Assembly: GCA_017543265.1 (NCBI GenBank)
Contig: JAFYGI010000062.1
Span: 1 to 64,000 of the forward strand
Direction of reading: 5' to 3'
Length of the DNA stretch: 64,000 bases
Source of the DNA: Bacillota bacterium
GTDB lineage: Bacteria > Bacillota > Clostridia > Lachnospirales > CAG-274
Shown: in pieces, positions 1-64,000 of the stretch
Layout of the letters: each line of letters opens with the position of its first letter
Numbering within the stretch: the stretch's first letter is position 1
The notes under the pieces: generated by a model
What the model was told of the DNA's origin: nothing
The model's database searches: none
What the model saw: the letters and a program-made list of their open reading frames with translations, nothing else
Translations under genes and position numbers: made by a program

Positions 1-263
1 CCTACAACGGTCTGATGATGACATTATTCGCACTTGAAGATATGTATGGATTGAAAATAAAAAATATCGACGGTGAACTCTGCCTTACGCCCGAAAAGGT
101 CTTTAATGACCATTACCCTATTCTGTTTGAAAAATTCCTTGCATGGCAGCAGATGTCGGAGAAGTGCCTTAATGATGAGATAACAAAAGAGGACTATGAC
201 GAGTGGCGTTATAACTATCCTCAGTCTGCTATCAGTGATATCGACGAAATTTTAAATTCGTGA
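1..263 (+). CDS. Hypothetical protein, 3' end of a gene entering from the left
   Basis: The reading frame is open from the first base and ends at a TGA at 261-263, so this is the C-terminal part (about 87 residues) of a longer protein; internal ATGs at 15 and 18 exist but have no ribosome binding site. The visible part is acidic and soluble, with a tryptophan/tyrosine-rich stretch (EDYDEWRYNYP) near the end. I do not recognise the family. It lies outside the direct repeats that bound the guaA element and may belong to a neighbouring, perhaps older, integrated element (see the repeats at 407-425). Confidence 0.55.
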   Translation, partial: YNGLMMTLFALEDMYGLKIKNIDGELCLTPEKVFNDHYPILFEKFLAWQQMSEKCLNDEITKEDYDEWRYNYPQSAISDIDEILNS

Positions 264-336
264 TAATCAACCGCAAAGATAGATGCGGACAATTGCAAAG
301 CAATTGGCTTTTGGCTATGCCAAAAGTTGTGACAAA

Positions 337-376
337 AAAAGACCTTACCAACATCACAGTTTGTCGGTAAGGTCTT
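337..376. terminator. Strong hairpin, bidirectional terminator
   Basis: A perfect 12-bp stem (AAAGACCTTACC at 337-348 with its complement at 365-376) closes a 16-nt loop. Two smaller hairpins precede it (291-305 and 308-326). It can terminate the partial gene that ends at 263. Before the element arrived it may also have terminated guaA from the other side, since this DNA would then have lain directly downstream of guaA. Confidence 0.7.
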
Positions 377-406
377 TGAAATTGAATTATTGAGAAATGA
401 GGTTTT

Positions 407-425
407 CTGTTGCCATTTTGTTGCC
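407..425. repeat. Paired TGTTGCCA repeats, candidate integrase arm sites of a second element
   Basis: TGTTGCCA occurs at 407-414 and 418-425, an 11-bp start-to-start distance, close to one helical turn. The spacing is the same as that of the TTTAGTACG pairs inside both ends of the guaA element, but the sequence differs. I infer a binding site for a different integrase, left by another element integrated at the same site; a small hairpin (450-464) separates it from the attachment core. Confidence 0.45.
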
Positions 426-483
426 AAAACGGCGTTGTCAGCTTTGAAACCCGCTGTTTAAGCGGCACACAAAAGCTCGCGAA

Positions 484-497
484 TTATTCCCACTCTA
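484..497. repeat. Left attachment core (att) of the guaA element
   Basis: TTATTCCCACTCTA at 484-497 is identical to 14412-14425, where it forms the last codons (Glu-Trp-Glu preceded by Ile) and stop of guaA on the minus strand. A 14-bp direct repeat at the 3' end of guaA, with a tyrosine integrase beside the guaA copy, is the expected signature of site-specific integration. The 3' end of guaA is a known hotspot for genomic islands. Confidence 0.85.
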
Positions 498-595
498 CTT
501 AAGAAATTTAATCACAGGTTGTTTTTAGCTAATTGAGGTTCTTTCTGTCTCATACGTCCCACAATTTTAATTAAATTTCTGTATGTCTCAAAATT

Positions 596-615
596 TTTAG
601 TACGATTTTAGTACG
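596..615. repeat. Paired TTTAGTACG repeats, left candidate integrase arm sites
   Basis: TTTAGTACG occurs at 596-604 and 607-615 (11 bp apart). The same pair with the same spacing and orientation recurs at 14333-14352 near the other end of the element. Tyrosine integrases with an N-terminal arm-binding domain use such terminal repeats, so these are likely Int arm sites about 100 bp inside the left att core. Confidence 0.65.
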
Positions 616-696
616 GTTATAATTTCGCTATACACACTTATATTAAAACAGTTTTTATAATATAAACACATTTTTTACAGTTTTCTATTTTAGTAG

Positions 697-1185
697 CTAT
701 TTGTTGCCATAGTCACCACAGACTTTTTCAAGCAAAGCAAAATCATTTGTTCGTCTTGCCAGAGGTGTTTTCTCTCCGTTTTTAAGTTTATGAGTGTATA
801 CAATTTTTGCGTTTTTCAGAATCAAATCCCGTTTTCGTTTTATTTCACGGTATTCTGCTTGCAACAAAGATTTATAACGCAAATCTTTAACTGCATTGAT
901 GTCAACATACTCATATAAGCCATCGGGAACTGGCAGCATATTATTAATGTTAAGAACAGCATAATCCTTGATCTTGATAAAATCCGTAGTTTCCTGCATC
1001 TTCTTATGCTTCGGTTTAAACGATGACAGCGGAACAAAGTATTTAAAACCATTTACTTCCAGTATTATGCCTATGTATTTTCGGCTGTTTTGCTGCTCTC
1101 TCCTTGCATTCCTGAACAGATGCTCTGCGAATTGGCTTAAGTAATCTATATAAGTGCTGTCAACTTCATAAAATTTCAAATTCAT
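697..1185 (-). CDS. Type III toxin-antitoxin endoribonuclease toxin (ToxN/AbiQ/CptN family)
   Basis: This 162-residue protein has the length and the hallmark N-terminal segments of ToxN/AbiQ-type toxins: a start of the form KFYEVDSTYIDYL, then YIGIILEVNGFKYFVPLSS and FKPKHKKM, then a later NINNMLPVP segment. Members are RNases that cut A-rich RNA and are held inactive by a repeat-containing antitoxin RNA. The start ATG at 1185 follows an AGGAG box 7 nt upstream. Directly upstream are a GC-rich hairpin and two 38-nt tandem repeats with a promoter, the classical type III arrangement in which a leaky terminator sets the antitoxin to toxin ratio. Known roles are phage abortive infection and element maintenance; which applies here is not shown by the sequence. 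Confidence 0.9.
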   Translation of the reverse strand: MNLKFYEVDSTYIDYLSQFAEHLFRNARREQQNSRKYIGIILEVNGFKYFVPLSSFKPKHKKMQETTDFIKIKDYAVLNINNMLPVPDGLYEYVDINAVKDLRYKSLLQAEYREIKRKRDLILKNAKIVYTHKLKNGEKTPLARRTNDFALLEKVCGDYGNK

Positions 1186-1205
1186 TATAATACTCCTATA
1201 TAAAG

Positions 1206-1231
1206 ACGGGGGCAGAACTGACCGCCCCCGT
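1206..1231 (-). terminator. Attenuating hairpin between antitoxin repeats and toxin gene
   Basis: ACGGGGGC at 1206-1213 pairs with GCCCCCGT at 1224-1231, an 8-bp GC-rich stem followed on the minus strand by a short U-rich stretch. In type III systems a hairpin here stops most transcripts after the antitoxin and lets a minority read into the toxin gene. Confidence 0.8.
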
Positions 1232-1360
1232 TAAATTCGCACTTATGAGCAGCGAAACTCTCACTTATAACTTTCTCACATGAGGGTTGAGATACACCCA
1301 CTTAGTAACTCTCTCATTTAAGGGCTGAGATACACCCGCTCCAGACAAACCTCTGTCTGT
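1206..1360 (-). ncRNA. Antitoxin RNA of the type III system (ToxI-like), two 38-nt repeats
   Basis: Two tandem 38-nt units lie at 1300-1337 (first transcribed) and 1262-1299. Each begins GGGTGTATCTCA on the minus strand and continues with a CCCT complement, as expected for the pseudoknotted repeat that binds the toxin. A third, degenerate partial unit may follow (about 1233-1261). The transcript would start near 1360 from the promoter at 1367-1395 and end at the hairpin 1206-1231. By family knowledge the toxin processes the precursor into single repeats that assemble with it; the processing site is not determined here. Confidence 0.85.
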
Positions 1361-1366
1361 ACTCTT

Positions 1367-1395
1367 ATTATATACCAAATTTATAAATATTGCAA
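1367..1395 (-). promoter_or_regulatory. Promoter of the toxin-antitoxin locus
   Basis: On the minus strand TTGCAA (1390-1395) and a perfect TATAAT (1367-1372) are 17 bp apart. It reads through a small CAGAC/GTCTG hairpin (1342-1359) into the two antitoxin repeats and then the toxin gene. Confidence 0.75.
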
Positions 1396-1446
1396 TAGTA
1401 AAATTTTACAGACAACACACTTAAAAATTTTACAGAAACAACACAC

Positions 1447-2148
1447 TTATTGTTGTGTATTACCGATACGATATGTATTATCCGCATTTTGGATTACAAA
1501 AACCATTCCTTCTGACGTAATCTCATATGTATATAATATACCATTTACAGTTTTTTCCGCTTTGTATTTGCCATTTTGTTCCGTTTCAAGAAGCAATTCA
1601 TGTATCATTTTCCAGTCTTCATAATCGGACACAGATAAATTCGCCGCATTTAAAGCAACTAATACCAATTCCTCAAACAACCTGTAATCATATTCATTAA
1701 ATGTTTTTGAAAAAGCACCAATAGTTATTCCGCAAAGTTCATTGGATTCATCAATATTCACTACTCCCAAAAACCCATCCCCACCTACTATGGAGTAATA
1801 TACAGATTCTCCATTTTCTGATCCTGCATATGTCCAAGGCTTGTCATAATTTAGCTCCCTGTCATTTAGCAGTTCATTCAGTATGTTTGTAAAATCTGTT
1901 TTTGATATCCCAATAGGTTTATGCGAAACAACAACTTTTTTCTCTTCGTTATTATCACTCAAATTTTTCTGTTGGTCTGCGGTCGTTGCTTCAATTTTTT
2001 TATCAGTATATGTAGTGCTTGCTGTGTTCTTGTTAGTGCTTGGTGTACTGTTGACAGTATATATAGCATACAGCAAGTAAACCAAGGTTATAATTGAACA
2101 TATAAATTTAAACCAATCTGCAAGATTGGGCTCGTTTTTATCTTTCAT
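1447..2148 (-). CDS. Membrane-anchored hypothetical protein
   Basis: The 233-residue protein starts at an ATG with a good AGGAGG box. It has a short cytoplasmic N-terminus, one membrane segment at about residues 13-30 (WFKFICSIITLVYLLYAIYT) and a threonine/serine/lysine-rich linker to about 75. A folded outer domain of roughly 150 residues follows, with no motif that I recognise. It is the last of five minus-strand genes for exported or membrane proteins in the element. The toxin-antitoxin promoter begins just beyond its stop. Function unknown. Confidence 0.7.
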   Translation of the reverse strand: MKDKNEPNLADWFKFICSIITLVYLLYAIYTVNSTPSTNKNTASTTYTDKKIEATTADQQKNLSDNNEEKKVVVSHKPIGISKTDFTNILNELLNDRELNYDKPWTYAGSENGESVYYSIVGGDGFLGVVNIDESNELCGITIGAFSKTFNEYDYRLFEELVLVALNAANLSVSDYEDWKMIHELLLETEQNGKYKAEKTVNGILYTYEITSEGMVFVIQNADNTYRIGNTQQ

Positions 2149-2324
2149 AAGTCTTTACCTCCTATATAGGGGGGATTATATTATACTATATTATATATTT
2201 TATCATAAATAGACATTGGGGAATATATATTGCAGGCATTTAAGGGTACAATTATATATAATCGTCAGAATCATTTCGATTCTTTTAATTATATTCCAAG
2301 CATCTCTCCTCAATCAAAGATTTG

Positions 2325-3944
2325 CTAATCTGCATATCTGAAATCAACAATCTTAATGCGGTTTCGAGTACTCAACCCCATATCCACTATTTCCTCCGCA
2401 AGATAAACGTGTTCACCAGGATATAACGTTTCTCCTCTAAAATACCAATTTTTGGTGTTAATAATTTCTTTGTTATCATCAAGCAATTCCACAACCGCTT
2501 TAATGTAATTCACCGGACGAGATGAGCGATTTCGTATTGTAGCCCATTCATAAACCGCAATTCCTGATTTAGTACCGCTGAACTCATCTACAACAATAGG
2601 GTTTGCTTCAATTTCTCGTTGTATTCTTTCAGCTTCGTCTTTCGCAGATTTGACATTATTATATAAATCTTGATAGTTTTCTTTAATATATGGCGACGAA
2701 TTGAAGGCCTTAGTCAGTAGGTTCAATGCCGAATCGTAATTCCCGTTGGCATAAGCTTTTTTTGCTTCGTTAACTTTTGGCAGCATATCATTATAAATTG
2801 TTGCCTCATTGATTAATTTAGGTGCCCACTCATTTTTCGGATTTACATCTTTAGCCAGTTGTCCATATTTAATAGCTTGATTAAAATCCTCATTTTTAAG
2901 GCAGGCATTACCTTTTTCAACGTAATACGCTGCTATGCGAGCGTTAAGCTCGGTAGCTTTACTGCTCCCAGGGACGAATCTCAATGCAGCATTTGCTTGT
3001 ACCAAAGCAGCATCCGCATCATCTGCATTAAGTTTTTCGTTGCCTAAATTTATATAATAATCCACTATTTGATTTTTAACAGCCAAGGCTTCACTATTTT
3101 CTGTCAAGGCCTTTTCCGATTTTTCTATTAACATAATTGAATTATCAACATTACCGGATTGAAATTGTTCAAAAGCACTATCGGCAAACGTCTTTGCGAG
3201 CCTTGAATTCAAATTTGTCGGATCTTTCCAATTGGGATTAATATTTACAGCCGCACACAAAGCATTTAATGCCGAGTCATAACTCCCAACATTAAAAAAT
3301 GTGTTGGCATCTTCATATAAAGAATTTATCTTGATATTTATTTTTTTCTCTATATTTTCTATTTCTTCCCATTTATCGTCGTTATCAAGATTGTTTAAAC
3401 TTTCAACAGCTGTTTTGTAATCATCATTTTCAATTAAACCGTCAAGATATTTTACATACTCCGCCTTAATGTCTTTATCGGTCGTTTCTGCCATAGGTAA
3501 ACCAGTTTGTAAGGCAAGCGCTTCCCGGCTTTCGTTTAACGCAAGCATATAGTTTTTTTTGCTTAATTCTTTTTTTGCTTTTTCAATGTGTTTAACAGCA
3601 GAATTAAGTATTTCTATTTTCTGCTGTGCTTGGGAATATCTTTTACTTTTTTCGGGTATTTTCTTATATTCCTCTACCGCAAAATTGGCATTATCCGCCA
3701 ATACTGCTTCCTCTGCCATTGAGATATGTTTCTTCTCGGTATAATTTATATAAATGTTATAAATAAGTGCCAATCCTATTATTACTGCAATAGTAATAGC
3801 TAATCTTATCAACTTTGACTTAAAATTTCTTTCATTATTTAGTGGCTGTATCAATTCAATCTCGTTATCAAACGATTTCCCACATATTACGCACTTTGTG
3901 CTTGTATCGCTATTCGCAGTACCACATTCAGGGCATTTTTTCAC
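2325..3944 (-). CDS. Zinc-ribbon, membrane-anchored TPR-like protein with C-terminal FxLYD-like domain
   Basis: The best start is the GTG at 3944, 8 nt after AGGAGG, giving 539 residues; an upstream GTG at 3953 lies too near the box. Residues 1-22 form a CPxCG...CxxCG zinc ribbon, residues about 46-66 a membrane segment, and 75-440 repeated helical pairs of tetratricopeptide type (for example ALNALCAAVNINPNW and AIKYGQLAKDVNPKN). The last 100 residues look like an FxLYD-type beta domain (WATIRNRSSRPVNYIKAVVELLD, then a GETLYPGEHVYL segment). The layout suggests a cytoplasmic zinc finger with an external scaffold. No enzyme motif is seen. Confidence 0.75.
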   Translation of the reverse strand: MKKCPECGTANSDTSTKCVICGKSFDNEIELIQPLNNERNFKSKLIRLAITIAVIIGLALIYNIYINYTEKKHISMAEEAVLADNANFAVEEYKKIPEKSKRYSQAQQKIEILNSAVKHIEKAKKELSKKNYMLALNESREALALQTGLPMAETTDKDIKAEYVKYLDGLIENDDYKTAVESLNNLDNDDKWEEIENIEKKINIKINSLYEDANTFFNVGSYDSALNALCAAVNINPNWKDPTNLNSRLAKTFADSAFEQFQSGNVDNSIMLIEKSEKALTENSEALAVKNQIVDYYINLGNEKLNADDADAALVQANAALRFVPGSSKATELNARIAAYYVEKGNACLKNEDFNQAIKYGQLAKDVNPKNEWAPKLINEATIYNDMLPKVNEAKKAYANGNYDSALNLLTKAFNSSPYIKENYQDLYNNVKSAKDEAERIQREIEANPIVVDEFSGTKSGIAVYEWATIRNRSSRPVNYIKAVVELLDDNKEIINTKNWYFRGETLYPGEHVYLAEEIVDMGLSTRNRIKIVDFRYAD

Positions 3945-4095
3945 ATTAATCACCTCCTGTATTAAGGAGTAAAAGTATATTATAGTACATATAATATTGT
4001 AAACACCAGTTTTAAACCTTATATTACAAACAAATGTGAGTACAGTCTTATTTTAAAATAATCCAAAACACAAAACATCAACAATCATATTTTTA

Positions 4096-4542
4096 TTATA
4101 TTTTTCCATAATGTTTTCCATTACCATCGCTTAAGTATTTAATTTCAGGCGATATCCCCGAAAAATCCCCCGAATAAACCACCCACCAAGATGATTCTGA
4201 AAATTGACCTGCCGGAATGTTAGCATCAAATCTACAATCTGAAGTTATCGGTTTCCCTGTTTCATCCAGTACGTTAAATCGAATTTCTATTTGGCTAATT
4301 TCAAAATCCAAGGAATTTTTTACTTTATAATCAAATCTTACCCAATCTCCGTCACGTCTTACATTTGTAACTTCTATTTCAATCTTAGAAAGTTCGCTTA
4401 CACTAAATGTATTTTCGCTTGAACTCGTACCCGATGAATTAGCACTATAATCACTGCTACAAGCAGTTGTTAATAACATAATTAAAATCGAGAAAATCAA
4501 AAACATTCTGCATAGGTAACGCTCTCCCATATATTTTCTCAT
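4096..4542 (-). CDS. Lipoprotein with FxLYD-like domain
   Basis: The 148-residue protein has a positively charged N-terminus, a hydrophobic stretch and a lipobox ending LLTTAC near residue 28, so it should be lipidated and kept at the outer face of the membrane. A serine-rich linker follows, then a beta-rich domain (KIEIEVTNVRRDGDWVRFDY...) resembling the C-terminal domain of the zinc-ribbon/TPR protein encoded just downstream on the same strand. The start follows GGAGG at 8 nt. It is probably part of the same cargo set. Confidence 0.75.
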   Translation of the reverse strand: MRKYMGERYLCRMFLIFSILIMLLTTACSSDYSANSSGTSSSENTFSVSELSKIEIEVTNVRRDGDWVRFDYKVKNSLDFEISQIEIRFNVLDETGKPITSDCRFDANIPAGQFSESSWWVVYSGDFSGISPEIKYLSDGNGKHYGKI

Positions 4543-4612
4543 ATTAGTCGCCTCCTCTAGTATATGTAAAGACTGCCCGTAAGAGTATTACGGGCGGTCA
4601 AATATCAAACCA

Positions 4613-5554
4613 TTATTTTCCCGAGCACACATAGCTTAACGCTAATGTTCCATTTCCGCCATTATATTGATATGATACATTTCCATAGTAACCCTCAAAC
4701 ATACCAAGGTATGTACCCATACCCACATCCATATTGCTGCCCGAAAAACCGCTTGCTTGTAAAGCTGATGCATATGAACTAACGTCCTTACTTGTAACAT
4801 TGTAATATGTATATTGTTCAGCAAATCCCTGCATAGAACCTCTCATATTCTTCGTACCGCTTCTGCCCGTTAATGCACCGAAGTCGGGTATCTTTGAGCC
4901 GGAATAGCATGTATATTTTACAGCAGGCTTAGAAGCCGCTGTGTTGCCTCCGCTTGATGTGCTTGCAGATGCCTTCGGAGCATTTTCTGCTGTACATGTT
5001 TGCAGATACCCTTTACCATTTCGCTTAAAATAATAAGTATTTTTTTCACCCCAATAATTAATGTCATAACCATAAAGTGCAGCCATATCATCTTTTGATA
5101 AAAACACCATTGACGCTGGTTCTCCAGCGATAAAATCCCATTCACCCTCCGATACAAAAATCGCGGGGTATTTTAACTGGCAATCGTGTCCATTTACACG
5201 CAGTTTTTTTGAAGCGTTCCAAACAGAAAAATATACATTTTTGTAATTATATCTGTCCTGTTGTTCAACTGTTAAGCTTTCTCTTGAAAGATTCATGTTG
5301 GCATTTGTGTTATAGGGAGCGGTATTTCTTATCATACCATCTAAAGAAATATAACGAATATTGCCATAATCTTTTAAATTAAAATCCACATATACATTTG
5401 GGCTTTCTCCGCCATCACTTTCAAAAACAGTCCTTGAATCTATAACATTTGCTCCTAATACTATATCCTTTGTTAACGCATAGACATTATTGGTTAACAA
5501 AACAAGTACGACAAAGGTACACAAAACTTTACCTATTATATTTTGTATTTTCAT
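4613..5554 (-). CDS. Secreted hypothetical protein with C-terminal module shared with its neighbour
   Basis: This is a 313-residue protein with a clear signal peptide (residues 1-26, cleavage after VYA). The middle (about 27-190) is beta-rich with no motif I know. A serine/alanine linker leads to a C-terminal module (about 215-313) with the pattern SKIPDF..LTG, a YTYYNVTSKDVSSYASAL segment and ASGFS. The same pattern occurs at the C-terminus of the secreted protein encoded at 5714-6574. The start ATG follows AAGGAAG. Function unknown; it may bind a ligand or cell-wall component outside the cell. Confidence 0.75.
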   Translation of the reverse strand: MKIQNIIGKVLCTFVVLVLLTNNVYALTKDIVLGANVIDSRTVFESDGGESPNVYVDFNLKDYGNIRYISLDGMIRNTAPYNTNANMNLSRESLTVEQQDRYNYKNVYFSVWNASKKLRVNGHDCQLKYPAIFVSEGEWDFIAGEPASMVFLSKDDMAALYGYDINYWGEKNTYYFKRNGKGYLQTCTAENAPKASASTSSGGNTAASKPAVKYTCYSGSKIPDFGALTGRSGTKNMRGSMQGFAEQYTYYNVTSKDVSSYASALQASGFSGSNMDVGMGTYLGMFEGYYGNVSYQYNGGNGTLALSYVCSGK

Positions 5555-5713
5555 AAGTTACACTTCCTTTCTTTGCGAATATACAGTATAATTGTTTTTT
5601 TGCAGTAATAAAAGTAACGGTCAAAAAAGCTGCCATAAAATGAACAATATTGTATTGACATTCATAGACAGCTTAAACCAACGAGGTATTACAATTTTAT
5701 GATTTTGATACAA

Positions 5714-6574
5714 TCAATATTTTACAACAACACAAACACTACTGCCGCTAAATCCGTTTAGTTGTTGGATTTCAACCGTTGCTCCGTTTTTGCTGTAAAC
5801 ATTACCATTTACACTAAATCCAAGATTTTTTAGCGTTTGAGTATACTTACTTATATCATCCGAGCCTGCATCATGGTAATTGTATTTCATTCCAACAATA
5901 TTACTATTTTTATCAAAAACCCTTGCATAATTGTTGGAATTTATTGTTGATCCAAGAATATCTCTGTCCGAATCCATATCGGCAAATTTACAGCCTGTCA
6001 CCGATGCGAAATCCGGTATTGATGTGTTTGGATAGTTCTTGTAGCTGCCACTTTGTGAATTAGAATTACTGGACTTATTTCCGGAGTTTGACGAACTTGC
6101 CGTAGGCTTAGCTACAGGTGCCTGTCCGACGGTAGAGGTTATCCTTCCCTCGCCTGTATTGTCGATATAAATGGTATTCTTTGATGAATCATATTTTACG
6201 GAAACACCAAGCTGTTCTTCTATAAGCCCCGCCGTAACATAAATAACCTCATTTTCCTTAAAAGGTGTTTTGGCAAGGCCGATATCCATTCCGTTCATCC
6301 TGCCCTTTGACTTACCGAGGAAAACCGAGAAATAGCCCGGTTTTGTTTTCACCTCCGCTGTAACACTATTGTTGCTTTCTTTTTCGATAACCTTGTAGTC
6401 TAATGCCCTACAAACCTGTGCCACAGGCAGATAGACGATACCATCTTTAAAAATCGCCTCCGCCTTGATGTCTGCCTCATCATTGTTGCAGACATACCTC
6501 ATTTCATTTTCGGCAAACGCCGTTACACTAAAAAGTGTAGTACTTGCCAAAAATACCGCCAAAAATCTCTTCAT
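5714..6574 (-). CDS. Secreted stalk-domain protein (copper amine oxidase N-terminal-like)
   Basis: The 286-residue protein begins with a signal peptide (about 1-21, ending VTAFA). Residues about 30-145 match the stalk fold known as the copper amine oxidase N-terminal-like domain (GIVYLPVAQVCRALDYKV, then KNTIYIDN). A serine/asparagine linker and a C-terminal module of about 100 residues follow (TSIPDFASVTGCKF, DDISKYTQTLKNLGFS), shared with the protein encoded at 4613-5554. The strong AAGGAGG box supports the ATG at 6574. It is divergent from an XRE regulator gene, with two inverted repeats between them. Confidence 0.8.
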   Translation of the reverse strand: MKRFLAVFLASTTLFSVTAFAENEMRYVCNNDEADIKAEAIFKDGIVYLPVAQVCRALDYKVIEKESNNSVTAEVKTKPGYFSVFLGKSKGRMNGMDIGLAKTPFKENEVIYVTAGLIEEQLGVSVKYDSSKNTIYIDNTGEGRITSTVGQAPVAKPTASSSNSGNKSSNSNSQSGSYKNYPNTSIPDFASVTGCKFADMDSDRDILGSTINSNNYARVFDKNSNIVGMKYNYHDAGSDDISKYTQTLKNLGFSVNGNVYSKNGATVEIQQLNGFSGSSVCVVVKY

Positions 6575-6635
6575 ATGAAAACCTCCTTTTTATCCGCATT
6601 TTCTGCGGTGAATAACTAAAAAATCCGAGCATTTT

Positions 6636-6715
6636 TAATTCCTGTTAGGAATTATTTTATATAAGTAATATACCATATTAAATCTTTTTTGTCAATAATT
6701 CTCCACAAGAATTAT
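6636..6715. promoter_or_regulatory. Two related dyads between divergent genes, candidate XRE operators
   Basis: TAATTCC-TGTTA-GGAATTA (6636-6654) and ATAATTC-TCCACAA-GAATTAT (6695-6715) are inverted repeats with the same AATTC/GAATT core. They lie between the stalk-protein gene (minus) and the XRE regulator (plus). I infer operator sites for the regulator, likely controlling both genes. Confidence 0.55.
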
Positions 6716-6771
6716 ATTTTTTGTTAAAAATAATATAATAATATAGTATTTATTAACAAAGGATGATGCTT

Positions 6772-7014
6772 ATGAAACCTCGCAAACAGCAATTAGGCAC
6801 AAAAAATATCATAGGCCGCAAAATCACAGAATTACGAAACAAGCACGCCATGAAGCAAAAGGAACTTCTTGCCAAAATGCAAACGTTAGGTGCAGATATA
6901 AACCCCTCAAGCCTATCAAAATTAGAGGGTCAAACTCGCCCCGTAAGCGACATAGAAGTTAAAATACTTGCCGAAATTTTTTCTGTTTCGGCAGATGAAT
7001 TACTTGGTATTTGA
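6772..7014 (+). CDS. XRE-family helix-turn-helix regulator
   Basis: An 80-residue protein made almost entirely of an XRE/Cro helix-turn-helix domain (IGRKITELRNKHAMKQKELLAKM, then SSLSKLEGQTRPVSDIEVKILAEIF). Of three nearby ATGs I prefer 6772, 9 nt after AAAGG; 6763 and 6766 are too close. It is divergent from the secreted stalk protein and probably represses from the dyads at 6636-6715. The gene ends in a shared terminator with the convergent kinase gene. Confidence 0.85.
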   Translation: MKPRKQQLGTKNIIGRKITELRNKHAMKQKELLAKMQTLGADINPSSLSKLEGQTRPVSDIEVKILAEIFSVSADELLGI

Positions 7015-7029
7015 TTTATTGTAACAAAA

Positions 7030-7060
7030 AATGCCCTCGGTTTCATTAGCTGAGAGCATT
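7030..7060. terminator. Bidirectional terminator between convergent genes
   Basis: An imperfect hairpin (AATGCcCTCgG at 7030-7040 with CtGAGaGCATT at 7050-7060) has A-rich DNA on the left and T-rich DNA on the right. It serves the XRE gene and the convergent kinase gene. Confidence 0.65.
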
Positions 7061-7071
7061 ATTTTGTGTAT

Positions 7072-8772
7072 TTAATATAATAAATTTGGTGTCTGTGCCA
7101 TATCGGGCATTTGTATAACTTTGCCATCCTCCACAACAAAGGTATGGTATTCTATTATTGCAGTGTCGTCTTCTGTTCTGTAATTATATGTTATTATCCT
7201 GTTTGCAAGCACTTCTGCGCTTTGTTCGGTATCATATAAAGCTATTTTGTCCCCTTTGCACAAGGTCATTTGTACATCCTCATTTACCTTTATTGGGTGT
7301 ATGACCGCATAAAGCGGCTTTGCATCGAGAATATCATAAACCCCCATTTCCACCGCAAGCATATCAAATATACCGTCATAATCCAAATCACAATACATTA
7401 TTTCATAAAAAGTGCTTTCTGGTACATATTGGGTCTTTATATATTCCGCATTTTCGGTTTTAGGTATAAATATATCTTCGCCGCATAAGGATAAGTTTAT
7501 TCCGTTTTCGGCTGTATCAACAACAAGCGTTTCTATTCTGCTATTGTCCTTGTATACATAAAAATCAGCCTTTTGCTTGCTTACATTTTCATCCCTGCAC
7601 TCTAAAATATAGGTTCCATATCCCTCGTCCATTCTGGTAAATAGTGTACCAAATCTTGTGGATGTACCAAAGTAGCCATAATTATGGGCATAGCCTTCAT
7701 TATCCTTGCCGACAGGCTTTTGACCCCCATCATTTGCTGCCGTCGCAGCAGTTGTCACCTCGGATATACTCTCTTGTTTTTTTATCAATGGCGGCGGTGC
7801 TTGTGTAGTTTGTTCGGCAGGCTTCGTTTGCAATTCAACGGTCGTTGTTGATATTGTAGTCTCGGTTACTTGTTGGATCGGCATTTCTGTCGTTATTTCA
7901 ACACTTTCTTCCATTAGTATAGACTGCGTTTCTTCAACAGCTGTTGTGCTTTCGGTGGGCAAATTTATAATATTTTCTTTTGGAAAATCATTTTTATCGG
8001 CACAAATATGATTTATTGTCAATACCGCTGCCATTACAGCTGTAATAGCCATAATTGCAACAACCAAATATATTTTATTAAAAGCGTTTTTTAATGCAAC
8101 CGCATTTTTATAGCGGTCATCAGCATCAACCTTTATGCATTTCTTTATTATATTGCTGTATGGCAGTTTCTTTACTTTATCAAGACTTTCCCTGCCGCTT
8201 AAAAGCACGACCATCAATTTGCCGACAGAATATATATCGCTCCTTATATCCGTTTGTTTAAAGCCATATTGTTCGGGTGAAGCATAAAACTCCGTCCCCA
8301 GTCTTTTGGTATCTGCATTATTGCTGTTATTAAAACTTCGTGCAATGCCGAAGTCTATAATAAAAATGTCATTTGTCGGTGTCAAAATGATGTTTGACGG
8401 CTTTATATCTCTGTGTATGATGTTTGCCTTATGGAGCGGAATAAGTATGTTGCAAATTTGAATAACAATATGCTTTACCTGCTTGGCACTTAACCTGCCC
8501 TGTGATTTTAATATATCCGCAAGGGTATCACCACCGATATATTCCTCTATAATAAAGTCGCGGCTATCTTGCTTAAATATGCTTAATATTTTTGGAACAC
8601 CGGTTATACCCAATTCTTTTATCTTATTATATACCTTGGCATTCTCAACCTGCTTTAAGACCGCCATCTTATTGTATGTACTTAAATTTATAAGCCAAAC
8701 ATTTTTGCCCAACGAATTTAAAATCTCATACCTGTCGGAACAATTATTGAATTCATCCGCAAGCTTACTCAT
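7072..8772 (-). CDS. Transmembrane eukaryotic-like Ser/Thr protein kinase
   Basis: The 566-residue protein has an N-terminal kinase domain (about 14-225) with Lys40 (AVLK), the catalytic HRDIKPSN at 120-127 (Asp122, Asn127), DFG at 140-142 and an ASPE segment near 165. The glycine-rich loop is degenerate. One membrane segment lies at about 233-254. The outer part has a Thr/Glu/Pro-rich linker (about 265-350) and a C-terminal domain with a DLDYDGIFDML stretch that looks like a calcium-binding repeat. There are no PASTA domains, so the sensor differs from PknB/PrkC. It is divergent from an HTH gene that probably belongs to the same circuit. It is likely active, but the substrate is unknown. Confidence 0.9.
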   Translation of the reverse strand: MSKLADEFNNCSDRYEILNSLGKNVWLINLSTYNKMAVLKQVENAKVYNKIKELGITGVPKILSIFKQDSRDFIIEEYIGGDTLADILKSQGRLSAKQVKHIVIQICNILIPLHKANIIHRDIKPSNIILTPTNDIFIIDFGIARSFNNSNNADTKRLGTEFYASPEQYGFKQTDIRSDIYSVGKLMVVLLSGRESLDKVKKLPYSNIIKKCIKVDADDRYKNAVALKNAFNKIYLVVAIMAITAVMAAVLTINHICADKNDFPKENIINLPTESTTAVEETQSILMEESVEITTEMPIQQVTETTISTTTVELQTKPAEQTTQAPPPLIKKQESISEVTTAATAANDGGQKPVGKDNEGYAHNYGYFGTSTRFGTLFTRMDEGYGTYILECRDENVSKQKADFYVYKDNSRIETLVVDTAENGINLSLCGEDIFIPKTENAEYIKTQYVPESTFYEIMYCDLDYDGIFDMLAVEMGVYDILDAKPLYAVIHPIKVNEDVQMTLCKGDKIALYDTEQSAEVLANRIITYNYRTEDDTAIIEYHTFVVEDGKVIQMPDMAQTPNLLY

Positions 8773-8801
8773 AAAGACACCCCCTTTTATAAAATTTTTT
8801 G

Positions 8802-8830
8802 TTGAAATCTTGTTTTTCTTGTGTTACTAT
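8802..8830 (+). promoter_or_regulatory. Promoter of the HTH/small-protein pair
   Basis: TTGAAA (8802-8807) and TACTAT (8825-8830) are separated by 17 bp and lie 18 bp before the HTH start codon. The kinase gene starts 30 bp away in the other direction. Confidence 0.6.
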
Positions 8831-8848
8831 ATTCCGGAGGTGATCATC

Positions 8849-9271
8849 ATGAAAAACACAGAGGAATTAATGGCTGAAATTCTCCGGTCAACCGAATTAA
8901 CAGACTTTTTTAGCAAAAACGAACAGGACATTCCAAATCTTTCTCTTACAGATTATCTTAATACTTTATTGGCAGAAAAGCAAGTATCAAGAAAGGAAGT
9001 TATAAAAAAATCCGAGCTTAATTACACCTATGGGTACCAGATCCTTAACGGCACAAGAAAGCCCACCAAAGACAAGCTTATACAAATCTGCTTTGGGCTC
9101 AATGCCTCTGTACAGGAAACAAACCGTATACTTACCATTGCAAATGCAGGTGGTTTGTACAGCAAAAACAGGCGTGACTGCATTATAATATTTGCACTTA
9201 ATAAAGGACTTTCTCTCCAACAGCTTAACGATTTACTTTTTGAACTTAACGAAATAATCATAGGAGACTAA
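8849..9271 (+). CDS. Helix-turn-helix protein paired with the kinase
   Basis: The true start is the ATG at 8849, 7 nt after a near-perfect GGAGGTGA box, giving 140 residues; the longer open frame upstream is antisense to the kinase. Residues about 35-75 form an XRE-like helix-turn-helix (LLAEKQVSRKEVIKKSELNYTYGYQILNGTRKP split over two helices). The C-terminal half is helical (NRRDCIIIFALNKGLSLQQLNDLL). It sits 76 bp from the divergent Ser/Thr kinase. By context it could be the kinase substrate or a regulator of it; I know of similar kinase-HTH pairs in Clostridia but no assigned function. Confidence 0.8.
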   Translation: MKNTEELMAEILRSTELTDFFSKNEQDIPNLSLTDYLNTLLAEKQVSRKEVIKKSELNYTYGYQILNGTRKPTKDKLIQICFGLNASVQETNRILTIANAGGLYSKNRRDCIIIFALNKGLSLQQLNDLLFELNEIIIGD

Positions 9272-9312
9272 TTTTTCATTTTAGTTTTATTTTATTAATA
9301 AAAAGGTGATAT

Positions 9313-9570
9313 ATGATGAAGCGTTTAAATGCCCCAAAAAATACTGCCGATAACAAAATCAAAAGGAAAGCCTCCTTTGACGAAGACACAATGTGCGTCC
9401 ATTACTCCTATGATGATAAAGTATATTACGACATAACGTATATTGATGGCGTTCCCCGTTTCTCCGGCATATCGTGGGAATGTGGATACTGCTGTGAAAC
9501 CGAAGATACAATAAAATTTATCAACACAATGGCACAGGCATTGGATGATGTAAATTTTTACCTCTTATAA
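9313..9570 (+). CDS. Small hypothetical protein downstream of the HTH gene
   Basis: An 85-residue protein with a GGTGATAT box in front of two adjacent ATGs (9313 or 9316). It is soluble, with a basic N-terminus (residues 1-22), then a beta-rich body containing CGYCCE and a helical end (TIKFINTMAQALDDVNFYL). It lies 41 bp after the HTH gene, so the two are probably co-transcribed. No family recognised. Confidence 0.65.
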   Translation: MMKRLNAPKNTADNKIKRKASFDEDTMCVHYSYDDKVYYDITYIDGVPRFSGISWECGYCCETEDTIKFINTMAQALDDVNFYLL

Positions 9571-9605
9571 AACTTTTTTTAGATGCTATTTTTTTCATTA
9601 ATTTC

Positions 9606-9641
9606 AAAGGTCCCCTAACCCAATCGAATCAGGGGACCTTT
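9606..9641. terminator. Bidirectional terminator between cargo and replication gene
   Basis: AAAGGTCCCCT (9606-9616) pairs perfectly with AGGGGACCTTT (9631-9641) around a 14-nt loop, with T-rich DNA on both sides. It separates the kinase-linked genes from the convergent rep gene. Confidence 0.85.
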
Positions 9642-9644
9642 ATT

Positions 9645-11045
9645 TTAGAATAAGGTATTTTCAATTTTGGGCTTGTCCACCGCTTTGGATAGGTCCTTTT
9701 TGTTTTTTTCTTTTTTGACGGATGGATTTTGGAAAGATTTCTCCTGCTTTATATTTTGTTCTGCGATATCACTACAATCATCTTCTATAATCTCTCCATA
9801 GTGGGATATATCTAAATCGTTATTTTTCATAAACAGCACGCTATCTTCGGTCTTATTTATTATATCAACAATTGGACGGCATAACTTTTGCAATGCTTCT
9901 TCCTTAAAAACATCATAGGTTTTCTTTGCTATTTCCGCAAAGCTCCCTCTCATTTTTATTACATCATAATCCTTGTATTTGTTAATATCACCGGTTGCAT
10001 ACCCCCTATTTACATACAATATAAGATAATCTTCCAACAAATGTATTATATAAGGAAACCTTCTATACGCTTGATTGCTGTCCTCTCCCTTTTTTGTGAG
10101 GCCATTTAAGAAATCCACATAATCTTCTTGCCCATTTACAAAATTCACTTTATTAAGCAGCTTAACAGTTCCAAATTTAACATTTACCCTTTGGTCAGAT
10201 GGTTCGGGATTAAAAACAATATATACATTTCCAATTCCCCCCAATACTTTTATTATGTCTTGAGACCGAAAATCACTCCAGCATAATACTTCTTCTCCTT
10301 TGTATCCGTTAAAGCCTGCCTTATCTTGAGCCACCGCAAAAACCGAGTCCTTACCAATCAAACTTTTCGATAACGCATGACAACAACAATCCTTACCAAC
10401 CGAAGCTTTTCCAAAAACATAAATAGATATTCTTTTGAACGGCAATTTCTTATTATTTAAATAAGCTTCTTCCGCTTGTTTGAGTTTTTTTAAATTTTTA
10501 ACGTATAATTTTGCATTTTCTTTATAACACTCATCAAGCGTTTTACCATTTTGTGCTACATCTTCAATCCATTGGTCAAGCTGGCTTTTTTTTACTAATT
10601 TTTTGCCCGCTGAAATAACTTGATCGTAATTAAAATTGCATATTACCTCATCAGGAGAATACTGAAATTGGGTTTTATCATCTATATGTATCAAATATCT
10701 TGCAACCGATATAAATCCACCATGACCTGTAACTTTATCTACAAAGTTATCTTCGACACAAAACCATTTAGCAATACGACTTAAGGAATAAGCTTCTTTT
10801 AGCTGCAACAATATGTGGTAATGAGGTCTTTTGGGTTTCTCTATTAAATTCCCTTTAGCATCATTTTCAAATTCAGTATCCTTATCATGCAAAATATAAG
10901 CATAGCCTATTACAATTTTATGCTTTAAAGCTTTTGCAATAATATTTTTTTCATACTCTCTTGCTTCTTCAACTGTGTCAAAATGCTGTACAATGTGATA
11001 CAGTCTGCTTTTTAATGTTTTTTTGATTATTACGTTTCTTTTCAT
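9645..11045 (-). CDS. Rolling-circle replication initiator with HUH endonuclease and SF3-type helicase domains
   Basis: The preferred ATG at 11045 gives 466 residues; a TTG at 11093 would add 16 but neither has a clear ribosome binding site. The N-terminal domain carries rolling-circle motifs in order: YAYILHDKD, the metal-binding HYHILLQL (HxH) and a catalytic-type tyrosine in ARYLIHIDD. The C-terminal domain has a Walker A-like GKASVGKD, NGYKGEEVLCWSDFR as Walker B and YIVFNPEPS as motif C. This order matches CRESS-DNA virus Reps and the related plasmid Reps of Bacillota. The tail is lysine/glutamate-rich and probably disordered. It should nick the element origin and unwind DNA. Walker A ends in Asp rather than Ser/Thr, which is unusual. 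Confidence 0.8.
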   Translation of the reverse strand: MKRNVIIKKTLKSRLYHIVQHFDTVEEAREYEKNIIAKALKHKIVIGYAYILHDKDTEFENDAKGNLIEKPKRPHYHILLQLKEAYSLSRIAKWFCVEDNFVDKVTGHGGFISVARYLIHIDDKTQFQYSPDEVICNFNYDQVISAGKKLVKKSQLDQWIEDVAQNGKTLDECYKENAKLYVKNLKKLKQAEEAYLNNKKLPFKRISIYVFGKASVGKDCCCHALSKSLIGKDSVFAVAQDKAGFNGYKGEEVLCWSDFRSQDIIKVLGGIGNVYIVFNPEPSDQRVNVKFGTVKLLNKVNFVNGQEDYVDFLNGLTKKGEDSNQAYRRFPYIIHLLEDYLILYVNRGYATGDINKYKDYDVIKMRGSFAEIAKKTYDVFKEEALQKLCRPIVDIINKTEDSVLFMKNNDLDISHYGEIIEDDCSDIAEQNIKQEKSFQNPSVKKEKNKKDLSKAVDKPKIENTLF

Positions 11046-11121
11046 AATATAATCATCTACTTTTAAATTTTCAACTGTGAAGCATATATCCAAATTTTTG
11101 TTTCAAATAACAACCCTAACA

Positions 11122-11212
11122 ATATACAGTATACAGTTGCATATAACACAAGCCCTTTTTATTCTAATAACATTATTTATCAGTAATTGGACAAAAAAAT
11201 ATACAGTATACA
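11122..11212. repeat. Two 14-bp repeats with an internal dyad between rep and the HTH genes
   Basis: ATATACAGTATACA is present at 11122-11135 and 11199-11212, 77 bp apart. Each contains TATAC-A-GTATA, an inverted repeat with a one-base centre. The divergent intergenic position (rep on minus, HTH on plus) suggests operators for one of the small HTH proteins or Rep-binding origin repeats. Confidence 0.55.
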
Positions 11213-11379
11213 CTTCAAAGTCATATTTTAAATAGATAAACTTTAAAAAAAATTCAGTAATTTTATTTTGGTGTAGCCACAATAATAAAATTTTTATTTG
11301 TTTCCATATAAATTGAATAAATTTAATATGTTATTCTATTTTTTATAAAAAACTTTTATAAAAAAGGAGTGCGAAAATT

Positions 11380-11568
11380 ATGATCGACGAAAAAAGTGTA
11401 TACACTGATAAGGACATACAAAAAATATTGGGCATCAGTAAATCAAAAATGCAGACAATACGTTCAAATAATACTATTCCGTTCACAAAGATAGGAAGAC
11501 ATTTCTACATATTGAAAAGAGATTTTGAAGCTTGGCTTTCATCAAATGCCGGTAAAATTGTGTCCTGA
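11380..11568 (+). CDS. Small excisionase-like DNA-binding protein
   Basis: A 62-residue protein preceded by AAGGAG at 9 nt. It is a MerR/excisionase-type winged helix (YTDKDIQKILGISKSKM, then TIPFTKIGRHFYILKRDFEAWL), the common Xis architecture of integrative elements. It is the first of three consecutive tiny HTH genes. By family it could direct excision with the integrase or regulate rep; excisionase is the simplest reading. Confidence 0.75.
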   Translation: MIDEKSVYTDKDIQKILGISKSKMQTIRSNNTIPFTKIGRHFYILKRDFEAWLSSNAGKIVS

Positions 11569-11717
11569 CAAATAGTTAAAGACATAATTTTGCCTTTGAT
11601 GTTATTTTTTCTCATTTTTATCCATTTTTAAATACAAATCTTTTATAAAAAATAAAAGCCATTTAATATCCTACACTGAGTAAATAAGGGATTAAAAAAA
11701 AGGAGGCAAACAAAAAA

Positions 11718-11891
11718 ATGACAATCTGTAATTATTATGACTCAAAAGACATTGGACGTATTCTCTCTGTTTCAAGAGCCACTGCATACCGTATTATAAA
11801 AAAATTAAACAGCGAACTGAATAAACAAGGATATATAACCATTAGTGGCAAAATTCCTAAAGAATACTTTAATGCAAGGTTTTATTGTTAA
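11718..11891 (+). CDS. Tiny HTH protein, copy 1 of a duplicated pair
   Basis: A 57-residue protein starting at the ATG 11718 after AGGAGG (12 nt). The N-terminal half holds a helix-turn-helix (SKDIGRILSVSRATAYRIIKK) and the C-terminal half a small basic beta-hairpin (YITISGKIPKEYF). It aligns without gaps to the product of 12275-12448, at about 25 identical residues of 57 counted by eye. The two genes also share upstream leader sequence. Likely a small DNA-binding regulator or excision factor of the element. Confidence 0.7.
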   Translation: MTICNYYDSKDIGRILSVSRATAYRIIKKLNSELNKQGYITISGKIPKEYFNARFYC

Positions 11892-11908
11892 ATCGTTGTA
11901 TTCCACAC

Positions 11909-11955
11909 AAAAAAAGAAGAGCACATCTTGACAATGCAGGTGTTCTTCTTTTTTT
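11909..11955. terminator. Terminator after the first tiny HTH genes
   Basis: A 16-bp stem (11909-11924 with 11940-11955, one G-T wobble) ends in a run of seven T on the plus strand. It closes the 11380-11891 transcription unit. Confidence 0.85.
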
Positions 11956-12274
11956 GATCAAAAAGCTCATAATTCGTCAATTTTCATTAAACTTGCACAA
12001 CTTAACACTACCTTTCCCCTACCCGCACGTCATTGTATAAATATAATTCACATTAAATTGGATATTTTAAACACCAAACCTGTGCATTATGCTCACAAAA
12101 AAATCCTCTATTTTGACACACAAAAAAAACAAAATCATATTATCTTATCATTTTCTCATCCATTTTCTATTAAAAATCTTTATAAAAAATAAAAGCTGCT
12201 CTGTGCAGAAATGGGGACGTGCATATTACCACAGAATAGCTAAATAGAAAAAGAAAGGAGGTCAAATATCAAAC
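11956..12274. other. AT-rich intergenic leader of the second tiny HTH gene
   Basis: About 320 bp without a convincing gene. Its right part repeats the leader of the 11718 gene: a TTTTCTCAT...CCATTTT segment followed by a CTTTATAAAAAATAAAAG stem-loop (12177-12194; compare 11640-11658). The left part shows no structure that I can name. Confidence 0.5.
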
Positions 12275-12448
12275 ATGGATAATCAAGAGTTTTATACTGC
12301 ACCTGATATTTTGAAAATTTTTCCTATTTCAAGAACACATGCATATAAAATTATACGTCAGTTGAATGCCGAGCTTGAAAAGAAAGGATACATAACTGTT
12401 CGTGGAAGAATTTCAAAAAAATACATTGAAGAAAGAATGTTTCTTTAA
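12275..12448 (+). CDS. Tiny HTH protein, copy 2 of a duplicated pair
   Basis: A 57-residue protein starting at the ATG 12275, 12 nt after AAAGGAGG. It is the paralogue of the 11718 product: same length and same HTH (PDILKIFPISRTHAYKIIRQL), with a KKGYITVRGRISKKYI hairpin at the end. The recognition-helix region differs (SRTHAYK against SRATAYR), so the two may bind related but distinct sites. Gene and leader appear to come from a tandem duplication. Confidence 0.7.
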   Translation: MDNQEFYTAPDILKIFPISRTHAYKIIRQLNAELEKKGYITVRGRISKKYIEERMFL

Positions 12449-12544
12449 GCCACACACTGTTTATTAATGTATACCTTTTAAAACTGTATGTATCAGTATT
12501 TATTTTTATATATTTAGCGTTTATCAAAGTCCATTTCAAATTTC

Positions 12545-12556
12545 ATAAACGTTTAT
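12545..12556. promoter_or_regulatory. Perfect palindrome upstream of the resolvase promoter
   Basis: ATAAACGTTTAT at 12545-12556 is a perfect 12-bp palindrome ending 8 bp before the -35 box. A half-site GTTTAT recurs near 12520. It is a candidate operator for one of the element's HTH proteins. Confidence 0.45.
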
Positions 12557-12564
12557 TAAATACA

Positions 12565-12593
12565 TTGACATTTACAAACTTTTATGTTATAAT
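12565..12593 (+). promoter_or_regulatory. Consensus promoter of the resolvase-integrase operon
   Basis: TTGACA (12565-12570) and TATAAT (12588-12593) with a 17-bp spacer match the housekeeping consensus exactly. It reads into the serine resolvase and then the integrase. Confidence 0.85.
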
Positions 12594-12625
12594 ATATACA
12601 TACAAAACGAAAGGGGTTTAGCAAT

Positions 12626-13267
12626 ATGGCAGAATATTATTATGCTCGGGTATCAAGCAAAGAACAGAATATGGACAGGCAAATCGAAGCCTTTAAAGCA
12701 ATCGGAGCAAATGACCGATATATCTACTGTGACAAACAAAGTGGCAAAGATTTTGACAGACTAAATTATAATCTGCTTGTTGGTACACCCGAAACAGCAC
12801 CTTTACTTCGTGAAGGCGACTTGCTCACAATATACAGCATAGACCGTTTAGGCAGGAACTATACCCAAATACAAGAGCAGTGGCAATATATCACAAATGT
12901 AATAGGTGCCGATATAAGGGTCATTGACATGCCTTTACTTGATACCTCTACGGATAACAGCAGTATAGACGGACGATTTATTGCAGATTTAACTCTGCAA
13001 ATCCTCGCTTACGTCGCCGAAAAAGAGCGTATTAACATCAAAGAAAGGCAAAAGCAAGGCATAGAAGCCGCTAAGAAAAATGGCAAGAAACTTGGTCGTC
13101 CCGAAGTCCAGTTTCCCGATAATTGGAACGATATATACGACCAATGGAAGGCAAAGAAATTTACAGCGGTAAAAGCTATGACTATATTAGGATTAAAGAA
13201 AAATTCTTTTTACAATTTAGTTAAAAGATATGAAACAGAAAAAAATATTAAACAGAAAGATGGCTAA
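12626..13267 (+). CDS. Serine recombinase of the resolvase/invertase family
   Basis: A 213-residue protein starting at the ATG after AAAGGGG. The N-terminal catalytic domain has the nucleophile segment ARVSSKEQN (Ser10), DRLGRNY with the arginine motif near residue 73, and a helix with KERINIKERQKQGIEAAKKNG. A C-terminal HTH (about 175-205) binds DNA. Its size fits small resolvases rather than large serine integrases. It is translated just before the tyrosine integrase, whose start overlaps its stop. In a rolling-circle element it could resolve multimers; it is not needed for the guaA integration, which is typical of tyrosine recombinases. Confidence 0.9.
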   Translation: MAEYYYARVSSKEQNMDRQIEAFKAIGANDRYIYCDKQSGKDFDRLNYNLLVGTPETAPLLREGDLLTIYSIDRLGRNYTQIQEQWQYITNVIGADIRVIDMPLLDTSTDNSSIDGRFIADLTLQILAYVAEKERINIKERQKQGIEAAKKNGKKLGRPEVQFPDNWNDIYDQWKAKKFTAVKAMTILGLKKNSFYNLVKRYETEKNIKQKDG

Positions 13268-14324
13268 TTTTATGGCAGCAAATAAATGCAAAAACGGCAA
13301 ATGGTATGCCAAATTTTATTATACGGACTGGACGGGAAAACGCAAGCAGAAGAAAAAAGAAGGCTTCTCGACAAAAAAAGAAGCCCTTGCATTCGAAGCA
13401 GATTTTTTAAACAGGTGCGAAACATCACCTAAAATCATTTTTAAAAATCTCGTTACTGAATATATTGCAGATTGCAAAATACATCTCAGAGAAACCACAG
13501 TAGCCAACAAGACACACATTATTCGTACGAAAATACTGCCTTATTTTGGCGATATGAATATCAGCGATGTTACTATAAATACTGTAAAAACTTGGCAAAA
13601 CAAGCTAATTTCAAGCGAAAATGGCTATTCTGAGACCTACCTTAGAACTGTACACAATCAGCTTTCTGCTATATTCAATTATGCGATAAAGTTTTATAAG
13701 CTTCCGCAGAATCCCGCCGCACTCTGTGGTTCAATGGGTAAGAAGAAAGCCAACAGTATAAACTTTTGGACGAAGTCGGAATTTGATACATTTATAGCGC
13801 AAGAAAACAACCCTATGTTCGAAGTAATATTTAAACTTTTATTTTTCTCGGGTATGCGTGAGGGCGAGTTATTGGCACTTACATTGAATGACTTTGATTT
13901 CATTGAAAATACAGTTAGCATAACCAAAAGCTACGCAAGACAAGGCTGTAAAGATATTATAAACCCGCCAAAAACCCCAAAGAGCAAAAGAATAATAACT
14001 TTGCCGCCCAAAATTATGGATATGGTAAAGGAATACAGCACTATGATATATAATTATAAGCCTTACGAAAGACTGTTCACGATGCACAAATCAACTTTAT
14101 CAAATGAAATGCAAAGAGGCTGTAAACGTTCGGGAGTAAAAAAAATCAGAATTCACGATTTGAGACACTCTCACGCTTCGTTACTGATTGAAATGAATGT
14201 ATTACCCTTACTCATATCAGAAAGGCTTGGTCACGAAAATATTGAAACCACTTTGAATACATATTCTCACCTGTATCCAAACAAGCATAAACAGGTAGCT
14301 GATATGTTATCGGCAATCGTATAA
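13260..14324 (+). CDS. int: Tyrosine integrase of the guaA element
   Basis: With the ATG at 13260 (8-bp overlap with the resolvase) the protein has 354 residues; starts at 13230 and 13272 are possible. It has an N-terminal arm-binding domain (GKWYAKFYYTDWTGKRKQK), a core-binding SAM-like domain (about 60-155) and the catalytic domain with Arg200 (GMREGELLAL), His299 and Arg302 (HDLRHSH), His325 (GHENIE) and the nucleophile Tyr335 (NTYSHLYP). The gene ends 88 bp from the guaA stop codon. It should catalyse integration at and excision from the 14-bp guaA core, using the TTTAGTACG repeats as arm sites. Confidence 0.95.
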   Translation: MANFMAANKCKNGKWYAKFYYTDWTGKRKQKKKEGFSTKKEALAFEADFLNRCETSPKIIFKNLVTEYIADCKIHLRETTVANKTHIIRTKILPYFGDMNISDVTINTVKTWQNKLISSENGYSETYLRTVHNQLSAIFNYAIKFYKLPQNPAALCGSMGKKKANSINFWTKSEFDTFIAQENNPMFEVIFKLLFFSGMREGELLALTLNDFDFIENTVSITKSYARQGCKDIINPPKTPKSKRIITLPPKIMDMVKEYSTMIYNYKPYERLFTMHKSTLSNEMQRGCKRSGVKKIRIHDLRHSHASLLIEMNVLPLLISERLGHENIETTLNTYSHLYPNKHKQVADMLSAIV

Positions 14325-14332
14325 ATATTTCA

Positions 14333-14352
14333 TTTAGTACGTTTTTAGTACG
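14333..14352. repeat. Paired TTTAGTACG repeats, right candidate integrase arm sites
   Basis: TTTAGTACG at 14333-14341 and 14344-14352, in the same orientation and with the same 11-bp spacing as at 596-615. They lie immediately after the integrase stop codon and about 60 bp inside the right att core. Confidence 0.65.
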
Positions 14353-14363
14353 CTTTTAAAATA

Positions 14364-14406
14364 AAAGAGCTTGAAACCAGCTATTTTACAGCATTTCAAG
14401 CTCTTT
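14364..14406. terminator. Bidirectional terminator shared by integrase and guaA
   Basis: A perfect 13-bp stem (AAAGAGCTTGAAA at 14364-14376 with its complement at 14394-14406) around a 17-nt loop, flanked by A- and T-rich DNA. It lies inside the element, so guaA transcription now ends in element DNA. Confidence 0.85.
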
Positions 14407-14411
14407 CTCGT

Positions 14412-14425
14412 TTATTCCCACTCTA
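14412..14425. repeat. Right attachment core within the guaA stop region
   Basis: TTATTCCCACTCTA is identical to 484-497. On the minus strand it encodes the end of guaA (ATA GAG TGG GAA TAA), so integration keeps the guaA coding sequence intact. Confidence 0.85.
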
Positions 14426-15941
14426 TTGTCGAAGGTGGTTTAGTGGTTATATCATACACTATTCTATTGATATGCTGGACTTCGTTTACTATTCTATTAC
14501 TTACTCTTTCGAGCACGTCATAGGGGATGCGTGCAAAGTCGGCGGTCATAAAGTCCGTAGTGGTCACGCCGCGCAGGGCAAGGGTATAATCGTATGTGCG
14601 GCTATCGCCCATAACACCCACACTGCGCATGGAGGTAAGGACAGCGAAATACTGGTGTATATCGCGGTCAAGACCCGCCTCGGCAATTTCCTCACGGAAG
14701 ATATAATCGGCATCCTGAAGTATCTGTATTTTTTCCTCGGTTATATCGCCAATAATTCTTATTGCAAGACCGGGACCCGGGAAAGGCTGGCGCCATACAA
14801 GATAGCTTGCAAGGCCGAGCTCCGTACCGAGCTGACGCACTTCGTCCTTAAAGAGCAGTCTTAACGGCTCCACTATGTCCTTAAAATCAACATAGTCGGG
14901 AAGACCGCCCACGTTATGATGACTTTTGATAACTGCGGCATCACCTGCACCCGACTCGATAACGTCGGGATAGATGGTACCCTGTGCAAGAAAGTCCACC
15001 TTGCCTATTTTCTTGGCCTCCGCCTCAAAAACGCGGATAAACTCCTCACCTATTATCTTACGCTTGGTCTCTGGGTCGGAAACGCCCGCAAGCTTACTTA
15101 AAAACCTGTCCTTTGCATTTACCCTTACAAAGTTGATGTCCCACTTTTTAAAGGCCTGCTCTACTTCATCGCCCTCGTTTTTACGCATAAGGCCGTGGTC
15201 AACAAATATACAGGTGAGCTGACTGCCTATCGCCTTTGCAAGAAGCGCCGCCAGCACACTGCTGTCCACACCGCCCGAAAGCGCAAGCAGCACTCTTCCG
15301 CTGCCCACCTTTTCGCGGACGGAGGCTATCGCGGTTTTTGCATAATTGCTCATAGACCAATCGCCCGCACAGCCGCAAACCTCATACAGGAAATTACGCA
15401 GCATTGCAACACCGTTTTCCGTGTGCATTACCTCGGGGTGATACTGTATGCCGTAAAGCTTTCTCTCGGCGCACTCCATTGCGGCAACGGGACAATCCGT
15501 TGTATGCGCAGTCGAGCGGAAGCCGTCGGGCAGCTCGCTTACATAGTCGGTATGGCTCATCCATGTAATACCATTTTCGGGCAGACCCTTGAACAACAGA
15601 CAGTCCATCTCAAACACGGTGCTTGTTTTGCCGTATTCGCGTGTGTCTGCCGCACTTACCTTTCCGCCGAGGGTATATGCCATAAGCTGACAGCCGTAGC
15701 AGATACCGAGCACGGGTATGCCCAAATCGAACAATTCCTTTTCTATACGCGGCGATTCGTCAAGATAAACGCTGTTGGGGCCGCCCGTAAAGATTATGCC
15801 CTTTGGTGCCGCTTCTTTTATTTCATCTATAGGGGTCTTAAAACTTTTGACCTCGCAGTATACGTTGCACTCACGCACTCTTCGCGCGATAAGCTGATTA
15901 TACTGCCCGCCAAAGTCAAGAACTATAACTTTTTCGTGCAT
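14412..15941 (-). CDS. guaA: GMP synthase (glutamine-hydrolysing)
   Basis: The 509-residue protein converts XMP to GMP using glutamine and ATP in purine synthesis. The N-terminal class I amidotransferase domain has the catalytic Cys81 in GICYGCQ and the QYHPEV histidine/glutamate. The ATP pyrophosphatase domain has SGGVDSSV near residue 222, and the C-terminus has the conserved [10 protein letters not shown] end. Length is normal. The ATG follows GGAGGA. The last codons form the attachment site of the element, and the sequence there remains canonical. Confidence 0.98.
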
Positions 15942-15979
15942 AGTTTGTCCTCCGTAAAAATTTTGTACTCTATCTTTTA

Positions 15980-16008
15980 ATTATAACCTTAAATCGGTCA
16001 ATAATCAA
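15980..16008 (-). promoter_or_regulatory. Promoter of guaA
   Basis: On the minus strand TTGATT (16003-16008) and TATAAT (15980-15985) are 17 bp apart, about 40 bp before the guaA start codon. No purine riboswitch is seen in the short leader. Confidence 0.65.
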
Positions 16009-16046
16009 CAGTTTTTTACAAAAATAAAAAACTCAAAATTTTATAC

Positions 16047-16075
16047 TTGACAACAGGGACACAAGTTGATATACT
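16047..16075 (+). promoter_or_regulatory. Promoter of the pheST T-box leader
   Basis: TTGACA (16047-16052) and TATACT (16070-16075) with a 17-bp spacer, just before the structured leader. Confidence 0.8.
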
Positions 16076-16081
16076 ATAAAT

Positions 16082-16375
16082 AATTTTGATGGGAGATCTC
16101 CGATAATCAGGCGCAATGATGATTTTGGGGGTGCCCGACAGACAAAAGACTATGAAAACGCAAAGTACGCCCTGTATTATCTACAGAGAGACGGTGTCAT
16201 CGGCTGCAAGCACCGTTAGATTCACGCAGATGCGGAAATTTCACGTTGGAGTCAGATCCCTGAACAGAGTAGGGGGTCACGGTAGGAACCGTTACATTCC
16301 GCAAGAGTGCCCGTTTACGGGAACTTGGGTGGTACCGCGATATTTCGTCCCTTGCTTATGTAAGGGACGTTTCTT
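16082..16375 (+). promoter_or_regulatory. T-box riboswitch controlling pheST
   Basis: The leader carries the T-box core TGGGTGGTACCGCG at 16326-16339. A terminator follows (CGTCCCTT at 16346-16353 with AAGGGACG at 16362-16369, then a T-rich run). Upstream are Stem I elements, including an AGAGAG motif with the hairpin at 16174-16217. Uncharged tRNA binds the specifier codon and the T-box bulge and prevents termination. The likely Phe specifier is the UUC at 16240-16242 (a second UUC at 16221 is less well placed), matching the downstream genes. Confidence 0.93.
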
Positions 16376-16407
16376 ATTTTACAGGCAATAATTAAGGAGG
16401 TTTAAAA

Positions 16408-17433
16408 ATGAAAGAAAAGCTCAGCCAAATCAAAGAAATGGCAGCATCGCGCCTTGCACAGGCGGCAGACCTTAAAGCACTTGATGCCATAAAGGTAGAC
16501 ATTTTAGGCAAAAAAGGCGAATTGACACAGATATTAAAGGGTATGGGCGCATTAAGTCCCGAGGAGCGTCCCAAGGTAGGACAGATGGTAAACACCGTCC
16601 GTGCCGAGATAGAGAATATGCTTGAAAAGACAGTTTCCGAGCTTCGCGCAAAGGAAAGTGAGATAAAGCTTGCGGCAGAGACCATTGACGTAACAATGCC
16701 CGGCAAGGTGCCCGAAATGGGACATCTTCACCCCATGACGACCGTTATTGAAAACATAAAAAGCATTTTTATCGGCATGGGCTACGAGATCGCCGAGGGT
16801 CCCGAGGTAGAGCAGGCCTACTACAATTTTGAGGCGCTCAACATCCCCAAGGATCACCCCGCACGCGACGAGCAGGACACCTTCTACATCGAGGGCGAGG
16901 GAGATTTTCTTTTAAGAACACAGACTTCGCCTATGCAGGTGCGTGTTATGGAGTCGGGCAAGCTGCCTATCCGTATGATAGCTCCCGGCCGTGTTTACCG
17001 CTCGGACGAGGTAGATGCAACACATTCGCCCGTTTTCCATCAGCTTGAGGGTCTTGTTATCGACGAGGGTATCACAATGGGCGACCTTAAGGGCGCACTT
17101 GCGGTATTTGCAAAGGAACTTTTCGGCGAAGACACAAAGGTTCGCTTCCGTCCGCATCACTTCCCGTTTACGGAGCCCAGTGCGGAAATGGATGCAAGCT
17201 GCTTTGCCTGCGGCGGCAAGGGCTGCCGTGTATGCAAGGACAGCGGCTGGATAGAGGTGCTCGGCTGCGGTATGGTACATCCCAAGGTGCTTGAAATGAG
17301 CGGCATTGACAGCAAAAAATACTCGGGCTTTGCCTTCGGTATGGGTCTTGAGCGTGTTGCCATGCAAAAATATGCTATTTCCGACCTTAGATTATTATTT
17401 GAAAACGATACCAAGTTCTTAAAGCAGTTTTAA
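16408..17433 (+). CDS. pheS: Phenylalanine-tRNA ligase alpha subunit
   Basis: The 341-residue catalytic subunit of the (alpha-beta)2 synthetase. An N-terminal coiled coil (about 1-85) is followed by the class II catalytic core with [12 protein letters not shown] (motif 2 region), a Cys-rich insertion ([12 protein letters not shown]) common in bacterial PheS and motif 3 [11 protein letters not shown]. The start lies 8 nt after AAGGAGG. It is controlled by the T-box leader and followed 15 bp later by pheT. Confidence 0.97.
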
Positions 17434-17448
17434 CGGAGGTGAGAAATA

Positions 17449-19854
17449 ATGAATTTACCTATAAGTTGGTTAAAGGAATATGTTGATCTGGACTGCACAA
17501 CGCAGGAATTTATGGACGAGATAACCCTGTCGGGCAGCAAGGTGGAGAGCCTTACCGTCATGGGCAAGGACATTGACGGCATTATCACGGGCAAGGTGCT
17601 TGAAATAGAGAAGCATCCAGATGCCGACAAGCTTGTTGTAACACAGATAGATACTGGAAACGGCGAGCCTATACAAATAGTTACAGGTGCGTCAAATTTA
17701 AAGGTGGGCGACATTGTGCCTGTGGCTATGGTAAACAGCAATGTATACCACGGCAGCGAGCTTGTTAAGATAAAAAAAGGCAAGCTGCGCGGTGTTGAGT
17801 CAAACGGTATGCTTTGCTCGATAGAGGAGCTTGGCTTTACACGCCATGATTATCCCGAGGCTCCCGAAAACGGTATTTATGTATTTACCGAGGAGGTGCC
17901 CTTAGGCGCGGATGTTAAGGAGCTTTTGCAGATAAACGATGAAGTAGTGGAGTTTGAGATAACCTCAAACCGCCCCGACTGCTTCAGCATCACGGGTCTT
18001 GCACGCGAGACGGCGGCAACCTTCAGAAAACCCTTTAAATTCCCTGAAATAAAGGTAGAGGAAAAGGGCGAAGGCAATGCGGCAGATATGATAAGTGTGG
18101 AGATAAAAAATCCCGAGCTTTGCCCCAGATATATTGCAAGAGCTGTCAAAAACGTAAAGATAGGCCCGTCACCCCTTTGGATGCGTCATCGTCTTACCGC
18201 AGCGGGCGTAAGACCTATCAACAACATTGTGGATATAACAAACTATGTTATGCTTGAGATAGGCCAGCCAATGCACGCCTTTGACATCGACTGCATAAAG
18301 GACAGAAAAATCATAGTAAGAAACGCCGATAAGGGCGAAAAGATAACAACACTTGACGGTCAGGAGAGAGAGCTTGACCCGTCTATGCTTGTAATTGCCG
18401 ACACAGAAAAGGCTGTTGCCGTTGCGGGCGTAATGGGCGGCGAAAACTCCATGATAACGGAGGGTGCAGAGGCCATTCTTTTTGAGAGCGCAAACTTTAA
18501 CGGCCCCAATGTGCGTATAACCGCGAAAAAGCTTGGTTTAAGAACAGATGCTTCCGCAAAATACGAAAAGGGTCTTGACCCCAATCTTTCCATTATTGCG
18601 GTAAACCGTGCGGTACAGCTTGTTGAGATGCTGGGCTGCGGTGAGGTTTGCCCCGGCATGGTGGACTGCTATCCCAATGTGCGCACGGAAAGAACGCTTG
18701 AATACTCACCCGAAAGCATTAATAAGCTGCTCGGCACAAATATTTCAAGTGATGAAATGATAGAATTATTCAAGCTTATCGAGGTAAAGGCAGACGGACA
18801 CAAGGCCGTTATACCTACCTTCCGCCCCGACCTTGAAGCAGAGGCCGACCTTGCGGAGGAAATAGCACGTTTCTACGGCTATGACAAGATAGAGTCCACG
18901 CTTGCCGCAGGTACGCCCACGGTAGGTAAAAAGAGCCCCTCACAGCAGATAGAGGACAAGATAAAAAATACCATGGTGGCTATGGGTCTTTGCGAGGCCA
19001 TGAACTACAGCTTTGAAAGCCCCAAGGTATTTGATAAGCTGAATATTCCCGCAGATAGCGATTTAAGAAAAACCGTTAAGATCTCAAACCCCCTGGGCGA
19101 GGATTTCAGCATAATGCGTACAATTACCTTAAACGGTATGCTTACAAGCCTTGCGACCAACTTTAAGCGTCACAGGAGCGAGTCTGCAGGCCTGTTTGAG
19201 ATAGGCAAGATATACATTCCCAAGGCACTTCCGCTTACCGAGCTGCCCGACGAGCTGCCGAAGCTTACAATAGGTATGTTCGGTCAGGGTGTTGATTTCT
19301 TTACCGTAAAGGGTATAGCAGAGGAGCTTTTCGGCGTGCTGGGCATCAAAGATGCGGAGTACACCGCAAATAAGAATTTGCCTTATATGCACCCCGGCAG
19401 AACGGCCGATATTTCCTTAAACGGCAAAAACATTGGCTTTGCGGGTCAGCTTCATCCCTCGGCTGCCGAAAATTACGGCATCGGTACGGAGGTCTATATC
19501 GCAGTAATAGACATAAACACTCTTGTTGAAAACGCCGACTTTGACCATATTTACAAGCCATTGCCCAAGTTCCCCGCGGTTGAAAGGGATATAGCTATGC
19601 TTGTACGCGACGAGGTGCCCGTTAAGGCAATAGAGGATGTCCTTCGTATAAAGGGCGGCAAGTTCCTTGAAGATATCAGACTTTTCGATGTTTACAAGGG
19701 CAAGCAGATAGAGCAGGGCTTTAAGTCGGTTGCATACAGCCTGTTCTTCCGCGCACCCGACAAGACACTTACAGACGAGGAAATAAGCTCACCCATGAAG
19801 AAAATTCTTGCGGAGCTGGAAGAAAAACTCGGCGCTAAGTTAAGAGAACAGTAA
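17449..19854 (+). CDS. pheT: Phenylalanine-tRNA ligase beta subunit
   Basis: At 801 residues this is a normal-length PheT. Recognisable parts are the N-terminal tRNA-binding (EMAP-like) domain (about 40-150), the B3/B4 editing region, the B5 domain and the C-terminal anticodon-binding FDX-ACB domain (PLPKFPAVERDIAMLV onward). It forms the synthetase with PheS and clears Tyr-tRNA(Phe). The start follows GGAGGTGAG. A terminator follows. Confidence 0.97.
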   Translation: MNLPISWLKEYVDLDCTTQEFMDEITLSGSKVESLTVMGKDIDGIITGKVLEIEKHPDADKLVVTQIDTGNGEPIQIVTGASNLKVGDIVPVAMVNSNVYHGSELVKIKKGKLRGVESNGMLCSIEELGFTRHDYPEAPENGIYVFTEEVPLGADVKELLQINDEVVEFEITSNRPDCFSITGLARETAATFRKPFKFPEIKVEEKGEGNAADMISVEIKNPELCPRYIARAVKNVKIGPSPLWMRHRLTAAGVRPINNIVDITNYVMLEIGQPMHAFDIDCIKDRKIIVRNADKGEKITTLDGQERELDPSMLVIADTEKAVAVAGVMGGENSMITEGAEAILFESANFNGPNVRITAKKLGLRTDASAKYEKGLDPNLSIIAVNRAVQLVEMLGCGEVCPGMVDCYPNVRTERTLEYSPESINKLLGTNISSDEMIELFKLIEVKADGHKAVIPTFRPDLEAEADLAEEIARFYGYDKIESTLAAGTPTVGKKSPSQQIEDKIKNTMVAMGLCEAMNYSFESPKVFDKLNIPADSDLRKTVKISNPLGEDFSIMRTITLNGMLTSLATNFKRHRSESAGLFEIGKIYIPKALPLTELPDELPKLTIGMFGQGVDFFTVKGIAEELFGVLGIKDAEYTANKNLPYMHPGRTADISLNGKNIGFAGQLHPSAAENYGIGTEVYIAVIDINTLVENADFDHIYKPLPKFPAVERDIAMLVRDEVPVKAIEDVLRIKGGKFLEDIRLFDVYKGKQIEQGFKSVAYSLFFRAPDKTLTDEEISSPMKKILAELEEKLGAKLREQ

Positions 19855-19858
19855 AAAA

Positions 19859-19914
19859 TAACAGCGGATATATCTTTGCGGCAGAAACAATCCTGCAAAG
19901 GTATACCCGCTGTT
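19859..19914 (+). terminator. Terminator of pheST
   Basis: AACAGCGG and CCGCTGTT form the outer stem and CTTTGC/GCAAAG an inner stem, followed by a run of T. Confidence 0.85.
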
Positions 19915-20013
19915 TTTTATGTCCATTCCCGCTGTATTTTTTGTAAATTTACACCGAAAATCAAATTAATTGTCTTTTTATTTACACTAAAATAAACTTA
20001 TCGCAAATAAAAT

Positions 20014-21084
20014 TTATTCTTCCTCTTTTGTTTCTTCCGTACTTGCGCCGCCCAAAGGTTCAAGGCCGTTTGCGACCCTTACCTTATTTTCTATCTCGCG
20101 CAGAAGGTCGGGATTTTCTTTAAGGAATTTCTTTGCATTTTCACGTCCCTGACCAAGTCTGTCGCTGTTATAGCTGTACCATGCGCCGCCCTTTTGTACG
20201 ATATCCATTTCCGCGGCAATATCCAGCACATCGCCCTCATGGCTGATACCCTGACCGTAGATAATATCAAACTCGGTCTTTTTAAAGGGAGGAGCCACCT
20301 TATTTTTAACGATCTTTACCTTTGTTCTGTTGCCGATTATCTCGGTGCCATCCTTGATGGGGTCGCCCTTTCTTACGTCCATTCTTACGGAAGCATAAAA
20401 TTTAAGCGCCTTACCGCCCGTAGTGGTCTCGGGATTACCAAACATTACACCGATTTTTTCTCTTAACTGGTTGATAAAGACAACTATACACTTGCTTTTT
20501 GCCGTTACGGAGGTAAGCTTTCTTAAAGCCTGGCTCATAAGCCTTGCCTGGAGTCCGACATGGGAGTCACCCATTTCGCCCTCTATTTCGGCCTTGGGCA
20601 CAAGTGCCGCAACCGAGTCCACGATAATAATATCCACAGCACCGCTGCGCACAAGGGTCTCGGCTATTTCAAGCGCCTGTTCGCCGTCGTCGGGCTGGGA
20701 AACATAGAGGTTGTTTATATCAACGCCCAGATTTTGCGCATAAACGGGGTCGAGTGCGTGCTCCGCATCAATAAAGCCCGCAATGCCGCCTGTTTTTTGT
20801 ACCTCTGCCACCATATGCAGGGCGACCGTTGTTTTACCGCTGCTCTCGGGGCCGTATATCTCTATTATTCTGCCCTTGGGAATGCCGCCTACGCCCAGCG
20901 CAAGGTCAAGCGAAAGCGCACCGGATGATACCGTGTCAACGCTTGTGTTTTTAAGGTTTTCGCCAAGCTTCATTATAGAGCCCTTGCCGAAGTCCTTTTC
21001 TATTTTGCTTACGGCGGTCTTCATAGCCTCAAACTTTTCGTCCGCCAGATTTACTTCCGATTCGCTTAATTTTAATTTTGCCAT
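20014..21084 (-). CDS. recA: Recombinase RecA
   Basis: The 356-residue strand-exchange ATPase has Walker A GPESSGKT at 78-85, the [12 protein letters not shown] Walker B segment, the [18 protein letters not shown]2 region and an acidic C-terminus (EETKEEE). The ATG follows AAGGAG. It lies 10 bp after the cinA-type gene on the same strand, probably one operon. No obvious LexA box is seen upstream of that operon. Confidence 0.98.
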
Positions 21085-21094
21085 ATTTTTCTCC

Positions 21095-21577
21095 TTAAAG
21101 TTTATCTATTTCTTCAATAAGATCGTTTAAAAGTATCTGTGTCGTCTGCTGCCGTATTTCGGTGCGAGAACCCTTCAATTCAAGCAGTTTGGTTTTTACC
21201 CTGCCGTTTATACATATACCGATGTAAACCGTGCCTACGGGCTTTTGAGGCGTGCCTCCGCCGGGCCCTGCGACACCTGTGGTGCTTATACCTATATCGG
21301 TCTTGCTTTCGCGCGACACGCCGCGGCACATTTCCTCCGCCGTCTGTGCGCTTACAGCCCCGTATTTTTCAAGTGTCTGTGGTGAAACACCCAGAAATTT
21401 CATCTTGGCCTCGTTGCTGTAGGAAACTATACCGTCCATAAAAACAGCCGAAGCACCCGCATAATCGACTATTACGGATGAGACCATGCCGCCCGTGCAG
21501 CTTTCGGCCGCCGAAAGGGTCATTTTTTTACCCTCAAGGGTTTTTACGATATATTCAACACTTTTGTTTATATCCAT
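21095..21577 (-). CDS. CinA C-terminal-type nicotinamide-nucleotide amidohydrolase (PncC-like)
   Basis: A 160-residue protein that corresponds only to the C-terminal amidase domain of Cin[14 protein letters not shown] near residue 22, [12 protein letters not shown] and [14 protein letters not shown]. Family members deamidate nicotinamide mononucleotide in pyridine nucleotide recycling. Many Bacillota have a two-domain CinA of about 410 residues; here the N-terminal molybdopterin-binding-like domain is absent and the gene has its own promoter and start. Linkage to recA is conserved in Gram-positive bacteria. Confidence 0.9.
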
Positions 21578-21609
21578 ATATTCACGACCTTTTTTTTATT
21601 GATAAGGTT

Positions 21610-21638
21610 ATTATAAACTATAATCAAAAAAAAAGCAA
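21610..21638 (-). promoter_or_regulatory. Promoter of the cinA-recA operon
   Basis: On the minus strand TTGCTT (21633-21638) and TATAAT (21610-21615) are 17 bp apart, about 30 bp before the cinA start codon. Confidence 0.6.
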
Positions 21639-21696
21639 TATAAAATATCGAAAATTTTTTCGAGAAATTTTTAAAGAGATGATTTTGGGATAATAA

Positions 21697-21725
21697 AAGA
21701 CGGAAGGCCAACGACCTTCCGTCTT
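21697..21725 (-). terminator. Terminator of the tRNA genes
   Basis: An 11-bp perfect stem (AAGACGGAAGG at 21697-21707 with 21715-21725) and a 7-nt loop follow the tRNA-Met gene on the minus strand. Confidence 0.85.
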
Positions 21726-21732
21726 ATTGTAA

Positions 21733-21806
21733 TAGCGGAAGGGGGATTTGAACCCTCGACACCACGGGTATGAACCGTGTGCTCTAGCCAACTGAGCTAT
21801 TCCGCC
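21733..21806 (-). tRNA. tRNA-Met (CAT anticodon, elongator type)
   Basis: A 74-nt cloverleaf with acceptor GGCGGAA/TTCCGCT, D arm GCTCAGTTGG, anticodon loop TTCATAC (CAT) and T loop TTCAAAT. The G1-U72 pair argues against an initiator tRNA. There is one A-C mismatch in the T stem. The 3' CCA is not encoded. A tRNA-Ile2 (lysidine) reading is possible in principle but less likely. Confidence 0.9.
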
Positions 21807-21818
21807 ATATGATGAAAA

Positions 21819-21891
21819 TGGGAACAATAGGGCTCGAACCTATGACCCTCTGCTTGTAAGGCAGATGCTCTCCCAGCTGAGCTATGCTCCC
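21819..21891 (-). tRNA. tRNA-Val (TAC anticodon)
   Basis: A 73-nt cloverleaf with acceptor GGGAGCA/TGTTCCC, anticodon loop CTTACAA (TAC) and T loop TTCGAGC. It is followed 12 bp later by tRNA-Met on the same strand. CCA is not encoded. Confidence 0.95.
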
Positions 21892-21994
21892 ATAAGTTGT
21901 CTTAAGTCCGACAACAGAAATAATTATATCACTGTTTCGGCCTTATGTCAATACTTTTTTTCAAAAATTTTTAAAAGCAGATGTTTCATGAAAA

Positions 21995-22048
21995 AACAGC
22001 GCATATATCTCCGCTTTGAAAAGGTCTTTGAGATATATATGCGCTGTT
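21995..22048 (-). terminator. Terminator of the sirtuin operon
   Basis: A stem of about 17 bp with one 2-nt bulge (21995-22011 with 22030-22048) lies just after the sirtuin stop codon, with an A-rich stretch on the left that reads as U-rich on the minus strand. Confidence 0.8.
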
Positions 22049-22074
22049 TGTCGGGCGGGTCGATAAAATGCCGC

Positions 22075-22797
22075 CTACATAATATCCTGAAAAACTCTGC
22101 CTATACTGTCATGTATTGCCAGCTTTGCAAGGCTGTCATAAGTAGTCTCGCCCTTGTTGATAAGCACAAGCTTGTCGCCGCGGTAGGCGCTTACAAGGCT
22201 TGCCGCAGGGTAGACCACAAGCGAGGTACCGCCCACGATAAGGACATCGGCCTCCGATATGGCCTTATATGCCTTGTCCCATACATCGTTGTCGAGGGGT
22301 TCCTCATAAAGCACCACATCGGGCTTTATAATTCCGCCGCATTTTTTGCATCTGGGCACACCATCGCTGTTTATTATATCCTTAAGGGGATAAAACTCGC
22401 CGCAGCTCATACAGTAGTTTCTGTAGACCGAGCCGTGCAGCTCCAGCACATTCTGGCTGCCCGCAAGCTGATGAAGATTGTCGATATTCTGCGTAACAAC
22501 AGCTTTCAGCTTGCCCGCCTTTTCAAGCTTGGCAAGTGCAAAATGGGCAACATTGGGCTTTGCATCCATATAGACCATATTGTTGAAATAATAATCGTAA
22601 AATGTATCCGTATGCGCCATAAAATAGCTGTGGCTGATTATTTCTTCGGGTGAGTTTCCGTACTTTATTTTTGTATTGTAAAGGCCGTCCGCACTTCTGA
22701 AATCGGGTATGCCGCTTTCGGTAGAAACGCCCGCTCCGCCCAAAAAGACGATATTGTCACTGTTATCTATGATGCTTTTTAATTCGTCGTATATCAA
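22075..22797 (-). CDS. NAD-dependent protein deacylase (sirtuin)
   Basis: A Sir2-family enzyme of about 240 residues that removes acyl groups from lysines using NAD. Visible motifs are GAGVSTESGIPDFRS near residue 20, TQNIDNLHQ, the catalytic histidine in LELHGSVYRNYC and a zinc site CMSC...CKKC. I prefer the TTG at 22797, 8 nt after AAGGAG; a GTG at 22806 overlaps the upstream stop but leaves no room for the box. It is coupled to the aminotransferase and Lrp genes. Confidence 0.93.
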   Translation of the reverse strand: MIYDELKSIIDNSDNIVFLGGAGVSTESGIPDFRSADGLYNTKIKYGNSPEEIISHSYFMAHTDTFYDYYFNNMVYMDAKPNVAHFALAKLEKAGKLKAVVTQNIDNLHQLAGSQNVLELHGSVYRNYCMSCGEFYPLKDIINSDGVPRCKKCGGIIKPDVVLYEEPLDNDVWDKAYKAISEADVLIVGGTSLVVYPAASLVSAYRGDKLVLINKGETTYDSLAKLAIHDSIGRVFQDIM

Positions 22798-22802
22798 TGC
22801 TG

Positions 22803-23984
22803 TCACTCCTTTTTGGATATTTTTTTGACAAAAGACGCTATTCTTGCAAGAGCCTTTTTGATGTCGTCGATAGAATACGCATAAGAACAGCGTATAAAGC
22901 CCTCGCCCGCATCACCGAAGGCAGTACCGGGTACAACGGCCACCTTTTCCTCAAAAAGAAGCTTTGTACAAAACTCCTCCGAAGTCATGCCCGTTGACTT
23001 GATGCAGGGGAAAAGATAAAACGCACCGAGAGCTTCAAAGCATTCAAGACCCATATCCAGAAAGCCCTGACGCATAACGCGGCGGCGCATTTCGTACTGC
23101 TTGCGCATCTTTGCCACCTCGTCCTCACAGCTTCTCAGACCCTCAACGGCAGCACGCTGGCTGATGGTGGGCGCACACATGATAACATACTGATGTACCT
23201 TTGTCATTTGCTTGATTATGGGCGCGGGACCCATTGCAAAGCCAAGTCTCCAGCCCGTCATTGCAAAGGACTTTGAAAAGCCGTTTACAAGTATTGTCTT
23301 GTCCCTCAGCTCGGGGAACTGGACGGGTGAGCAGTGCTTTTTGCCGCCGTAGGTAAGCTCGGAATAAATTTCGTCGCTTATTATGAGTATATCTTTATCT
23401 TTCAGCGCCTGCGCTATCTTTGCCCAATTCTCGTACTCCATAACGGCACCCGTGGGATTGTTGGGATAGCAGGCTATAATGGCCTTTGTTTTGTCGGTAA
23501 TCTTTTCAAGTATCTGATGCGGCTGAAGACGAAAATCGTATTCGGCCGTGGTATTTACGACCACGGGAGTACCGCCCGCAAGCGTAACGCAGGGCTTGTA
23601 ACAGACGTAGGACGGCTCGACCACCAGTACCTCATCGCCGGGGCCGACTACTGTTCTCATTGCCGCATCGACGGCCTCGCTGCCGCCCACGGTGACAAGC
23701 ACCTGATCCTTGGGCGAATAGTCCACATCCAGCGTTCTTTTTATGTATTTGCATATTTCGCTGCGCAGCTCCATAAGACCTGCATTTGACGTATAGACCG
23801 TCCTGCCCTTTTCAAGGGTATATATGGCACGCTCGCGTATGGGCCATGGCGTGTCAAAATCGGGCTCGCCCACACCCAGCGAAATAACGTCGTCCATTTC
23901 GCTTGCTATATCAAAAAATTTTCTTATGCCCGAAAAAGGCATATCCATAACACTTTTATTTACATAATCTTCGGGTCTTTTCAT
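22803..23984 (-). CDS. PLP-dependent class I/II aminotransferase
   Basis: The 393-residue protein carries the aspartate aminotransferase fold, with PNNPTGAVM, SDEIYSELTY and the PLP lysine in NGFSKSFAMTGWRLGF. It resembles the MalY/PatB-like and aromatic aminotransferases of Clostridia; the substrate cannot be set from sequence. The start codon overlaps the stop of the Lrp regulator (ATGA), so the two are translationally coupled. Confidence 0.92.
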   Translation of the reverse strand: MKRPEDYVNKSVMDMPFSGIRKFFDIASEMDDVISLGVGEPDFDTPWPIRERAIYTLEKGRTVYTSNAGLMELRSEICKYIKRTLDVDYSPKDQVLVTVGGSEAVDAAMRTVVGPGDEVLVVEPSYVCYKPCVTLAGGTPVVVNTTAEYDFRLQPHQILEKITDKTKAIIACYPNNPTGAVMEYENWAKIAQALKDKDILIISDEIYSELTYGGKKHCSPVQFPELRDKTILVNGFSKSFAMTGWRLGFAMGPAPIIKQMTKVHQYVIMCAPTISQRAAVEGLRSCEDEVAKMRKQYEMRRRVMRQGFLDMGLECFEALGAFYLFPCIKSTGMTSEEFCTKLLFEEKVAVVPGTAFGDAGEGFIRCSYAYSIDDIKKALARIASFVKKISKKE

Positions 23985-24466
23985 GGCGAAACTATCATCC
24001 TTTCGTCACTTTCGGTGCTTTTGTCAAATATTACACCGTGCTCCTTGTATCTTTTAAGCACAAAATGTGTTGCCGTGCTTAAAACGCTGTCAAGCGCCGA
24101 AAGCTTTGTGGAAACAAAGGTCGATACTTCCTTAAGGTTTTTGCCCTCTATCATAACAAGAAGATCGTAGCCGCCCGACATAAGAAATACGCTTTTAACC
24201 TCCGAAAAGCCGTAGATGCGCCTTGCAATATGCTCAAAACCCATATCTCTTTTAGGTGTTACCTTTACCTCTATCATTGCGGTAACAAGGTCGTCCTTTA
24301 TGCTTTCCCAATTGATAAGGGTAGAGTAACCGCAGATAACATTATCCGCTTCCATCTCCGCAATGGCGGCCGCAACATCGGCTGCCGGCTTGCCGAGCAT
24401 AAGCGCTATTTCATCAACTGTTTTTCTGCTGTCGTTTTCCAAAATTTCAAGTATGTCTTTTTTCAC
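23981..24466 (-). CDS. Lrp/AsnC-family transcriptional regulator
   Basis: About 161 residues with an N-terminal winged HTH (ILEILENDSRKTVDEIALMLG) and a C-terminal ligand-binding RAM domain (SVFLMSGGYDLLVMIEG). The GTG at 24466 lies 6 nt after AAGGGG, and I prefer it to the GTG at 24475. It is the first gene of the operon with the aminotransferase and sirtuin and probably senses an amino acid and regulates them. Confidence 0.9.
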   Translation of the reverse strand: MKKDILEILENDSRKTVDEIALMLGKPAADVAAAIAEMEADNVICGYSTLINWESIKDDLVTAMIEVKVTPKRDMGFEHIARRIYGFSEVKSVFLMSGGYDLLVMIEGKNLKEVSTFVSTKLSALDSVLSTATHFVLKRYKEHGVIFDKSTESDERMIVSP

Positions 24467-24612
24467 AGGAAACACCCCTTATCATTATATTACTGCGGGC
24501 ACCGAAAAACATATCATATACCGATATTTAAAGATGCCCTTTTATCCATTATAACTTTTTTTTATTTTAAATACAAGTAAAATTTTATTGATACGCCGCG
24601 GGTATACACACA

Positions 24613-25689
24613 TTATTTTTTTATGACTTTGCCGTTTTCGACATAAAAAATACTGCCGTCGCGGCAAATGCTTTTTATATTGTCGTCTATACCCGTAGAT
24701 GTAACGATGGTCTGTACATCAGCTATATTATTTATAAGATACTCCTGGCGTTTTTTGTCAAGCTCCGAAAGAACATCATCCAAAAGAAGGACGGGATAAT
24801 GATTTTTTTCCTGCCTTATAAGCTCTATCTCGGCCATTTTTGTCGAAAGACAGGCTGTGCGCTGCTGTCCCTGACTGCCGTATTCACGCGCATTTATGCC
24901 GTTGACGTAAAAAACTATATCGTCCTTGTGTACGCCTATGGATGTATTGCCGTAATAAATGTCCTTTTCTCTGCTTTGCACCAGTTTTTTGTAAAAAGCA
25001 TCCCTGCTTACGTTGGGCTTGTATTCAAGTGAGAGCCTTTCGCTGCCCGCGGTTATCTTTGAGTGTATATCGGCGGCTATATCCGAAATTTTTTCTATAA
25101 AATCCGTCCTTTGATCCATTATGCCCGCGCCGTATTCCGCAAGCTGCATATCCCATATATCCAGCGTATCATCGGTTTTTTTGATGCTTTTCAAAAGATT
25201 GTTGCGCTGCTTCAAGACCTTGTAATACTGCTTTAAGTTATAGTAATAAAGCTTGTCTATCTGGCACATTTCCATATCTATAAAGCGCCGTCTTTCGCCG
25301 GGTCCCGCCTTGATAAGCTGTAAATTTTCGGGACAGAACATAACGACATTAAGCGTGCCCAGAAGCTCGCCTATGCGCCTGACGGCAATGCCGTTTATGC
25401 CGATACCCTTTCTGCCGTTTGACCTGATGTTTATATCTATGCGGTCTATACGCCCGTAGTCGTCCCTGATCATAAGCTTGATAAAGGCCTCGTTTTTATC
25501 AAAACTCACAAGCTCCTTGTCATTGTTTGTGCGGTGGCTCCTGCCCGTTGCACAGTAGTACACGGACTCCAGTATATTTGTTTTGCCCTGGGCATTGTTG
25601 CCGAAAAGAACGCTTGTTTTTTTATGCGGTTTTATTTTGATATCCGATATATTTCTGTAATTTTTCAGTTCAATGCTTTCTATATACAT
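24613..25689 (-). CDS. recF: DNA replication and repair protein RecF
   Basis: A 358-residue SMC-like ATPase that loads RecA at gaps. Walker A is GNNAQGKTNI near residue 31, the signature region is EYGSQGQQRTACLS and Walker B is PVLLLDDVLSELD. Length is normal. It lies 2 bp after the S4-domain gene in the conserved dnaA-dnaN-S4-recF order. Confidence 0.97.
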   Translation of the reverse strand: MYIESIELKNYRNISDIKIKPHKKTSVLFGNNAQGKTNILESVYYCATGRSHRTNNDKELVSFDKNEAFIKLMIRDDYGRIDRIDINIRSNGRKGIGINGIAVRRIGELLGTLNVVMFCPENLQLIKAGPGERRRFIDMEMCQIDKLYYYNLKQYYKVLKQRNNLLKSIKKTDDTLDIWDMQLAEYGAGIMDQRTDFIEKISDIAADIHSKITAGSERLSLEYKPNVSRDAFYKKLVQSREKDIYYGNTSIGVHKDDIVFYVNGINAREYGSQGQQRTACLSTKMAEIELIRQEKNHYPVLLLDDVLSELDKKRQEYLINNIADVQTIVTSTGIDDNIKSICRDGSIFYVENGKVIKK

Positions 25690-25691
25690 TT

Positions 25692-25904
25692 TTAAGCCTT
25701 GACCGCCTTATAGACCTTTCCCTCAAACTCCACGGTATCGCCATCGTATATTTTTTTACCGCGCATGGTGCATACCTCGCCGTTTACCTTGACATTTCCG
25801 TCTTGTATAAAATGCTTGGCATCCGAGCCCGATGAAACGGCATTTGAAAACTTTAAAAACTGTGCAAGCTTGATAAACTCCGTATCTATAGCAATGTATT
25901 CCAT
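25692..25904 (-). CDS. yaaA: S4-domain RNA-binding protein (YaaA/RlbA type)
   Basis: A 70-residue protein that is a single S4 domain (IKLAQFLKFSNAVSSGSDAKHFI, then GNVKVNGEV). The gene between dnaN and recF in Bacillota encodes this small RNA-binding protein, thought to act in ribosome or large-subunit assembly. The start follows AAGGAG. Confidence 0.93.
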   Translation of the reverse strand: MEYIAIDTEFIKLAQFLKFSNAVSSGSDAKHFIQDGNVKVNGEVCTMRGKKIYDGDTVEFEGKVYKAVKA

Positions 25905-25914
25905 TTTTTTCTCC

Positions 25915-27018
25915 TTACTGTATCTTTACGGGCAGCACAAGGTACTTGTAATCCTCGTTGCCTACGCAGCTTTTGACGATACACGGCGAAAGACTGCCCA
26001 AAAAGAACATATTAAGCTCCTTTTCGTCCACAGCCCTGCATATATCTATAAGATATTTCGGGCTGAAGCCTATTTTGATATTTTCGCCCTCAAAATCTAT
26101 ATCTATTTCGTCATTTACCTTGCCTATGCTGTTTTCCGCGCTTATCGCAAGCACGCCGTCGGATATCTCCAGTATTACCTGTACCTTTTTTATCTCCCTT
26201 GCGATAAGCAGCATACATCTTTCAAGGCTGCTCAAAAGAGCATCCTTGTCAATTTTTATATTTGTTTTGTAATCGTTTGTAAACATCCTTGAATATTCGA
26301 CATAATTGCCCTCGAACAGCCTTGATGTCAAATTGCAGCTTTTAAGCCTGAATTCGATAAATTTTTCGTTGAAAAACATTTCAACGTCCTCTTCGTCGCC
26401 TATAAGGCGGCTTATCTCGGTAAGTGCCTTGCCGGGAACTATCAGCTTTTTGTTAAGCTCCTTTTCGGTAAAGCTTGTCCTGTAGGCTATTCTGTGGCCG
26501 TCAAGGGCAACAATATTAAAGCGCTGACCCTCAAACTCAAACAGCTCGCCCGTAAGCATTGGTCTGTATTCGCCCACTGCAACGGAAAAAATGGTCTGCC
26601 TTATCATGGATCTGAGCTCGCTGCCTTTTACGGTAACGCCCTCGCCGTCCTCTATCATCTTGGGCAGGGGAAATTCGCTGCCGTCAAGACCCGATATATT
26701 GATATTTGTACGTCCGTTTTTAATTACCGTCACAAAGTTATCGTCACAGGATATTTCTATCATACCCTCTGGCATGGTACGCACAAAATCAAAAAACATC
26801 TTTGCATTTAATGCAACTGTGCCAAGCGAATAGACATCGGACTCTATGGGTGCAGTCTCTATGCTTTGCTCGAGATCGTTGGCTATAAGCCTGAAGCCGT
26901 CCCTGTCCGCCTTTAAAAGTATACATTCAAGTATAGGGTTGGTGGTTCTTGAAGAAACACACTTTTGTACTATATTTATGTTTTCCATCAACAATTTTTT
27001 GTCACATGAAATACGCAT
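25915..27018 (-). CDS. dnaN: DNA polymerase III beta sliding clamp
   Basis: A 367-residue clamp with three repeated domains and a C-terminus ending in the conserved YLVLPVKIQ. It tethers the replicase to DNA. The ATG follows GGAGG. It is separated from dnaA by 256 bp containing DnaA-box-like sites. Confidence 0.97.
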   Translation of the reverse strand: MRISCDKKLLMENINIVQKCVSSRTTNPILECILLKADRDGFRLIANDLEQSIETAPIESDVYSLGTVALNAKMFFDFVRTMPEGMIEISCDDNFVTVIKNGRTNINISGLDGSEFPLPKMIEDGEGVTVKGSELRSMIRQTIFSVAVGEYRPMLTGELFEFEGQRFNIVALDGHRIAYRTSFTEKELNKKLIVPGKALTEISRLIGDEEDVEMFFNEKFIEFRLKSCNLTSRLFEGNYVEYSRMFTNDYKTNIKIDKDALLSSLERCMLLIAREIKKVQVILEISDGVLAISAENSIGKVNDEIDIDFEGENIKIGFSPKYLIDICRAVDEKELNMFFLGSLSPCIVKSCVGNEDYKYLVLPVKIQ

Positions 27019-27274
27019 ATCTGAGTTATCCTCCGTTTTGCTGTATATAAATATTATATATTAATTATTTAGTAGAAGTAGTAGTAGGGGCTGTTATTAT
27101 ATGGATAACTGCTTACGGCGCCGTAAAACACGGTGGTTTTGATGTGATTTGGCTGTGGAAAAATGTCACAATTTCTGACATTTTATCCATGCGTATCCAC
27201 ACGCCGGTTTTCTTATTTTTAAGAAAAAACAGTCTGTCCACATTGTTTTTACAATTTTTTGTTGACAAGTTACC
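27019..27274. promoter_or_regulatory. dnaA-dnaN intergenic region with DnaA-box-like sites
   Basis: The interval holds near-consensus DnaA boxes (TGTGGAAAA at 27154, TTATCCATG at 27183, GTATCCACA at 27193, CTGTCCACA near 27234). It also has a perfect palindrome, TTACGGCGCCGTAA, at 27113-27126. In several Bacillota the dnaA-dnaN gap is the second half of a bipartite origin. The dnaN promoter should also lie here. Confidence 0.65.
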
Positions 27275-28603
27275 TTATTGATTGTTTATCTTCTTTTCAA
27301 GATTAATCAATGTGTTTTTGATATCCTCGTCCTCATCGGCAAGACTTTCTATCTTATTGTAGGCACTTATTACGGTGCTGTGATCCTTATTGCCGAATTT
27401 TCTGCCTATATCCTTGTAGTTGCTGTCCAGCATCTTGCGGCAAAGGTACATTGCCACCTGTCTTGCAAGCGCAAGCTTTTTTGTCCTTGTTTTGCTTTTA
27501 AGGTCGTCCGTGGTAAAGCCGTAATGCGCTGCAACTATCTCTTGTATGTAGTCTATGGATATTTTGGGCTTGTTCATTTTTATTATATCCTCGACCGCAT
27601 TTTCCGCCATATCTATCGTGATATTGCCGGGATATATCTTGGAGTAGAAGATAACGCGGTTAAGAACGCCCTCCAGCTCACGGATATTGCTTTTTATGTT
27701 TTGCGCTATGTACTGTATAACATCGTTTGGTATGTCATAGTTAAGGCTTTTTGCCTTGGCCTGCAATATCGCGGTACGGGTCTCAAAATCGGGCAGTTTA
27801 AGATCCACCACCAGACCCGCCTGAAAGCGCGAAACAAGCCTGTCCGCAAGATGCTTTATCTCCGACGGCGGACGGTCGCTGGATATAACTATCTGCTTGT
27901 TGTTGAGCAAAAGCTCGTTGAAGGTGTGGAAAAACTCCTCCTGTGTCTGCGTTTTTTCGGATATAAACTGTATATCGTCAATAAGAAGAAAGTCCAGCTC
28001 ACGGTATTTGGAGCGGAATTCGGGTGTTTTGTTTTTCCCGATCGCCTCTATAAGCTGGTTCATAAAGGTCTCGCACGACAAATAGGCAATTTTAAGGTTT
28101 GATGTGTTTTCAAGTGCCTCGTTGCCTATGGCGTTCATAAGATGAGTTTTGCCAAGACCCACGCCGCCGTATAAAAACAGCGGATTATACGCATCACCCG
28201 GCATTTCCGACACGGCCACCGCTGCGGAATAGGCAAGCTTGTTGCTGGAGCCTACGACAAAGTTGTCGAAGCGGTATTTTTTTGTCAGACCGTTTGGGTC
28301 GCGTATCTGCCGCTCGTTAAGGTCGGGTTTTTCCTCCTTGGGCTTTATTGCCATTTCGCTGCCCTTTATATAGGTAGTCACAGCAACATTTCTGTTTATG
28401 ACCTGTGCAAGGGCATTTTGTATAAGGTTTATGTATTTATTGTCTATGGTCCTTTTTACAAAACCGTCGTTTACCTCAAAAACAAAGCTTTCATCACTTA
28501 ATTTTACGGGCTTCATTGCAAGAAACCACGTCTGATAGGTGATAAAGGAGACTTCGTCCTCCAGTAATTCAAGGGTTTTTTGCCATATAGAATTTATGTC
28601 CAT
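27275..28603 (-). CDS. dnaA: Chromosomal replication initiator DnaA
   Basis: A 442-residue initiator with domain I (about 1-75), a short linker, the AAA+ domain with Walker A GGVGLGKT at 146-153 and the DDIQF Walker B, and domain IV with the DnaA-box-binding KDHSTVISAY signature. The ATG follows AGGGAG. Boxes lie on both sides of the gene, consistent with autoregulation. Confidence 0.98.
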   Translation of the reverse strand: MDINSIWQKTLELLEDEVSFITYQTWFLAMKPVKLSDESFVFEVNDGFVKRTIDNKYINLIQNALAQVINRNVAVTTYIKGSEMAIKPKEEKPDLNERQIRDPNGLTKKYRFDNFVVGSSNKLAYSAAVAVSEMPGDAYNPLFLYGGVGLGKTHLMNAIGNEALENTSNLKIAYLSCETFMNQLIEAIGKNKTPEFRSKYRELDFLLIDDIQFISEKTQTQEEFFHTFNELLLNNKQIVISSDRPPSEIKHLADRLVSRFQAGLVVDLKLPDFETRTAILQAKAKSLNYDIPNDVIQYIAQNIKSNIRELEGVLNRVIFYSKIYPGNITIDMAENAVEDIIKMNKPKISIDYIQEIVAAHYGFTTDDLKSKTRTKKLALARQVAMYLCRKMLDSNYKDIGRKFGNKDHSTVISAYNKIESLADEDEDIKNTLINLEKKINNQ

Positions 28604-28965
28604 ATTATTCTCCCTGCTGTATTTATTATGTCCCGAAAACCGTTTGTGGATAAATATTTCATCGGTTTTTAACCTAAAAAATACGGTTTTTTGATGTTAA
28701 ATCACCAACTTATCCACTTTTTTATCCACATTTCGGTATAAAAAGTGGATAAAGTGAAAAAGTTATCCACTTTTTGTTATAAATTATCCGTGTACCGCTT
28801 AAACATTGTAAAGTGTGGTGTTGATAATTTGTGATATAATGTTTAAAACCAAATTTTTTTATAAATACGAAAAAAATCTTATTATTATAAAAAAATTATA
28901 TATTAGTCGGTAATGACATTATACCACATCATAAAAAAAAATGACAGGATTTTTTTTTATATTGT
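28604..28965. other. Chromosomal replication origin (oriC)
   Basis: A cluster of DnaA boxes lies upstream of dnaA. It includes TGTGGATAA (28645-28653), TTATCCACT (28710-28718), TTATCCACA (28722-28730), AGTGGATAA (28744-28752), TTATCCACT (28763-28771) and TTATCCGTG (28784-28792). A very AT-rich block at about 28848-28965 follows and is the likely unwinding element. The gene directions (dnaA-recF leftward, gyrBA rightward) fit divergent replication from here. Confidence 0.92.
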
Positions 28966-28994
28966 TTGAAAATTTAACGGCGGTATGATATAAT
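28966..28994 (+). promoter_or_regulatory. Promoter of the fumarate hydratase alpha gene
   Basis: TTGAAA (28966-28971) and TATAAT (28989-28994) with a 17-bp spacer, 41 bp before the ATG at 29036. Confidence 0.75.
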
Positions 28995-29035
28995 ACAATT
29001 GTGAATATTGATGAAAATTGTATTGGGTGGTAAAT

Positions 29036-29878
29036 ATGAGAGAAATTGATGTAAAAATAATAACAGACAATATAGAAAAAATGTGTATCGATGCAAACTG
29101 CTGCTTAAATGCGGATATTTACGGACGTTTACAGAAGTGCGCAGGCTGCGAAAAATCGGCGGTGGGCAAGGATATACTGGAGCAATGCATCAAAAACGCC
29201 GACCTTGCAAAGCAAAAGAAAAAGCCTATTTGCCAGGATACGGGCATGGCCGTTATTTTTATGGAGATAGGGCAGGAGGTTCATTTTGTCGGCGGCAGTC
29301 TTACAGATGCGGTAAATGAGGGCGTGCGCAGAGGCTATGTAAGCGGCTATCTGCGTAAAAGCATAGTTTCGGATCCCCTTTTAAGGGTAAATACAAAGGA
29401 CAATACTCCCGCCGTCATACATTATGATATAGTCGAGGGCGATAAAGTGAAAATAGATCTTGCACCCAAGGGCTTCGGCTCCGAAAATATGAGCAGGGTA
29501 TATATGCTTAAACCCTCGGACGGTATCGAGGGCGTAAAAAATGCGGTCATAGACTGTATTGAAAAGGCTGGACCCAATCCCTGTCCCCCTATGGTGGTAG
29601 GTGTCGGAATAGGCGGAAATTTTGAGCTTTGTGCCAAGCTTGCAAAAAAAGCACTTTTAAGACCCATAAATGAAAGCTCCGGGATAGAATATATCGCCGA
29701 TATGGAAAAGGAGCTGCTTGAAAGGGCAAATAATCTCGGTATAGGCCCGCAGGGTCTGGGCGGAAGCACCACGGTCCTCGGCCTTAATATAGAGACCTAT
29801 GCAACACATATCGCGGGTCTGCCGCTGGCGGTAAATATAAGCTGCCATGTGACCAGGCACGCAAGCTGCATTATATAA
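29036..29878 (+). CDS. Class I fumarate hydratase / tartrate dehydratase alpha subunit
   Basis: The ATG at 29036 follows GGGTGG; an upstream TTG at 29018 has no box. The 280-residue protein has the Fe-S hydratase alpha-domain features: KKPICQDTGMAVIF, GFGSENMSRVYML, PCPPMVVGVGIGGNFE and the conserved end CHVTRHAS. The enzyme adds or removes water across fumarate or a similar acid using a labile 4Fe-4S cluster, and needs a beta subunit. No beta gene follows; a terminator and a convergent gene do, so the partner must be elsewhere. Confidence 0.92.
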   Translation: MREIDVKIITDNIEKMCIDANCCLNADIYGRLQKCAGCEKSAVGKDILEQCIKNADLAKQKKKPICQDTGMAVIFMEIGQEVHFVGGSLTDAVNEGVRRGYVSGYLRKSIVSDPLLRVNTKDNTPAVIHYDIVEGDKVKIDLAPKGFGSENMSRVYMLKPSDGIEGVKNAVIDCIEKAGPNPCPPMVVGVGIGGNFELCAKLAKKALLRPINESSGIEYIADMEKELLERANNLGIGPQGLGGSTTVLGLNIETYATHIAGLPLAVNISCHVTRHASCII

Positions 29879-29883
29879 AAAAA

Positions 29884-29903
29884 GTGCCGTATTTTCGCGG
29901 CAC
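29884..29903. terminator. Bidirectional terminator between convergent genes
   Basis: GTGCCG (29884-29889) and CGGCAC (29898-29903) flank an 8-nt loop, with A-rich DNA before and T-rich DNA after. Confidence 0.8.
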
Positions 29904-29908
29904 ATTTT

Positions 29909-30898
29909 TTATTCCTTCATTACATTTAAAATATATTTTATTATTTCGGGGCTCTCATAATCTTGATTTTCGCCATAAACCACCGCAAAGCTGAAATTAT
30001 CGGCAAGACATTCCTCGGCGGCTATGATATATTCCGTATTTTTGCCAAAAACCTCGTAAAAGTCTAATATTTCACTTATAGGATAAATTTTATTTGGCTC
30101 GTCATAAAAAACAACATAAGGCACTATATATTTAAAAGCATATTCGCCCTCTTTATAATCTTCGTTAAATACACTTACCACGGTACCCTTTTTCTTTTCG
30201 CCGTTAACGGTAAAATAGGAAAAGCAATCGTACTTTTCAACATCGGGGTTTGAAAGTATTTTTTCCCTTACCTCGCCCGAAAATTCGGGCTCATTGCCAA
30301 GCTCAAAACCTATGGACTTATAAAGCTTTGCGCGAAAATCCCTGTCGTTTCTTGAAAGTACATGACAAATCTCGTGTGCAAGTATCTCATCCATTGTGTT
30401 GAAATAGTCCTCGCCCTTTTCTAAATATTCGTCTATCATAGATTCGCCCAAAAATATGTAATTTTCAAAGGTATAGCCGCCCGCATCCATTTCCTCGGAC
30501 ATAGTGGTCTTTACAAAGACAATATCCTTATCAAGGGAATATTTAAAGCCAATTTCGTCAAAACGCTGCGAAATATGCGCCAATCTGTTGTCAAGATACT
30601 GCTTTTCCTCGTCTGTGAAATCCCTGACCTGCTGCTTTGCGTATTCCCTTAATTCCGCGACATTTGCCCCTGTTTTTTTCATACGCCAGTTAAGGTCGCG
30701 CTGACTTAAATTGTTGTAATAAGCATCGTTTTTTTCAAAATATGCGATACCCTCGGCCTTGTCGGCATATTTATGGCCTATATGGTTTTGGACGGCCTGC
30801 TGTGTAACGGCAGAATCATCGTATGAAGCAATGTTGGCAGCATATGGGTAAAAGCCCACCTGAAAGGCAATTATAAGAGCTATTATTTTTCCTACCAT
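29909..30898 (-). CDS. Exported protein with HExxH metallopeptidase motif
   Basis: The 329-residue protein starts after GGGAGG and has a hydrophobic N-terminus (about 1-22) that acts as a signal or anchor. Near the middle is ILAHEICHVLSRN, an HExxH zinc-binding and catalytic motif, in a helix preceded by the acidic YFNTMDE segment. This suggests a secreted zinc metallopeptidase. The rest is not recognised. It is convergent with the fumarase gene and divergent from gyrB. Confidence 0.75.
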   Translation of the reverse strand: MVGKIIALIIAFQVGFYPYAANIASYDDSAVTQQAVQNHIGHKYADKAEGIAYFEKNDAYYNNLSQRDLNWRMKKTGANVAELREYAKQQVRDFTDEEKQYLDNRLAHISQRFDEIGFKYSLDKDIVFVKTTMSEEMDAGGYTFENYIFLGESMIDEYLEKGEDYFNTMDEILAHEICHVLSRNDRDFRAKLYKSIGFELGNEPEFSGEVREKILSNPDVEKYDCFSYFTVNGEKKKGTVVSVFNEDYKEGEYAFKYIVPYVVFYDEPNKIYPISEILDFYEVFGKNTEYIIAAEECLADNFSFAVVYGENQDYESPEIIKYILNVMKE

Positions 30899-30992
30899 AA
30901 AAGATACCTCCCTTTTTTATTTAATGATATCACATTATTGCAATATATTCAATAAAAATAAATAAAAGTAGATACAAAATAAAAAATAAATA

Positions 30993-31045
30993 TTGAATAT
31001 ACCCCAAATTTATGTTATAATGGTTATATATTGAATTTGGGGTAT
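30993..31045 (+). promoter_or_regulatory. gyrB promoter overlapped by a large dyad
   Basis: TTGAAT (30993-30998) and TATAAT (31016-31021) with a 17-bp spacer. ATACCCCAAATT (30999-31010) lies in the spacer and its perfect complement AATTTGGGGTAT (31034-31045) lies just past the expected start site. The dyad brackets the -10 box, so it looks like an operator rather than an RNA terminator of this transcript. Confidence 0.65.
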
Positions 31046-31128
31046 TTTTTAATGGTAGAGTACACAAAATATTAAAACCCCAGAAAACAGGCAAAATTTA
31101 AAAAAATCGCAATCATGCGACGAGGTAA

Positions 31129-33045
<1,917 letters not shown>

Positions 33046-33056
33046 GAGGTTAATTT

Positions 33057-35552
33057 ATGGACGAAAATAGAGAATTTGATAAAATAATCAATGCGGAAAT
33101 ATCCGAGACCATGCGTTCGTCTTATATCGACTATGCGATGAGTGTTATCGTTGCGCGTGCTTTGCCCGATGTCAGGGACGGTTTAAAGCCCGTTCACAGG
33201 CGTATTTTATATTCCATGAATGAAATGGGTCTTGCACCGAACAAGGCACACAAAAAGTCGGCCAGAATTACCGGTGATACGATGGGTAAGTACCATCCCC
33301 ACGGTGATGCCGCGATATATGATGCGCTGGTAAGGCTTGCGCAGGATTTCTCCATGCGTTATCCGCTGGTTGACGGCCACGGAAACTTCGGCTCGATAGA
33401 CGGTTATCCCGCCGCTGCCGCAAGATATACGGAGGCGCGTCTTTCGCGTATTTCTATGGAGATGCTTGCCGATATAGATAAGGACACGGTGGATTTTGTG
33501 CCCAACTATGACGGCGATTTTATGGAGCCTACCGTGCTTCCGTCGCGTATACCAAATCTTCTGGTAAACGGTGCAACGGGTATTGCCGTAGGTATGGCAA
33601 CAAATATCCCGCCGCATAATTTGTCGGAGGTAATAAACGCCATTGTCAGGATAATTGACAACAGGGTGGAAGAGGGCAGAGAAACAGATATAGACGAGAT
33701 ATGTCATTATATCAAGGGTCCCGATTTTCCGACGGGCGGCAATATTCTGGGTAGAAACGGCATAATGAGCGCATATAAAACAGGACGCGGCAAGCTGAAA
33801 GTGCGTGCGCAGGCCGAGATAATAACAAAGCCTAACGGCCGTGAGGAAATACTTATAACGGAAATTCCCTATGCGGTGAATAAATCCCGCATGATAACAG
33901 GTATTGCGGACCTTGTAAAGGAAAAGAAAATAGAAGGTATTTCGGGCATACAGGACAGCACCAACGACAGAAACGGTATACATATACTTATAGAGGTCAA
34001 AAAGGATGCGTCCGCCGAAATTGTATTAAACAATCTTTACAAGTATTCTCAACTGCAGGAGACCTACAGCGTCAATCTGCTTGCAATAGTTGACGGTGTG
34101 CCGCAGGTGCTTAATATCAAGCAAATGCTTGAGCTTTATTTAAAGCATCAGGAAGAAGTCATAACAAGGCGCACAAGGTTCGACCTTAAAAAGGCGCTTG
34201 AAAGACTGCATATTTTAGAGGGCTTTTTAAAGGCGCTTGACAATATTGACGAGGTAATTTCGATATTAAGAAGCTCGCGTACAACGCCGGAGGCAAAGGA
34301 AAGATTGGTTGAACGCTTCGGCTTTACGGAGCTCCAGGTAAATGCTATCTGTGAGATGCGTTTAAGGGCTTTGGTCGGTATGGAGCGCGAAAAGCTTCAA
34401 AACGAATTTGCCGAGCTTACAAAATTTGCGGAAGAAATGCGTGCGATACTTGCCGATGAAAACAAGCTTTTCGGCGTTATCAAGTCGGAGCTGCTTGAAA
34501 TTAAAAACAAGTTCGGCGATGAAAGACTCACAAGGCTTGTTCAGGATATGGGCGAGATTGATATAGAGGATCTTATCGAGGATGAGATGAGTGTTATTAC
34601 AATGACACATCTTAACTATATCAAGCGTATACCGCTCAGCACCTATAAGAGCCAGAACCGCGGCGGTAAGGGCATTATCGGTATGCAGACCCGTGAGGAG
34701 GATGCGGTGAAGGATCTTTTCCTCAGTTCCAATCACAGCTACCTTCTGTTCTTTACGAACATGGGCAAGGTGTACAGGATAAAGACATGGGAAATACCCG
34801 AAGCAGGCAGAAATGCAAAGGGTACGCCTATTATAAATGTGCTTGAAATGGGTGAAAACGAAAAAATAACCGCCGTTATACAGGCAAAGGATTTCAGCGA
34901 TGATTCGGGATATCTGATGATGATAACGAAAAGCGGTGTTATCAAAAAGACACCCGTAAATATGTTCAACAACATAAGGCGTTCGGGTCTTATTGCGGTA
35001 AACCTTCGTGACAATGACGAGCTTATCTCCGTACAAAAGACGGACGGAAATATGGATATATTCGTTGTTACACATTACGGCATGGCAATAAGGTTTAACG
35101 AAAACGACCTTAGAAGTCTCGGACGTACAGCGGCGGGTGTAAAGGCAATAAGCCTTAACGACGGTGACAGCGTTATCGGCGCGGAGATAATAAGCAAGGA
35201 CAAAAAGGTGCTTATCGTAAGCGAAAAAGGCTACGGCAAGTGTACCGAAAGTGACAGCTTTAAGGTACAAAATCGCGGCGGTAAGGGTCTTAAAGCATAT
35301 AAGATAACCGAAAAGACAGGTAATATAATCGGTCTTGCAATGGTAAATGACAATGAAGAGCTTATTATGGTTACCAGTCAGGGCGTTATCATCCGTATCA
35401 GAATACGCGATATTTCCACAGTCGGACGTGTTACACAGGGCGTTAAGCTTATAAATGTAGGTGATGATGTTACTGTTGTAAGTATGGCAAAAATATCCGA
35501 GGAAGATATTGAGGAAGAAACTGCCGAAATAGAGGAAAACACAGAAGAATAA
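33057..35552 (+). CDS. gyrA: DNA gyrase subunit A
   Basis: The 831-residue breakage-reunion subunit has the catalytic tyrosine in [11 protein letters not shown] near residue 124, the quinolone-region [10 protein letters not shown] and C-terminal beta-pinwheel repeats with the GyrA box QNRGGKG. The tail is acidic. It follows gyrB in an operon and ends at a strong terminator. Confidence 0.98.
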
Positions 35553-35572
35553 GCAAAAATATAACCCCGTTT

Positions 35573-35600
35573 GTCGGTATTTGTCCGGCAAGCGGGGTTT
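35573..35600 (+). terminator. Terminator of gyrBA
   Basis: AACCCCG and CGGGGTT form the stem, with an inner GTCGG/CCGGC part, followed by TTTTTG. Confidence 0.85.
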
Positions 35601-35601
35601 T

Positions 35602-35617
35602 TGTTTCACGTGAAACA
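35602..35617. promoter_or_regulatory. parS centromere site 1
   Basis: TGTTTCACGTGAAACA is the perfect 16-bp ParB-binding palindrome. It sits between the gyrA terminator and the convergent RtcB-like gene. Confidence 0.95.
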
Positions 35618-36520
35618 TTAAGGTCTGAAATTGTAGACAGGCTTTAAAATAGCTGTTTTTTCAATTGTGCCCGACAGGGAGCTGATAAATGTATCCATGC
35701 TTTGGTTTTCGTCCTCCCTTGATGACGGGGCAGAAAAGTTGAATGCCTCGCAGCCGAGTCCTTTGCCGACAAGACAGCCCTCACCCCTGCCAAGCAGTAT
35801 AAAAACATCCTTGTCCTTTGAGGCATCTACCGCGTTTTTACGCAGTATACCTGTATTTGTATCAAAATAGTTATGCGGTATATCATCAAAGCCTTTGGCC
35901 TTTATACCCATTTCACCAAGTACAATATCCGCGATAAGTCTTCTGTTTTGTTTGGCAAAACGCATACATATACGCAGGTTATTGTAATAATCGTTTTTTC
36001 TGTCCGTTTCGGAAAAATAATTATTGTGATTATAGCAGTATGAAACCATCATACCATAGCCGCGGCTGCCGCTGTGTACAATAAAAAATTTATTGCCATC
36101 ATCATCCGCACAAAGCTCGATAAAATGTCCTCCACCGCCCAGGGTGCCAAGACAGCGTTCAAAGCGTGTGTAGGGTTTGTCGTTTTCAAAATCAAATTTC
36201 ATCGGGCTTTCGGTATGTATATTTCTGCCGCAGGGAATATTTTCCTTTATTATATTATCAAGTTTATCGGTATCAATATCCGTATTGCCAAGCTTGGCAA
36301 CAAGTATGCCGCAGCCTATATCGCTGCCGAGCAGGTCGGGCGAGATAGTGCGGTTGGTGCGTATCGTTATGCCGCTTACGCGCTCGGGTGAAATATTACA
36401 GCCCGGCATAAGTCTGATGCGCGTGTCTTTGATGTTGTATTTGTTTATAAAAGCATCTATTGATCTTGATTTTTGTATATCTATTATATGCGTATCGGGA
36501 AATATATTTAAGTCGGGCAT
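35618..36520 (-). CDS. RtcB-family protein lacking the guanylylated histidine
   Basis: A 300-residue protein with the RtcB fold. SDIGCGI (Asp67, Cys70), GGGGHFIEL (His132), HSGSRG (His149) and HNYF (His216) match the five metal ligands known in Pyrococcus horikoshii RtcB (D95, C98, H203, H234, H329). The HGAGR segment that carries the GMP-accepting histidine is replaced by SAPSSRED near residues 263-270, and MPDxH near the N-terminus reads MPGCN. It is also shorter than ordinary RtcB (400 or more). RtcB ligases join RNA 3'-phosphate and 5'-OH ends; this one may be a non-ligase paralogue. The ATG follows AGAGGTG. Confidence 0.85.
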   Translation of the reverse strand: MPDLNIFPDTHIIDIQKSRSIDAFINKYNIKDTRIRLMPGCNISPERVSGITIRTNRTISPDLLGSDIGCGILVAKLGNTDIDTDKLDNIIKENIPCGRNIHTESPMKFDFENDKPYTRFERCLGTLGGGGHFIELCADDDGNKFFIVHSGSRGYGMMVSYCYNHNNYFSETDRKNDYYNNLRICMRFAKQNRRLIADIVLGEMGIKAKGFDDIPHNYFDTNTGILRKNAVDASKDKDVFILLGRGEGCLVGKGLGCEAFNFSAPSSREDENQSMDTFISSLSGTIEKTAILKPVYNFRP

Positions 36521-36541
36521 AAATTCACCTCTTTTAAGAAA

Positions 36542-36565
36542 AGGCCTGTCCTATCGGACAAGCCT
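36542..36565 (-). terminator. Terminator of serS
   Basis: AGGCCTGTCC pairs with GGACAAGCCT (one bulge) between the serS stop and the RtcB-like start, with T-rich sequence on both outer sides. Confidence 0.7.
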
Positions 36566-36571
36566 GTTTTT

Positions 36572-37852
36572 TTATTGCAGTTTTTCTTTTCCGCCCATGT
36601 AAGGTCTTAAAACCTCGGGAATATTGACTGTACCGTCGGCATTAAGATTGTTTTCAAGGAAAGCTATAAGCATACGCGGAGGTGCAACAACTGTGTTGTT
36701 AAGCGTGTGTGCAAAATACTTTTTGCCGTCCTGACCGTTTACCCTTATTTTAAGACGTCTTGCCTGTGCATCACCAAGGTTGGAGCAGCTGCCTACCTCG
36801 AAATACTTTTTCTGACGAGGTGACCAAGCTTCAACATCAAAGGATTTTACTTTAAGGTCTGCAAGGTCGCCGGAGCAGCATTCAAGCGTTCTTACGGGAA
36901 TATCAAGGCTTCTGAACAGGTCAACCGTGTTCTGCCAGAGCTTGTCAAACCACATCTTACTGTCCTCGGGCTTACAAACAACGATCATTTCCTGCTTTTC
37001 AAACTGGTGGATACGGTAAACACCGCGCTCCTCAATGCCGTGAGCGCCTTTTTCCTTGCGGAAGCAGGGTGAATAGCTTGTAAGAGTGTAGGGAAGCTCC
37101 GCCTCGGGAACGATAGTGTCAATAAATTTACCTATCATTGAATGCTCACTTGTACCGATAAGGAACAGATCCTCGCCCTCTATCTTATACATCATGGAAT
37201 CCATTTCGGCAAAGGACATAACGCCGGTAACAACATTGCTTCTTATCATAAAAGGCGGTACGCAGTAGGTGAAGCCGCGGTCTATCATAAAGTCACGCGC
37301 ATAGCTGATAACTGCGGAGTGAAGCCTTGCAATGTCGCCCATAAGATAGTAGAAGCCGTTGCCCGCTACCTTGCCTGCGCTTTCAAGGTCAATACCGTTG
37401 AATTTTTCCATTATTTCCGTGTGGTAGGGTATCTCAAAGTCAGGTACTACGGGTTCGCCGTACTTTGTTACCTCAACATTTTCGCTGTCATCCTTGCCGA
37501 TAGGTACGGAGGGGTCGATGATATTGGGTATTACCATCATTATTTTTCTGACTTCTTCCTGAAGCTCTGTTTCCTGCTTTTCAAGCTCCGAAAGTCTTTC
37601 TGCCTGTGCATTTACCTGTGCCTTTATTTCCTCGGCCTTGTCCTTTTCACCCTTGGCCATAAAAGCGCCTATCTGCTTGGAAAGATTTTTTCTGTTTGCT
37701 CTTAAACCGTCAGCCTCCTGTTGTGCGGCGCGAGCCTTTGCATCAAGCTCTATTACCTTATCCACAAGCTCAAGCTTGCTGTCCTGAAACTTGTTTTTTA
37801 TGTTTTGCTTTACTATTTCCGGATTTTCTCTGACAAATTTAATATCTAACAT
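36572..37852 (-). CDS. serS: Serine-tRNA ligase
   Basis: The 426-residue class II synthetase has the N-terminal tRNA-binding coiled coil (about 30-105), motif 2 (SYSPCFRKEKGAHG...YRIHQFEKQEM) and motif 3 (NNTVVAPPRMLIAFLEN). The ATG follows GGAGGA, and the stop codon of the upstream HAD gene overlaps it (ATGTTAG), indicating coupled translation. Confidence 0.97.
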   Translation of the reverse strand: MLDIKFVRENPEIVKQNIKNKFQDSKLELVDKVIELDAKARAAQQEADGLRANRKNLSKQIGAFMAKGEKDKAEEIKAQVNAQAERLSELEKQETELQEEVRKIMMVIPNIIDPSVPIGKDDSENVEVTKYGEPVVPDFEIPYHTEIMEKFNGIDLESAGKVAGNGFYYLMGDIARLHSAVISYARDFMIDRGFTYCVPPFMIRSNVVTGVMSFAEMDSMMYKIEGEDLFLIGTSEHSMIGKFIDTIVPEAELPYTLTSYSPCFRKEKGAHGIEERGVYRIHQFEKQEMIVVCKPEDSKMWFDKLWQNTVDLFRSLDIPVRTLECCSGDLADLKVKSFDVEAWSPRQKKYFEVGSCSNLGDAQARRLKIRVNGQDGKKYFAHTLNNTVVAPPRMLIAFLENNLNADGTVNIPEVLRPYMGGKEKLQ

Positions 37853-38652
37853 TGTTGTCCTCCTGTTAAAATAAATTCATTTATTATTTCCGCAACGGCA
37901 TCTTCGTTATTGGTGCCCTGCGTGATATAGTCTGCGCAGTCAAGTGCAGGCTGAATGGCATTTTTTACGGCAACTCCCAGTCCCGCTGCCTGTATCATCG
38001 GTATATCGTTTTCGTTGTCACCTACGGCAATGGTCTGTGAAACGGGTATGCCCAGATGCTCCGTAAGCTCTGTTACCGCCGTGCCCTTTGTTACATTGGG
38101 CGGATTAAACTCAAACAAATGATCGTGTGAGAAAAATGTACAGCAGTTTTCAGAGATATGCTTTGGCATATTGGCTTCAAGTTTTTTTAATATCTCGTGC
38201 TTTGCAAGTATAATGACCTTGTTTACTTTATCGGTGATATGCAGTTTAAGGTCGTTAACCACATTCGGTGTCAGTACGGAGCGCTTGCAGTATGCCTTTG
38301 TAAGCTCCGTTTCCTTATCGAGCCACAGCGCATCATGCTGATAAAGCTGTATATCCACATTATAACTTCTGCAGTAGTCTATTATATCAAGCACAAGCTG
38401 CTTTTCAAGATAATGACATATCAGCACCTTGTCGCCTTTATATATTATACCACCATTGTAGCCAATTGTATAGTCCTTAATTCCAAGTGCGTTATTAAAT
38501 TTTTCCAGACTCATATTGGAGCGGCCGCTGCATATAACAACATTGCAGCCCGCTTTTATTGCCTTTTGCACGGCGGCAATATTGTTTTTGCTGATGCTGC
38601 CGCTGTCGTTAAGCAATGTATCGTCAAGGTCCGTAAATAAAATTTTATACAT
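37846..38652 (-). CDS. HAD-superfamily phosphatase (Cof/IIB type)
   Basis: The 268-residue protein begins ILFTDLDDTLLNDSG (the DxD nucleophile motif), has the CSGR motif II, a lysine in the cap region and GDNENDIPMIQAAG (motif IV). Cof-type members dephosphorylate sugar phosphates or cofactors; the substrate is unknown. Its start overlaps the DUF4446 stop (TAATG) and its stop overlaps serS. Confidence 0.93.
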   Translation of the reverse strand: MYKILFTDLDDTLLNDSGSISKNNIAAVQKAIKAGCNVVICSGRSNMSLEKFNNALGIKDYTIGYNGGIIYKGDKVLICHYLEKQLVLDIIDYCRSYNVDIQLYQHDALWLDKETELTKAYCKRSVLTPNVVNDLKLHITDKVNKVIILAKHEILKKLEANMPKHISENCCTFFSHDHLFEFNPPNVTKGTAVTELTEHLGIPVSQTIAVGDNENDIPMIQAAGLGVAVKNAIQPALDCADYITQGTNNEDAVAEIINEFILTGGQQC

Positions 38653-39236
38653 TATCCTTTAGATGTTCCTTTTGTGTTTTTGACCCTTAAAAGCTCTCTT
38701 TTGCGCTTTTTGATGATCATTCGCTCTTTAAAAATTATATTGCTGCTGTTGTTTCTTGCAGCCTTTATAGCCTCTTTTTCTTCCTCACTTAAGGGAGTAA
38801 GACAGTCGCCGGCTATTATCTGTTTTGCGTATGTATAGCAGCCGTCACGGTAGTAAAGGCTGTTTAAAATCACGCCCGAATCGTTCTGGTCAAGCAAAGC
38901 TATCGCATAGGAAAGCTCGCCGCCTATTTCCTCCAGCGTGTTGTACTTAACGATACCGATTTTTTGTATACCGGTTTTAAGCACCCTTTTTATATCTTCT
39001 ATATCCTCAAATATACCGTCGTTTTTCTTTTTAATATCTCTGACCTCTTCAAGATATTCTGTCAGCTGCATTTCTATATTGTGGTTTTTGCTGTTGGGAC
39101 GCATAAACCGTTCAAACTTGTTTTTAAGCCTGCGTACCTCCAGCATTGCCAGCAAAAATGCAATTGTCATGACCAAGGTCAGTATAAATACTGCGGCAAC
39201 AACGGCAACGATATGGGATTCTATAAAAGCAAGCAT
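38652..39236 (-). CDS. DUF4446-family membrane protein
   Basis: The ATG at 39236 follows AAAGGTGG at 8 nt; a GTG at 39248 would use the box itself. The 194-residue protein has one N-terminal membrane segment (about 8-33), a coiled coil (about 40-85) and a conserved domain with YNTLEEIGGELSYAIALLDQNDSGVILNSLY. This family is typically found beside parB in Clostridia. Function unknown; the link suggests the chromosome or cell-division site. Confidence 0.85.
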   Translation of the reverse strand: MLAFIESHIVAVVAAVFILTLVMTIAFLLAMLEVRRLKNKFERFMRPNSKNHNIEMQLTEYLEEVRDIKKKNDGIFEDIEDIKRVLKTGIQKIGIVKYNTLEEIGGELSYAIALLDQNDSGVILNSLYYRDGCYTYAKQIIAGDCLTPLSEEEKEAIKAARNNSSNIIFKERMIIKKRKRELLRVKNTKGTSKG

Positions 39237-39266
39237 TATATGATCCACCTTTCTTTATGCGGTAAT

Positions 39267-39282
39267 TGTTTCACGTGAAACA
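39267..39282. promoter_or_regulatory. parS centromere site 2
   Basis: TGTTTCACGTGAAACA, a perfect ParB-binding palindrome, is located between parB and the DUF4446 gene, 1 bp past the parB stop codon. Confidence 0.95.
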
Positions 39283-39283
39283 T

Positions 39284-40180
39284 TTACTGCATTCTTTTCA
39301 TCATGCCGACTATACGGTCAAGTTCCTCGTCCGAATAGAATTCTATAAGTATTTTACCTTTATTGTTTTTTAGATTTTTTATATTTACCTTTGTGCCGAG
39401 TATGGATTTAAGGTCTTTTTCTATATTATGATATATTCTCGACCTTACAGGGTCTTTTATTGCGGAGCTGCGGGGTTTTTCTTCCTCTGTTGCCGCCTCG
39501 TTCACCGCCCTGACAAGCTCCTCGGTCTCTCTAACGCTTAAACCTTCCTCGATTATATGCTCGGCCGTTTCAAACTGCTTGTCATTGTCGGTTATACCGA
39601 GAAGAGCCCTGCAATGACCGCTTGAAAGCCTGTTTTCCGTAAGGAAGGTCTGTACACGCTTATCAAGGTTTAAAAGACGCATGGAGTTTGCAACTGCAGC
39701 CCTGCTTTTGCCCACCTTATCTGCGATAGCTTCCTGATTAAGGTTAAATTCCTCCGAAAACTTTTTGTATGTAAGCGCTTCTTCAAGCGGATTAAGATCC
39801 TCTCTCTGGATGTTTTCTATCAGCGCAATTTCAAGCGCTTCAAGGTCGGAAAGGTCATTTTTTACAATGACGGGTATCTCCGTTATGCCCGCCTTTCTTG
39901 CTGCCCTCCAGCGTCTTTCGCCTGCGATTATCACATAATAATCGCCAGTTTTTTTGGCTGTTATGGGCTGTATTATGCCTATTTGTTTTATGCTTTCGGC
40001 AAGCTCGTCAAGGCTGCTGTCGTCGAATGTACGGCGGGGCTGTTCCTTGTTTGGCGTTATTTTATTTATATCAACCGAGTACACCTTGTCGTTTGACGGG
40101 GTAGTGTCGGCATTGACCGTTATGTCCTCCTTGATAAGAGAACCTAAGCCGCGGCCCAGGCCTTTAGCTTTAGCTGCCAT
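39284..40180 (-). CDS. parB: Chromosome partitioning protein ParB (Spo0J)
   Basis: The 298-residue CTPase/DNA-binding protein has the N-terminal ParB domain (PNKEQPRRTFDDSSLDELAESI, GERRWRAAR), the HTH that reads parS (NQEAIADKVGKSRAAVANSMRLL) and a C-terminal dimerisation domain. The start follows AGAGGT, 5 bp after parA. It binds the three parS sites here and should spread and load condensin. Confidence 0.97.
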   Translation of the reverse strand: MAAKAKGLGRGLGSLIKEDITVNADTTPSNDKVYSVDINKITPNKEQPRRTFDDSSLDELAESIKQIGIIQPITAKKTGDYYVIIAGERRWRAARKAGITEIPVIVKNDLSDLEALEIALIENIQREDLNPLEEALTYKKFSEEFNLNQEAIADKVGKSRAAVANSMRLLNLDKRVQTFLTENRLSSGHCRALLGITDNDKQFETAEHIIEEGLSVRETEELVRAVNEAATEEEKPRSSAIKDPVRSRIYHNIEKDLKSILGTKVNIKNLKNNKGKILIEFYSDEELDRIVGMMKRMQ

Positions 40181-40185
40181 AGTTA

Positions 40186-40962
40186 TTACCTCTTTTCATG
40201 TTCTATTACTGTATCCGCCAGCAGCTCGTATGCCTCCGCACCCTTGGACTTGGGGTCATAAAGATTTATCGGCATACCGTGGCTCGGCGCTTCGCTTAAT
40301 CGTACATTACGCGGTATAATACATTTATATATCGAGTTGTCAAAAAAGTTTTTGACTTCCTCTACGACCTGAAGCGATAGATTATTTCTGCTGTCGTACA
40401 TTGTAAATACTATACCCTCTATTTCTATTTTGGCGTTGAGCTTATTTTTTACTATATTATAGGTATGTAAAAATTGTGTCAGGCCCTCCAATGCAAGAAA
40501 TTCACATTGCAGCGGTATCAAGACCGAGTCTGCGGCAACAAGGGCATTAAGTGTAAGTATATTCAATGACGGCGGACAGTCGATAATGATGTAGTCGTAT
40601 CTGTCCCTTAAAAACAGTGAATCTACCATATCCTTCAGTATGTAGTTTGGCCTGTCCAGCTCGACCAGCTCTATCTCGGCACCTGCCAGATTTATATCCG
40701 TGGGCAGTATATCCATTGCATTGAAGTATTCAACGTGCTTTTTTACCTCAAAAAAATCCGCATTGCCGGTAAGAAGATCGTAAAATGTCTTTTCACCGTT
40801 ATTTTTTTCAAGACCGAGACCTGTGGTAGTGTTGCCCTGGGGGTCGGAATCAACCACAAGCACGCTTTTGTTTTTTTGTGCAAGAAATGCCGAAAGGTTA
40901 ATGGCGGTGGTTGTTTTGCCGACGCCGCCTTTTTGGTTGGCAACTGCAATAACTCGTCCCAT
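40186..40962 (-). CDS. parA: Chromosome partitioning ATPase ParA (Soj)
   Basis: The 258-residue deviant-Walker ATPase has NQKGGVGKTTTAINL near residue 9, DSDPQGNTT and IIDCPPSLNIL. It lacks an N-terminal HTH, as in chromosomal Soj. The start follows AAGGAG. It works with ParB and ScpAB in origin segregation. Confidence 0.97.
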   Translation of the reverse strand: MGRVIAVANQKGGVGKTTTAINLSAFLAQKNKSVLVVDSDPQGNTTTGLGLEKNNGEKTFYDLLTGNADFFEVKKHVEYFNAMDILPTDINLAGAEIELVELDRPNYILKDMVDSLFLRDRYDYIIIDCPPSLNILTLNALVAADSVLIPLQCEFLALEGLTQFLHTYNIVKNKLNAKIEIEGIVFTMYDSRNNLSLQVVEEVKNFFDNSIYKCIIPRNVRLSEAPSHGMPINLYDPKSKGAEAYELLADTVIEHEKR

Positions 40963-41046
40963 AATTTTCTCCTTTGTTTTTTTAATTTTCTATTAGGGTA
41001 TCTGAATTGTATTTCAAAAATCCTTTATATAATTATAACATAAAAT

Positions 41047-41062
41047 TGTTTCACGTGAAACA
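41047..41062. promoter_or_regulatory. parS centromere site 3
   Basis: TGTTTCACGTGAAACA, a perfect palindrome, 84 bp upstream of parA. The remaining 41063-41249 interval is AT-rich; apart from the ABC promoter at its right end I see nothing in it. Confidence 0.95.
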
Positions 41063-41249
41063 TTTTTTGATTTTATTATTTAACAAAATTTTTTTACCAA
41101 ATGTATATAAATTTGTATAGTTTTGTAACACTTTTGTAACATATTAAAAATTATACAGTAAGCGAATTAAATAATCGGACGGTCATCGGCGGGTGTACCC
41201 TTTGAGTCCTATTTTTTTAACATTCTCGATAAAATTTTAATAAAACCTA

Positions 41250-41277
41250 TTGAAATTATTTGCTATTTTGGTATAAT
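41250..41277 (+). promoter_or_regulatory. Promoter of the ABC exporter operon
   Basis: TTGAAA (41250-41255) and TATAAT (41272-41277), 16-bp spacer, 41 bp before the ATG of the ATPase gene. Confidence 0.7.
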
Positions 41278-41318
41278 TATAATAGGTAGAAATGTGTACC
41301 GATAAGAAGGGAAAACTT

Positions 41319-42014
41319 ATGCTAAAGCTTGACAGTATTTACAAAAGCTACGGCAGGGCGCAGATATTGAGCGGTGCCTGCCTTGACATACAAAAGGGCG
41401 ACTGTACGGCGATAATCGGCGGCAACGGCTGCGGCAAAACTACGCTTATACAGATACTTTGCGGCGTTATAAAGGCCGACAGCGGCAGTATATTAAACGG
41501 CGGCAAGCCCGTAAACAGGGCGGATTTCAAGCGCCTTTTCGGCTATCTGCCCCAGGGCGATCCCCTTATTGACGAGCTGTCGGTAAAGGATAACCTTAAG
41601 CTGTGGTATTCGGCAATGGATATACCGTTTAAAGACGACCCGCTTATTAAAAAGCTTGGTATAGATAAATTTATAAATAAGCCCGTAAACAAGCTGTCGG
41701 GCGGTATGCGCCGCCGTGTCAGCCTTTGTGTGGCAATGACAAACAATGCACCCATCCTTGTTATGGATGAGCCAACAACGGCGCTTGATTTTGTGGCAAA
41801 GGCCGAAATATGGGAGCTTTTGAACGACTATATACAAAACGGCGGCACCCTTGTAGTGACCACACACGATTATGACGAGATAAAGCATTGCAGCCGTCTT
41901 ATGCTAATGAAAAACGGTGTATTAAAGGAAATAGACAAAAACACTCCATACGATAAAATTGTGGATGAGCTGAAGCATCGTGATATGCAGACAGGAGAGA
42001 AAAATGAAGGATAA
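41319..42014 (+). CDS. ABC transporter ATP-binding protein
   Basis: The ATG at 41319 follows AGAAGGG at 8 nt; an upstream GTG at 41292 lacks a box. The 231-residue ATPase has Walker A GGNGCGKTT, the signature LSGGMRRR, Walker B ILVMDEPT and the H-loop TTHD. It is the first gene of an operon with an anchored outer protein and two ABC-2-type permeases, so it should power an exporter or a membrane-remodelling complex. Confidence 0.93.
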   Translation: MLKLDSIYKSYGRAQILSGACLDIQKGDCTAIIGGNGCGKTTLIQILCGVIKADSGSILNGGKPVNRADFKRLFGYLPQGDPLIDELSVKDNLKLWYSAMDIPFKDDPLIKKLGIDKFINKPVNKLSGGMRRRVSLCVAMTNNAPILVMDEPTTALDFVAKAEIWELLNDYIQNGGTLVVTTHDYDEIKHCSRLMLMKNGVLKEIDKNTPYDKIVDELKHRDMQTGEKNEG

Positions 42015-43926
42015 CGATAAAAAAAGGCGCGAGGTCAGGGTCGCAAGCCGTGAGGAGCTGTTGGGACGTTCGTCATCCCACAGCCGTGAGGACGACACCC
42101 AAAGACGCAGCCGTACAAACAGCCGTGACGGACTGGAGCCTATAAGAAGGCCGTCGGAGAGCCGCAGCAGGACAGAGCGTGAGCCTGTGAGCGAGCCCGC
42201 CGCAAAAAGACGCACGCCGTCAACGGGCCAAAGACCCAAAAAGAAAAAGAAGAAAAGAATTAAACGCATATTCCGCATCGCATTGGTGCTGACGGTATTT
42301 GTGCTTTTGGCAGGACTGCTGCTTGCGGGGCTTTTCAGTCTGTTTTCGGGCAGCAAGGGCGCAGTAAGGCGTGCCTATGCCAAAACCATAAGCAGCTACC
42401 AGAAGCGTGACGACATAGTGCGCACGATACTCGGTAATGATGCCGCAAAATATATCAAAAAGGGCGACCTGTCACAAAGCTTTACCTTAAAGGTGACGGA
42501 CAACACGGCAGGCGCGTCGGATATAAGCGTAAACGGCACGCTTAACAAAAACACATCCTCAAAGACCGCGGATGCGCAGTTCGGTATTTCCTACAAGGAT
42601 GTGCCTGCGGCGCAGTTTAAAATGTACACCGACAACAAGCAGATAATGTTCTCGTCTCCCGGTGTATATGATGACTGGCTTGCCATGGACTGCGACAATA
42701 TCATGACACAGCTTTCAAATTCCGTGCTGGGTCAGGATATAGACATATCCGAGACCGACGATTTTTCGCTTAAACTTTTCAGCGGCGACGAGTCACAGGG
42801 CGAGGTGATGATGAGCCTTGCCGACGAGGTATCGCAGATATTTACAAAGGAAATGGACAATCTTTCCAAAAAAGCCGAATATACACGCATTAAGGAGAAA
42901 AAGTCCGTTATGATAGACGGCGCGGAGAAAAAATGCCGCGGCTACAGTCTCAGTATCAAGGGTGACGACCTTAAAAACAGCCTTGTAAATGTTTTAAGCA
43001 AGCTCAGAACAAGCAAAAAAGTCAAGTCATATCTTGCAAAATATGCGGAGATAGAGTACAGCAATGTATCCATCTACAGAAAGATGTTTGACAGCTCCGA
43101 CAGGCTTGTGGAGCAGTATTATCAGCACATGGACAATACGCTCGATACACTCAACAGGGCATCGTTCATAGACACAAATGCCGAGGTATACCTGTACAAG
43201 GGCGTTATTGCGGATATGGATTTCAACACCGTATACAATATAGACAGCGACCAGGTAAAGGTAAACCTGCACGGCGGTATGTACGGCGGAAGCCGTCCCT
43301 ACGAGGATGTCAGCCTTGTGCTTACGCTTGCAAGCGGCGCACAGACACTTACGGCATCCTACACGGAAAATACCGATAACTACGACAGTACCTTTGTCAA
43401 CAACCGTGCCTTTGTATTTACCAACGGCGAGAAGAACGACCTTGAATTGCAGACAAATATCACATTTGACAAAAAGACGGGCGTTATAAACGGCAGCGTT
43501 GATGTAAATACACCGAGCGGTGGCTATATAGACCTTAACGCAAACGGTACCCTTACCAAGGCCAACGGCATGACGACCATAACCGCACAGGAGATAAAGC
43601 TGGATTACAACAACGCTTTCACCCTTGTAATGGAGGGCAGCTACTCACTCAAACCGTTCAAGCAGAGAGTACAGCCGCCCGACGGCAATATTATCGAGCT
43701 TTTCAAGGCTGATGCGGCACAGATAGAGCAGATAAGAACTACTATAGGTCAAAATCTGGATAATGCGATAAACGGCCTTAACAAGGCACTTGAAAGCATC
43801 GACGGCGTGACGGTGGAAACAACGCAGGAGGGTCAGAGTGAAACGACCACAGCCTCGGAGACCACCACACAGTCGGAGGATGAAAAGGACGACGATACAA
43901 GCGACAGCGCGGAAAGCGCTGCCTGA
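42004..43926 (+). CDS. Large membrane-anchored outer protein of the ABC operon
   Basis: The ATG at 42004 follows AGGAGAG and overlaps the ATPase gene by 11 bp. The 640-residue protein has a cytoplasmic tail of about 90 residues rich in Arg, Ser and Lys (ending KKKKKKRIKRIFR), one membrane segment at about 92-116, a large outer domain rich in beta structure and an acidic Thr/Ser/Glu C-terminus. I recognise no family. The basic tail may contact nucleic acid or lipid head groups. Tight coupling to the ABC genes suggests that it is a partner or cargo of the exporter. Confidence 0.75.
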   Translation: MKDNDKKRREVRVASREELLGRSSSHSREDDTQRRSRTNSRDGLEPIRRPSESRSRTEREPVSEPAAKRRTPSTGQRPKKKKKKRIKRIFRIALVLTVFVLLAGLLLAGLFSLFSGSKGAVRRAYAKTISSYQKRDDIVRTILGNDAAKYIKKGDLSQSFTLKVTDNTAGASDISVNGTLNKNTSSKTADAQFGISYKDVPAAQFKMYTDNKQIMFSSPGVYDDWLAMDCDNIMTQLSNSVLGQDIDISETDDFSLKLFSGDESQGEVMMSLADEVSQIFTKEMDNLSKKAEYTRIKEKKSVMIDGAEKKCRGYSLSIKGDDLKNSLVNVLSKLRTSKKVKSYLAKYAEIEYSNVSIYRKMFDSSDRLVEQYYQHMDNTLDTLNRASFIDTNAEVYLYKGVIADMDFNTVYNIDSDQVKVNLHGGMYGGSRPYEDVSLVLTLASGAQTLTASYTENTDNYDSTFVNNRAFVFTNGEKNDLELQTNITFDKKTGVINGSVDVNTPSGGYIDLNANGTLTKANGMTTITAQEIKLDYNNAFTLVMEGSYSLKPFKQRVQPPDGNIIELFKADAAQIEQIRTTIGQNLDNAINGLNKALESIDGVTVETTQEGQSETTTASETTTQSEDEKDDDTSDSAESAA

Positions 43927-43944
43927 GACCAATATCAAAGGAAA

Positions 43945-45099
43945 ATGAAACTTACATTCAGACTTTTTTTACTGGAACTTAAACGTACATTAAAATTTAT
44001 GCCGCGCATACTTCTGTGTGCTGCGGCATTATTTATAGTTGCCTTTGTTTTGCTGTACTTCGGCGGCACAAAGACAGACAAGGATGCCGCAAAGGTGAAA
44101 ATAGGCTATTACGCGCCCGACGGCGACAGTTATATAAGTATGCTTATAAACATGGTCACGGAAATGGACAGCGTAAAAAGTATCTGTGTGCTTGAAAGCG
44201 CCGACAGCAAACAGGCCGTGTATGACGGCATAAAAGACGGCAGATACTACGGCGGCGTTATCTTTCCCGAAAACTATATACAGGGCATAATGGACGGCAC
44301 AAACACTCCCGCGGTGGTAGTGGTTCCCCAAGGCAGCAATACATCCGTTTTCCGCCGTCTTGTATCGGTCGGCAGCGATATGCTTGTATCGGTGCAGGCG
44401 GGCATTTATGCCGCGGCAGAGGGAAAAAGACTGTCGCGCACACAGCTTTTGGGTATCAATATGGAATACGTCAACTTTGTTATGGGCAGAAGCAGGCTTT
44501 TTGTCAAGGAAAGCTGGTCGCCCTACGGCACTCTCGATATGGCGCAGTATTACTGTGCGGCGGCTCTCAGCCTGTTTTGTATGCTTATCGGTACGGTGCT
44601 TTCGTTTATGTTTTATGACTACGGACAGGGCTTTAAAAGCTATTGCAGGCTGTGGCAGTACAACGCGGCTGTAATGTTTGTTTTAAAGCAGATTCTTGTT
44701 ACGCTGGTGATAGCGCTTTTTGCCGTGCCTGCCATGCTGCTGATAAACGAAAGAGTGCCCTTTGTGGAAATAAAATATATTGAGGCTGCGGCCGCAATAT
44801 TTATCTGCGGTCAGCTTGTGACCTGTTTTTATACGGTGTTCGGCGGAAGTGCGGTGCTTTTGCTGACGGGCTTTACTCTGGCGGGCGCCTTTTTTGCGGG
44901 CTGCTTTGTGCCCGCGGTATATCTGAGCGGTGCGGGGCTTGACAAAGTTTCGGTCTTTATGCCGATGAACACGGTGTTCAAGTGCTTTTCTTCACTCTAC
45001 TCCTACCGTGTGCCTCAGACGAACTTTGTACCGATGGCAATAGGCATTTATGCCGCTGCAGCCGCTGCGGGAATAATAAAAGGGAGGGTGAGACAATGA
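43945..45099 (+). CDS. ABC-2-type permease (first)
   Basis: The 384-residue protein has one N-terminal membrane segment (about 20-40), an outer domain of roughly 150 residues (IGYYAPDGDSYISMLINMV...) and five C-terminal membrane segments, the layout of YhgE/ABC-2 exporters. The next permease start lies within its last codons (4-bp overlap). It probably forms a heterodimer with that protein. Confidence 0.85.
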   Translation: MKLTFRLFLLELKRTLKFMPRILLCAAALFIVAFVLLYFGGTKTDKDAAKVKIGYYAPDGDSYISMLINMVTEMDSVKSICVLESADSKQAVYDGIKDGRYYGGVIFPENYIQGIMDGTNTPAVVVVPQGSNTSVFRRLVSVGSDMLVSVQAGIYAAAEGKRLSRTQLLGINMEYVNFVMGRSRLFVKESWSPYGTLDMAQYYCAAALSLFCMLIGTVLSFMFYDYGQGFKSYCRLWQYNAAVMFVLKQILVTLVIALFAVPAMLLINERVPFVEIKYIEAAAAIFICGQLVTCFYTVFGGSAVLLLTGFTLAGAFFAGCFVPAVYLSGAGLDKVSVFMPMNTVFKCFSSLYSYRVPQTNFVPMAIGIYAAAAAAGIIKGRVRQ

Positions 45100-46100
45100 C
45101 TTTCCTGATATATACAAGGCGTATGCTGCGTCATCCCTCCGTGGTGCTGATGCTTTTGTGTCTGCCGCTGCTCGCTTTTATTTTCCGCGGGTTTGCCGAA
45201 AAATCGGAGGGTGCGGTCATCGGCATATATACACAGACCCCCTCGCCCGAAATAACTCGGTACCTGCTGCAAAACGAGGATGCCTTTAAATTTAAGCTGT
45301 ATTCCTCCGCGGACGATATGCGGCGTGATGTGGAAACACAGCTGCTGGAGTGCGGCTTTATACTCCCGCCGAATATTTCGGATGTTGAGGGGATAAGCAT
45401 AGTCTGCGGCGAGGGCTATGCTTCCGTCTTGTCCGATGTCACCAAGGAGGCTGTTTTTGCGGCTGTTTTAAAGGTCTGCGGCGACAAGGCCGCATACAGC
45501 TTTGCAAAAAAAAGCAATATCGACATAAACAACGAGGATTTTAAAAAATCTTATCAAAAATATGTGGAAACGACCCCTGTCTGCGTAAGCTTTGAGGAGG
45601 TGCCCACAACGGAGGTATCATCTGCCAAAAAGCGCAGCCTGCCGCAGAGTATGGCGGCCGCCGTGCTGGCCTGTGCGGTGCTTATAGGCAGTACATTTTA
45701 TATCGGCGACAGAAAAAAGGGCGTTTACTTCGGTGCGGGCAGATGTGTTGCGGCGGCGCTTTTGCTGTTTGCCCTTTCCGCCCTTGCTGCGCTGGCGATC
45801 TGCGGCGCACGGATAAATATTATAAGGTTCTGCCTGCTTCTGGCGGCGCTGTGGGGTGTAGGCTGCATTGCGGCAAAGATCATCAAAAACGATAAGGTAC
45901 CGTGGCTTTTGATGCCCGTTGTGATACTTTTTGTAATATTGTTCGATATTATATGTATCGCAGACATTGTGCCTGCGCTGGGCATAGTGCCAAGCTTTTT
46001 GCCGACGCATTATTATATCTTCGGTACGGCGGGCGCACAGGCCTTGTATTCCGCGGTGCTGCTTTGCTGCGGAATAGCGGCCGATAAAATGATAAAGTAA
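45096..46100 (+). CDS. ABC-2-type permease (second)
   Basis: The ATG at 45096 follows GGGAGGGTG and overlaps the previous stop (ATGA), giving 334 residues. One N-terminal membrane segment (about 14-32), an outer domain (IGIYTQTPSPEITRYLL...) and several C-terminal membrane segments mirror the first permease. It completes the ATPase-anchored protein-permease-permease operon. Substrate unknown. Confidence 0.83.
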   Translation: MTFLIYTRRMLRHPSVVLMLLCLPLLAFIFRGFAEKSEGAVIGIYTQTPSPEITRYLLQNEDAFKFKLYSSADDMRRDVETQLLECGFILPPNISDVEGISIVCGEGYASVLSDVTKEAVFAAVLKVCGDKAAYSFAKKSNIDINNEDFKKSYQKYVETTPVCVSFEEVPTTEVSSAKKRSLPQSMAAAVLACAVLIGSTFYIGDRKKGVYFGAGRCVAAALLLFALSALAALAICGARINIIRFCLLLAALWGVGCIAAKIIKNDKVPWLLMPVVILFVILFDIICIADIVPALGIVPSFLPTHYYIFGTAGAQALYSAVLLCCGIAADKMIK

Positions 46101-46131
46101 CAAAATAATTAGATAATTGATGTAATTTATG

Positions 46132-46160
46132 TTGATTTTCTACAAAAATTTTGATATAAT
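46132..46160 (+). promoter_or_regulatory. Promoter of the SPFH gene
   Basis: TTGATT (46132-46137) and TATAAT (46155-46160) with a 17-bp spacer, 45 bp before the start codon. Confidence 0.75.
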
Positions 46161-46205
46161 ATCTTCAGACGTATTTTTATTCTTATAAAAAGGGAGGAAT
46201 TATTC

Positions 46206-47531
46206 ATGGGACTTATTAAAGCTATCGCTTCCGCAGCAGGTTCGGTTTTGGCGGATCAATGGCGCGAATACTTTTACTGTGAAGCTATACCCGAAAGTAT
46301 ACTTGTGGTAAAGGGCTCAAAAAGGGTAAATAAGGGTTCAAACACAAAGGGCAATGACAACATCATCTCAAACGGCAGTATTATCGCCGTTGCGGACGGC
46401 CAGTGTATGCTCATCGTAGAGCAGGGCAAGGTCGCAGAGGTCTGCGCGGAGCCCGGCGAGTTCGTATATGACTCCTCAACAGAGCCGAGTATATTCTACG
46501 GCGGTTTCGGCGAGGGTCTTAAGGAATCATTCAAGAACATAGGCAAGCGTTTCACCTTCGGTGGCGCTACAGCCAACGACCAGCGCGTTTACTTTGTAAA
46601 CACAAAGGAGCTTATGAACAACAAGTACGGCACACCAAATCCCGTGCCTTTCCGTGTTGTTGACAATAACATAGGCCTTGATATCGATATTTCGGTTCGC
46701 TGCTTCGGTGAATATTCGTTCAGGATCGTCGATCCTATCAGATTTTACACCAATGTATGCGGCAATGTTACAGATGCGTACAAGCGCGAAACTATCGAGG
46801 GTCAGATGAAGACCGAATTTTTGACCGCTTTACAGCCCGCTTTCGGTAAAATAAGCGAAATGGGCATCCGTTACAGCGCAGTTACCAACCACACAATGGA
46901 AATGGCAGATGCTCTTAACGAGGTTTTATCGGCTAAATGGCACGATATCCGCGGTATAGAGATCGTTTCCGTGGGTGTGTCCTCTATCAGCGCATCGCAG
47001 GAGGACGAGGAGCTTATCAAGAAGCTTCAGCGTGATGCGGCATTCCGTAATCCTACCATGGCTGCGGCTCATCTTGTGGGCGCACAGGGCGAGGCTATGG
47101 TCGGCGCGGCAAACAACCAGAACGGCGGTATGGGCGTAATGGGCGCATTTATGGGTATGAACATGGCTCAGAACGCAGGCGGCATGAATGCGGCAAACCT
47201 CTTCCAGATGGGTGCACAGCAGCAACAGCAGCCCCAGCAGCCCGCACCTCAGGCAGCGGCAGGCTGGACCTGTTCCTGCGGCCATTCGGGCAATACAGGC
47301 AAGTTCTGTGCAGAGTGCGGTAAGCCTCAGCCCGTGGCGGCAGACGGCTGGACCTGCTCATGCGGTGCCGTAAACAAGGGCAAGTTCTGCTCCGAGTGCG
47401 GCAAGCCAAAGCCCGCAGGCGCACCTCTTTACAAGTGTGACAAGTGCGGCTGGGAGCCCGAGGATCCCACAAATCCTCCTAAGTTCTGCCCCGAGTGCGG
47501 CGACATCTTTGACGATAACGACAAACAGTAA
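46206..47531 (+). CDS. SPFH-domain protein with three C-terminal zinc ribbons
   Basis: The 441-residue protein starts after GGGAGG. Residues about 1-290 form an SPFH (stomatin/prohibitin-like, YdjI-type) domain. A Gly/Met/Gln-rich linker (about 295-355) is followed by three zinc ribbons: CSCGHSGNTGKFCAECG, CSCGAVNKGKFCSECG and CDKCGWEP...CPECG. Family members in Bacillota form membrane-associated assemblies linked to envelope stress. No classical membrane segment is seen, so it may attach through the SPFH domain. Confidence 0.88.
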   Translation: MGLIKAIASAAGSVLADQWREYFYCEAIPESILVVKGSKRVNKGSNTKGNDNIISNGSIIAVADGQCMLIVEQGKVAEVCAEPGEFVYDSSTEPSIFYGGFGEGLKESFKNIGKRFTFGGATANDQRVYFVNTKELMNNKYGTPNPVPFRVVDNNIGLDIDISVRCFGEYSFRIVDPIRFYTNVCGNVTDAYKRETIEGQMKTEFLTALQPAFGKISEMGIRYSAVTNHTMEMADALNEVLSAKWHDIRGIEIVSVGVSSISASQEDEELIKKLQRDAAFRNPTMAAAHLVGAQGEAMVGAANNQNGGMGVMGAFMGMNMAQNAGGMNAANLFQMGAQQQQQPQQPAPQAAAGWTCSCGHSGNTGKFCAECGKPQPVAADGWTCSCGAVNKGKFCSECGKPKPAGAPLYKCDKCGWEPEDPTNPPKFCPECGDIFDDNDKQ

Positions 47532-47587
47532 TATCAAAACGGGCTGCCTTTTTGACAGTCCGTTTTTTTGTCCGAAAGGGGAAAAAT

Positions 47588-48391
47588 ATGAAAAAGTTTT
47601 TTACGGTCGTTTTTTTGGCTGTTGTTTTGATAATTTGTTTTTCTGCGCTTGGCAGCTATTTAACAAAATATTATGAAAATAAGGAAAAAAACCGGTTTAT
47701 TCAAACCGCCTCGTCTTATCTGGAGCAAAAATACGGGATAAAAATAACCGACTGCACCCATTACAGCGAGGGCGATATAGGCTATCATTCCCCGAGTATA
47801 CCCCTTGATGGCGGGTATTTCAGCTATGCGCCGAGATATGTGGAGCTTGTGGACAGTACGGGCAAAAAAATAACCTGCATTGACCGCAACGGCAATTTGT
47901 CCGACGATTACGAGCTGGATAAGCTTTATAAAAATTTCTATGATTATTTGTCGGATGAGCTTGGGGTGAGCGTGCAGCTGGTGACCTTTGACAACTGCGG
48001 ACAGGAGACGGTGTATAATAATTATAACAATCATTATGTAAATAAGAATGAGAGCCTTTTCCTTGAGCGCAGCACCAAAAGATACGCAAATATGGATGCA
48101 AAAATATTTTTTAACGACCTGCTCGGCTATTTTGACGGGGGAAGTATGAATATCTACGCGCTTGAAAACGACGGCATCACGCAGGAACAGCTTATGCAAA
48201 ATACCGAGCTTTTCAAAAACGGCACCGACCTGGACGGCGTGTATGTGCATATGTACGATAAGGACAAGGATTTTAATATCCGGTACAGCACGATGTATAC
48301 CGCATATTCCGAGTCGGACTATATGTATAACGATAAATACTATGTCATCTGCAACGAAACGGGAACAAGAATACAGGTCAATGAGAAATAA
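47588..48391 (+). CDS. Membrane-anchored hypothetical protein
   Basis: The ATG at 47588 follows AAAGGGG; an upstream in-frame GTG region is less likely. The 267-residue protein has an N-terminal anchor or signal (FFTVVFLAVVLIICFSALG, about 5-23) and an outer domain rich in Tyr and Asp (HSPSIPLDGGYFSYAPRYVEL). I do not recognise it. It is 56 bp after the SPFH gene, possibly co-transcribed, with no clear terminator between. Confidence 0.7.
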   Translation: MKKFFTVVFLAVVLIICFSALGSYLTKYYENKEKNRFIQTASSYLEQKYGIKITDCTHYSEGDIGYHSPSIPLDGGYFSYAPRYVELVDSTGKKITCIDRNGNLSDDYELDKLYKNFYDYLSDELGVSVQLVTFDNCGQETVYNNYNNHYVNKNESLFLERSTKRYANMDAKIFFNDLLGYFDGGSMNIYALENDGITQEQLMQNTELFKNGTDLDGVYVHMYDKDKDFNIRYSTMYTAYSESDYMYNDKYYVICNETGTRIQVNEK

Positions 48392-48749
48392 AGGGCAATA
48401 ACCTTACTTTAGCCCTCACTCAATCAAAAAGGCCGGCGCAAATGCGTCAGCCCGGACTATCAAAAAAGTTATATTGTAATATAGTTTATGAATTCTTATA
48501 ATTTAGTAAATTCATTGTATAAAGTAACTGTAGCGTCGCAAACTTAAATCCACAGGCGGAAACCGCGTTTTCGCCGAGGAGCAAAACTTGTTTTTGCTAC
48601 AGATATTCGGGCAAGTGTATCTATGATGCGCGCAGCCCGAATGTGATTTGACGGAAAATGTCAATTTTCCGTCAAGGCTGTCACTTTATCGACAGCCAAA
48701 AAGGCCGGCGCAAATGCGTCGGCCTTTTGTTATAATAAAACCTTCTCTA
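48392..48749. repeat. Hairpin-rich non-coding interval with a duplicated 24-bp end sequence
   Basis: No convincing gene. A 24-bp sequence containing GGCCGGCGCAAATGCGTC occurs at 48425-48448 and 48697-48720. The right copy forms a near-perfect terminator hairpin with TTTT on one side and AAAA on the other. Between them are further inverted repeats: GCGGAAACCGC, ATTCGGGC...GCCCGAAT, GACGGAAAAT-GTCA-ATTTTCCGTC and GGCTGTC...GACAGCC. It could be a structured RNA, a MITE-like insertion or a pair of terminators around decaying sequence. Confidence 0.6.
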
Positions 48750-49139
48750 TCAGCAATTATCGCAGACATCTCTCGTGCCGTCAAGGTATTCGCCTATGCG
48801 CACGCCCTTTTCTGCCTTTGCCTTTTCCACGCTTGCGTGGATAAGTTCCTTTACCTGTCTGGGATTTTTGATATTTCTGATCTCAAGATGTGCGTTTGTT
48901 TCGTCCGCGGAGTGTACAATGACACTGCCAACGCCGAAAATACGCTGCCAGAAGCTTATCTTAAGTGTCAGATCCCTTACGCGGTAAAGATTTATTTCCT
49001 CAAATTTTACATTAAGCAGACCCGTTTCCAAAAACAGGCGGTCGTCGCTTACCGCATATTTTGTAAACGATATAGGCAGCCCTAAATGCCTTTTTCTGTC
49101 CTGCCAGTTGTAAGTGATGTTAAGTGAATCCTTTGCCAT
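48750..49139 (-). CDS. PH-domain (bPH_2-like) protein
   Basis: A 129-residue protein with a bacterial PH-like fold: SFTKYAVSDDRLFLETGLLNVKFEEINLYRVRDL is the typical pattern. No membrane segment is present. A Cys-containing tail (DVCDNC) ends it. Function unknown; bPH domains are often found with membrane proteins. It lies 12 bp downstream of the phosphoglucomutase gene on the same strand. Confidence 0.85.
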   Translation of the reverse strand: MAKDSLNITYNWQDRKRHLGLPISFTKYAVSDDRLFLETGLLNVKFEEINLYRVRDLTLKISFWQRIFGVGSVIVHSADETNAHLEIRNIKNPRQVKELIHASVEKAKAEKGVRIGEYLDGTRDVCDNC

Positions 49140-49150
49140 AATATAACCTC

Positions 49151-50884
49151 TTATGCAAGTATGCTGTCAACCAGCGAAACAATGCCGTTTTGTGCCTTGG
49201 CGATCTTGCCGTCCGCTTCCTCTATGCTGCTGCCCTTGCTGCCGAAATAAATCTTTATCTTGGGCTCGGTACCGCTGGGGCGTACACAGAACCATGTGCC
49301 GTCCTCAAGAACGTAGTAAAGTACGTTGCTTGACGGAAGACCTGTAGGCGTTGTTTCACCTGTTTTAAGATCGACTATCTTGTCCTCTTTGTAATCGCGC
49401 ATTTCAACGACCTTAACGCCGTCTATCTCCTTGGGGGAGTCCTCGCGCATCTTGCTCATTACCTTTGCGATGTTTGCAACACCGTCAAGACCGGGCAAGG
49501 TGATGGAGTGGATGGTCTCCTTGTAAACGCCGTATTTTTTGTAAAGCTCCAGAAGACCGTCATACAGGCTCATGCCGCGGGACTTGTAGTATGCCGCCAT
49601 CTCGCAGATAAGCATTGTTGCGCATACGCCGTCCTTGTCGCGTGCGTATGTGCCCGACAGACAGCCGTAGCTTTCCTCAAAGCCGAACATATATACATAT
49701 TCGCCCGAGGTCTCAAATTCCTTTATCTTCTCGCCGATATACTTAAAGCCCGTTAAAACATCGTAATACTTCATGCCGTATTCCGCACAGATAGCCTTTG
49801 ACATATCCGTTGAAACGATGGTGGACACAACCGCGCCGTTTTTGGGCAGCTTGCCCTGAGCCTTCTTCTGCGAAAGAATGTATTCAAGTATAAGCGTACC
49901 CGTCATATTGCCCGTAAGCACGGTGTAATCGCCCGATGTGGTCTTTACCACCGCACCTACACGGTCGGCATCGGGGTCGGTACCGACGATAATGTCCGCA
50001 CCCTTTTGCTTTGCCAGCTCTATGGCAAGGTCAAATACAGCCTTGTTTTCGGGGTTGGGATAGCCTACTGTTGTAAAGTTGCCGTCGGGCTTCTCCTGCT
50101 GCGGCACAACAAATACGTTTTTAAAGCCCGCCTTTGCAAGTGCACGTCTTACAGGCTTGTTGCCCGAGCCGTGTATGGGCGTGTAAACTATCTTAAGGTC
50201 GGTGTTTTTGATGATGTCGGGGTTTACGATACAATCGGTCACGGCATCAAGATAAGCCACATCTATCTCCGGGCCGACATACTGTATCATACCGCTGTTT
50301 ACGGCCTCGGTAAGGTCGGCCTTTTTTATCATCGACCAATCTGTAACAGCGTTTACCTCGTTTATTATCTCGCCGTCGCGGGGTGCAGGCACCTGTCCGC
50401 CGTCCTCCCAGTATACCTTGTAGCCGTTGTACTCGGGCGGATTATGGCTGGCGGTAACAACAACGCCGCCCGTACAGCCAAGATTTCTTATAGAAAAGCT
50501 AAGCATAGGCACGGGGCGCAGCTCGTCCGACAAATAGGCCTTTATGCCGTTGCCCGCAAGTACACGCGCGGTTATCTCCGCAAACTCGGGTGAGTAATTA
50601 CGCGAATCATACGCGATAACAACGCCCTTTTTAACGGCAGCCTCGCCCTGCTTTTTTATGTAGTTCGCAAAGCCCTGTGTTGCCTTTGATACGGTATAGA
50701 TATTCATGCGGTTTGTGCCCGCGCCGATAATGCCGCGCAGACCGCCCGTACCAAATTCAAGGTTTTTATAGAAGCGCTCCTCTATTTCCTTGGGGTCGTT
50801 CTCGATGGTCTTTAACTCCGCCTTGGTCGCCTCGTCAAAATAATCGTCCTCAAGCCAAAGTTTGTAATTCTCCATAAAATCCAT
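49151..50884 (-). CDS. pgcA: Alpha-phosphoglucomutase / phosphomannomutase
   Basis: The ATG at 50884 follows AAAGGATG and gives 577 residues; the upstream extension is not conserved in type. Motifs are the phosphoserine loop TASHNPPEYNGYK, the metal-binding DPDADRVG and the sugar-binding GFEESYG, then RPSGTEPKIKIY. It interconverts glucose 1- and 6-phosphate for glycolipid, exopolysaccharide and storage synthesis. Length matches Bacillus PgcA. Confidence 0.93.
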   Translation of the reverse strand: MDFMENYKLWLEDDYFDEATKAELKTIENDPKEIEERFYKNLEFGTGGLRGIIGAGTNRMNIYTVSKATQGFANYIKKQGEAAVKKGVVIAYDSRNYSPEFAEITARVLAGNGIKAYLSDELRPVPMLSFSIRNLGCTGGVVVTASHNPPEYNGYKVYWEDGGQVPAPRDGEIINEVNAVTDWSMIKKADLTEAVNSGMIQYVGPEIDVAYLDAVTDCIVNPDIIKNTDLKIVYTPIHGSGNKPVRRALAKAGFKNVFVVPQQEKPDGNFTTVGYPNPENKAVFDLAIELAKQKGADIIVGTDPDADRVGAVVKTTSGDYTVLTGNMTGTLILEYILSQKKAQGKLPKNGAVVSTIVSTDMSKAICAEYGMKYYDVLTGFKYIGEKIKEFETSGEYVYMFGFEESYGCLSGTYARDKDGVCATMLICEMAAYYKSRGMSLYDGLLELYKKYGVYKETIHSITLPGLDGVANIAKVMSKMREDSPKEIDGVKVVEMRDYKEDKIVDLKTGETTPTGLPSSNVLYYVLEDGTWFCVRPSGTEPKIKIYFGSKGSSIEEADGKIAKAQNGIVSLVDSILA

Positions 50885-51067
50885 GCAATACACATCCTTT
50901 CGGTTTAGTTTCCGTTTTGCAGGTCTGTCCTGCTTATAATATATTCTTATTATACATAATTTATATAAAATTATCAAGTAAAACTTAAAAATTATTGAAA
51001 ATAACTAATGAAAAAAATCGGCTTTTCTGTTATAATTATAAAAAAGAAAAATAAAGGAGAGCAGATA

Positions 51068-52240
51068 ATGGACTACAAGCAAAAAGCAATGGAAATGCAC
51101 GCGCAGTGGGCAGGTAAAATAGAGGTAGTATCAAGGGCAAAGGTGGAAAACACGGACGATCTGTCCATAGCCTACACCCCCGGTGTTGCCGAGCCCTGTC
51201 TTGCAATAAAGAAAAACCCCGAGCTTCAGTACACCCTGACACGCCGCCACAATATGGTGGCCGTTATTACGGACGGCAGCGCGGTTTTGGGTCTTGGCGA
51301 TATAGGCCCCGAGGCGGGTATGCCCGTTATGGAGGGTAAATGTGTGCTTTTTAAGGAATTCGGCAATGTGGATGCCTTTCCGCTTTGCGTGCGCACCAAG
51401 GATGTTGACGAGTTTGTCAAGGCGGTCTCGCTTATCGCGGGCAGCTTTGGCGGCATCAACCTTGAGGATATTTCCGCACCCCGCTGCTTTGAGATAGAAA
51501 GAAAATTAAAGGAAGTCTGCGATATACCCGTTTTCCACGACGACCAGCACGGCACCGCCGTTGTTGTGCTTTCGGGTATCAGAAATGCGCTTAAGCTTAC
51601 GGGCAAGAAGCCCGAGGACTGCGTGGTAGCCATGTCGGGCGCAGGCGCTGCGGGCACGGCTATCTGCAAGCTGCTTTTAAAGGCGGGCTTTAAGGATATC
51701 ACAATGCGCGATATAAACGGCGTTATCAACCGCAATAAGACCTACCGCGACCCCGCCCTTACCGAGCTTGCAAATATCACAAACCCCAATTTAAAGGACG
51801 GCTCCCTTGCCGACATAGTTAAGGGTGCGGACATCTTTATCGGCGTTTCCGCTCCGGGCCTTCTTACCAAGGAAATGATACAGACCATGAACAAGGATGC
51901 GATAATTTTTGCAATGGCAAACCCCGTACCCGAGGTAATGCCCGAAATAGCCATGGAGGCAGGCGCAAGGGTTATCGCAACCGGACGCAGCGACTATCCC
52001 AACCAGATAAACAATGTCCTTGCGTTCCCGGGTATCTTCCGCGGTGCGCTTGATGTACGCGCCAGCGATATAAACGACGAGATGAAGCTTGCCGCAGCCG
52101 ATGCCATATCAAACCTTGTGACCGAGGACGACCTTAAAAACGGCATAATCATCCCCTCCGCATTCAACAAGGGCGTGGTGGAGCAGATAGCAAAGGCTGT
52201 TTCCGATGCCGCAAGAAAAACAGGCGTTGCAAGAAAATAA
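51068..52240 (+). CDS. NAD(P)-dependent malic enzyme
   Basis: The ATG at 51068 follows GGAGAG at 6 nt, giving 390 residues; an upstream start at 51008 is unlikely. It has the short bacterial malic enzyme pattern: IAYTPGVAEPC, LGLGDIGPEAGMPVMEGK, FHDDQHGTA and the NAD-binding GAGAAGTAI. It decarboxylates malate to pyruvate. The cofactor (NAD or NADP) is not certain. A terminator follows. Confidence 0.95.
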   Translation: MDYKQKAMEMHAQWAGKIEVVSRAKVENTDDLSIAYTPGVAEPCLAIKKNPELQYTLTRRHNMVAVITDGSAVLGLGDIGPEAGMPVMEGKCVLFKEFGNVDAFPLCVRTKDVDEFVKAVSLIAGSFGGINLEDISAPRCFEIERKLKEVCDIPVFHDDQHGTAVVVLSGIRNALKLTGKKPEDCVVAMSGAGAAGTAICKLLLKAGFKDITMRDINGVINRNKTYRDPALTELANITNPNLKDGSLADIVKGADIFIGVSAPGLLTKEMIQTMNKDAIIFAMANPVPEVMPEIAMEAGARVIATGRSDYPNQINNVLAFPGIFRGALDVRASDINDEMKLAAADAISNLVTEDDLKNGIIIPSAFNKGVVEQIAKAVSDAARKTGVARK

Positions 52241-52256
52241 AAATTTATCACAATAA

Positions 52257-52293
52257 AAACTCATGCCCCGTCACCCGACGGCGGGATGAGTTT
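52257..52293 (+). terminator. Terminator of the malic enzyme gene
   Basis: AAACTCAT...CCCGTC pairs with GACGG...ATGAGTTT, followed by eight T. Confidence 0.88.
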
Positions 52294-52395
52294 TTTTTGT
52301 TTTTACGCCATTATTTAAAAATTTCTACTATACAATCAGGCGAAAATCTGTTATAATAAAATTTGGTTTGAAAAATGAAAGGGTAAGGTGATAGC

Positions 52396-53805
52396 ATGAG
52401 AACACCCGTTACCGCTCCTTCACAGGGAGAATTGGAACGACAAAACGGCTTTATGGAAAAAATAGCCGAAATAAACCGAAAAAAGGACAGAAAACCGCGC
52501 TTTTTTATAAACACCTTCGGCTGTCAGATGAACGCACATGACTCCGAAAAGCTGGACGGTATGCTGCGCAAAATGGGATATGAGCCCTGCGCGGACGAAA
52601 AAGAGGCGGACTTTGTTTTATACAATACCTGCTGTGTGCGCGAAAATGCCGAAAACAAGGTCTACGGCAACCTTGGCTTTTTAAAGCACGCAAAAAAGGA
52701 AAACCCCGATATGAAGATAGCCCTGTGCGGCTGTATGATGCAGCAGCCCACGGTGATCGAGACCATACGGAAAAAATACAGGCACGTCGATATAGTTTTC
52801 GGCACCTTTAACATCTATAAGCTGCCGGAGCTTATCATGACCAATATTGAGAGCAGCTCGCCCGTTTTCGACATCTGGGACAACTATGCCGATATAGTTG
52901 AGGATCTGCCGACGGTGCGCAAGTTCAAATATAAGGCCAGCGTCAATATCATGTTTGGCTGCAACAACTTTTGCAGCTACTGTATAGTGCCCTATGTGCG
53001 CGGACGTGAGCGAAGCCGCCGCCCGGGGGATATTTTAAGCGAGATACGCGCTCTGGCCGCCGACGGCGTAAAGGAGGTCATGCTGCTTGGGCAGAATGTC
53101 AACAGCTACGGCCGCGGCCTTGACGAGGATATCGACTTTGCGGGGCTTTTGCGCATGGTCAACGAAATAGACGGCATAGAGCGCATACGCTTTATGACCA
53201 GCCACCCCAAGGACCTGTCGGACAGGCTTATCTCGGCTATGGCGGAGTGCGATAAGGTGTGCGGTCATATACATCTGCCGTTTCAGGCGGGCAGCAACGA
53301 AATTTTAAAGCGCATGAACCGCCGCTACACAAAGGAGCAGTATCTGGGGCTGGTTGACAGGATAAGGACGGCCATGCCCGATATCGCCATAACAACGGAC
53401 ATTATTGTCGGCTTCCCCGGCGAAACGGCGGCGGATGTGGACGAAACGATAGATGTGGTCAAAAAGGCGCGTTTTAACGGTGCCTTCACCTTTATTTATT
53501 CAAAGCGCACGGGTACGCCCGCGGCCGAAATGCCAAACATGGTAAGCGAGCAGGATGCAAAGGCCAATTTCAACCGACTTTTGGATGCGGTAAACCCCAT
53601 AGTGGAGGAGCTTAACCAAAAAAAGGTGGGCAATACCTACAAGGTGCTTGTGGACGGCGTAAGCAGCGACCCCGCGCTTGTGACGGGACGTACCGACGAC
53701 AATACGCTGGTGCATTTCAAGGGCTGCAGGGAGCTTATAGGCGATATTGTCGATGTTAAAATAACCGACAGCAAAATTTTTTATTTGATTGGAGAATTAC
53801 AATGA
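52396..53805 (+). CDS. miaB: tRNA-2-methylthio-N6-dimethylallyladenosine synthase (MiaB)
   Basis: The 469-residue radical SAM methylthiotransferase has the N-terminal cluster cysteines (NTFGCQMN, NTCCVREN, LCGCM), the radical SAM site CNNFCSYC and a C-terminal TRAM domain. It modifies A37 of tRNAs reading UNN codons. The gene order miaB-YmcA-mutS-mutL resembles Bacillus. The stop overlaps the next start (ATGA). Confidence 0.96.
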   Translation: MRTPVTAPSQGELERQNGFMEKIAEINRKKDRKPRFFINTFGCQMNAHDSEKLDGMLRKMGYEPCADEKEADFVLYNTCCVRENAENKVYGNLGFLKHAKKENPDMKIALCGCMMQQPTVIETIRKKYRHVDIVFGTFNIYKLPELIMTNIESSSPVFDIWDNYADIVEDLPTVRKFKYKASVNIMFGCNNFCSYCIVPYVRGRERSRRPGDILSEIRALAADGVKEVMLLGQNVNSYGRGLDEDIDFAGLLRMVNEIDGIERIRFMTSHPKDLSDRLISAMAECDKVCGHIHLPFQAGSNEILKRMNRRYTKEQYLGLVDRIRTAMPDIAITTDIIVGFPGETAADVDETIDVVKKARFNGAFTFIYSKRTGTPAAEMPNMVSEQDAKANFNRLLDAVNPIVEELNQKKVGNTYKVLVDGVSSDPALVTGRTDDNTLVHFKGCRELIGDIVDVKITDSKIFYLIGELQ

Positions 53806-54209
53806 GCAATTTAGCAATAATATTTGATAAATCGAGAGAACTGGCAAACCTGCTGCTTGAAACGGACGAGGGCAAGGCGCTCAACGACGCGCGTTATGTG
53901 TTTGAGGGCGACAGCACCGCACAGCAGATGATGTCGGACTACAGCATCTACCGCCAAAATGTGGCAAACAGGATGGAGGACGGCAGTCTTTCCAAGGAGG
54001 AAATAGAAAAGGAAAACGACATTCTTGCGGCAAAGATAAAGGAGCTTCAGGAAAACGAGGTAATAAAGCAGTATTTTATTGCCGAAAACAATTTCAACAA
54101 CATTGTAAACCACGCTATGAATGTTTTCAATGCCACCATAGCGGGCGATGATTTTCTTAACGGCGGCGGCTGCAGCGGCAGCTGTTCGACCTGCGGCGGC
54201 TGTCACTGA
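53802..54209 (+). CDS. YlbF/YmcA-family protein with cysteine-rich tail
   Basis: The 135-residue protein is largely helical (LANLLLETDEGKALNDARYVFEGD) in YlbF/YmcA fashion and ends in GGCSGSCSTCGGCH. In Bacillus the YmcA (RicA) gene follows miaB, and YlbF, YmcA and YaaT form an Fe-S-containing complex that affects RNA maturation and development. The cysteine tail fits metal or cluster binding. It overlaps miaB by 4 bp and precedes mutS. Confidence 0.88.
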   Translation: MSNLAIIFDKSRELANLLLETDEGKALNDARYVFEGDSTAQQMMSDYSIYRQNVANRMEDGSLSKEEIEKENDILAAKIKELQENEVIKQYFIAENNFNNIVNHAMNVFNATIAGDDFLNGGGCSGSCSTCGGCH

Positions 54210-54261
54210 CGGGACAAACTGCGGCAAATAACGGCAAAAGGCCGAAAGGGGTATTTTTGAT

Positions 54262-56856
54262 ATGGCAAAGGCTACACCGATGATGGAGCAGTATATGCAG
54301 ATAAAAAGCAAATATAAATACGCGCTTTTGTTTTACAGGCTTGGGGATTTTTACGAGCTTTTTTATGACGATGCCGTTATTGCCTCGCGCGAGCTGGATC
54401 TTGTGCTGACAAAGAAAAATGCGGGCAACGGCGATTTTGCGCCCATGTGCGGCGTGCCCTTTCATGCGGCCGACAGCTATATCGCCAAGCTTGTCGGCAG
54501 CGGCTTCAAGGTGGCGGTGTGCGAGCAGGTGGAGGATCCCAAGCTCGCCAAGGGTCTTGTAAAGCGCGAGGTGATAAGGGTCATAACCCCCGGTACCATT
54601 ATGGACACAAACGCGCTTCAGGCCGACAAAAATAACTATATAGCAAGTATATTCAAAAATAAGACGGGCTACGGCTTTTCCGCCTGCGACATAACCACGG
54701 GCGCGTATTACGCCGCCGAGTTTGACGCAAAGGGCTTTAACAAGATAATCGACGAGACGGCCAAGTTTTCGCCGTCCGAGATAATATGTAGCCATGCCGT
54801 AAGCGAGGAAGAGCTGAAAAAAATAGAAAATATCTTCTCTTTAACGCCAACATACTACGACGAATACAACTTTGATTTTCAAAGCTGCGAAATAAACCTG
54901 TGCAACCATTTTGGCGTGCTTAATTTGTTCGGCTTCGGGCTTGAGGACAAATTCTGCGCGGTCAGCGCGGCGGGCGCTCTGCTGGCATATATCAAGGAGG
55001 CACAGAAAAACGGCCTGCAAAACATACGCGGCATAAAATATTACGAGCGCACGAGCGGCATGGTGCTGGATATCAGCTCGCGCCGCAATCTGGAGCTGAC
55101 CGAGACCATGAGGGACGGGGCGAAAAAGGGCTCGCTTTTATGGGTGCTTGACGATACAAAAACGCCTATGGGCGCAAGACTTTTGCGTGCAAGGCTTGAA
55201 CAGCCGCTTACGGATGCAGCGCTTATAACCCTGCGCCTTGATGCCGTGGGCGAGATGAAGGACAATGCCCTTGCCCGCAGCGACCTGCGCAGTGCGTTAA
55301 ATCGGGTCTACGATATGGAGCGCATTATGAGCAAGCTGGTGTACGGCAATGTACACGGCAGGGACATGGTGGCGCTGCGTGCATCTCTGGCGCTGCTGCC
55401 CGAGCTGCGCGGCATTCTTTCGGGCTTTGGATGCGACTGTCTGAAGGACATCTATTCGCGCTGGGACGACCTTGAAAATGTCTATGCCCTTCTTTGCGAC
55501 AGCCTTTGCGACGAGCCGCCGATGGGCATAAGGGATGTCGGCATAATACGCAGCGGCTACAATGCGGAGCTGGACAAGCTGCGTGATGCCATGAACAAGG
55601 GCTCGGAATGGCTGCTTGAAATGGAAGCCTCCGAGAGAGAAAAAACAGGCATAAAAAACCTTAAAATACGCTTTAACAAGGTACACGGCTATTATATAGA
55701 GGTAAGCAATTCAAATCTCGGTCAGGTACCCGATACATATATCCGCCGCCAGACCCTTACCACGGGCGAGCGTTTTATCAACCCCGAGCTTAAAGAGCTG
55801 GAGGAAACACTTCTTACCGCGGAGGAAAGGCTGACATCGCTGGAGCAGGAGCTTTTTGCACAGGTCAAGGAAAAGGTCGCGCAAAGCTACAACGATGTTA
55901 TGCGCATGGCGGGGCTGGTGGCCGAAACGGACTTTATACAGTCGCTTGCAAGCGCTGCGGACAAATACAACTATTCAAAGCCCGTTGTGACCTCCGACAG
56001 GATAATAAAAATACAAAACGGCAGGCATCCTGTTGTGGAAAGACAGGACAACTGCCGCTATATACCAAACGATACCGATGTCGATGCGGATGTGAACACC
56101 GTTTCGATAATCACGGGGCCCAATATGGCGGGCAAATCTACATATATGCGTCAGGTGGCACTTATCGTGCTGATGGCGCAGGTGGGCAGCTTTATCCCCG
56201 CGGACAGCGCCGAAATAGGCATTGTTGACAGGATATTCACCCGCGTGGGCGCATCGGACGACCTTGCCACGGGACAGTCTACCTTTATGGTGGAGATGGT
56301 GGAGGTAGCCAATATCCTTAACAACGCCACGGACAGAAGCCTTTTGATACTTGACGAGATAGGCCGCGGCACATCCACCTTTGACGGCATGAGCATTGCC
56401 TGGGCTGTGACCGAGTATATTGCAAGGTCGATAAAGGCAAGGACGCTGTTTTCCACCCATTATCAGGAGCTTACCAACCTTGCCGAGCGCATGGATGGCA
56501 TAAAAAACTACTGCGTCAGCGTAATGGAGCAGGGTGACGATGTTATATTCCTGCGCAAGATAAAGGAGGGCTGCGTGGACAAAAGCTACGGCGTACACGT
56601 TGCCAAGCTGGCGGGCGTGCCCCAGCGCGTTGTAAGGCGTGCAAACGAGGTCCTCAACATTTTGGGCGACACGGGTATAACGATGTTTACCGACGAAAAG
56701 GGCGTATACATCGACCAGACCGACATTGCCGCGCGGTCGGTGGAAAAATACGCGGAAATAACGGATTACATAAAAAATCTCGATATGGACGAGACCTCGC
56801 CCAAGGAGGCGTGGACGATACTGTCAAGTCTGCAGATAAAGGCGGCGGATCTTTAA
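54262..56856 (+). CDS. mutS: DNA mismatch repair protein MutS
   Basis: The 864-residue mismatch sensor has the N-terminal mismatch-binding motif (FYRLGDFYELFYDDA), connector and lever domains, and the ATPase with Walker A GPNMAGKST near residue 618, LLILDEIGRGTST and the C-terminal HTH region. The ATG is preceded by AAAGGGG. It is followed 15 bp later by mutL. Confidence 0.97.
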   Translation: MAKATPMMEQYMQIKSKYKYALLFYRLGDFYELFYDDAVIASRELDLVLTKKNAGNGDFAPMCGVPFHAADSYIAKLVGSGFKVAVCEQVEDPKLAKGLVKREVIRVITPGTIMDTNALQADKNNYIASIFKNKTGYGFSACDITTGAYYAAEFDAKGFNKIIDETAKFSPSEIICSHAVSEEELKKIENIFSLTPTYYDEYNFDFQSCEINLCNHFGVLNLFGFGLEDKFCAVSAAGALLAYIKEAQKNGLQNIRGIKYYERTSGMVLDISSRRNLELTETMRDGAKKGSLLWVLDDTKTPMGARLLRARLEQPLTDAALITLRLDAVGEMKDNALARSDLRSALNRVYDMERIMSKLVYGNVHGRDMVALRASLALLPELRGILSGFGCDCLKDIYSRWDDLENVYALLCDSLCDEPPMGIRDVGIIRSGYNAELDKLRDAMNKGSEWLLEMEASEREKTGIKNLKIRFNKVHGYYIEVSNSNLGQVPDTYIRRQTLTTGERFINPELKELEETLLTAEERLTSLEQELFAQVKEKVAQSYNDVMRMAGLVAETDFIQSLASAADKYNYSKPVVTSDRIIKIQNGRHPVVERQDNCRYIPNDTDVDADVNTVSIITGPNMAGKSTYMRQVALIVLMAQVGSFIPADSAEIGIVDRIFTRVGASDDLATGQSTFMVEMVEVANILNNATDRSLLILDEIGRGTSTFDGMSIAWAVTEYIARSIKARTLFSTHYQELTNLAERMDGIKNYCVSVMEQGDDVIFLRKIKEGCVDKSYGVHVAKLAGVPQRVVRRANEVLNILGDTGITMFTDEKGVYIDQTDIAARSVEKYAEITDYIKNLDMDETSPKEAWTILSSLQIKAADL

Positions 56857-56871
56857 AAAGGAAGTTGTAAA

Positions 56872-58806
56872 ATGGCTAAAATTCATGTACTGGACAATTC
56901 GCTTATAAACAAAATAGCCGCGGGCGAGGTGGTGGAGCGTCCCGCCTCCGTTGTAAAGGAGCTTATGGAAAACTCCATAGACGCAGGGGCAAGCTTTGTC
57001 ACCGTCGAGATACAAAACGGCGGCACGACCCTTATAAAAATAACCGACAACGGCAGGGGCATACCCGCAGACGAGGTGGAGACCGCCTTTTTGCGCCATG
57101 CCACAAGCAAGCTCAGCACCTTTGAGGATCTGGGCAATATACTTACGCTTGGTTTCAGGGGTGAGGCGCTTTCAAGCATAGCCTCCGTTGCGCAGGTGGA
57201 GATGATAACCAAGACCGACGGCGACGAGACCGGTACAAAAATAGAGCTGGAGGGCGGCAAGGTTTTGTTAAAGCAGCCCTGCGCGGCCACACGGGGTACG
57301 GTGTTTACCGTTAAAAACCTGTTTTTCAACACCCCCGCAAGGCGAAAGTTCCTTAAAAAGCCCTCGACGGAAAGCGGCTATGTGTCCGATGCGGTCTATC
57401 ATATCGCGCTGGGACACCCCGAGACCGCAATAAAGTTTGTCAACAACGGCAGCACCGTTTTTCAGACAAACGGCAAGGGCGATATCTCGTCGGCGGTGCT
57501 GTACATCTACGGCAGGGATATGTCGCAGGCGCTTGTGCCCGTGTCCGTCAAAAAGGACGGTTATGCCTTAAACGGGCTTATAGGCAAGCCCGAGCTTAAC
57601 AGGGGCAACCGCAGCTACGAAAATTTCTTTATAAACGGCAGATATATCAAAAGCAACCTTGTCAGCCGTGCTGTCGAGGATGCGTACAAGGGCAGGCTTA
57701 TGGTCGGCAAATTTCCCGTGTTTATGCTGGATCTGACCGTACCGCCCGATACGGTGGATGTAAATGTGCATCCCACCAAGCTGGAGGCGCGTTTCCAGAA
57801 CGAAAACTTTATTTACGACCTTTTGTACGGGGCGGTATACGGCACCCTTAAAGATTTGGTGCTTATACCCAAGGCGCAGTGGGATGCGCAAAAGCCCGTA
57901 AAGCAGACACCTTATATCCCGCCAAAGCCCGCAGAGGAAACGGCGGCGCTGCCCAAAAAGCTTGTGGATGAGGATATCCTGCTTTTCAGAGAGCCACGCA
58001 AAAAAGAGGAAATGGCCGATCTCAGCCCTGCCATGCAAAAGGCGGCGGAGCGCATAGTGGAAAGCGCGGATGCGCAGAATATACACAGGGACATCTACGA
58101 AAAGGCAGCAGCTGCCGCAAAAACGCCGATGGGCTCCAAAACCGTGGTCGAGCGCAGCTTTACGCCGACAGCGGGCGTACAGCAGGACTTTTTTGACAAG
58201 ACAGACGACAAAAAGCATTTTTTCAATAATTACAAAATAGTCGGTCAGCTGTTCAACACCTACTGGATAGTGGAGCAGGGCAGCAGTATGTATATGATAG
58301 ACCAGCACGCCGCACACGAGCGTGCGCTTTACGAGGAGATACTCGGCAAGCTTGAAAAGGACGGCGAACGTCCCGTAAGTCAGCTGCTTTTGCAGCCCGT
58401 TGCCGTAAATGTGACGGCGGCGGAGGCTGATGTGATAGAGTCCAACCGTGAGCTGCTGGAAAGCTTCGGTTTTGATATAGAGCCCTTCGGCGCAAATGCC
58501 TATGCGCTTCGCGCCGTGCCCTACATCCTGCGCGAGCCGTCGGATGCGGGCTTTTTTACGGAAATACTGGATATGCTGAAGGAACAGCCTGTTTCAACAC
58601 CCTACAGCGCAAGGCTTGATGCCATTGCCACTATGAGCTGCAAGGCGGCGGTCAAGGGACATGACAAGCTGAGCTATTCCGAGGCAAAGGAGCTTATCGA
58701 GCGTATTTTAAAGCTTGAAAACCCCTTTAGCTGTCCTCACGGCAGACCCACCATAATAGAAATGACAAAGTACGAACTGGAAAAGAAATTCAAGAGGATA
58801 CAGTAA
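56872..58806 (+). CDS. mutL: DNA mismatch repair endonuclease MutL
   Basis: The 644-residue protein has the GHKL ATPase (ELMENSIDAGAS, DNGRGIP, GFRGEALSSI), a long variable linker (about 335-450) and the C-terminal domain with DQHAAHERALYEE, the endonuclease motif of strains without MutH, plus CPHGRP near the end. It should nick the new strand after MutS recognition. The stop is coupled to the next start. Confidence 0.97.
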   Translation: MAKIHVLDNSLINKIAAGEVVERPASVVKELMENSIDAGASFVTVEIQNGGTTLIKITDNGRGIPADEVETAFLRHATSKLSTFEDLGNILTLGFRGEALSSIASVAQVEMITKTDGDETGTKIELEGGKVLLKQPCAATRGTVFTVKNLFFNTPARRKFLKKPSTESGYVSDAVYHIALGHPETAIKFVNNGSTVFQTNGKGDISSAVLYIYGRDMSQALVPVSVKKDGYALNGLIGKPELNRGNRSYENFFINGRYIKSNLVSRAVEDAYKGRLMVGKFPVFMLDLTVPPDTVDVNVHPTKLEARFQNENFIYDLLYGAVYGTLKDLVLIPKAQWDAQKPVKQTPYIPPKPAEETAALPKKLVDEDILLFREPRKKEEMADLSPAMQKAAERIVESADAQNIHRDIYEKAAAAAKTPMGSKTVVERSFTPTAGVQQDFFDKTDDKKHFFNNYKIVGQLFNTYWIVEQGSSMYMIDQHAAHERALYEEILGKLEKDGERPVSQLLLQPVAVNVTAAEADVIESNRELLESFGFDIEPFGANAYALRAVPYILREPSDAGFFTEILDMLKEQPVSTPYSARLDAIATMSCKAAVKGHDKLSYSEAKELIERILKLENPFSCPHGRPTIIEMTKYELEKKFKRIQ

Positions 58807-59312
58807 TGGAGATAAGACTTGCGGGCATAGTGAACGACAGTATCGTGGACGGCACGGGGCTGAGGCTTACGGTGTTTGTACAGGGCTGTCCGCACAACTG
58901 CCCCGGCTGTCATAATCCGCAGACCCACAGCTTTGACGGGGGCTATATGGCGGACACGGACGATATACTTGCGGCGGCGCAAAAGGACCCGCTTCTGGAG
59001 GGACTGACCTTTTCGGGCGGGGAGCCGTTCATGCAGCCCCTGCCGCTTGCCGACCTTGCAAAAAAGGCGCATAAGGCGGGGTACAATATTTTCTGCTACA
59101 CGGGCTTTTTGTACGAGGATATTTTAAAGGATGCGGATAAGCGCATTTTGCTGGAAAATGTGGATTTTTTGGTGGACGGACCGTTTATCGAGGCGCAGAA
59201 AAGCCTGCTTTTAAACTTTCGCGGCTCCAAAAACCAGCGTATAATAGACGTTGCAAAAAGTCTTGAAGCAAATACGGTCATAACAGCCGATCTTGATACG
59301 GAGGAAATATAA
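58806..59312 (+). CDS. nrdG: Anaerobic ribonucleotide reductase activating protein (NrdG-like radical SAM)
   Basis: A 168-residue radical SAM enzyme with GCPHNCPGCHNPQTH (CxxxCxxC), the SAM-contact TFSGGEPF and a short fold typical of NrdG. It generates the glycyl radical on class III ribonucleotide reductase. No nrdD gene is in the window, so its partner is elsewhere. The start overlaps the mutL stop. Confidence 0.9.
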   Translation: MEIRLAGIVNDSIVDGTGLRLTVFVQGCPHNCPGCHNPQTHSFDGGYMADTDDILAAAQKDPLLEGLTFSGGEPFMQPLPLADLAKKAHKAGYNIFCYTGFLYEDILKDADKRILLENVDFLVDGPFIEAQKSLLLNFRGSKNQRIIDVAKSLEANTVITADLDTEEI

Positions 59313-59929
59313 TGTTTGATTTAAACGGTGCAATTAACCTTGCCATCAGAGTAGCGGCGATACTTATTGTCCTTTATGTTTTTGAGATAACAAAGGCCGT
59401 GGTCTCGACGATACAGGGCGATACCCTGCCGCGCAAAAACGGTATGCTTACACTAAATATCTTTAAATACTTCGAGCCCATCGGCTTTTTGCTGACCTTT
59501 TTCTACGGCTACGGCTGGGGCAGGCCCGCTGCCGTGGATGCCCGCAGCTACAAAAACAAAAAGACGGGTACGCTTACTACCTTTCTTTCGCCCATACTTT
59601 TGTCGCTGCTGATGGCACCCGTGCTGAATATTTTGTCAAACCTTGTGTACTCCGCCGCGTCGGGCAGCGCGGCAATGCCGTATTTACAGGCCTTTTTGCA
59701 GTGGCTTTCAATATATTTTTTAAGGATAGCCATTTTCAACCTTATCCCCATACCGCCCATGTGCGGCTATGAGGTGCTTAAATGCTTCCTTTCGCCAAAT
59801 GCGGCGTTCAGGTACGGCCAGAATGCGCCCGTTATACAGATGGGATTTTTGTTTTTGTGGTTCTTCGGCTTTATAACACCGCTGCTGGAAAACGTATATA
59901 TGGTAGTTGAAAAAATATTACTCGGGTAA
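59312..59929 (+). CDS. M50 (site-2 protease)-like membrane protein with all catalytic motifs replaced
   Basis: The 205-residue membrane protein follows the M50B layout: a first helix, LTLNIFKYFEPIGFLL with GYGWGRPAAVDARSYKNKKTG, and LIPIPPMCGYEVL. In active members these read HExxH, LNPxxHxDPxG and LLPIPPLDG. Here the first is FEITKA, the histidine is Tyr and the Asp is Cys, so zinc binding and proteolysis should be lost. It may be a membrane scaffold or regulator. It lies between nrdG and scpA, a context where active M50 genes are common. Confidence 0.85.
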   Translation: MFDLNGAINLAIRVAAILIVLYVFEITKAVVSTIQGDTLPRKNGMLTLNIFKYFEPIGFLLTFFYGYGWGRPAAVDARSYKNKKTGTLTTFLSPILLSLLMAPVLNILSNLVYSAASGSAAMPYLQAFLQWLSIYFLRIAIFNLIPIPPMCGYEVLKCFLSPNAAFRYGQNAPVIQMGFLFLWFFGFITPLLENVYMVVEKILLG

Positions 59930-59935
59930 ACGACA

Positions 59936-60700
59936 ATGGAGATAAACATTAAAATAGAGGCCTTTGAGGGGCCTATGGAGCTTCTTTTGCACCTTATCGC
60001 AAAAAACAAAATGAATATTTACGACATACCCATAGCCGAGCTTACGGACCAGTATTTAAGCTGTATCGATATGCTCGACACGGGCTCTATGGACTCCATG
60101 AGCGAGTTTCTGGTCATGGCGGCCACACTTATCGAGATAAAGTCGCGTATGCTGCTGCCCAAGCCCGAGACCGACGGGGAAGAGGAAGAAGCTGACCCGA
60201 GAGAGGCGCTTATCAACCGCCTTATCGAGTACAAGCGCTTTAAGGAAATGGCGGACGAGCTGGACTTTCGCCAGCGCAGCGCGGGCTACAGCTATTACAA
60301 AATGCCCGACGACCGCCTTATAGAGCGCATAAGGCGCGAGGCACCCAAGTCTGTGGACGATATTTTGTACGGCGCGGATATGGAGATGCTTATGGCGGCC
60401 TTTGAGGATGTGCTGCGCCGCAGGGAGATAAAGACCGACAAGGTGCGTGCAGGCTTTAACTCCGTAACAAGGGAGATATTCACCATAGAGGACAAAAAGC
60501 GCCATATCACAAACCTGCTCACACTCAACCGCACCATCACCTTTAAAAGCATTTTCCGCAAAAACGCAAGCAAAAACGAGATAGTCGTGACCTTTCTTGC
60601 CATGCTGGAGCTTATAAAAATAAAGGAGATATTTATAAGGCAGGACGGCCTTTTCGGCGAGATAGAGATAACACAGTATGACAAGGCGGTGACAGCGTGA
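59936..60700 (+). CDS. scpA: Segregation and condensation protein ScpA
   Basis: The 254-residue kleisin of the SMC condensin complex has the N-terminal SMC-neck-binding segment (EAFEGPMELLLHLIAKNKMNI) and a C-terminal winged helix (LLTLNRTITFKSIFRK, TFLAMLELIKI). It overlaps scpB by 4 bp. It acts with ParB/parS in origin segregation. Confidence 0.96.
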   Translation: MEINIKIEAFEGPMELLLHLIAKNKMNIYDIPIAELTDQYLSCIDMLDTGSMDSMSEFLVMAATLIEIKSRMLLPKPETDGEEEEADPREALINRLIEYKRFKEMADELDFRQRSAGYSYYKMPDDRLIERIRREAPKSVDDILYGADMEMLMAAFEDVLRRREIKTDKVRAGFNSVTREIFTIEDKKRHITNLLTLNRTITFKSIFRKNASKNEIVVTFLAMLELIKIKEIFIRQDGLFGEIEITQYDKAVTA

Positions 60701-61260
60701 GTATAGAACAGCTTAAATATGCGGCGGAGGCCATACTTTTTGCATCAGGCGAGGCTGTTGATATAAAGGACATAGCATCTGCGCTGGAGCAGGATGTAAA
60801 GACCATGCACTCTATCATGGCCGAGCTTATGGACGATTACGAAAACCGCGGCATACATATAATACAAATAGACACGTCGTATCAGATGTGTACCCGCAGC
60901 GAGTATTTCGACAGCATCAAAAAGCTGTATCAGGCACCGCGGCGCAAGGTGCTTTCGACCACTCTGCTTGAGACCCTGGCCATAATCGCATACCGCCAGC
61001 CCGTAACAAAGGCACAGATAGAGGAGATACGCGGCGTAAGCGCCGACCATGCCGTAAACAAGCTGGTGGAATACGGCCTTGTGGACGAGGCGGGACGGCT
61101 GGATGCCCCCGGCAAGCCCATACTTTTCGGCACCACGGACGAGTTTTTGCGTTACTTCGGCTTTAAAACGGTCGAGGCCATGCCCGAACTGCCCGAGGTG
61201 GGCGAACAGCTTCGCATGGAGATACAGCAGGAACTGAATTTTATGGGGGATACCGATTAA
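60697..61260 (+). CDS. scpB: Segregation and condensation protein ScpB
   Basis: The 187-residue protein has two winged-helix domains (AAEAILFASGEAVDIKDIASAL and ETLAIIAYRQPVTKAQIEEIRGV), as expected for ScpB, which binds ScpA at the SMC heads. The GTG start at 60697 lies within the end of scpA. A short GC-rich stretch follows but no convincing terminator. Confidence 0.96.
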   Translation: MSIEQLKYAAEAILFASGEAVDIKDIASALEQDVKTMHSIMAELMDDYENRGIHIIQIDTSYQMCTRSEYFDSIKKLYQAPRRKVLSTTLLETLAIIAYRQPVTKAQIEEIRGVSADHAVNKLVEYGLVDEAGRLDAPGKPILFGTTDEFLRYFGFKTVEAMPELPEVGEQLRMEIQQELNFMGDTD

Positions 61261-61370
61261 GTGTCCGCCCGTATCCCTGCGGTGTTTTTATAAGGCAGTA
61301 AATCGGTTTGATTTGGTAACCATGTATAAAAACCTATGGAAAAACGCGGTATTTTGCTTAATTATATACA

Positions 61371-61399
61371 TTGACTGCAAAATGTTTTTGTGGTAAAAT
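61371..61399 (+). promoter_or_regulatory. Promoter of the stalk-TolC-like gene
   Basis: TTGACT (61371-61376) and TAAAAT (61394-61399) with a 17-bp spacer, about 100 bp before the ATG at 61498. The leader shows no clear structure. Confidence 0.6.
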
Positions 61400-61497
61400 A
61401 GTTTAACAGTAAAAGTATTGTGAACGTAAAAGATGATCGGAAGCTCACGATATGGTGGGGCTTAACTGTATATCATTTTGAAAGGAAGTCTTATAAT

Positions 61498-63048
61498 ATG
61501 AAAAAACGCATTTCCTGTTTGCTGATGTGCGTGCTTACCGCAGTCGGCAGCGTGCCTGCTTATGCGCTTTCGCAGGAAAGCAATGTTACATTTACCGTAG
61601 GCGGCATGAAGCTTGCGGGGGATATGACCGCCGTTAATATCGACGGCAAAAACTACCTGCCCATGCGTGCCATCTTTGAGATGCTCGGCGGCGAGGTGGA
61701 CTGGAACAGCGACAGCAGCACGGCAAAGGCCGATATAGATACAATGCGCGTTATTATCAATGCGGACGATATGATGGCGACCGTAAACGGCGAGGATACG
61801 GACCTTGATATCCGGCGCATAAACGGCAGCATTTATCTGCCCGTGCGCCTGCTTGGCGAGACCCTTGGGTTCAGGGTAAACTGGGACCCCGAGACCAGAA
61901 ACATTGATATTATGCGTGCCGACAGCGATTATGTACTGCTTGATACAAACATCGGCGTTGACGAGGATACGCGCGTGCTTACCTTTGAGGAGGCAAAGGC
62001 GCTGGCGGAAAAGAAAAACTCCAACATCAAAAATATACAGGACAGCATAGACTATATGAAGGAAGCCAGAGATACTCTCGGCCGTACAATGGTTGCTGTC
62101 GATGCGGCATACGGCACCATAAGCGCAATGCTTATAGACACGGTGCAACAGGCGGATACTGCGCTTGCGGTGGAAATGCAGCTTCAGACCAACATAGAAA
62201 CGGGCGTCGAGCTTGCGCGTAATATGAAAAACATCGACATCCAGACCTCTCTTACAAAGGTAAACGAGCAGATGATAAAGGACGGTCTGGAGATAGCGCT
62301 TGTCAGCCAGATAACGGCCATAAAGGGCTCCGAGATACAGATGCAGCTGCTGGAGCAGAGCATTGCCATAGGCGCAGAGGGCGTGGAAAACACCCGTCTT
62401 AAAAACGAGCTTGGCTATGCCAGCGATGTAGAGCTTAAAAAGGCCGAGCTTGCGCAGGAAGAACTTGAGAAAAACAGAGACCTGCTGGAGGAGAGCATCA
62501 AAAACCAGAAGGAGGCACTTAATATGTCCCTCGGTCTCCCCGCAAGTGAGAAGATATATATCGTATACGATGCACAGGTAAAGGATTATTCGGACTTTAA
62601 CCTTGAAAAGTTTATTGCAAAGCAAAAGCTGACCGCACCCAGTATCAAGGTGCTTCAGGGCAATGTCGATATTGCGGAATATGCAATGAGGACAAACCCC
62701 GCCCTTATAAACGAGTCCAAGAAAAGTGTAAGAAACAGCCTTAACACGGCGGCGCGTGCGCTGGATGACGGCAAGGAGAGCCTTGAAAAAAATATCCGCT
62801 CCACCTACCACAACATACAGCAGCTTGCACTCAAGGACAAACAGCTCAAGCTTGATGTGGAGCAGGCCGTGACCGATTATAACTCGGCCGTGGTAAGCTA
62901 TAACGCGGGTCTTGCAACGGCGTTTACGGTGAAGCAGGCAAGGCTTGGCGTGCTTAACGCAGAAAAGGCGCTGGAGGATAATAAGCTCAGCTATATCATG
63001 CTTACCGCCACCTTTGATAAACCCTACCTGCTTGGTGCAAGCAAATAA
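61498..63048 (+). CDS. Secreted stalk-domain protein fused to a TolC-like coiled coil
   Basis: The ATG at 61498 follows AAGGAAG; 516 residues. It has a signal peptide (1-24, ending VPAYA), then a stalk (copper amine oxidase N-terminal-like) domain (about 30-135) with NYLPMRAIFEMLGGEV and SIYLPVRLLGETLGF. Residues about 160-510 form long amphipathic helices with TolC-type starts (LTFEEAKALAEKKNSNIKN) and repeats (LGYASDVELKKAELAQEEL, YNAGLATAFTVKQARL). In diderms TolC is an outer-membrane channel; here, in a likely monoderm, the coil may act as a wall-spanning or scaffold element. Confidence 0.85.
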   Translation: MKKRISCLLMCVLTAVGSVPAYALSQESNVTFTVGGMKLAGDMTAVNIDGKNYLPMRAIFEMLGGEVDWNSDSSTAKADIDTMRVIINADDMMATVNGEDTDLDIRRINGSIYLPVRLLGETLGFRVNWDPETRNIDIMRADSDYVLLDTNIGVDEDTRVLTFEEAKALAEKKNSNIKNIQDSIDYMKEARDTLGRTMVAVDAAYGTISAMLIDTVQQADTALAVEMQLQTNIETGVELARNMKNIDIQTSLTKVNEQMIKDGLEIALVSQITAIKGSEIQMQLLEQSIAIGAEGVENTRLKNELGYASDVELKKAELAQEELEKNRDLLEESIKNQKEALNMSLGLPASEKIYIVYDAQVKDYSDFNLEKFIAKQKLTAPSIKVLQGNVDIAEYAMRTNPALINESKKSVRNSLNTAARALDDGKESLEKNIRSTYHNIQQLALKDKQLKLDVEQAVTDYNSAVVSYNAGLATAFTVKQARLGVLNAEKALEDNKLSYIMLTATFDKPYLLGASK

Positions 63049-63079
63049 ATTTGATAAAAGTATCAGTCTTTTAAAAAAC

Positions 63080-63128
63080 GGAGCTGAAACATTGAAGATA
63101 CCAGATCTTGAATGCAACGGCTCCTTTT
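63080..63128 (+). terminator. Weak terminator after the stalk-TolC-like gene
   Basis: GGAGC and GCTCC bracket an inner AAGAT/ATCTT stem and are followed by TTTTT. The 63049-63359 interval otherwise holds the next promoter and no gene that I can support. Confidence 0.45.
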
Positions 63129-63255
63129 TGGTATCGGTTTTTAAAGTAGCAGCCAATGCGTGGGCTTGTGGGCATAAAAGGCGGCATTTGCCCCGTTTTT
63201 ACCCTGTTTCGGACAACGAATATGCAAAAAACGGAGAAACTCGGAAAAAATACTA

Positions 63256-63284
63256 TTGAAATATGTCGCAATTTGTTCTATAAT
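63256..63284 (+). promoter_or_regulatory. Promoter of the CoA-dehydratase activator gene
   Basis: TTGAAA (63256-63261) and TATAAT (63279-63284) with a 17-bp spacer, giving a leader of about 70 nt. Confidence 0.75.
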
Positions 63285-63359
63285 AAGTGCTAACGTGGGT
63301 AAGTGTTTTTTGCCCGCGAATGTATGAAGGATTTTGTTACCCGTTTTATGAGGTGAAGC

Positions 63360-64000
63360 ATGGACAATAAATTGTATAAGGCAGGTATCGACATCGGCTC
63401 CACAACAATAAAGCTTGTTGTTATGGACGAGGACGGCAATATCTGCTTTAAGGATTATCAAAGACACTTGTCAAATATTCAGGAGACCCTGCTGGCGCTT
63501 ATACGCAGTGCGCACGAAAAAATGGGCGATGTGTTGTTTACGGCAATGATAACGGGCTCGGGCGGTCTTTCCATATCAAATTGGATAGGCATACCCTTTA
63601 TCCAGGAGGTTGTGGCGGTATCCGGCGCTATCGACAGGGTGATACCGCAGACCGATGTTGCCATAGAGATAGGCGGCGAGGATGCCAAGATAATATATAT
63701 AACCGGCGGACTTGAACAGCGTATGAACGGCATCTGCGCAGGCGGCACGGGCAGCTTTATCGACCAGATGGCATCACTTTTGCAGACGGATGCAACGGGT
63801 CTTAACGAGCTTGCAAAGCAGTACAAGGTCATTTATCCCATTGCGGCGCGCTGCGGCGTGTTTGCAAAAAGCGATATCCAGCCCCTTATCAATGAAGGCG
63901 CGGCAAAGGCAGACCTTGCGGTGTCTATTTTCCATGCCGTTGTAAACCAGACGATAAGCGGCCTTGCCTGCGGCAAGCCTATCCGCGGACGTGTGGCATT
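63360..64000 (+). CDS. 2-hydroxyacyl-CoA dehydratase activator (BadF/BcrA ATPase family), 5' part
   Basis: The gene starts at the ATG 63360 after GAGGTGAAG and runs off the right edge with 213 residues visible. It shows the ASKHA nucleotide-binding pattern (GIDIGSTTIKLVVMDEDG, EIGGEDAKII) and the cluster-binding segment MNGICAGGTGSFIDQMA with CGVFAKSDIQ. Members use ATP to drive one electron into 2-hydroxyacyl-CoA dehydratases or benzoyl-CoA reductases. Many Clostridia have a large fused version of over 1,000 residues, which would fit the open frame here. Confidence 0.9.
   Translation, partial: MDNKLYKAGIDIGSTTIKLVVMDEDGNICFKDYQRHLSNIQETLLALIRSAHEKMGDVLFTAMITGSGGLSISNWIGIPFIQEVVAVSGAIDRVIPQTDVAIEIGGEDAKIIYITGGLEQRMNGICAGGTGSFIDQMASLLQTDATGLNELAKQYKVIYPIAARCGVFAKSDIQPLINEGAAKADLAVSIFHAVVNQTISGLACGKPIRGRVA

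Follow-up and report, generated by a model that had tools for sequence, protein, structure and literature searches.

The window, by which we mean the whole 64,000-nt stretch of DNA analysed, carries a rep gene within a 13,928-bp element (484–14411) located at the 3' end of guaA (Table 1). Read from the guaA side, the element encodes a tyrosine integrase followed by a serine recombinase, a pair of small HTH proteins, an excisionase-like protein and Rep. Further HTH proteins come next, with a Ser/Thr kinase and then secreted and TPR proteins after them, and a ToxN/AbiQ toxin closes the far end. The serine recombinase gene overlaps the start of the tyrosine integrase gene, such that two site-specific recombinases adjoin. 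The two HTH proteins between xis and the resolvase gene (11718–11891 and 12275–12448) are similar to one another, at 57 aa each, and are akin to small proteins that precede the integrases in guaA elements of relatives. Additionally, the kinase adjoins secreted proteins and the zinc-ribbon TPR protein, and is possible signalling or defence cargo. The ToxN-family toxin is preceded by tandem repeats that are a candidate antitoxin, as fits a type III ToxIN/AbiQ system; the repeats had no match in Rfam, and judging by sequence the toxin and repeats likely form an addiction or phage-defence module.

Table 1. Features of the guaA-site element and its borders
Feature	Position	Strand	Evidence or remark
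Left att core TTATTCCCACTCTA, direct repeat of the guaA 3' end	484–497		Exact 14-bp repeat
Tandem TTTAGTACG pair, left end; possible integrase arm sites	596–615	+	Just inside core
ToxN/AbiQ-family type III toxin	697–1185	-	PF13958, E 2.9e-49; PADLOC AbiQ, E 7.2e-37
Two 38-bp tandem repeats, candidate ToxI antitoxin RNA	1262–1337	-	TRF; upstream of toxN
Zinc-ribbon and TPR protein, cargo	2325–3953	-	Pfam
Ser/Thr protein kinase, probably membrane-anchored, cargo	7072–8772	-	PF00069, E 1.3e-31; PD-T4-6-like kinase domain match
Terminator-like inverted repeat AAAGGTCCCCTAACCC..CAGGGGACCTTT, just past the rep stop	9606–9642		Read directly
Rep, HUH endonuclease and SF3 helicase, YLxH/pCRESS type, Walker A GKD, Walker B WSDFR	9645–11045	-	Domain, homology and alignment evidence
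ATATACAGTATACA repeated upstream of rep with a 77-bp separation; candidate operator or origin-binding sites	11118–11215		Repeat search
Excisionase-like HTH_17 protein	11380–11568	+	PF12728, E 4.6e-12; TIGR01764 excise
Serine recombinase, resolvase/invertase type	12626–13267	+	PF00239, E 2.7e-23
Tyrosine integrase with arm-binding domain	13230–14324	+	PF00589, PF14659, PF14657
Tandem TTTAGTACG pair, right end; possible integrase arm sites	14333–14352	+	Pair starts 14333/14344, just inside core
Right att core, formed by the final guaA codons and stop	14412–14425		Exact repeat; homology to four congeners begins exactly at 14412

The initial annotation had placed Rep on an integrated element, and this was borne out by the att cores and by natural empty sites. 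The 14-bp core was found 0 times in 300 simulated 14-kb sequences, and the two tandem TTTAGTACG pairs are the only such pairs in the whole window. In three relatives guaA runs straight into the sequence that lies left of 484 in the window (identity of the best pieces 98 % in G004, 91 % in G005 and 79 % in G003), and it is from these empty sites that the span of the element was set. G+C content is 34 % inside the element vs 46 % in the rest of the window, with the AT-rich stretch running from position 1 to about 14,400. A tyrosine integrase placed the element at the guaA 3' end. Positions 1–483, which encode an HTH protein, are the end of a second guaA-site integrative element, inside which the contig begins. 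In relatives, the sequence left of 484 is part of a different guaA-site element, which encodes an integrase of its own and is found after guaA in G004 and G003, and we therefore conclude that the window holds two such elements in tandem. The single copy of such an element or gene in 48 family genomes, along with a broken related gene (G357, described below), might point to a decaying relic whose rep no longer functions; nevertheless, open reading frames are retained for rep, int, xis, the resolvase gene and toxN, the att cores are exact at both ends, and we consider this reading very unlikely.

The rep gene lies on the minus strand and extends from an ATG at 11045 (coding 9648–11045, with the stop ending at 9645), specifying 466 aa without an internal stop. 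All of the motifs on which the HUH and SF3-type reading had originally been built (YAYILHDKD, PHYHILLQL, ARYLIHIDD, GKASVGKD, NGYKGEEVLCWSDFR and YIVFNPEPS) are present in the translation, and Pfam, tblastn and profile comparisons agree with that reading. In the Pfam search, Rep_OBD (PF01719) matched residues 38–141 (E 9.9e-11; 42.3 bits vs a cut-off of 24.6) and PF00910, the helicase model used for CRESS Reps, matched residues 208–261 (E 2.7e-4; 21.8 bits vs a cut-off of 21.5). As PF00910 also finds matches in seven of 14 control genomes and is weak as sole evidence, the helicase call was tested by homology. Alignment revealed that HUH motifs I–III are intact (HxH, Tyr and YLIH at residues 117–120), and that an SF3 region of ∼141 aa is followed by a long tail. 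Motif C of this region is KVNFVNG (about residues 299–305), with the arginine finger QAYRRF after it; YIVFNPEPS, the last motif listed in the initial annotation, is not motif C. An AlphaFold2 model built from few relatives had a mean pLDDT of 47 and left the SF3 part unmodelled; Foldseek searches with this low-confidence model returned only ferredoxin-like proteins, all at E > 0.005. SF3 homology to CRESS Reps was found instead by sequence profile: an 11-sequence profile that includes the window Rep matched solved CRESS Rep helicases (9pqq, E 7.5e-18; PCV2 7lar, E 3.5e-9).

Using tblastn against plasmids, we identified the Rep of Leptotrichia wadei plasmid pJMUB3934p4 (WP_146965079.1), which matches residues 12–374 across both domains (E 2e-46; 31 % identity). 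Phytoplasma Reps (E 1e-15) and an uncultured-bacterium plasmid were also found, with many phytoplasma plasmids among the matches and several of these aligned across both domains. Furthermore, a profile of the window and Leptotrichia Reps matched the phytoplasma pCPa-type Reps over 313 columns and both domains (prob 99.6, E 1.4e-23). As tblastn and the profile–profile alignment each span both domains, we regard the homology of Rep as a two-domain one. A further profile–profile comparison (A1 vs A3) was discarded as circular, since A3 includes the window protein. The same two-Rep profile matched the structure of the origin-binding nuclease of pMV158 RepB (E 9.2e-6); this likeness is confined to the HUH domain, however, as RepB has no SF3 helicase, and the window Rep differs in the same way from the pE194/pMV158 Rep_2 proteins. 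The initial annotation had named clustering with helicase-less Rep_2 proteins as an outcome that would speak against it; no such clustering was seen, and the closest kin possess the helicase. In wider searches, peptide-pattern scans of genome and viral contigs recovered almost no close kin, a DNA pattern for GYxGxxVxWxDxR had no match in viral contigs, and most weak matches in genomes were unrelated P-loop ATPases. Two inovirus-like IMG/VR contigs (L075 and L076) encode an HUH-only Rep with motif III YFIH or YLIH that resembles the window nuclease domain.

Phylogenetic analysis placed the window Rep with the Leptotrichia p4 and G912 Reps (support 99/94), a clade within which the order of branching is not resolved (AU p 0.19 and 0.38). 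The Reps of pRGI00490 and Leptotrichia p3 are less close, and the pCPa type forms a separate clade. The nearest kin found here are Reps of bacterial plasmids (Leptotrichia, uncultured-bacterium and phytoplasma), the relatives being carried by small plasmids, and together with the window Rep they range from 466 to 681 aa. Bacterial Reps of this architecture have been sorted into nine groups, for the most part on site-specifically integrated plasmids, and among these pCRESS groups 4–8 form the YLxH supergroup, named for a sequence common in motif III (Kazlauskas 2019, PMC6668415). On the strength of its motif III, YLIH, the window protein is classed here as a bacterial pCRESS Rep of this supergroup. 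In a 2021 survey, pCRESS4 is reported as the longest group (mean 584 aa), with a long ATPase domain, variable termini and Asp, Gly or Asn where Walker A otherwise has Ser/Thr (Tarasova & Khayat 2021, PMC8780604). The GKD motif, the ∼141-aa SF3 region and the long tail all fit this description, the nearest kin fit the group too, and pCRESS4 is the most likely assignment, as judged from published traits and a single anchor (pCPa) that itself lies in a different clade.

The kinship to CRESS-virus Reps and their plasmid relatives that had been put forward from the motifs is upheld by profile and tblastn matches. The suggestion of a branch not yet described, close to the transition from plasmid to virus, is not supported: descriptions of integrated pCRESS plasmids and of the YLxH supergroup date from 2019, the Walker A Asp was noted in pCRESS4 in 2021, and the nearest kin found here are bacterial plasmid Reps. 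Rep is a further member of a published bacterial family with kinship to Reps from small single-stranded DNA viruses. Unlike a CRESS-DNA virus (Cressdnaviricota), the site-specifically integrated element that encodes it has no capsid-like ORF or other viral structural gene, as assessed by ORFs and Pfam. With the YLxH and pCRESS4 Reps the window Rep shares the HUH and SF3 domains, motif III, residence on an integrated element, a long protein with an extended tail and the Walker A Asp, but differs in having Ser for the Walker B Asp in the same protein. The phytoplasma pCPa-type Reps, although alignable in both domains and with YLxH or YMxH in motif III, retain the canonical GK[ST] and DD. The Leptotrichia p4 Rep has the same GKD and WSDFR pair as the window Rep, but is encoded by an autonomous 4.5-kb plasmid with a plasmid recombination/mobilization gene and no integrase.

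This pairing was explored by alignment, which confirmed the earlier observation that Walker A ends in Asp. Among 27 aligned Reps and fragments, GKD occurs only in the window and Leptotrichia p4 Reps. Walker B in these two reads WSDFR, so that its first position is Ser, as opposed to Asp or Glu in intact relatives. G912, the closest relative that is both intact and canonical, carries GKS and WDDMR, and the broken pCRESS-type Rep G357 (L034, 1200–2640) has GKT and WNDFR. In the main text of Tarasova & Khayat (2021; PMC8780604), Walker A is discussed for pCRESS4 and Walker B, separately, for CRESSV4, and there is no mention of an Asp/Ser pairing within one protein; new here is that each of the two Asp-bearing Reps found combines the Walker A Asp with a change of the Walker B Asp to Ser.

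Loss of both canonical Mg2+ ligands could signify a dead ATPase. The SF3 domain would then only oligomerize or bind DNA, with a host helicase unwinding the template as in pMV158-type plasmids, and the 2021 survey indeed asks if a Walker A Asp still permits ATP hydrolysis, given that comparable changes lowered activity in other ATPases (PMC8780604). We view this as possible but less likely than not, as there is no change in the Walker Lys, the second Walker B Asp, the B' Lys, the motif C Asn or either arginine, and as the Leptotrichia plasmid bearing the same GKD and WSDFR pair exists as a free replicon. Moreover, the SF3 region is the best-conserved part between these proteins from two phyla (38 % identity, vs 29 % for HUH and 22 % for the linker and tail), which together with the retained motifs argues against decay of the domain. 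We think, from sequence comparison, that the Walker A Asp is a feature of the branch, paired with the Walker B Ser, and that the domain, being conserved, probably still binds nucleotide, whether or not hydrolysis is reduced. A reciprocal swap of Mg2+ ligands is a possible explanation that fits the data, these being two Reps that perhaps reflect one event and so cannot prove coupling. That the two ligands exchanged places in one pCRESS branch, Asp now closing Walker A and a hydroxyl residue taking the first Walker B position, and that the motor stayed active with a swapped metal site, seems to us unlikely.

In order to locate an origin, we searched around rep. No copy of the CRESS nonanucleotide NANTATTAC was found in the intergenic stretch that lies upstream of rep; matches are scattered elsewhere, with one inside the start of rep itself. 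The pMV158-type nick motif was not found in the element, and the region upstream of rep displayed no unusual fold (z -0.92). With no nick motif at a plausible site and no such fold, the origin was not located. Nevertheless, we consider it probable that the protein is a pCRESS-type Rep of the YLxH supergroup, most likely pCRESS4, encoded by this 13.9-kb tyrosine-integrase guaA element, which it may serve in rolling-circle copying and/or mobilization after excision. The rep gene, its domains and homologs, the exact element ends and the empty sites in three relatives are observed, and from these we infer a sequence of events that goes beyond them: excision by Int and Xis would restore the circle, the HUH domain would bind and nick the origin of the element, Tyr117 would remain on the 5' end after the nick, and a hexamer of the SF3 domain may help unwinding. 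Rolling-circle copying would then maintain the circle and/or yield a single strand for mobilization.

An alternative is that Rep serves chiefly as a relaxase, the element being an integrative and mobilizable element (IME). Rep would then nick an oriT and travel with the strand via the conjugation machine of another element, and replication would be secondary. In streptococcal IMEs, proteins with PF01719 and PF00910 have been given the role of relaxase, and the guaA 3' end is the target of some of these IMEs (Coluzzi 2017, PMC5357655). The likeness extends to the nearby tyrosine integrase and excisionase, both domains, Int and Xis all being present here, and more distant relatives of Rep in G003 and G979 lie beside a PF01580 ATPase of FtsK type, in the position that TcpA coupling proteins occupy. 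The streptococcal elements mostly carry TcpA, however, whereas no FtsK/TcpA, other coupling or conjugation gene was seen on the window element by ORFs and Pfam. In addition, the closest kin reside on small plasmids, among which Leptotrichia p4, p3 and pRGI00490 have a separate mobilization-type protein or MOBV typing, and this argues that the Reps of these plasmids serve replication. The IME study itself notes that the distinction between replication protein and relaxase may not hold (PMC5357655). A chiefly relaxase role thus appears somewhat unlikely, and we favour replication first, since the element lacks an FtsK-type ATPase and a mobilization-type protein is encoded separately from Rep on the related plasmids.

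These findings contribute an integrated element with sharply defined ends and natural empty sites to a little-sampled branch of the bacterial Reps that bear on the origin of CRESS-DNA virus Reps. Furthermore, the paired Walker A and Walker B change provides a concrete biochemical handle on the published question of whether Asp-bearing Reps hydrolyse ATP.
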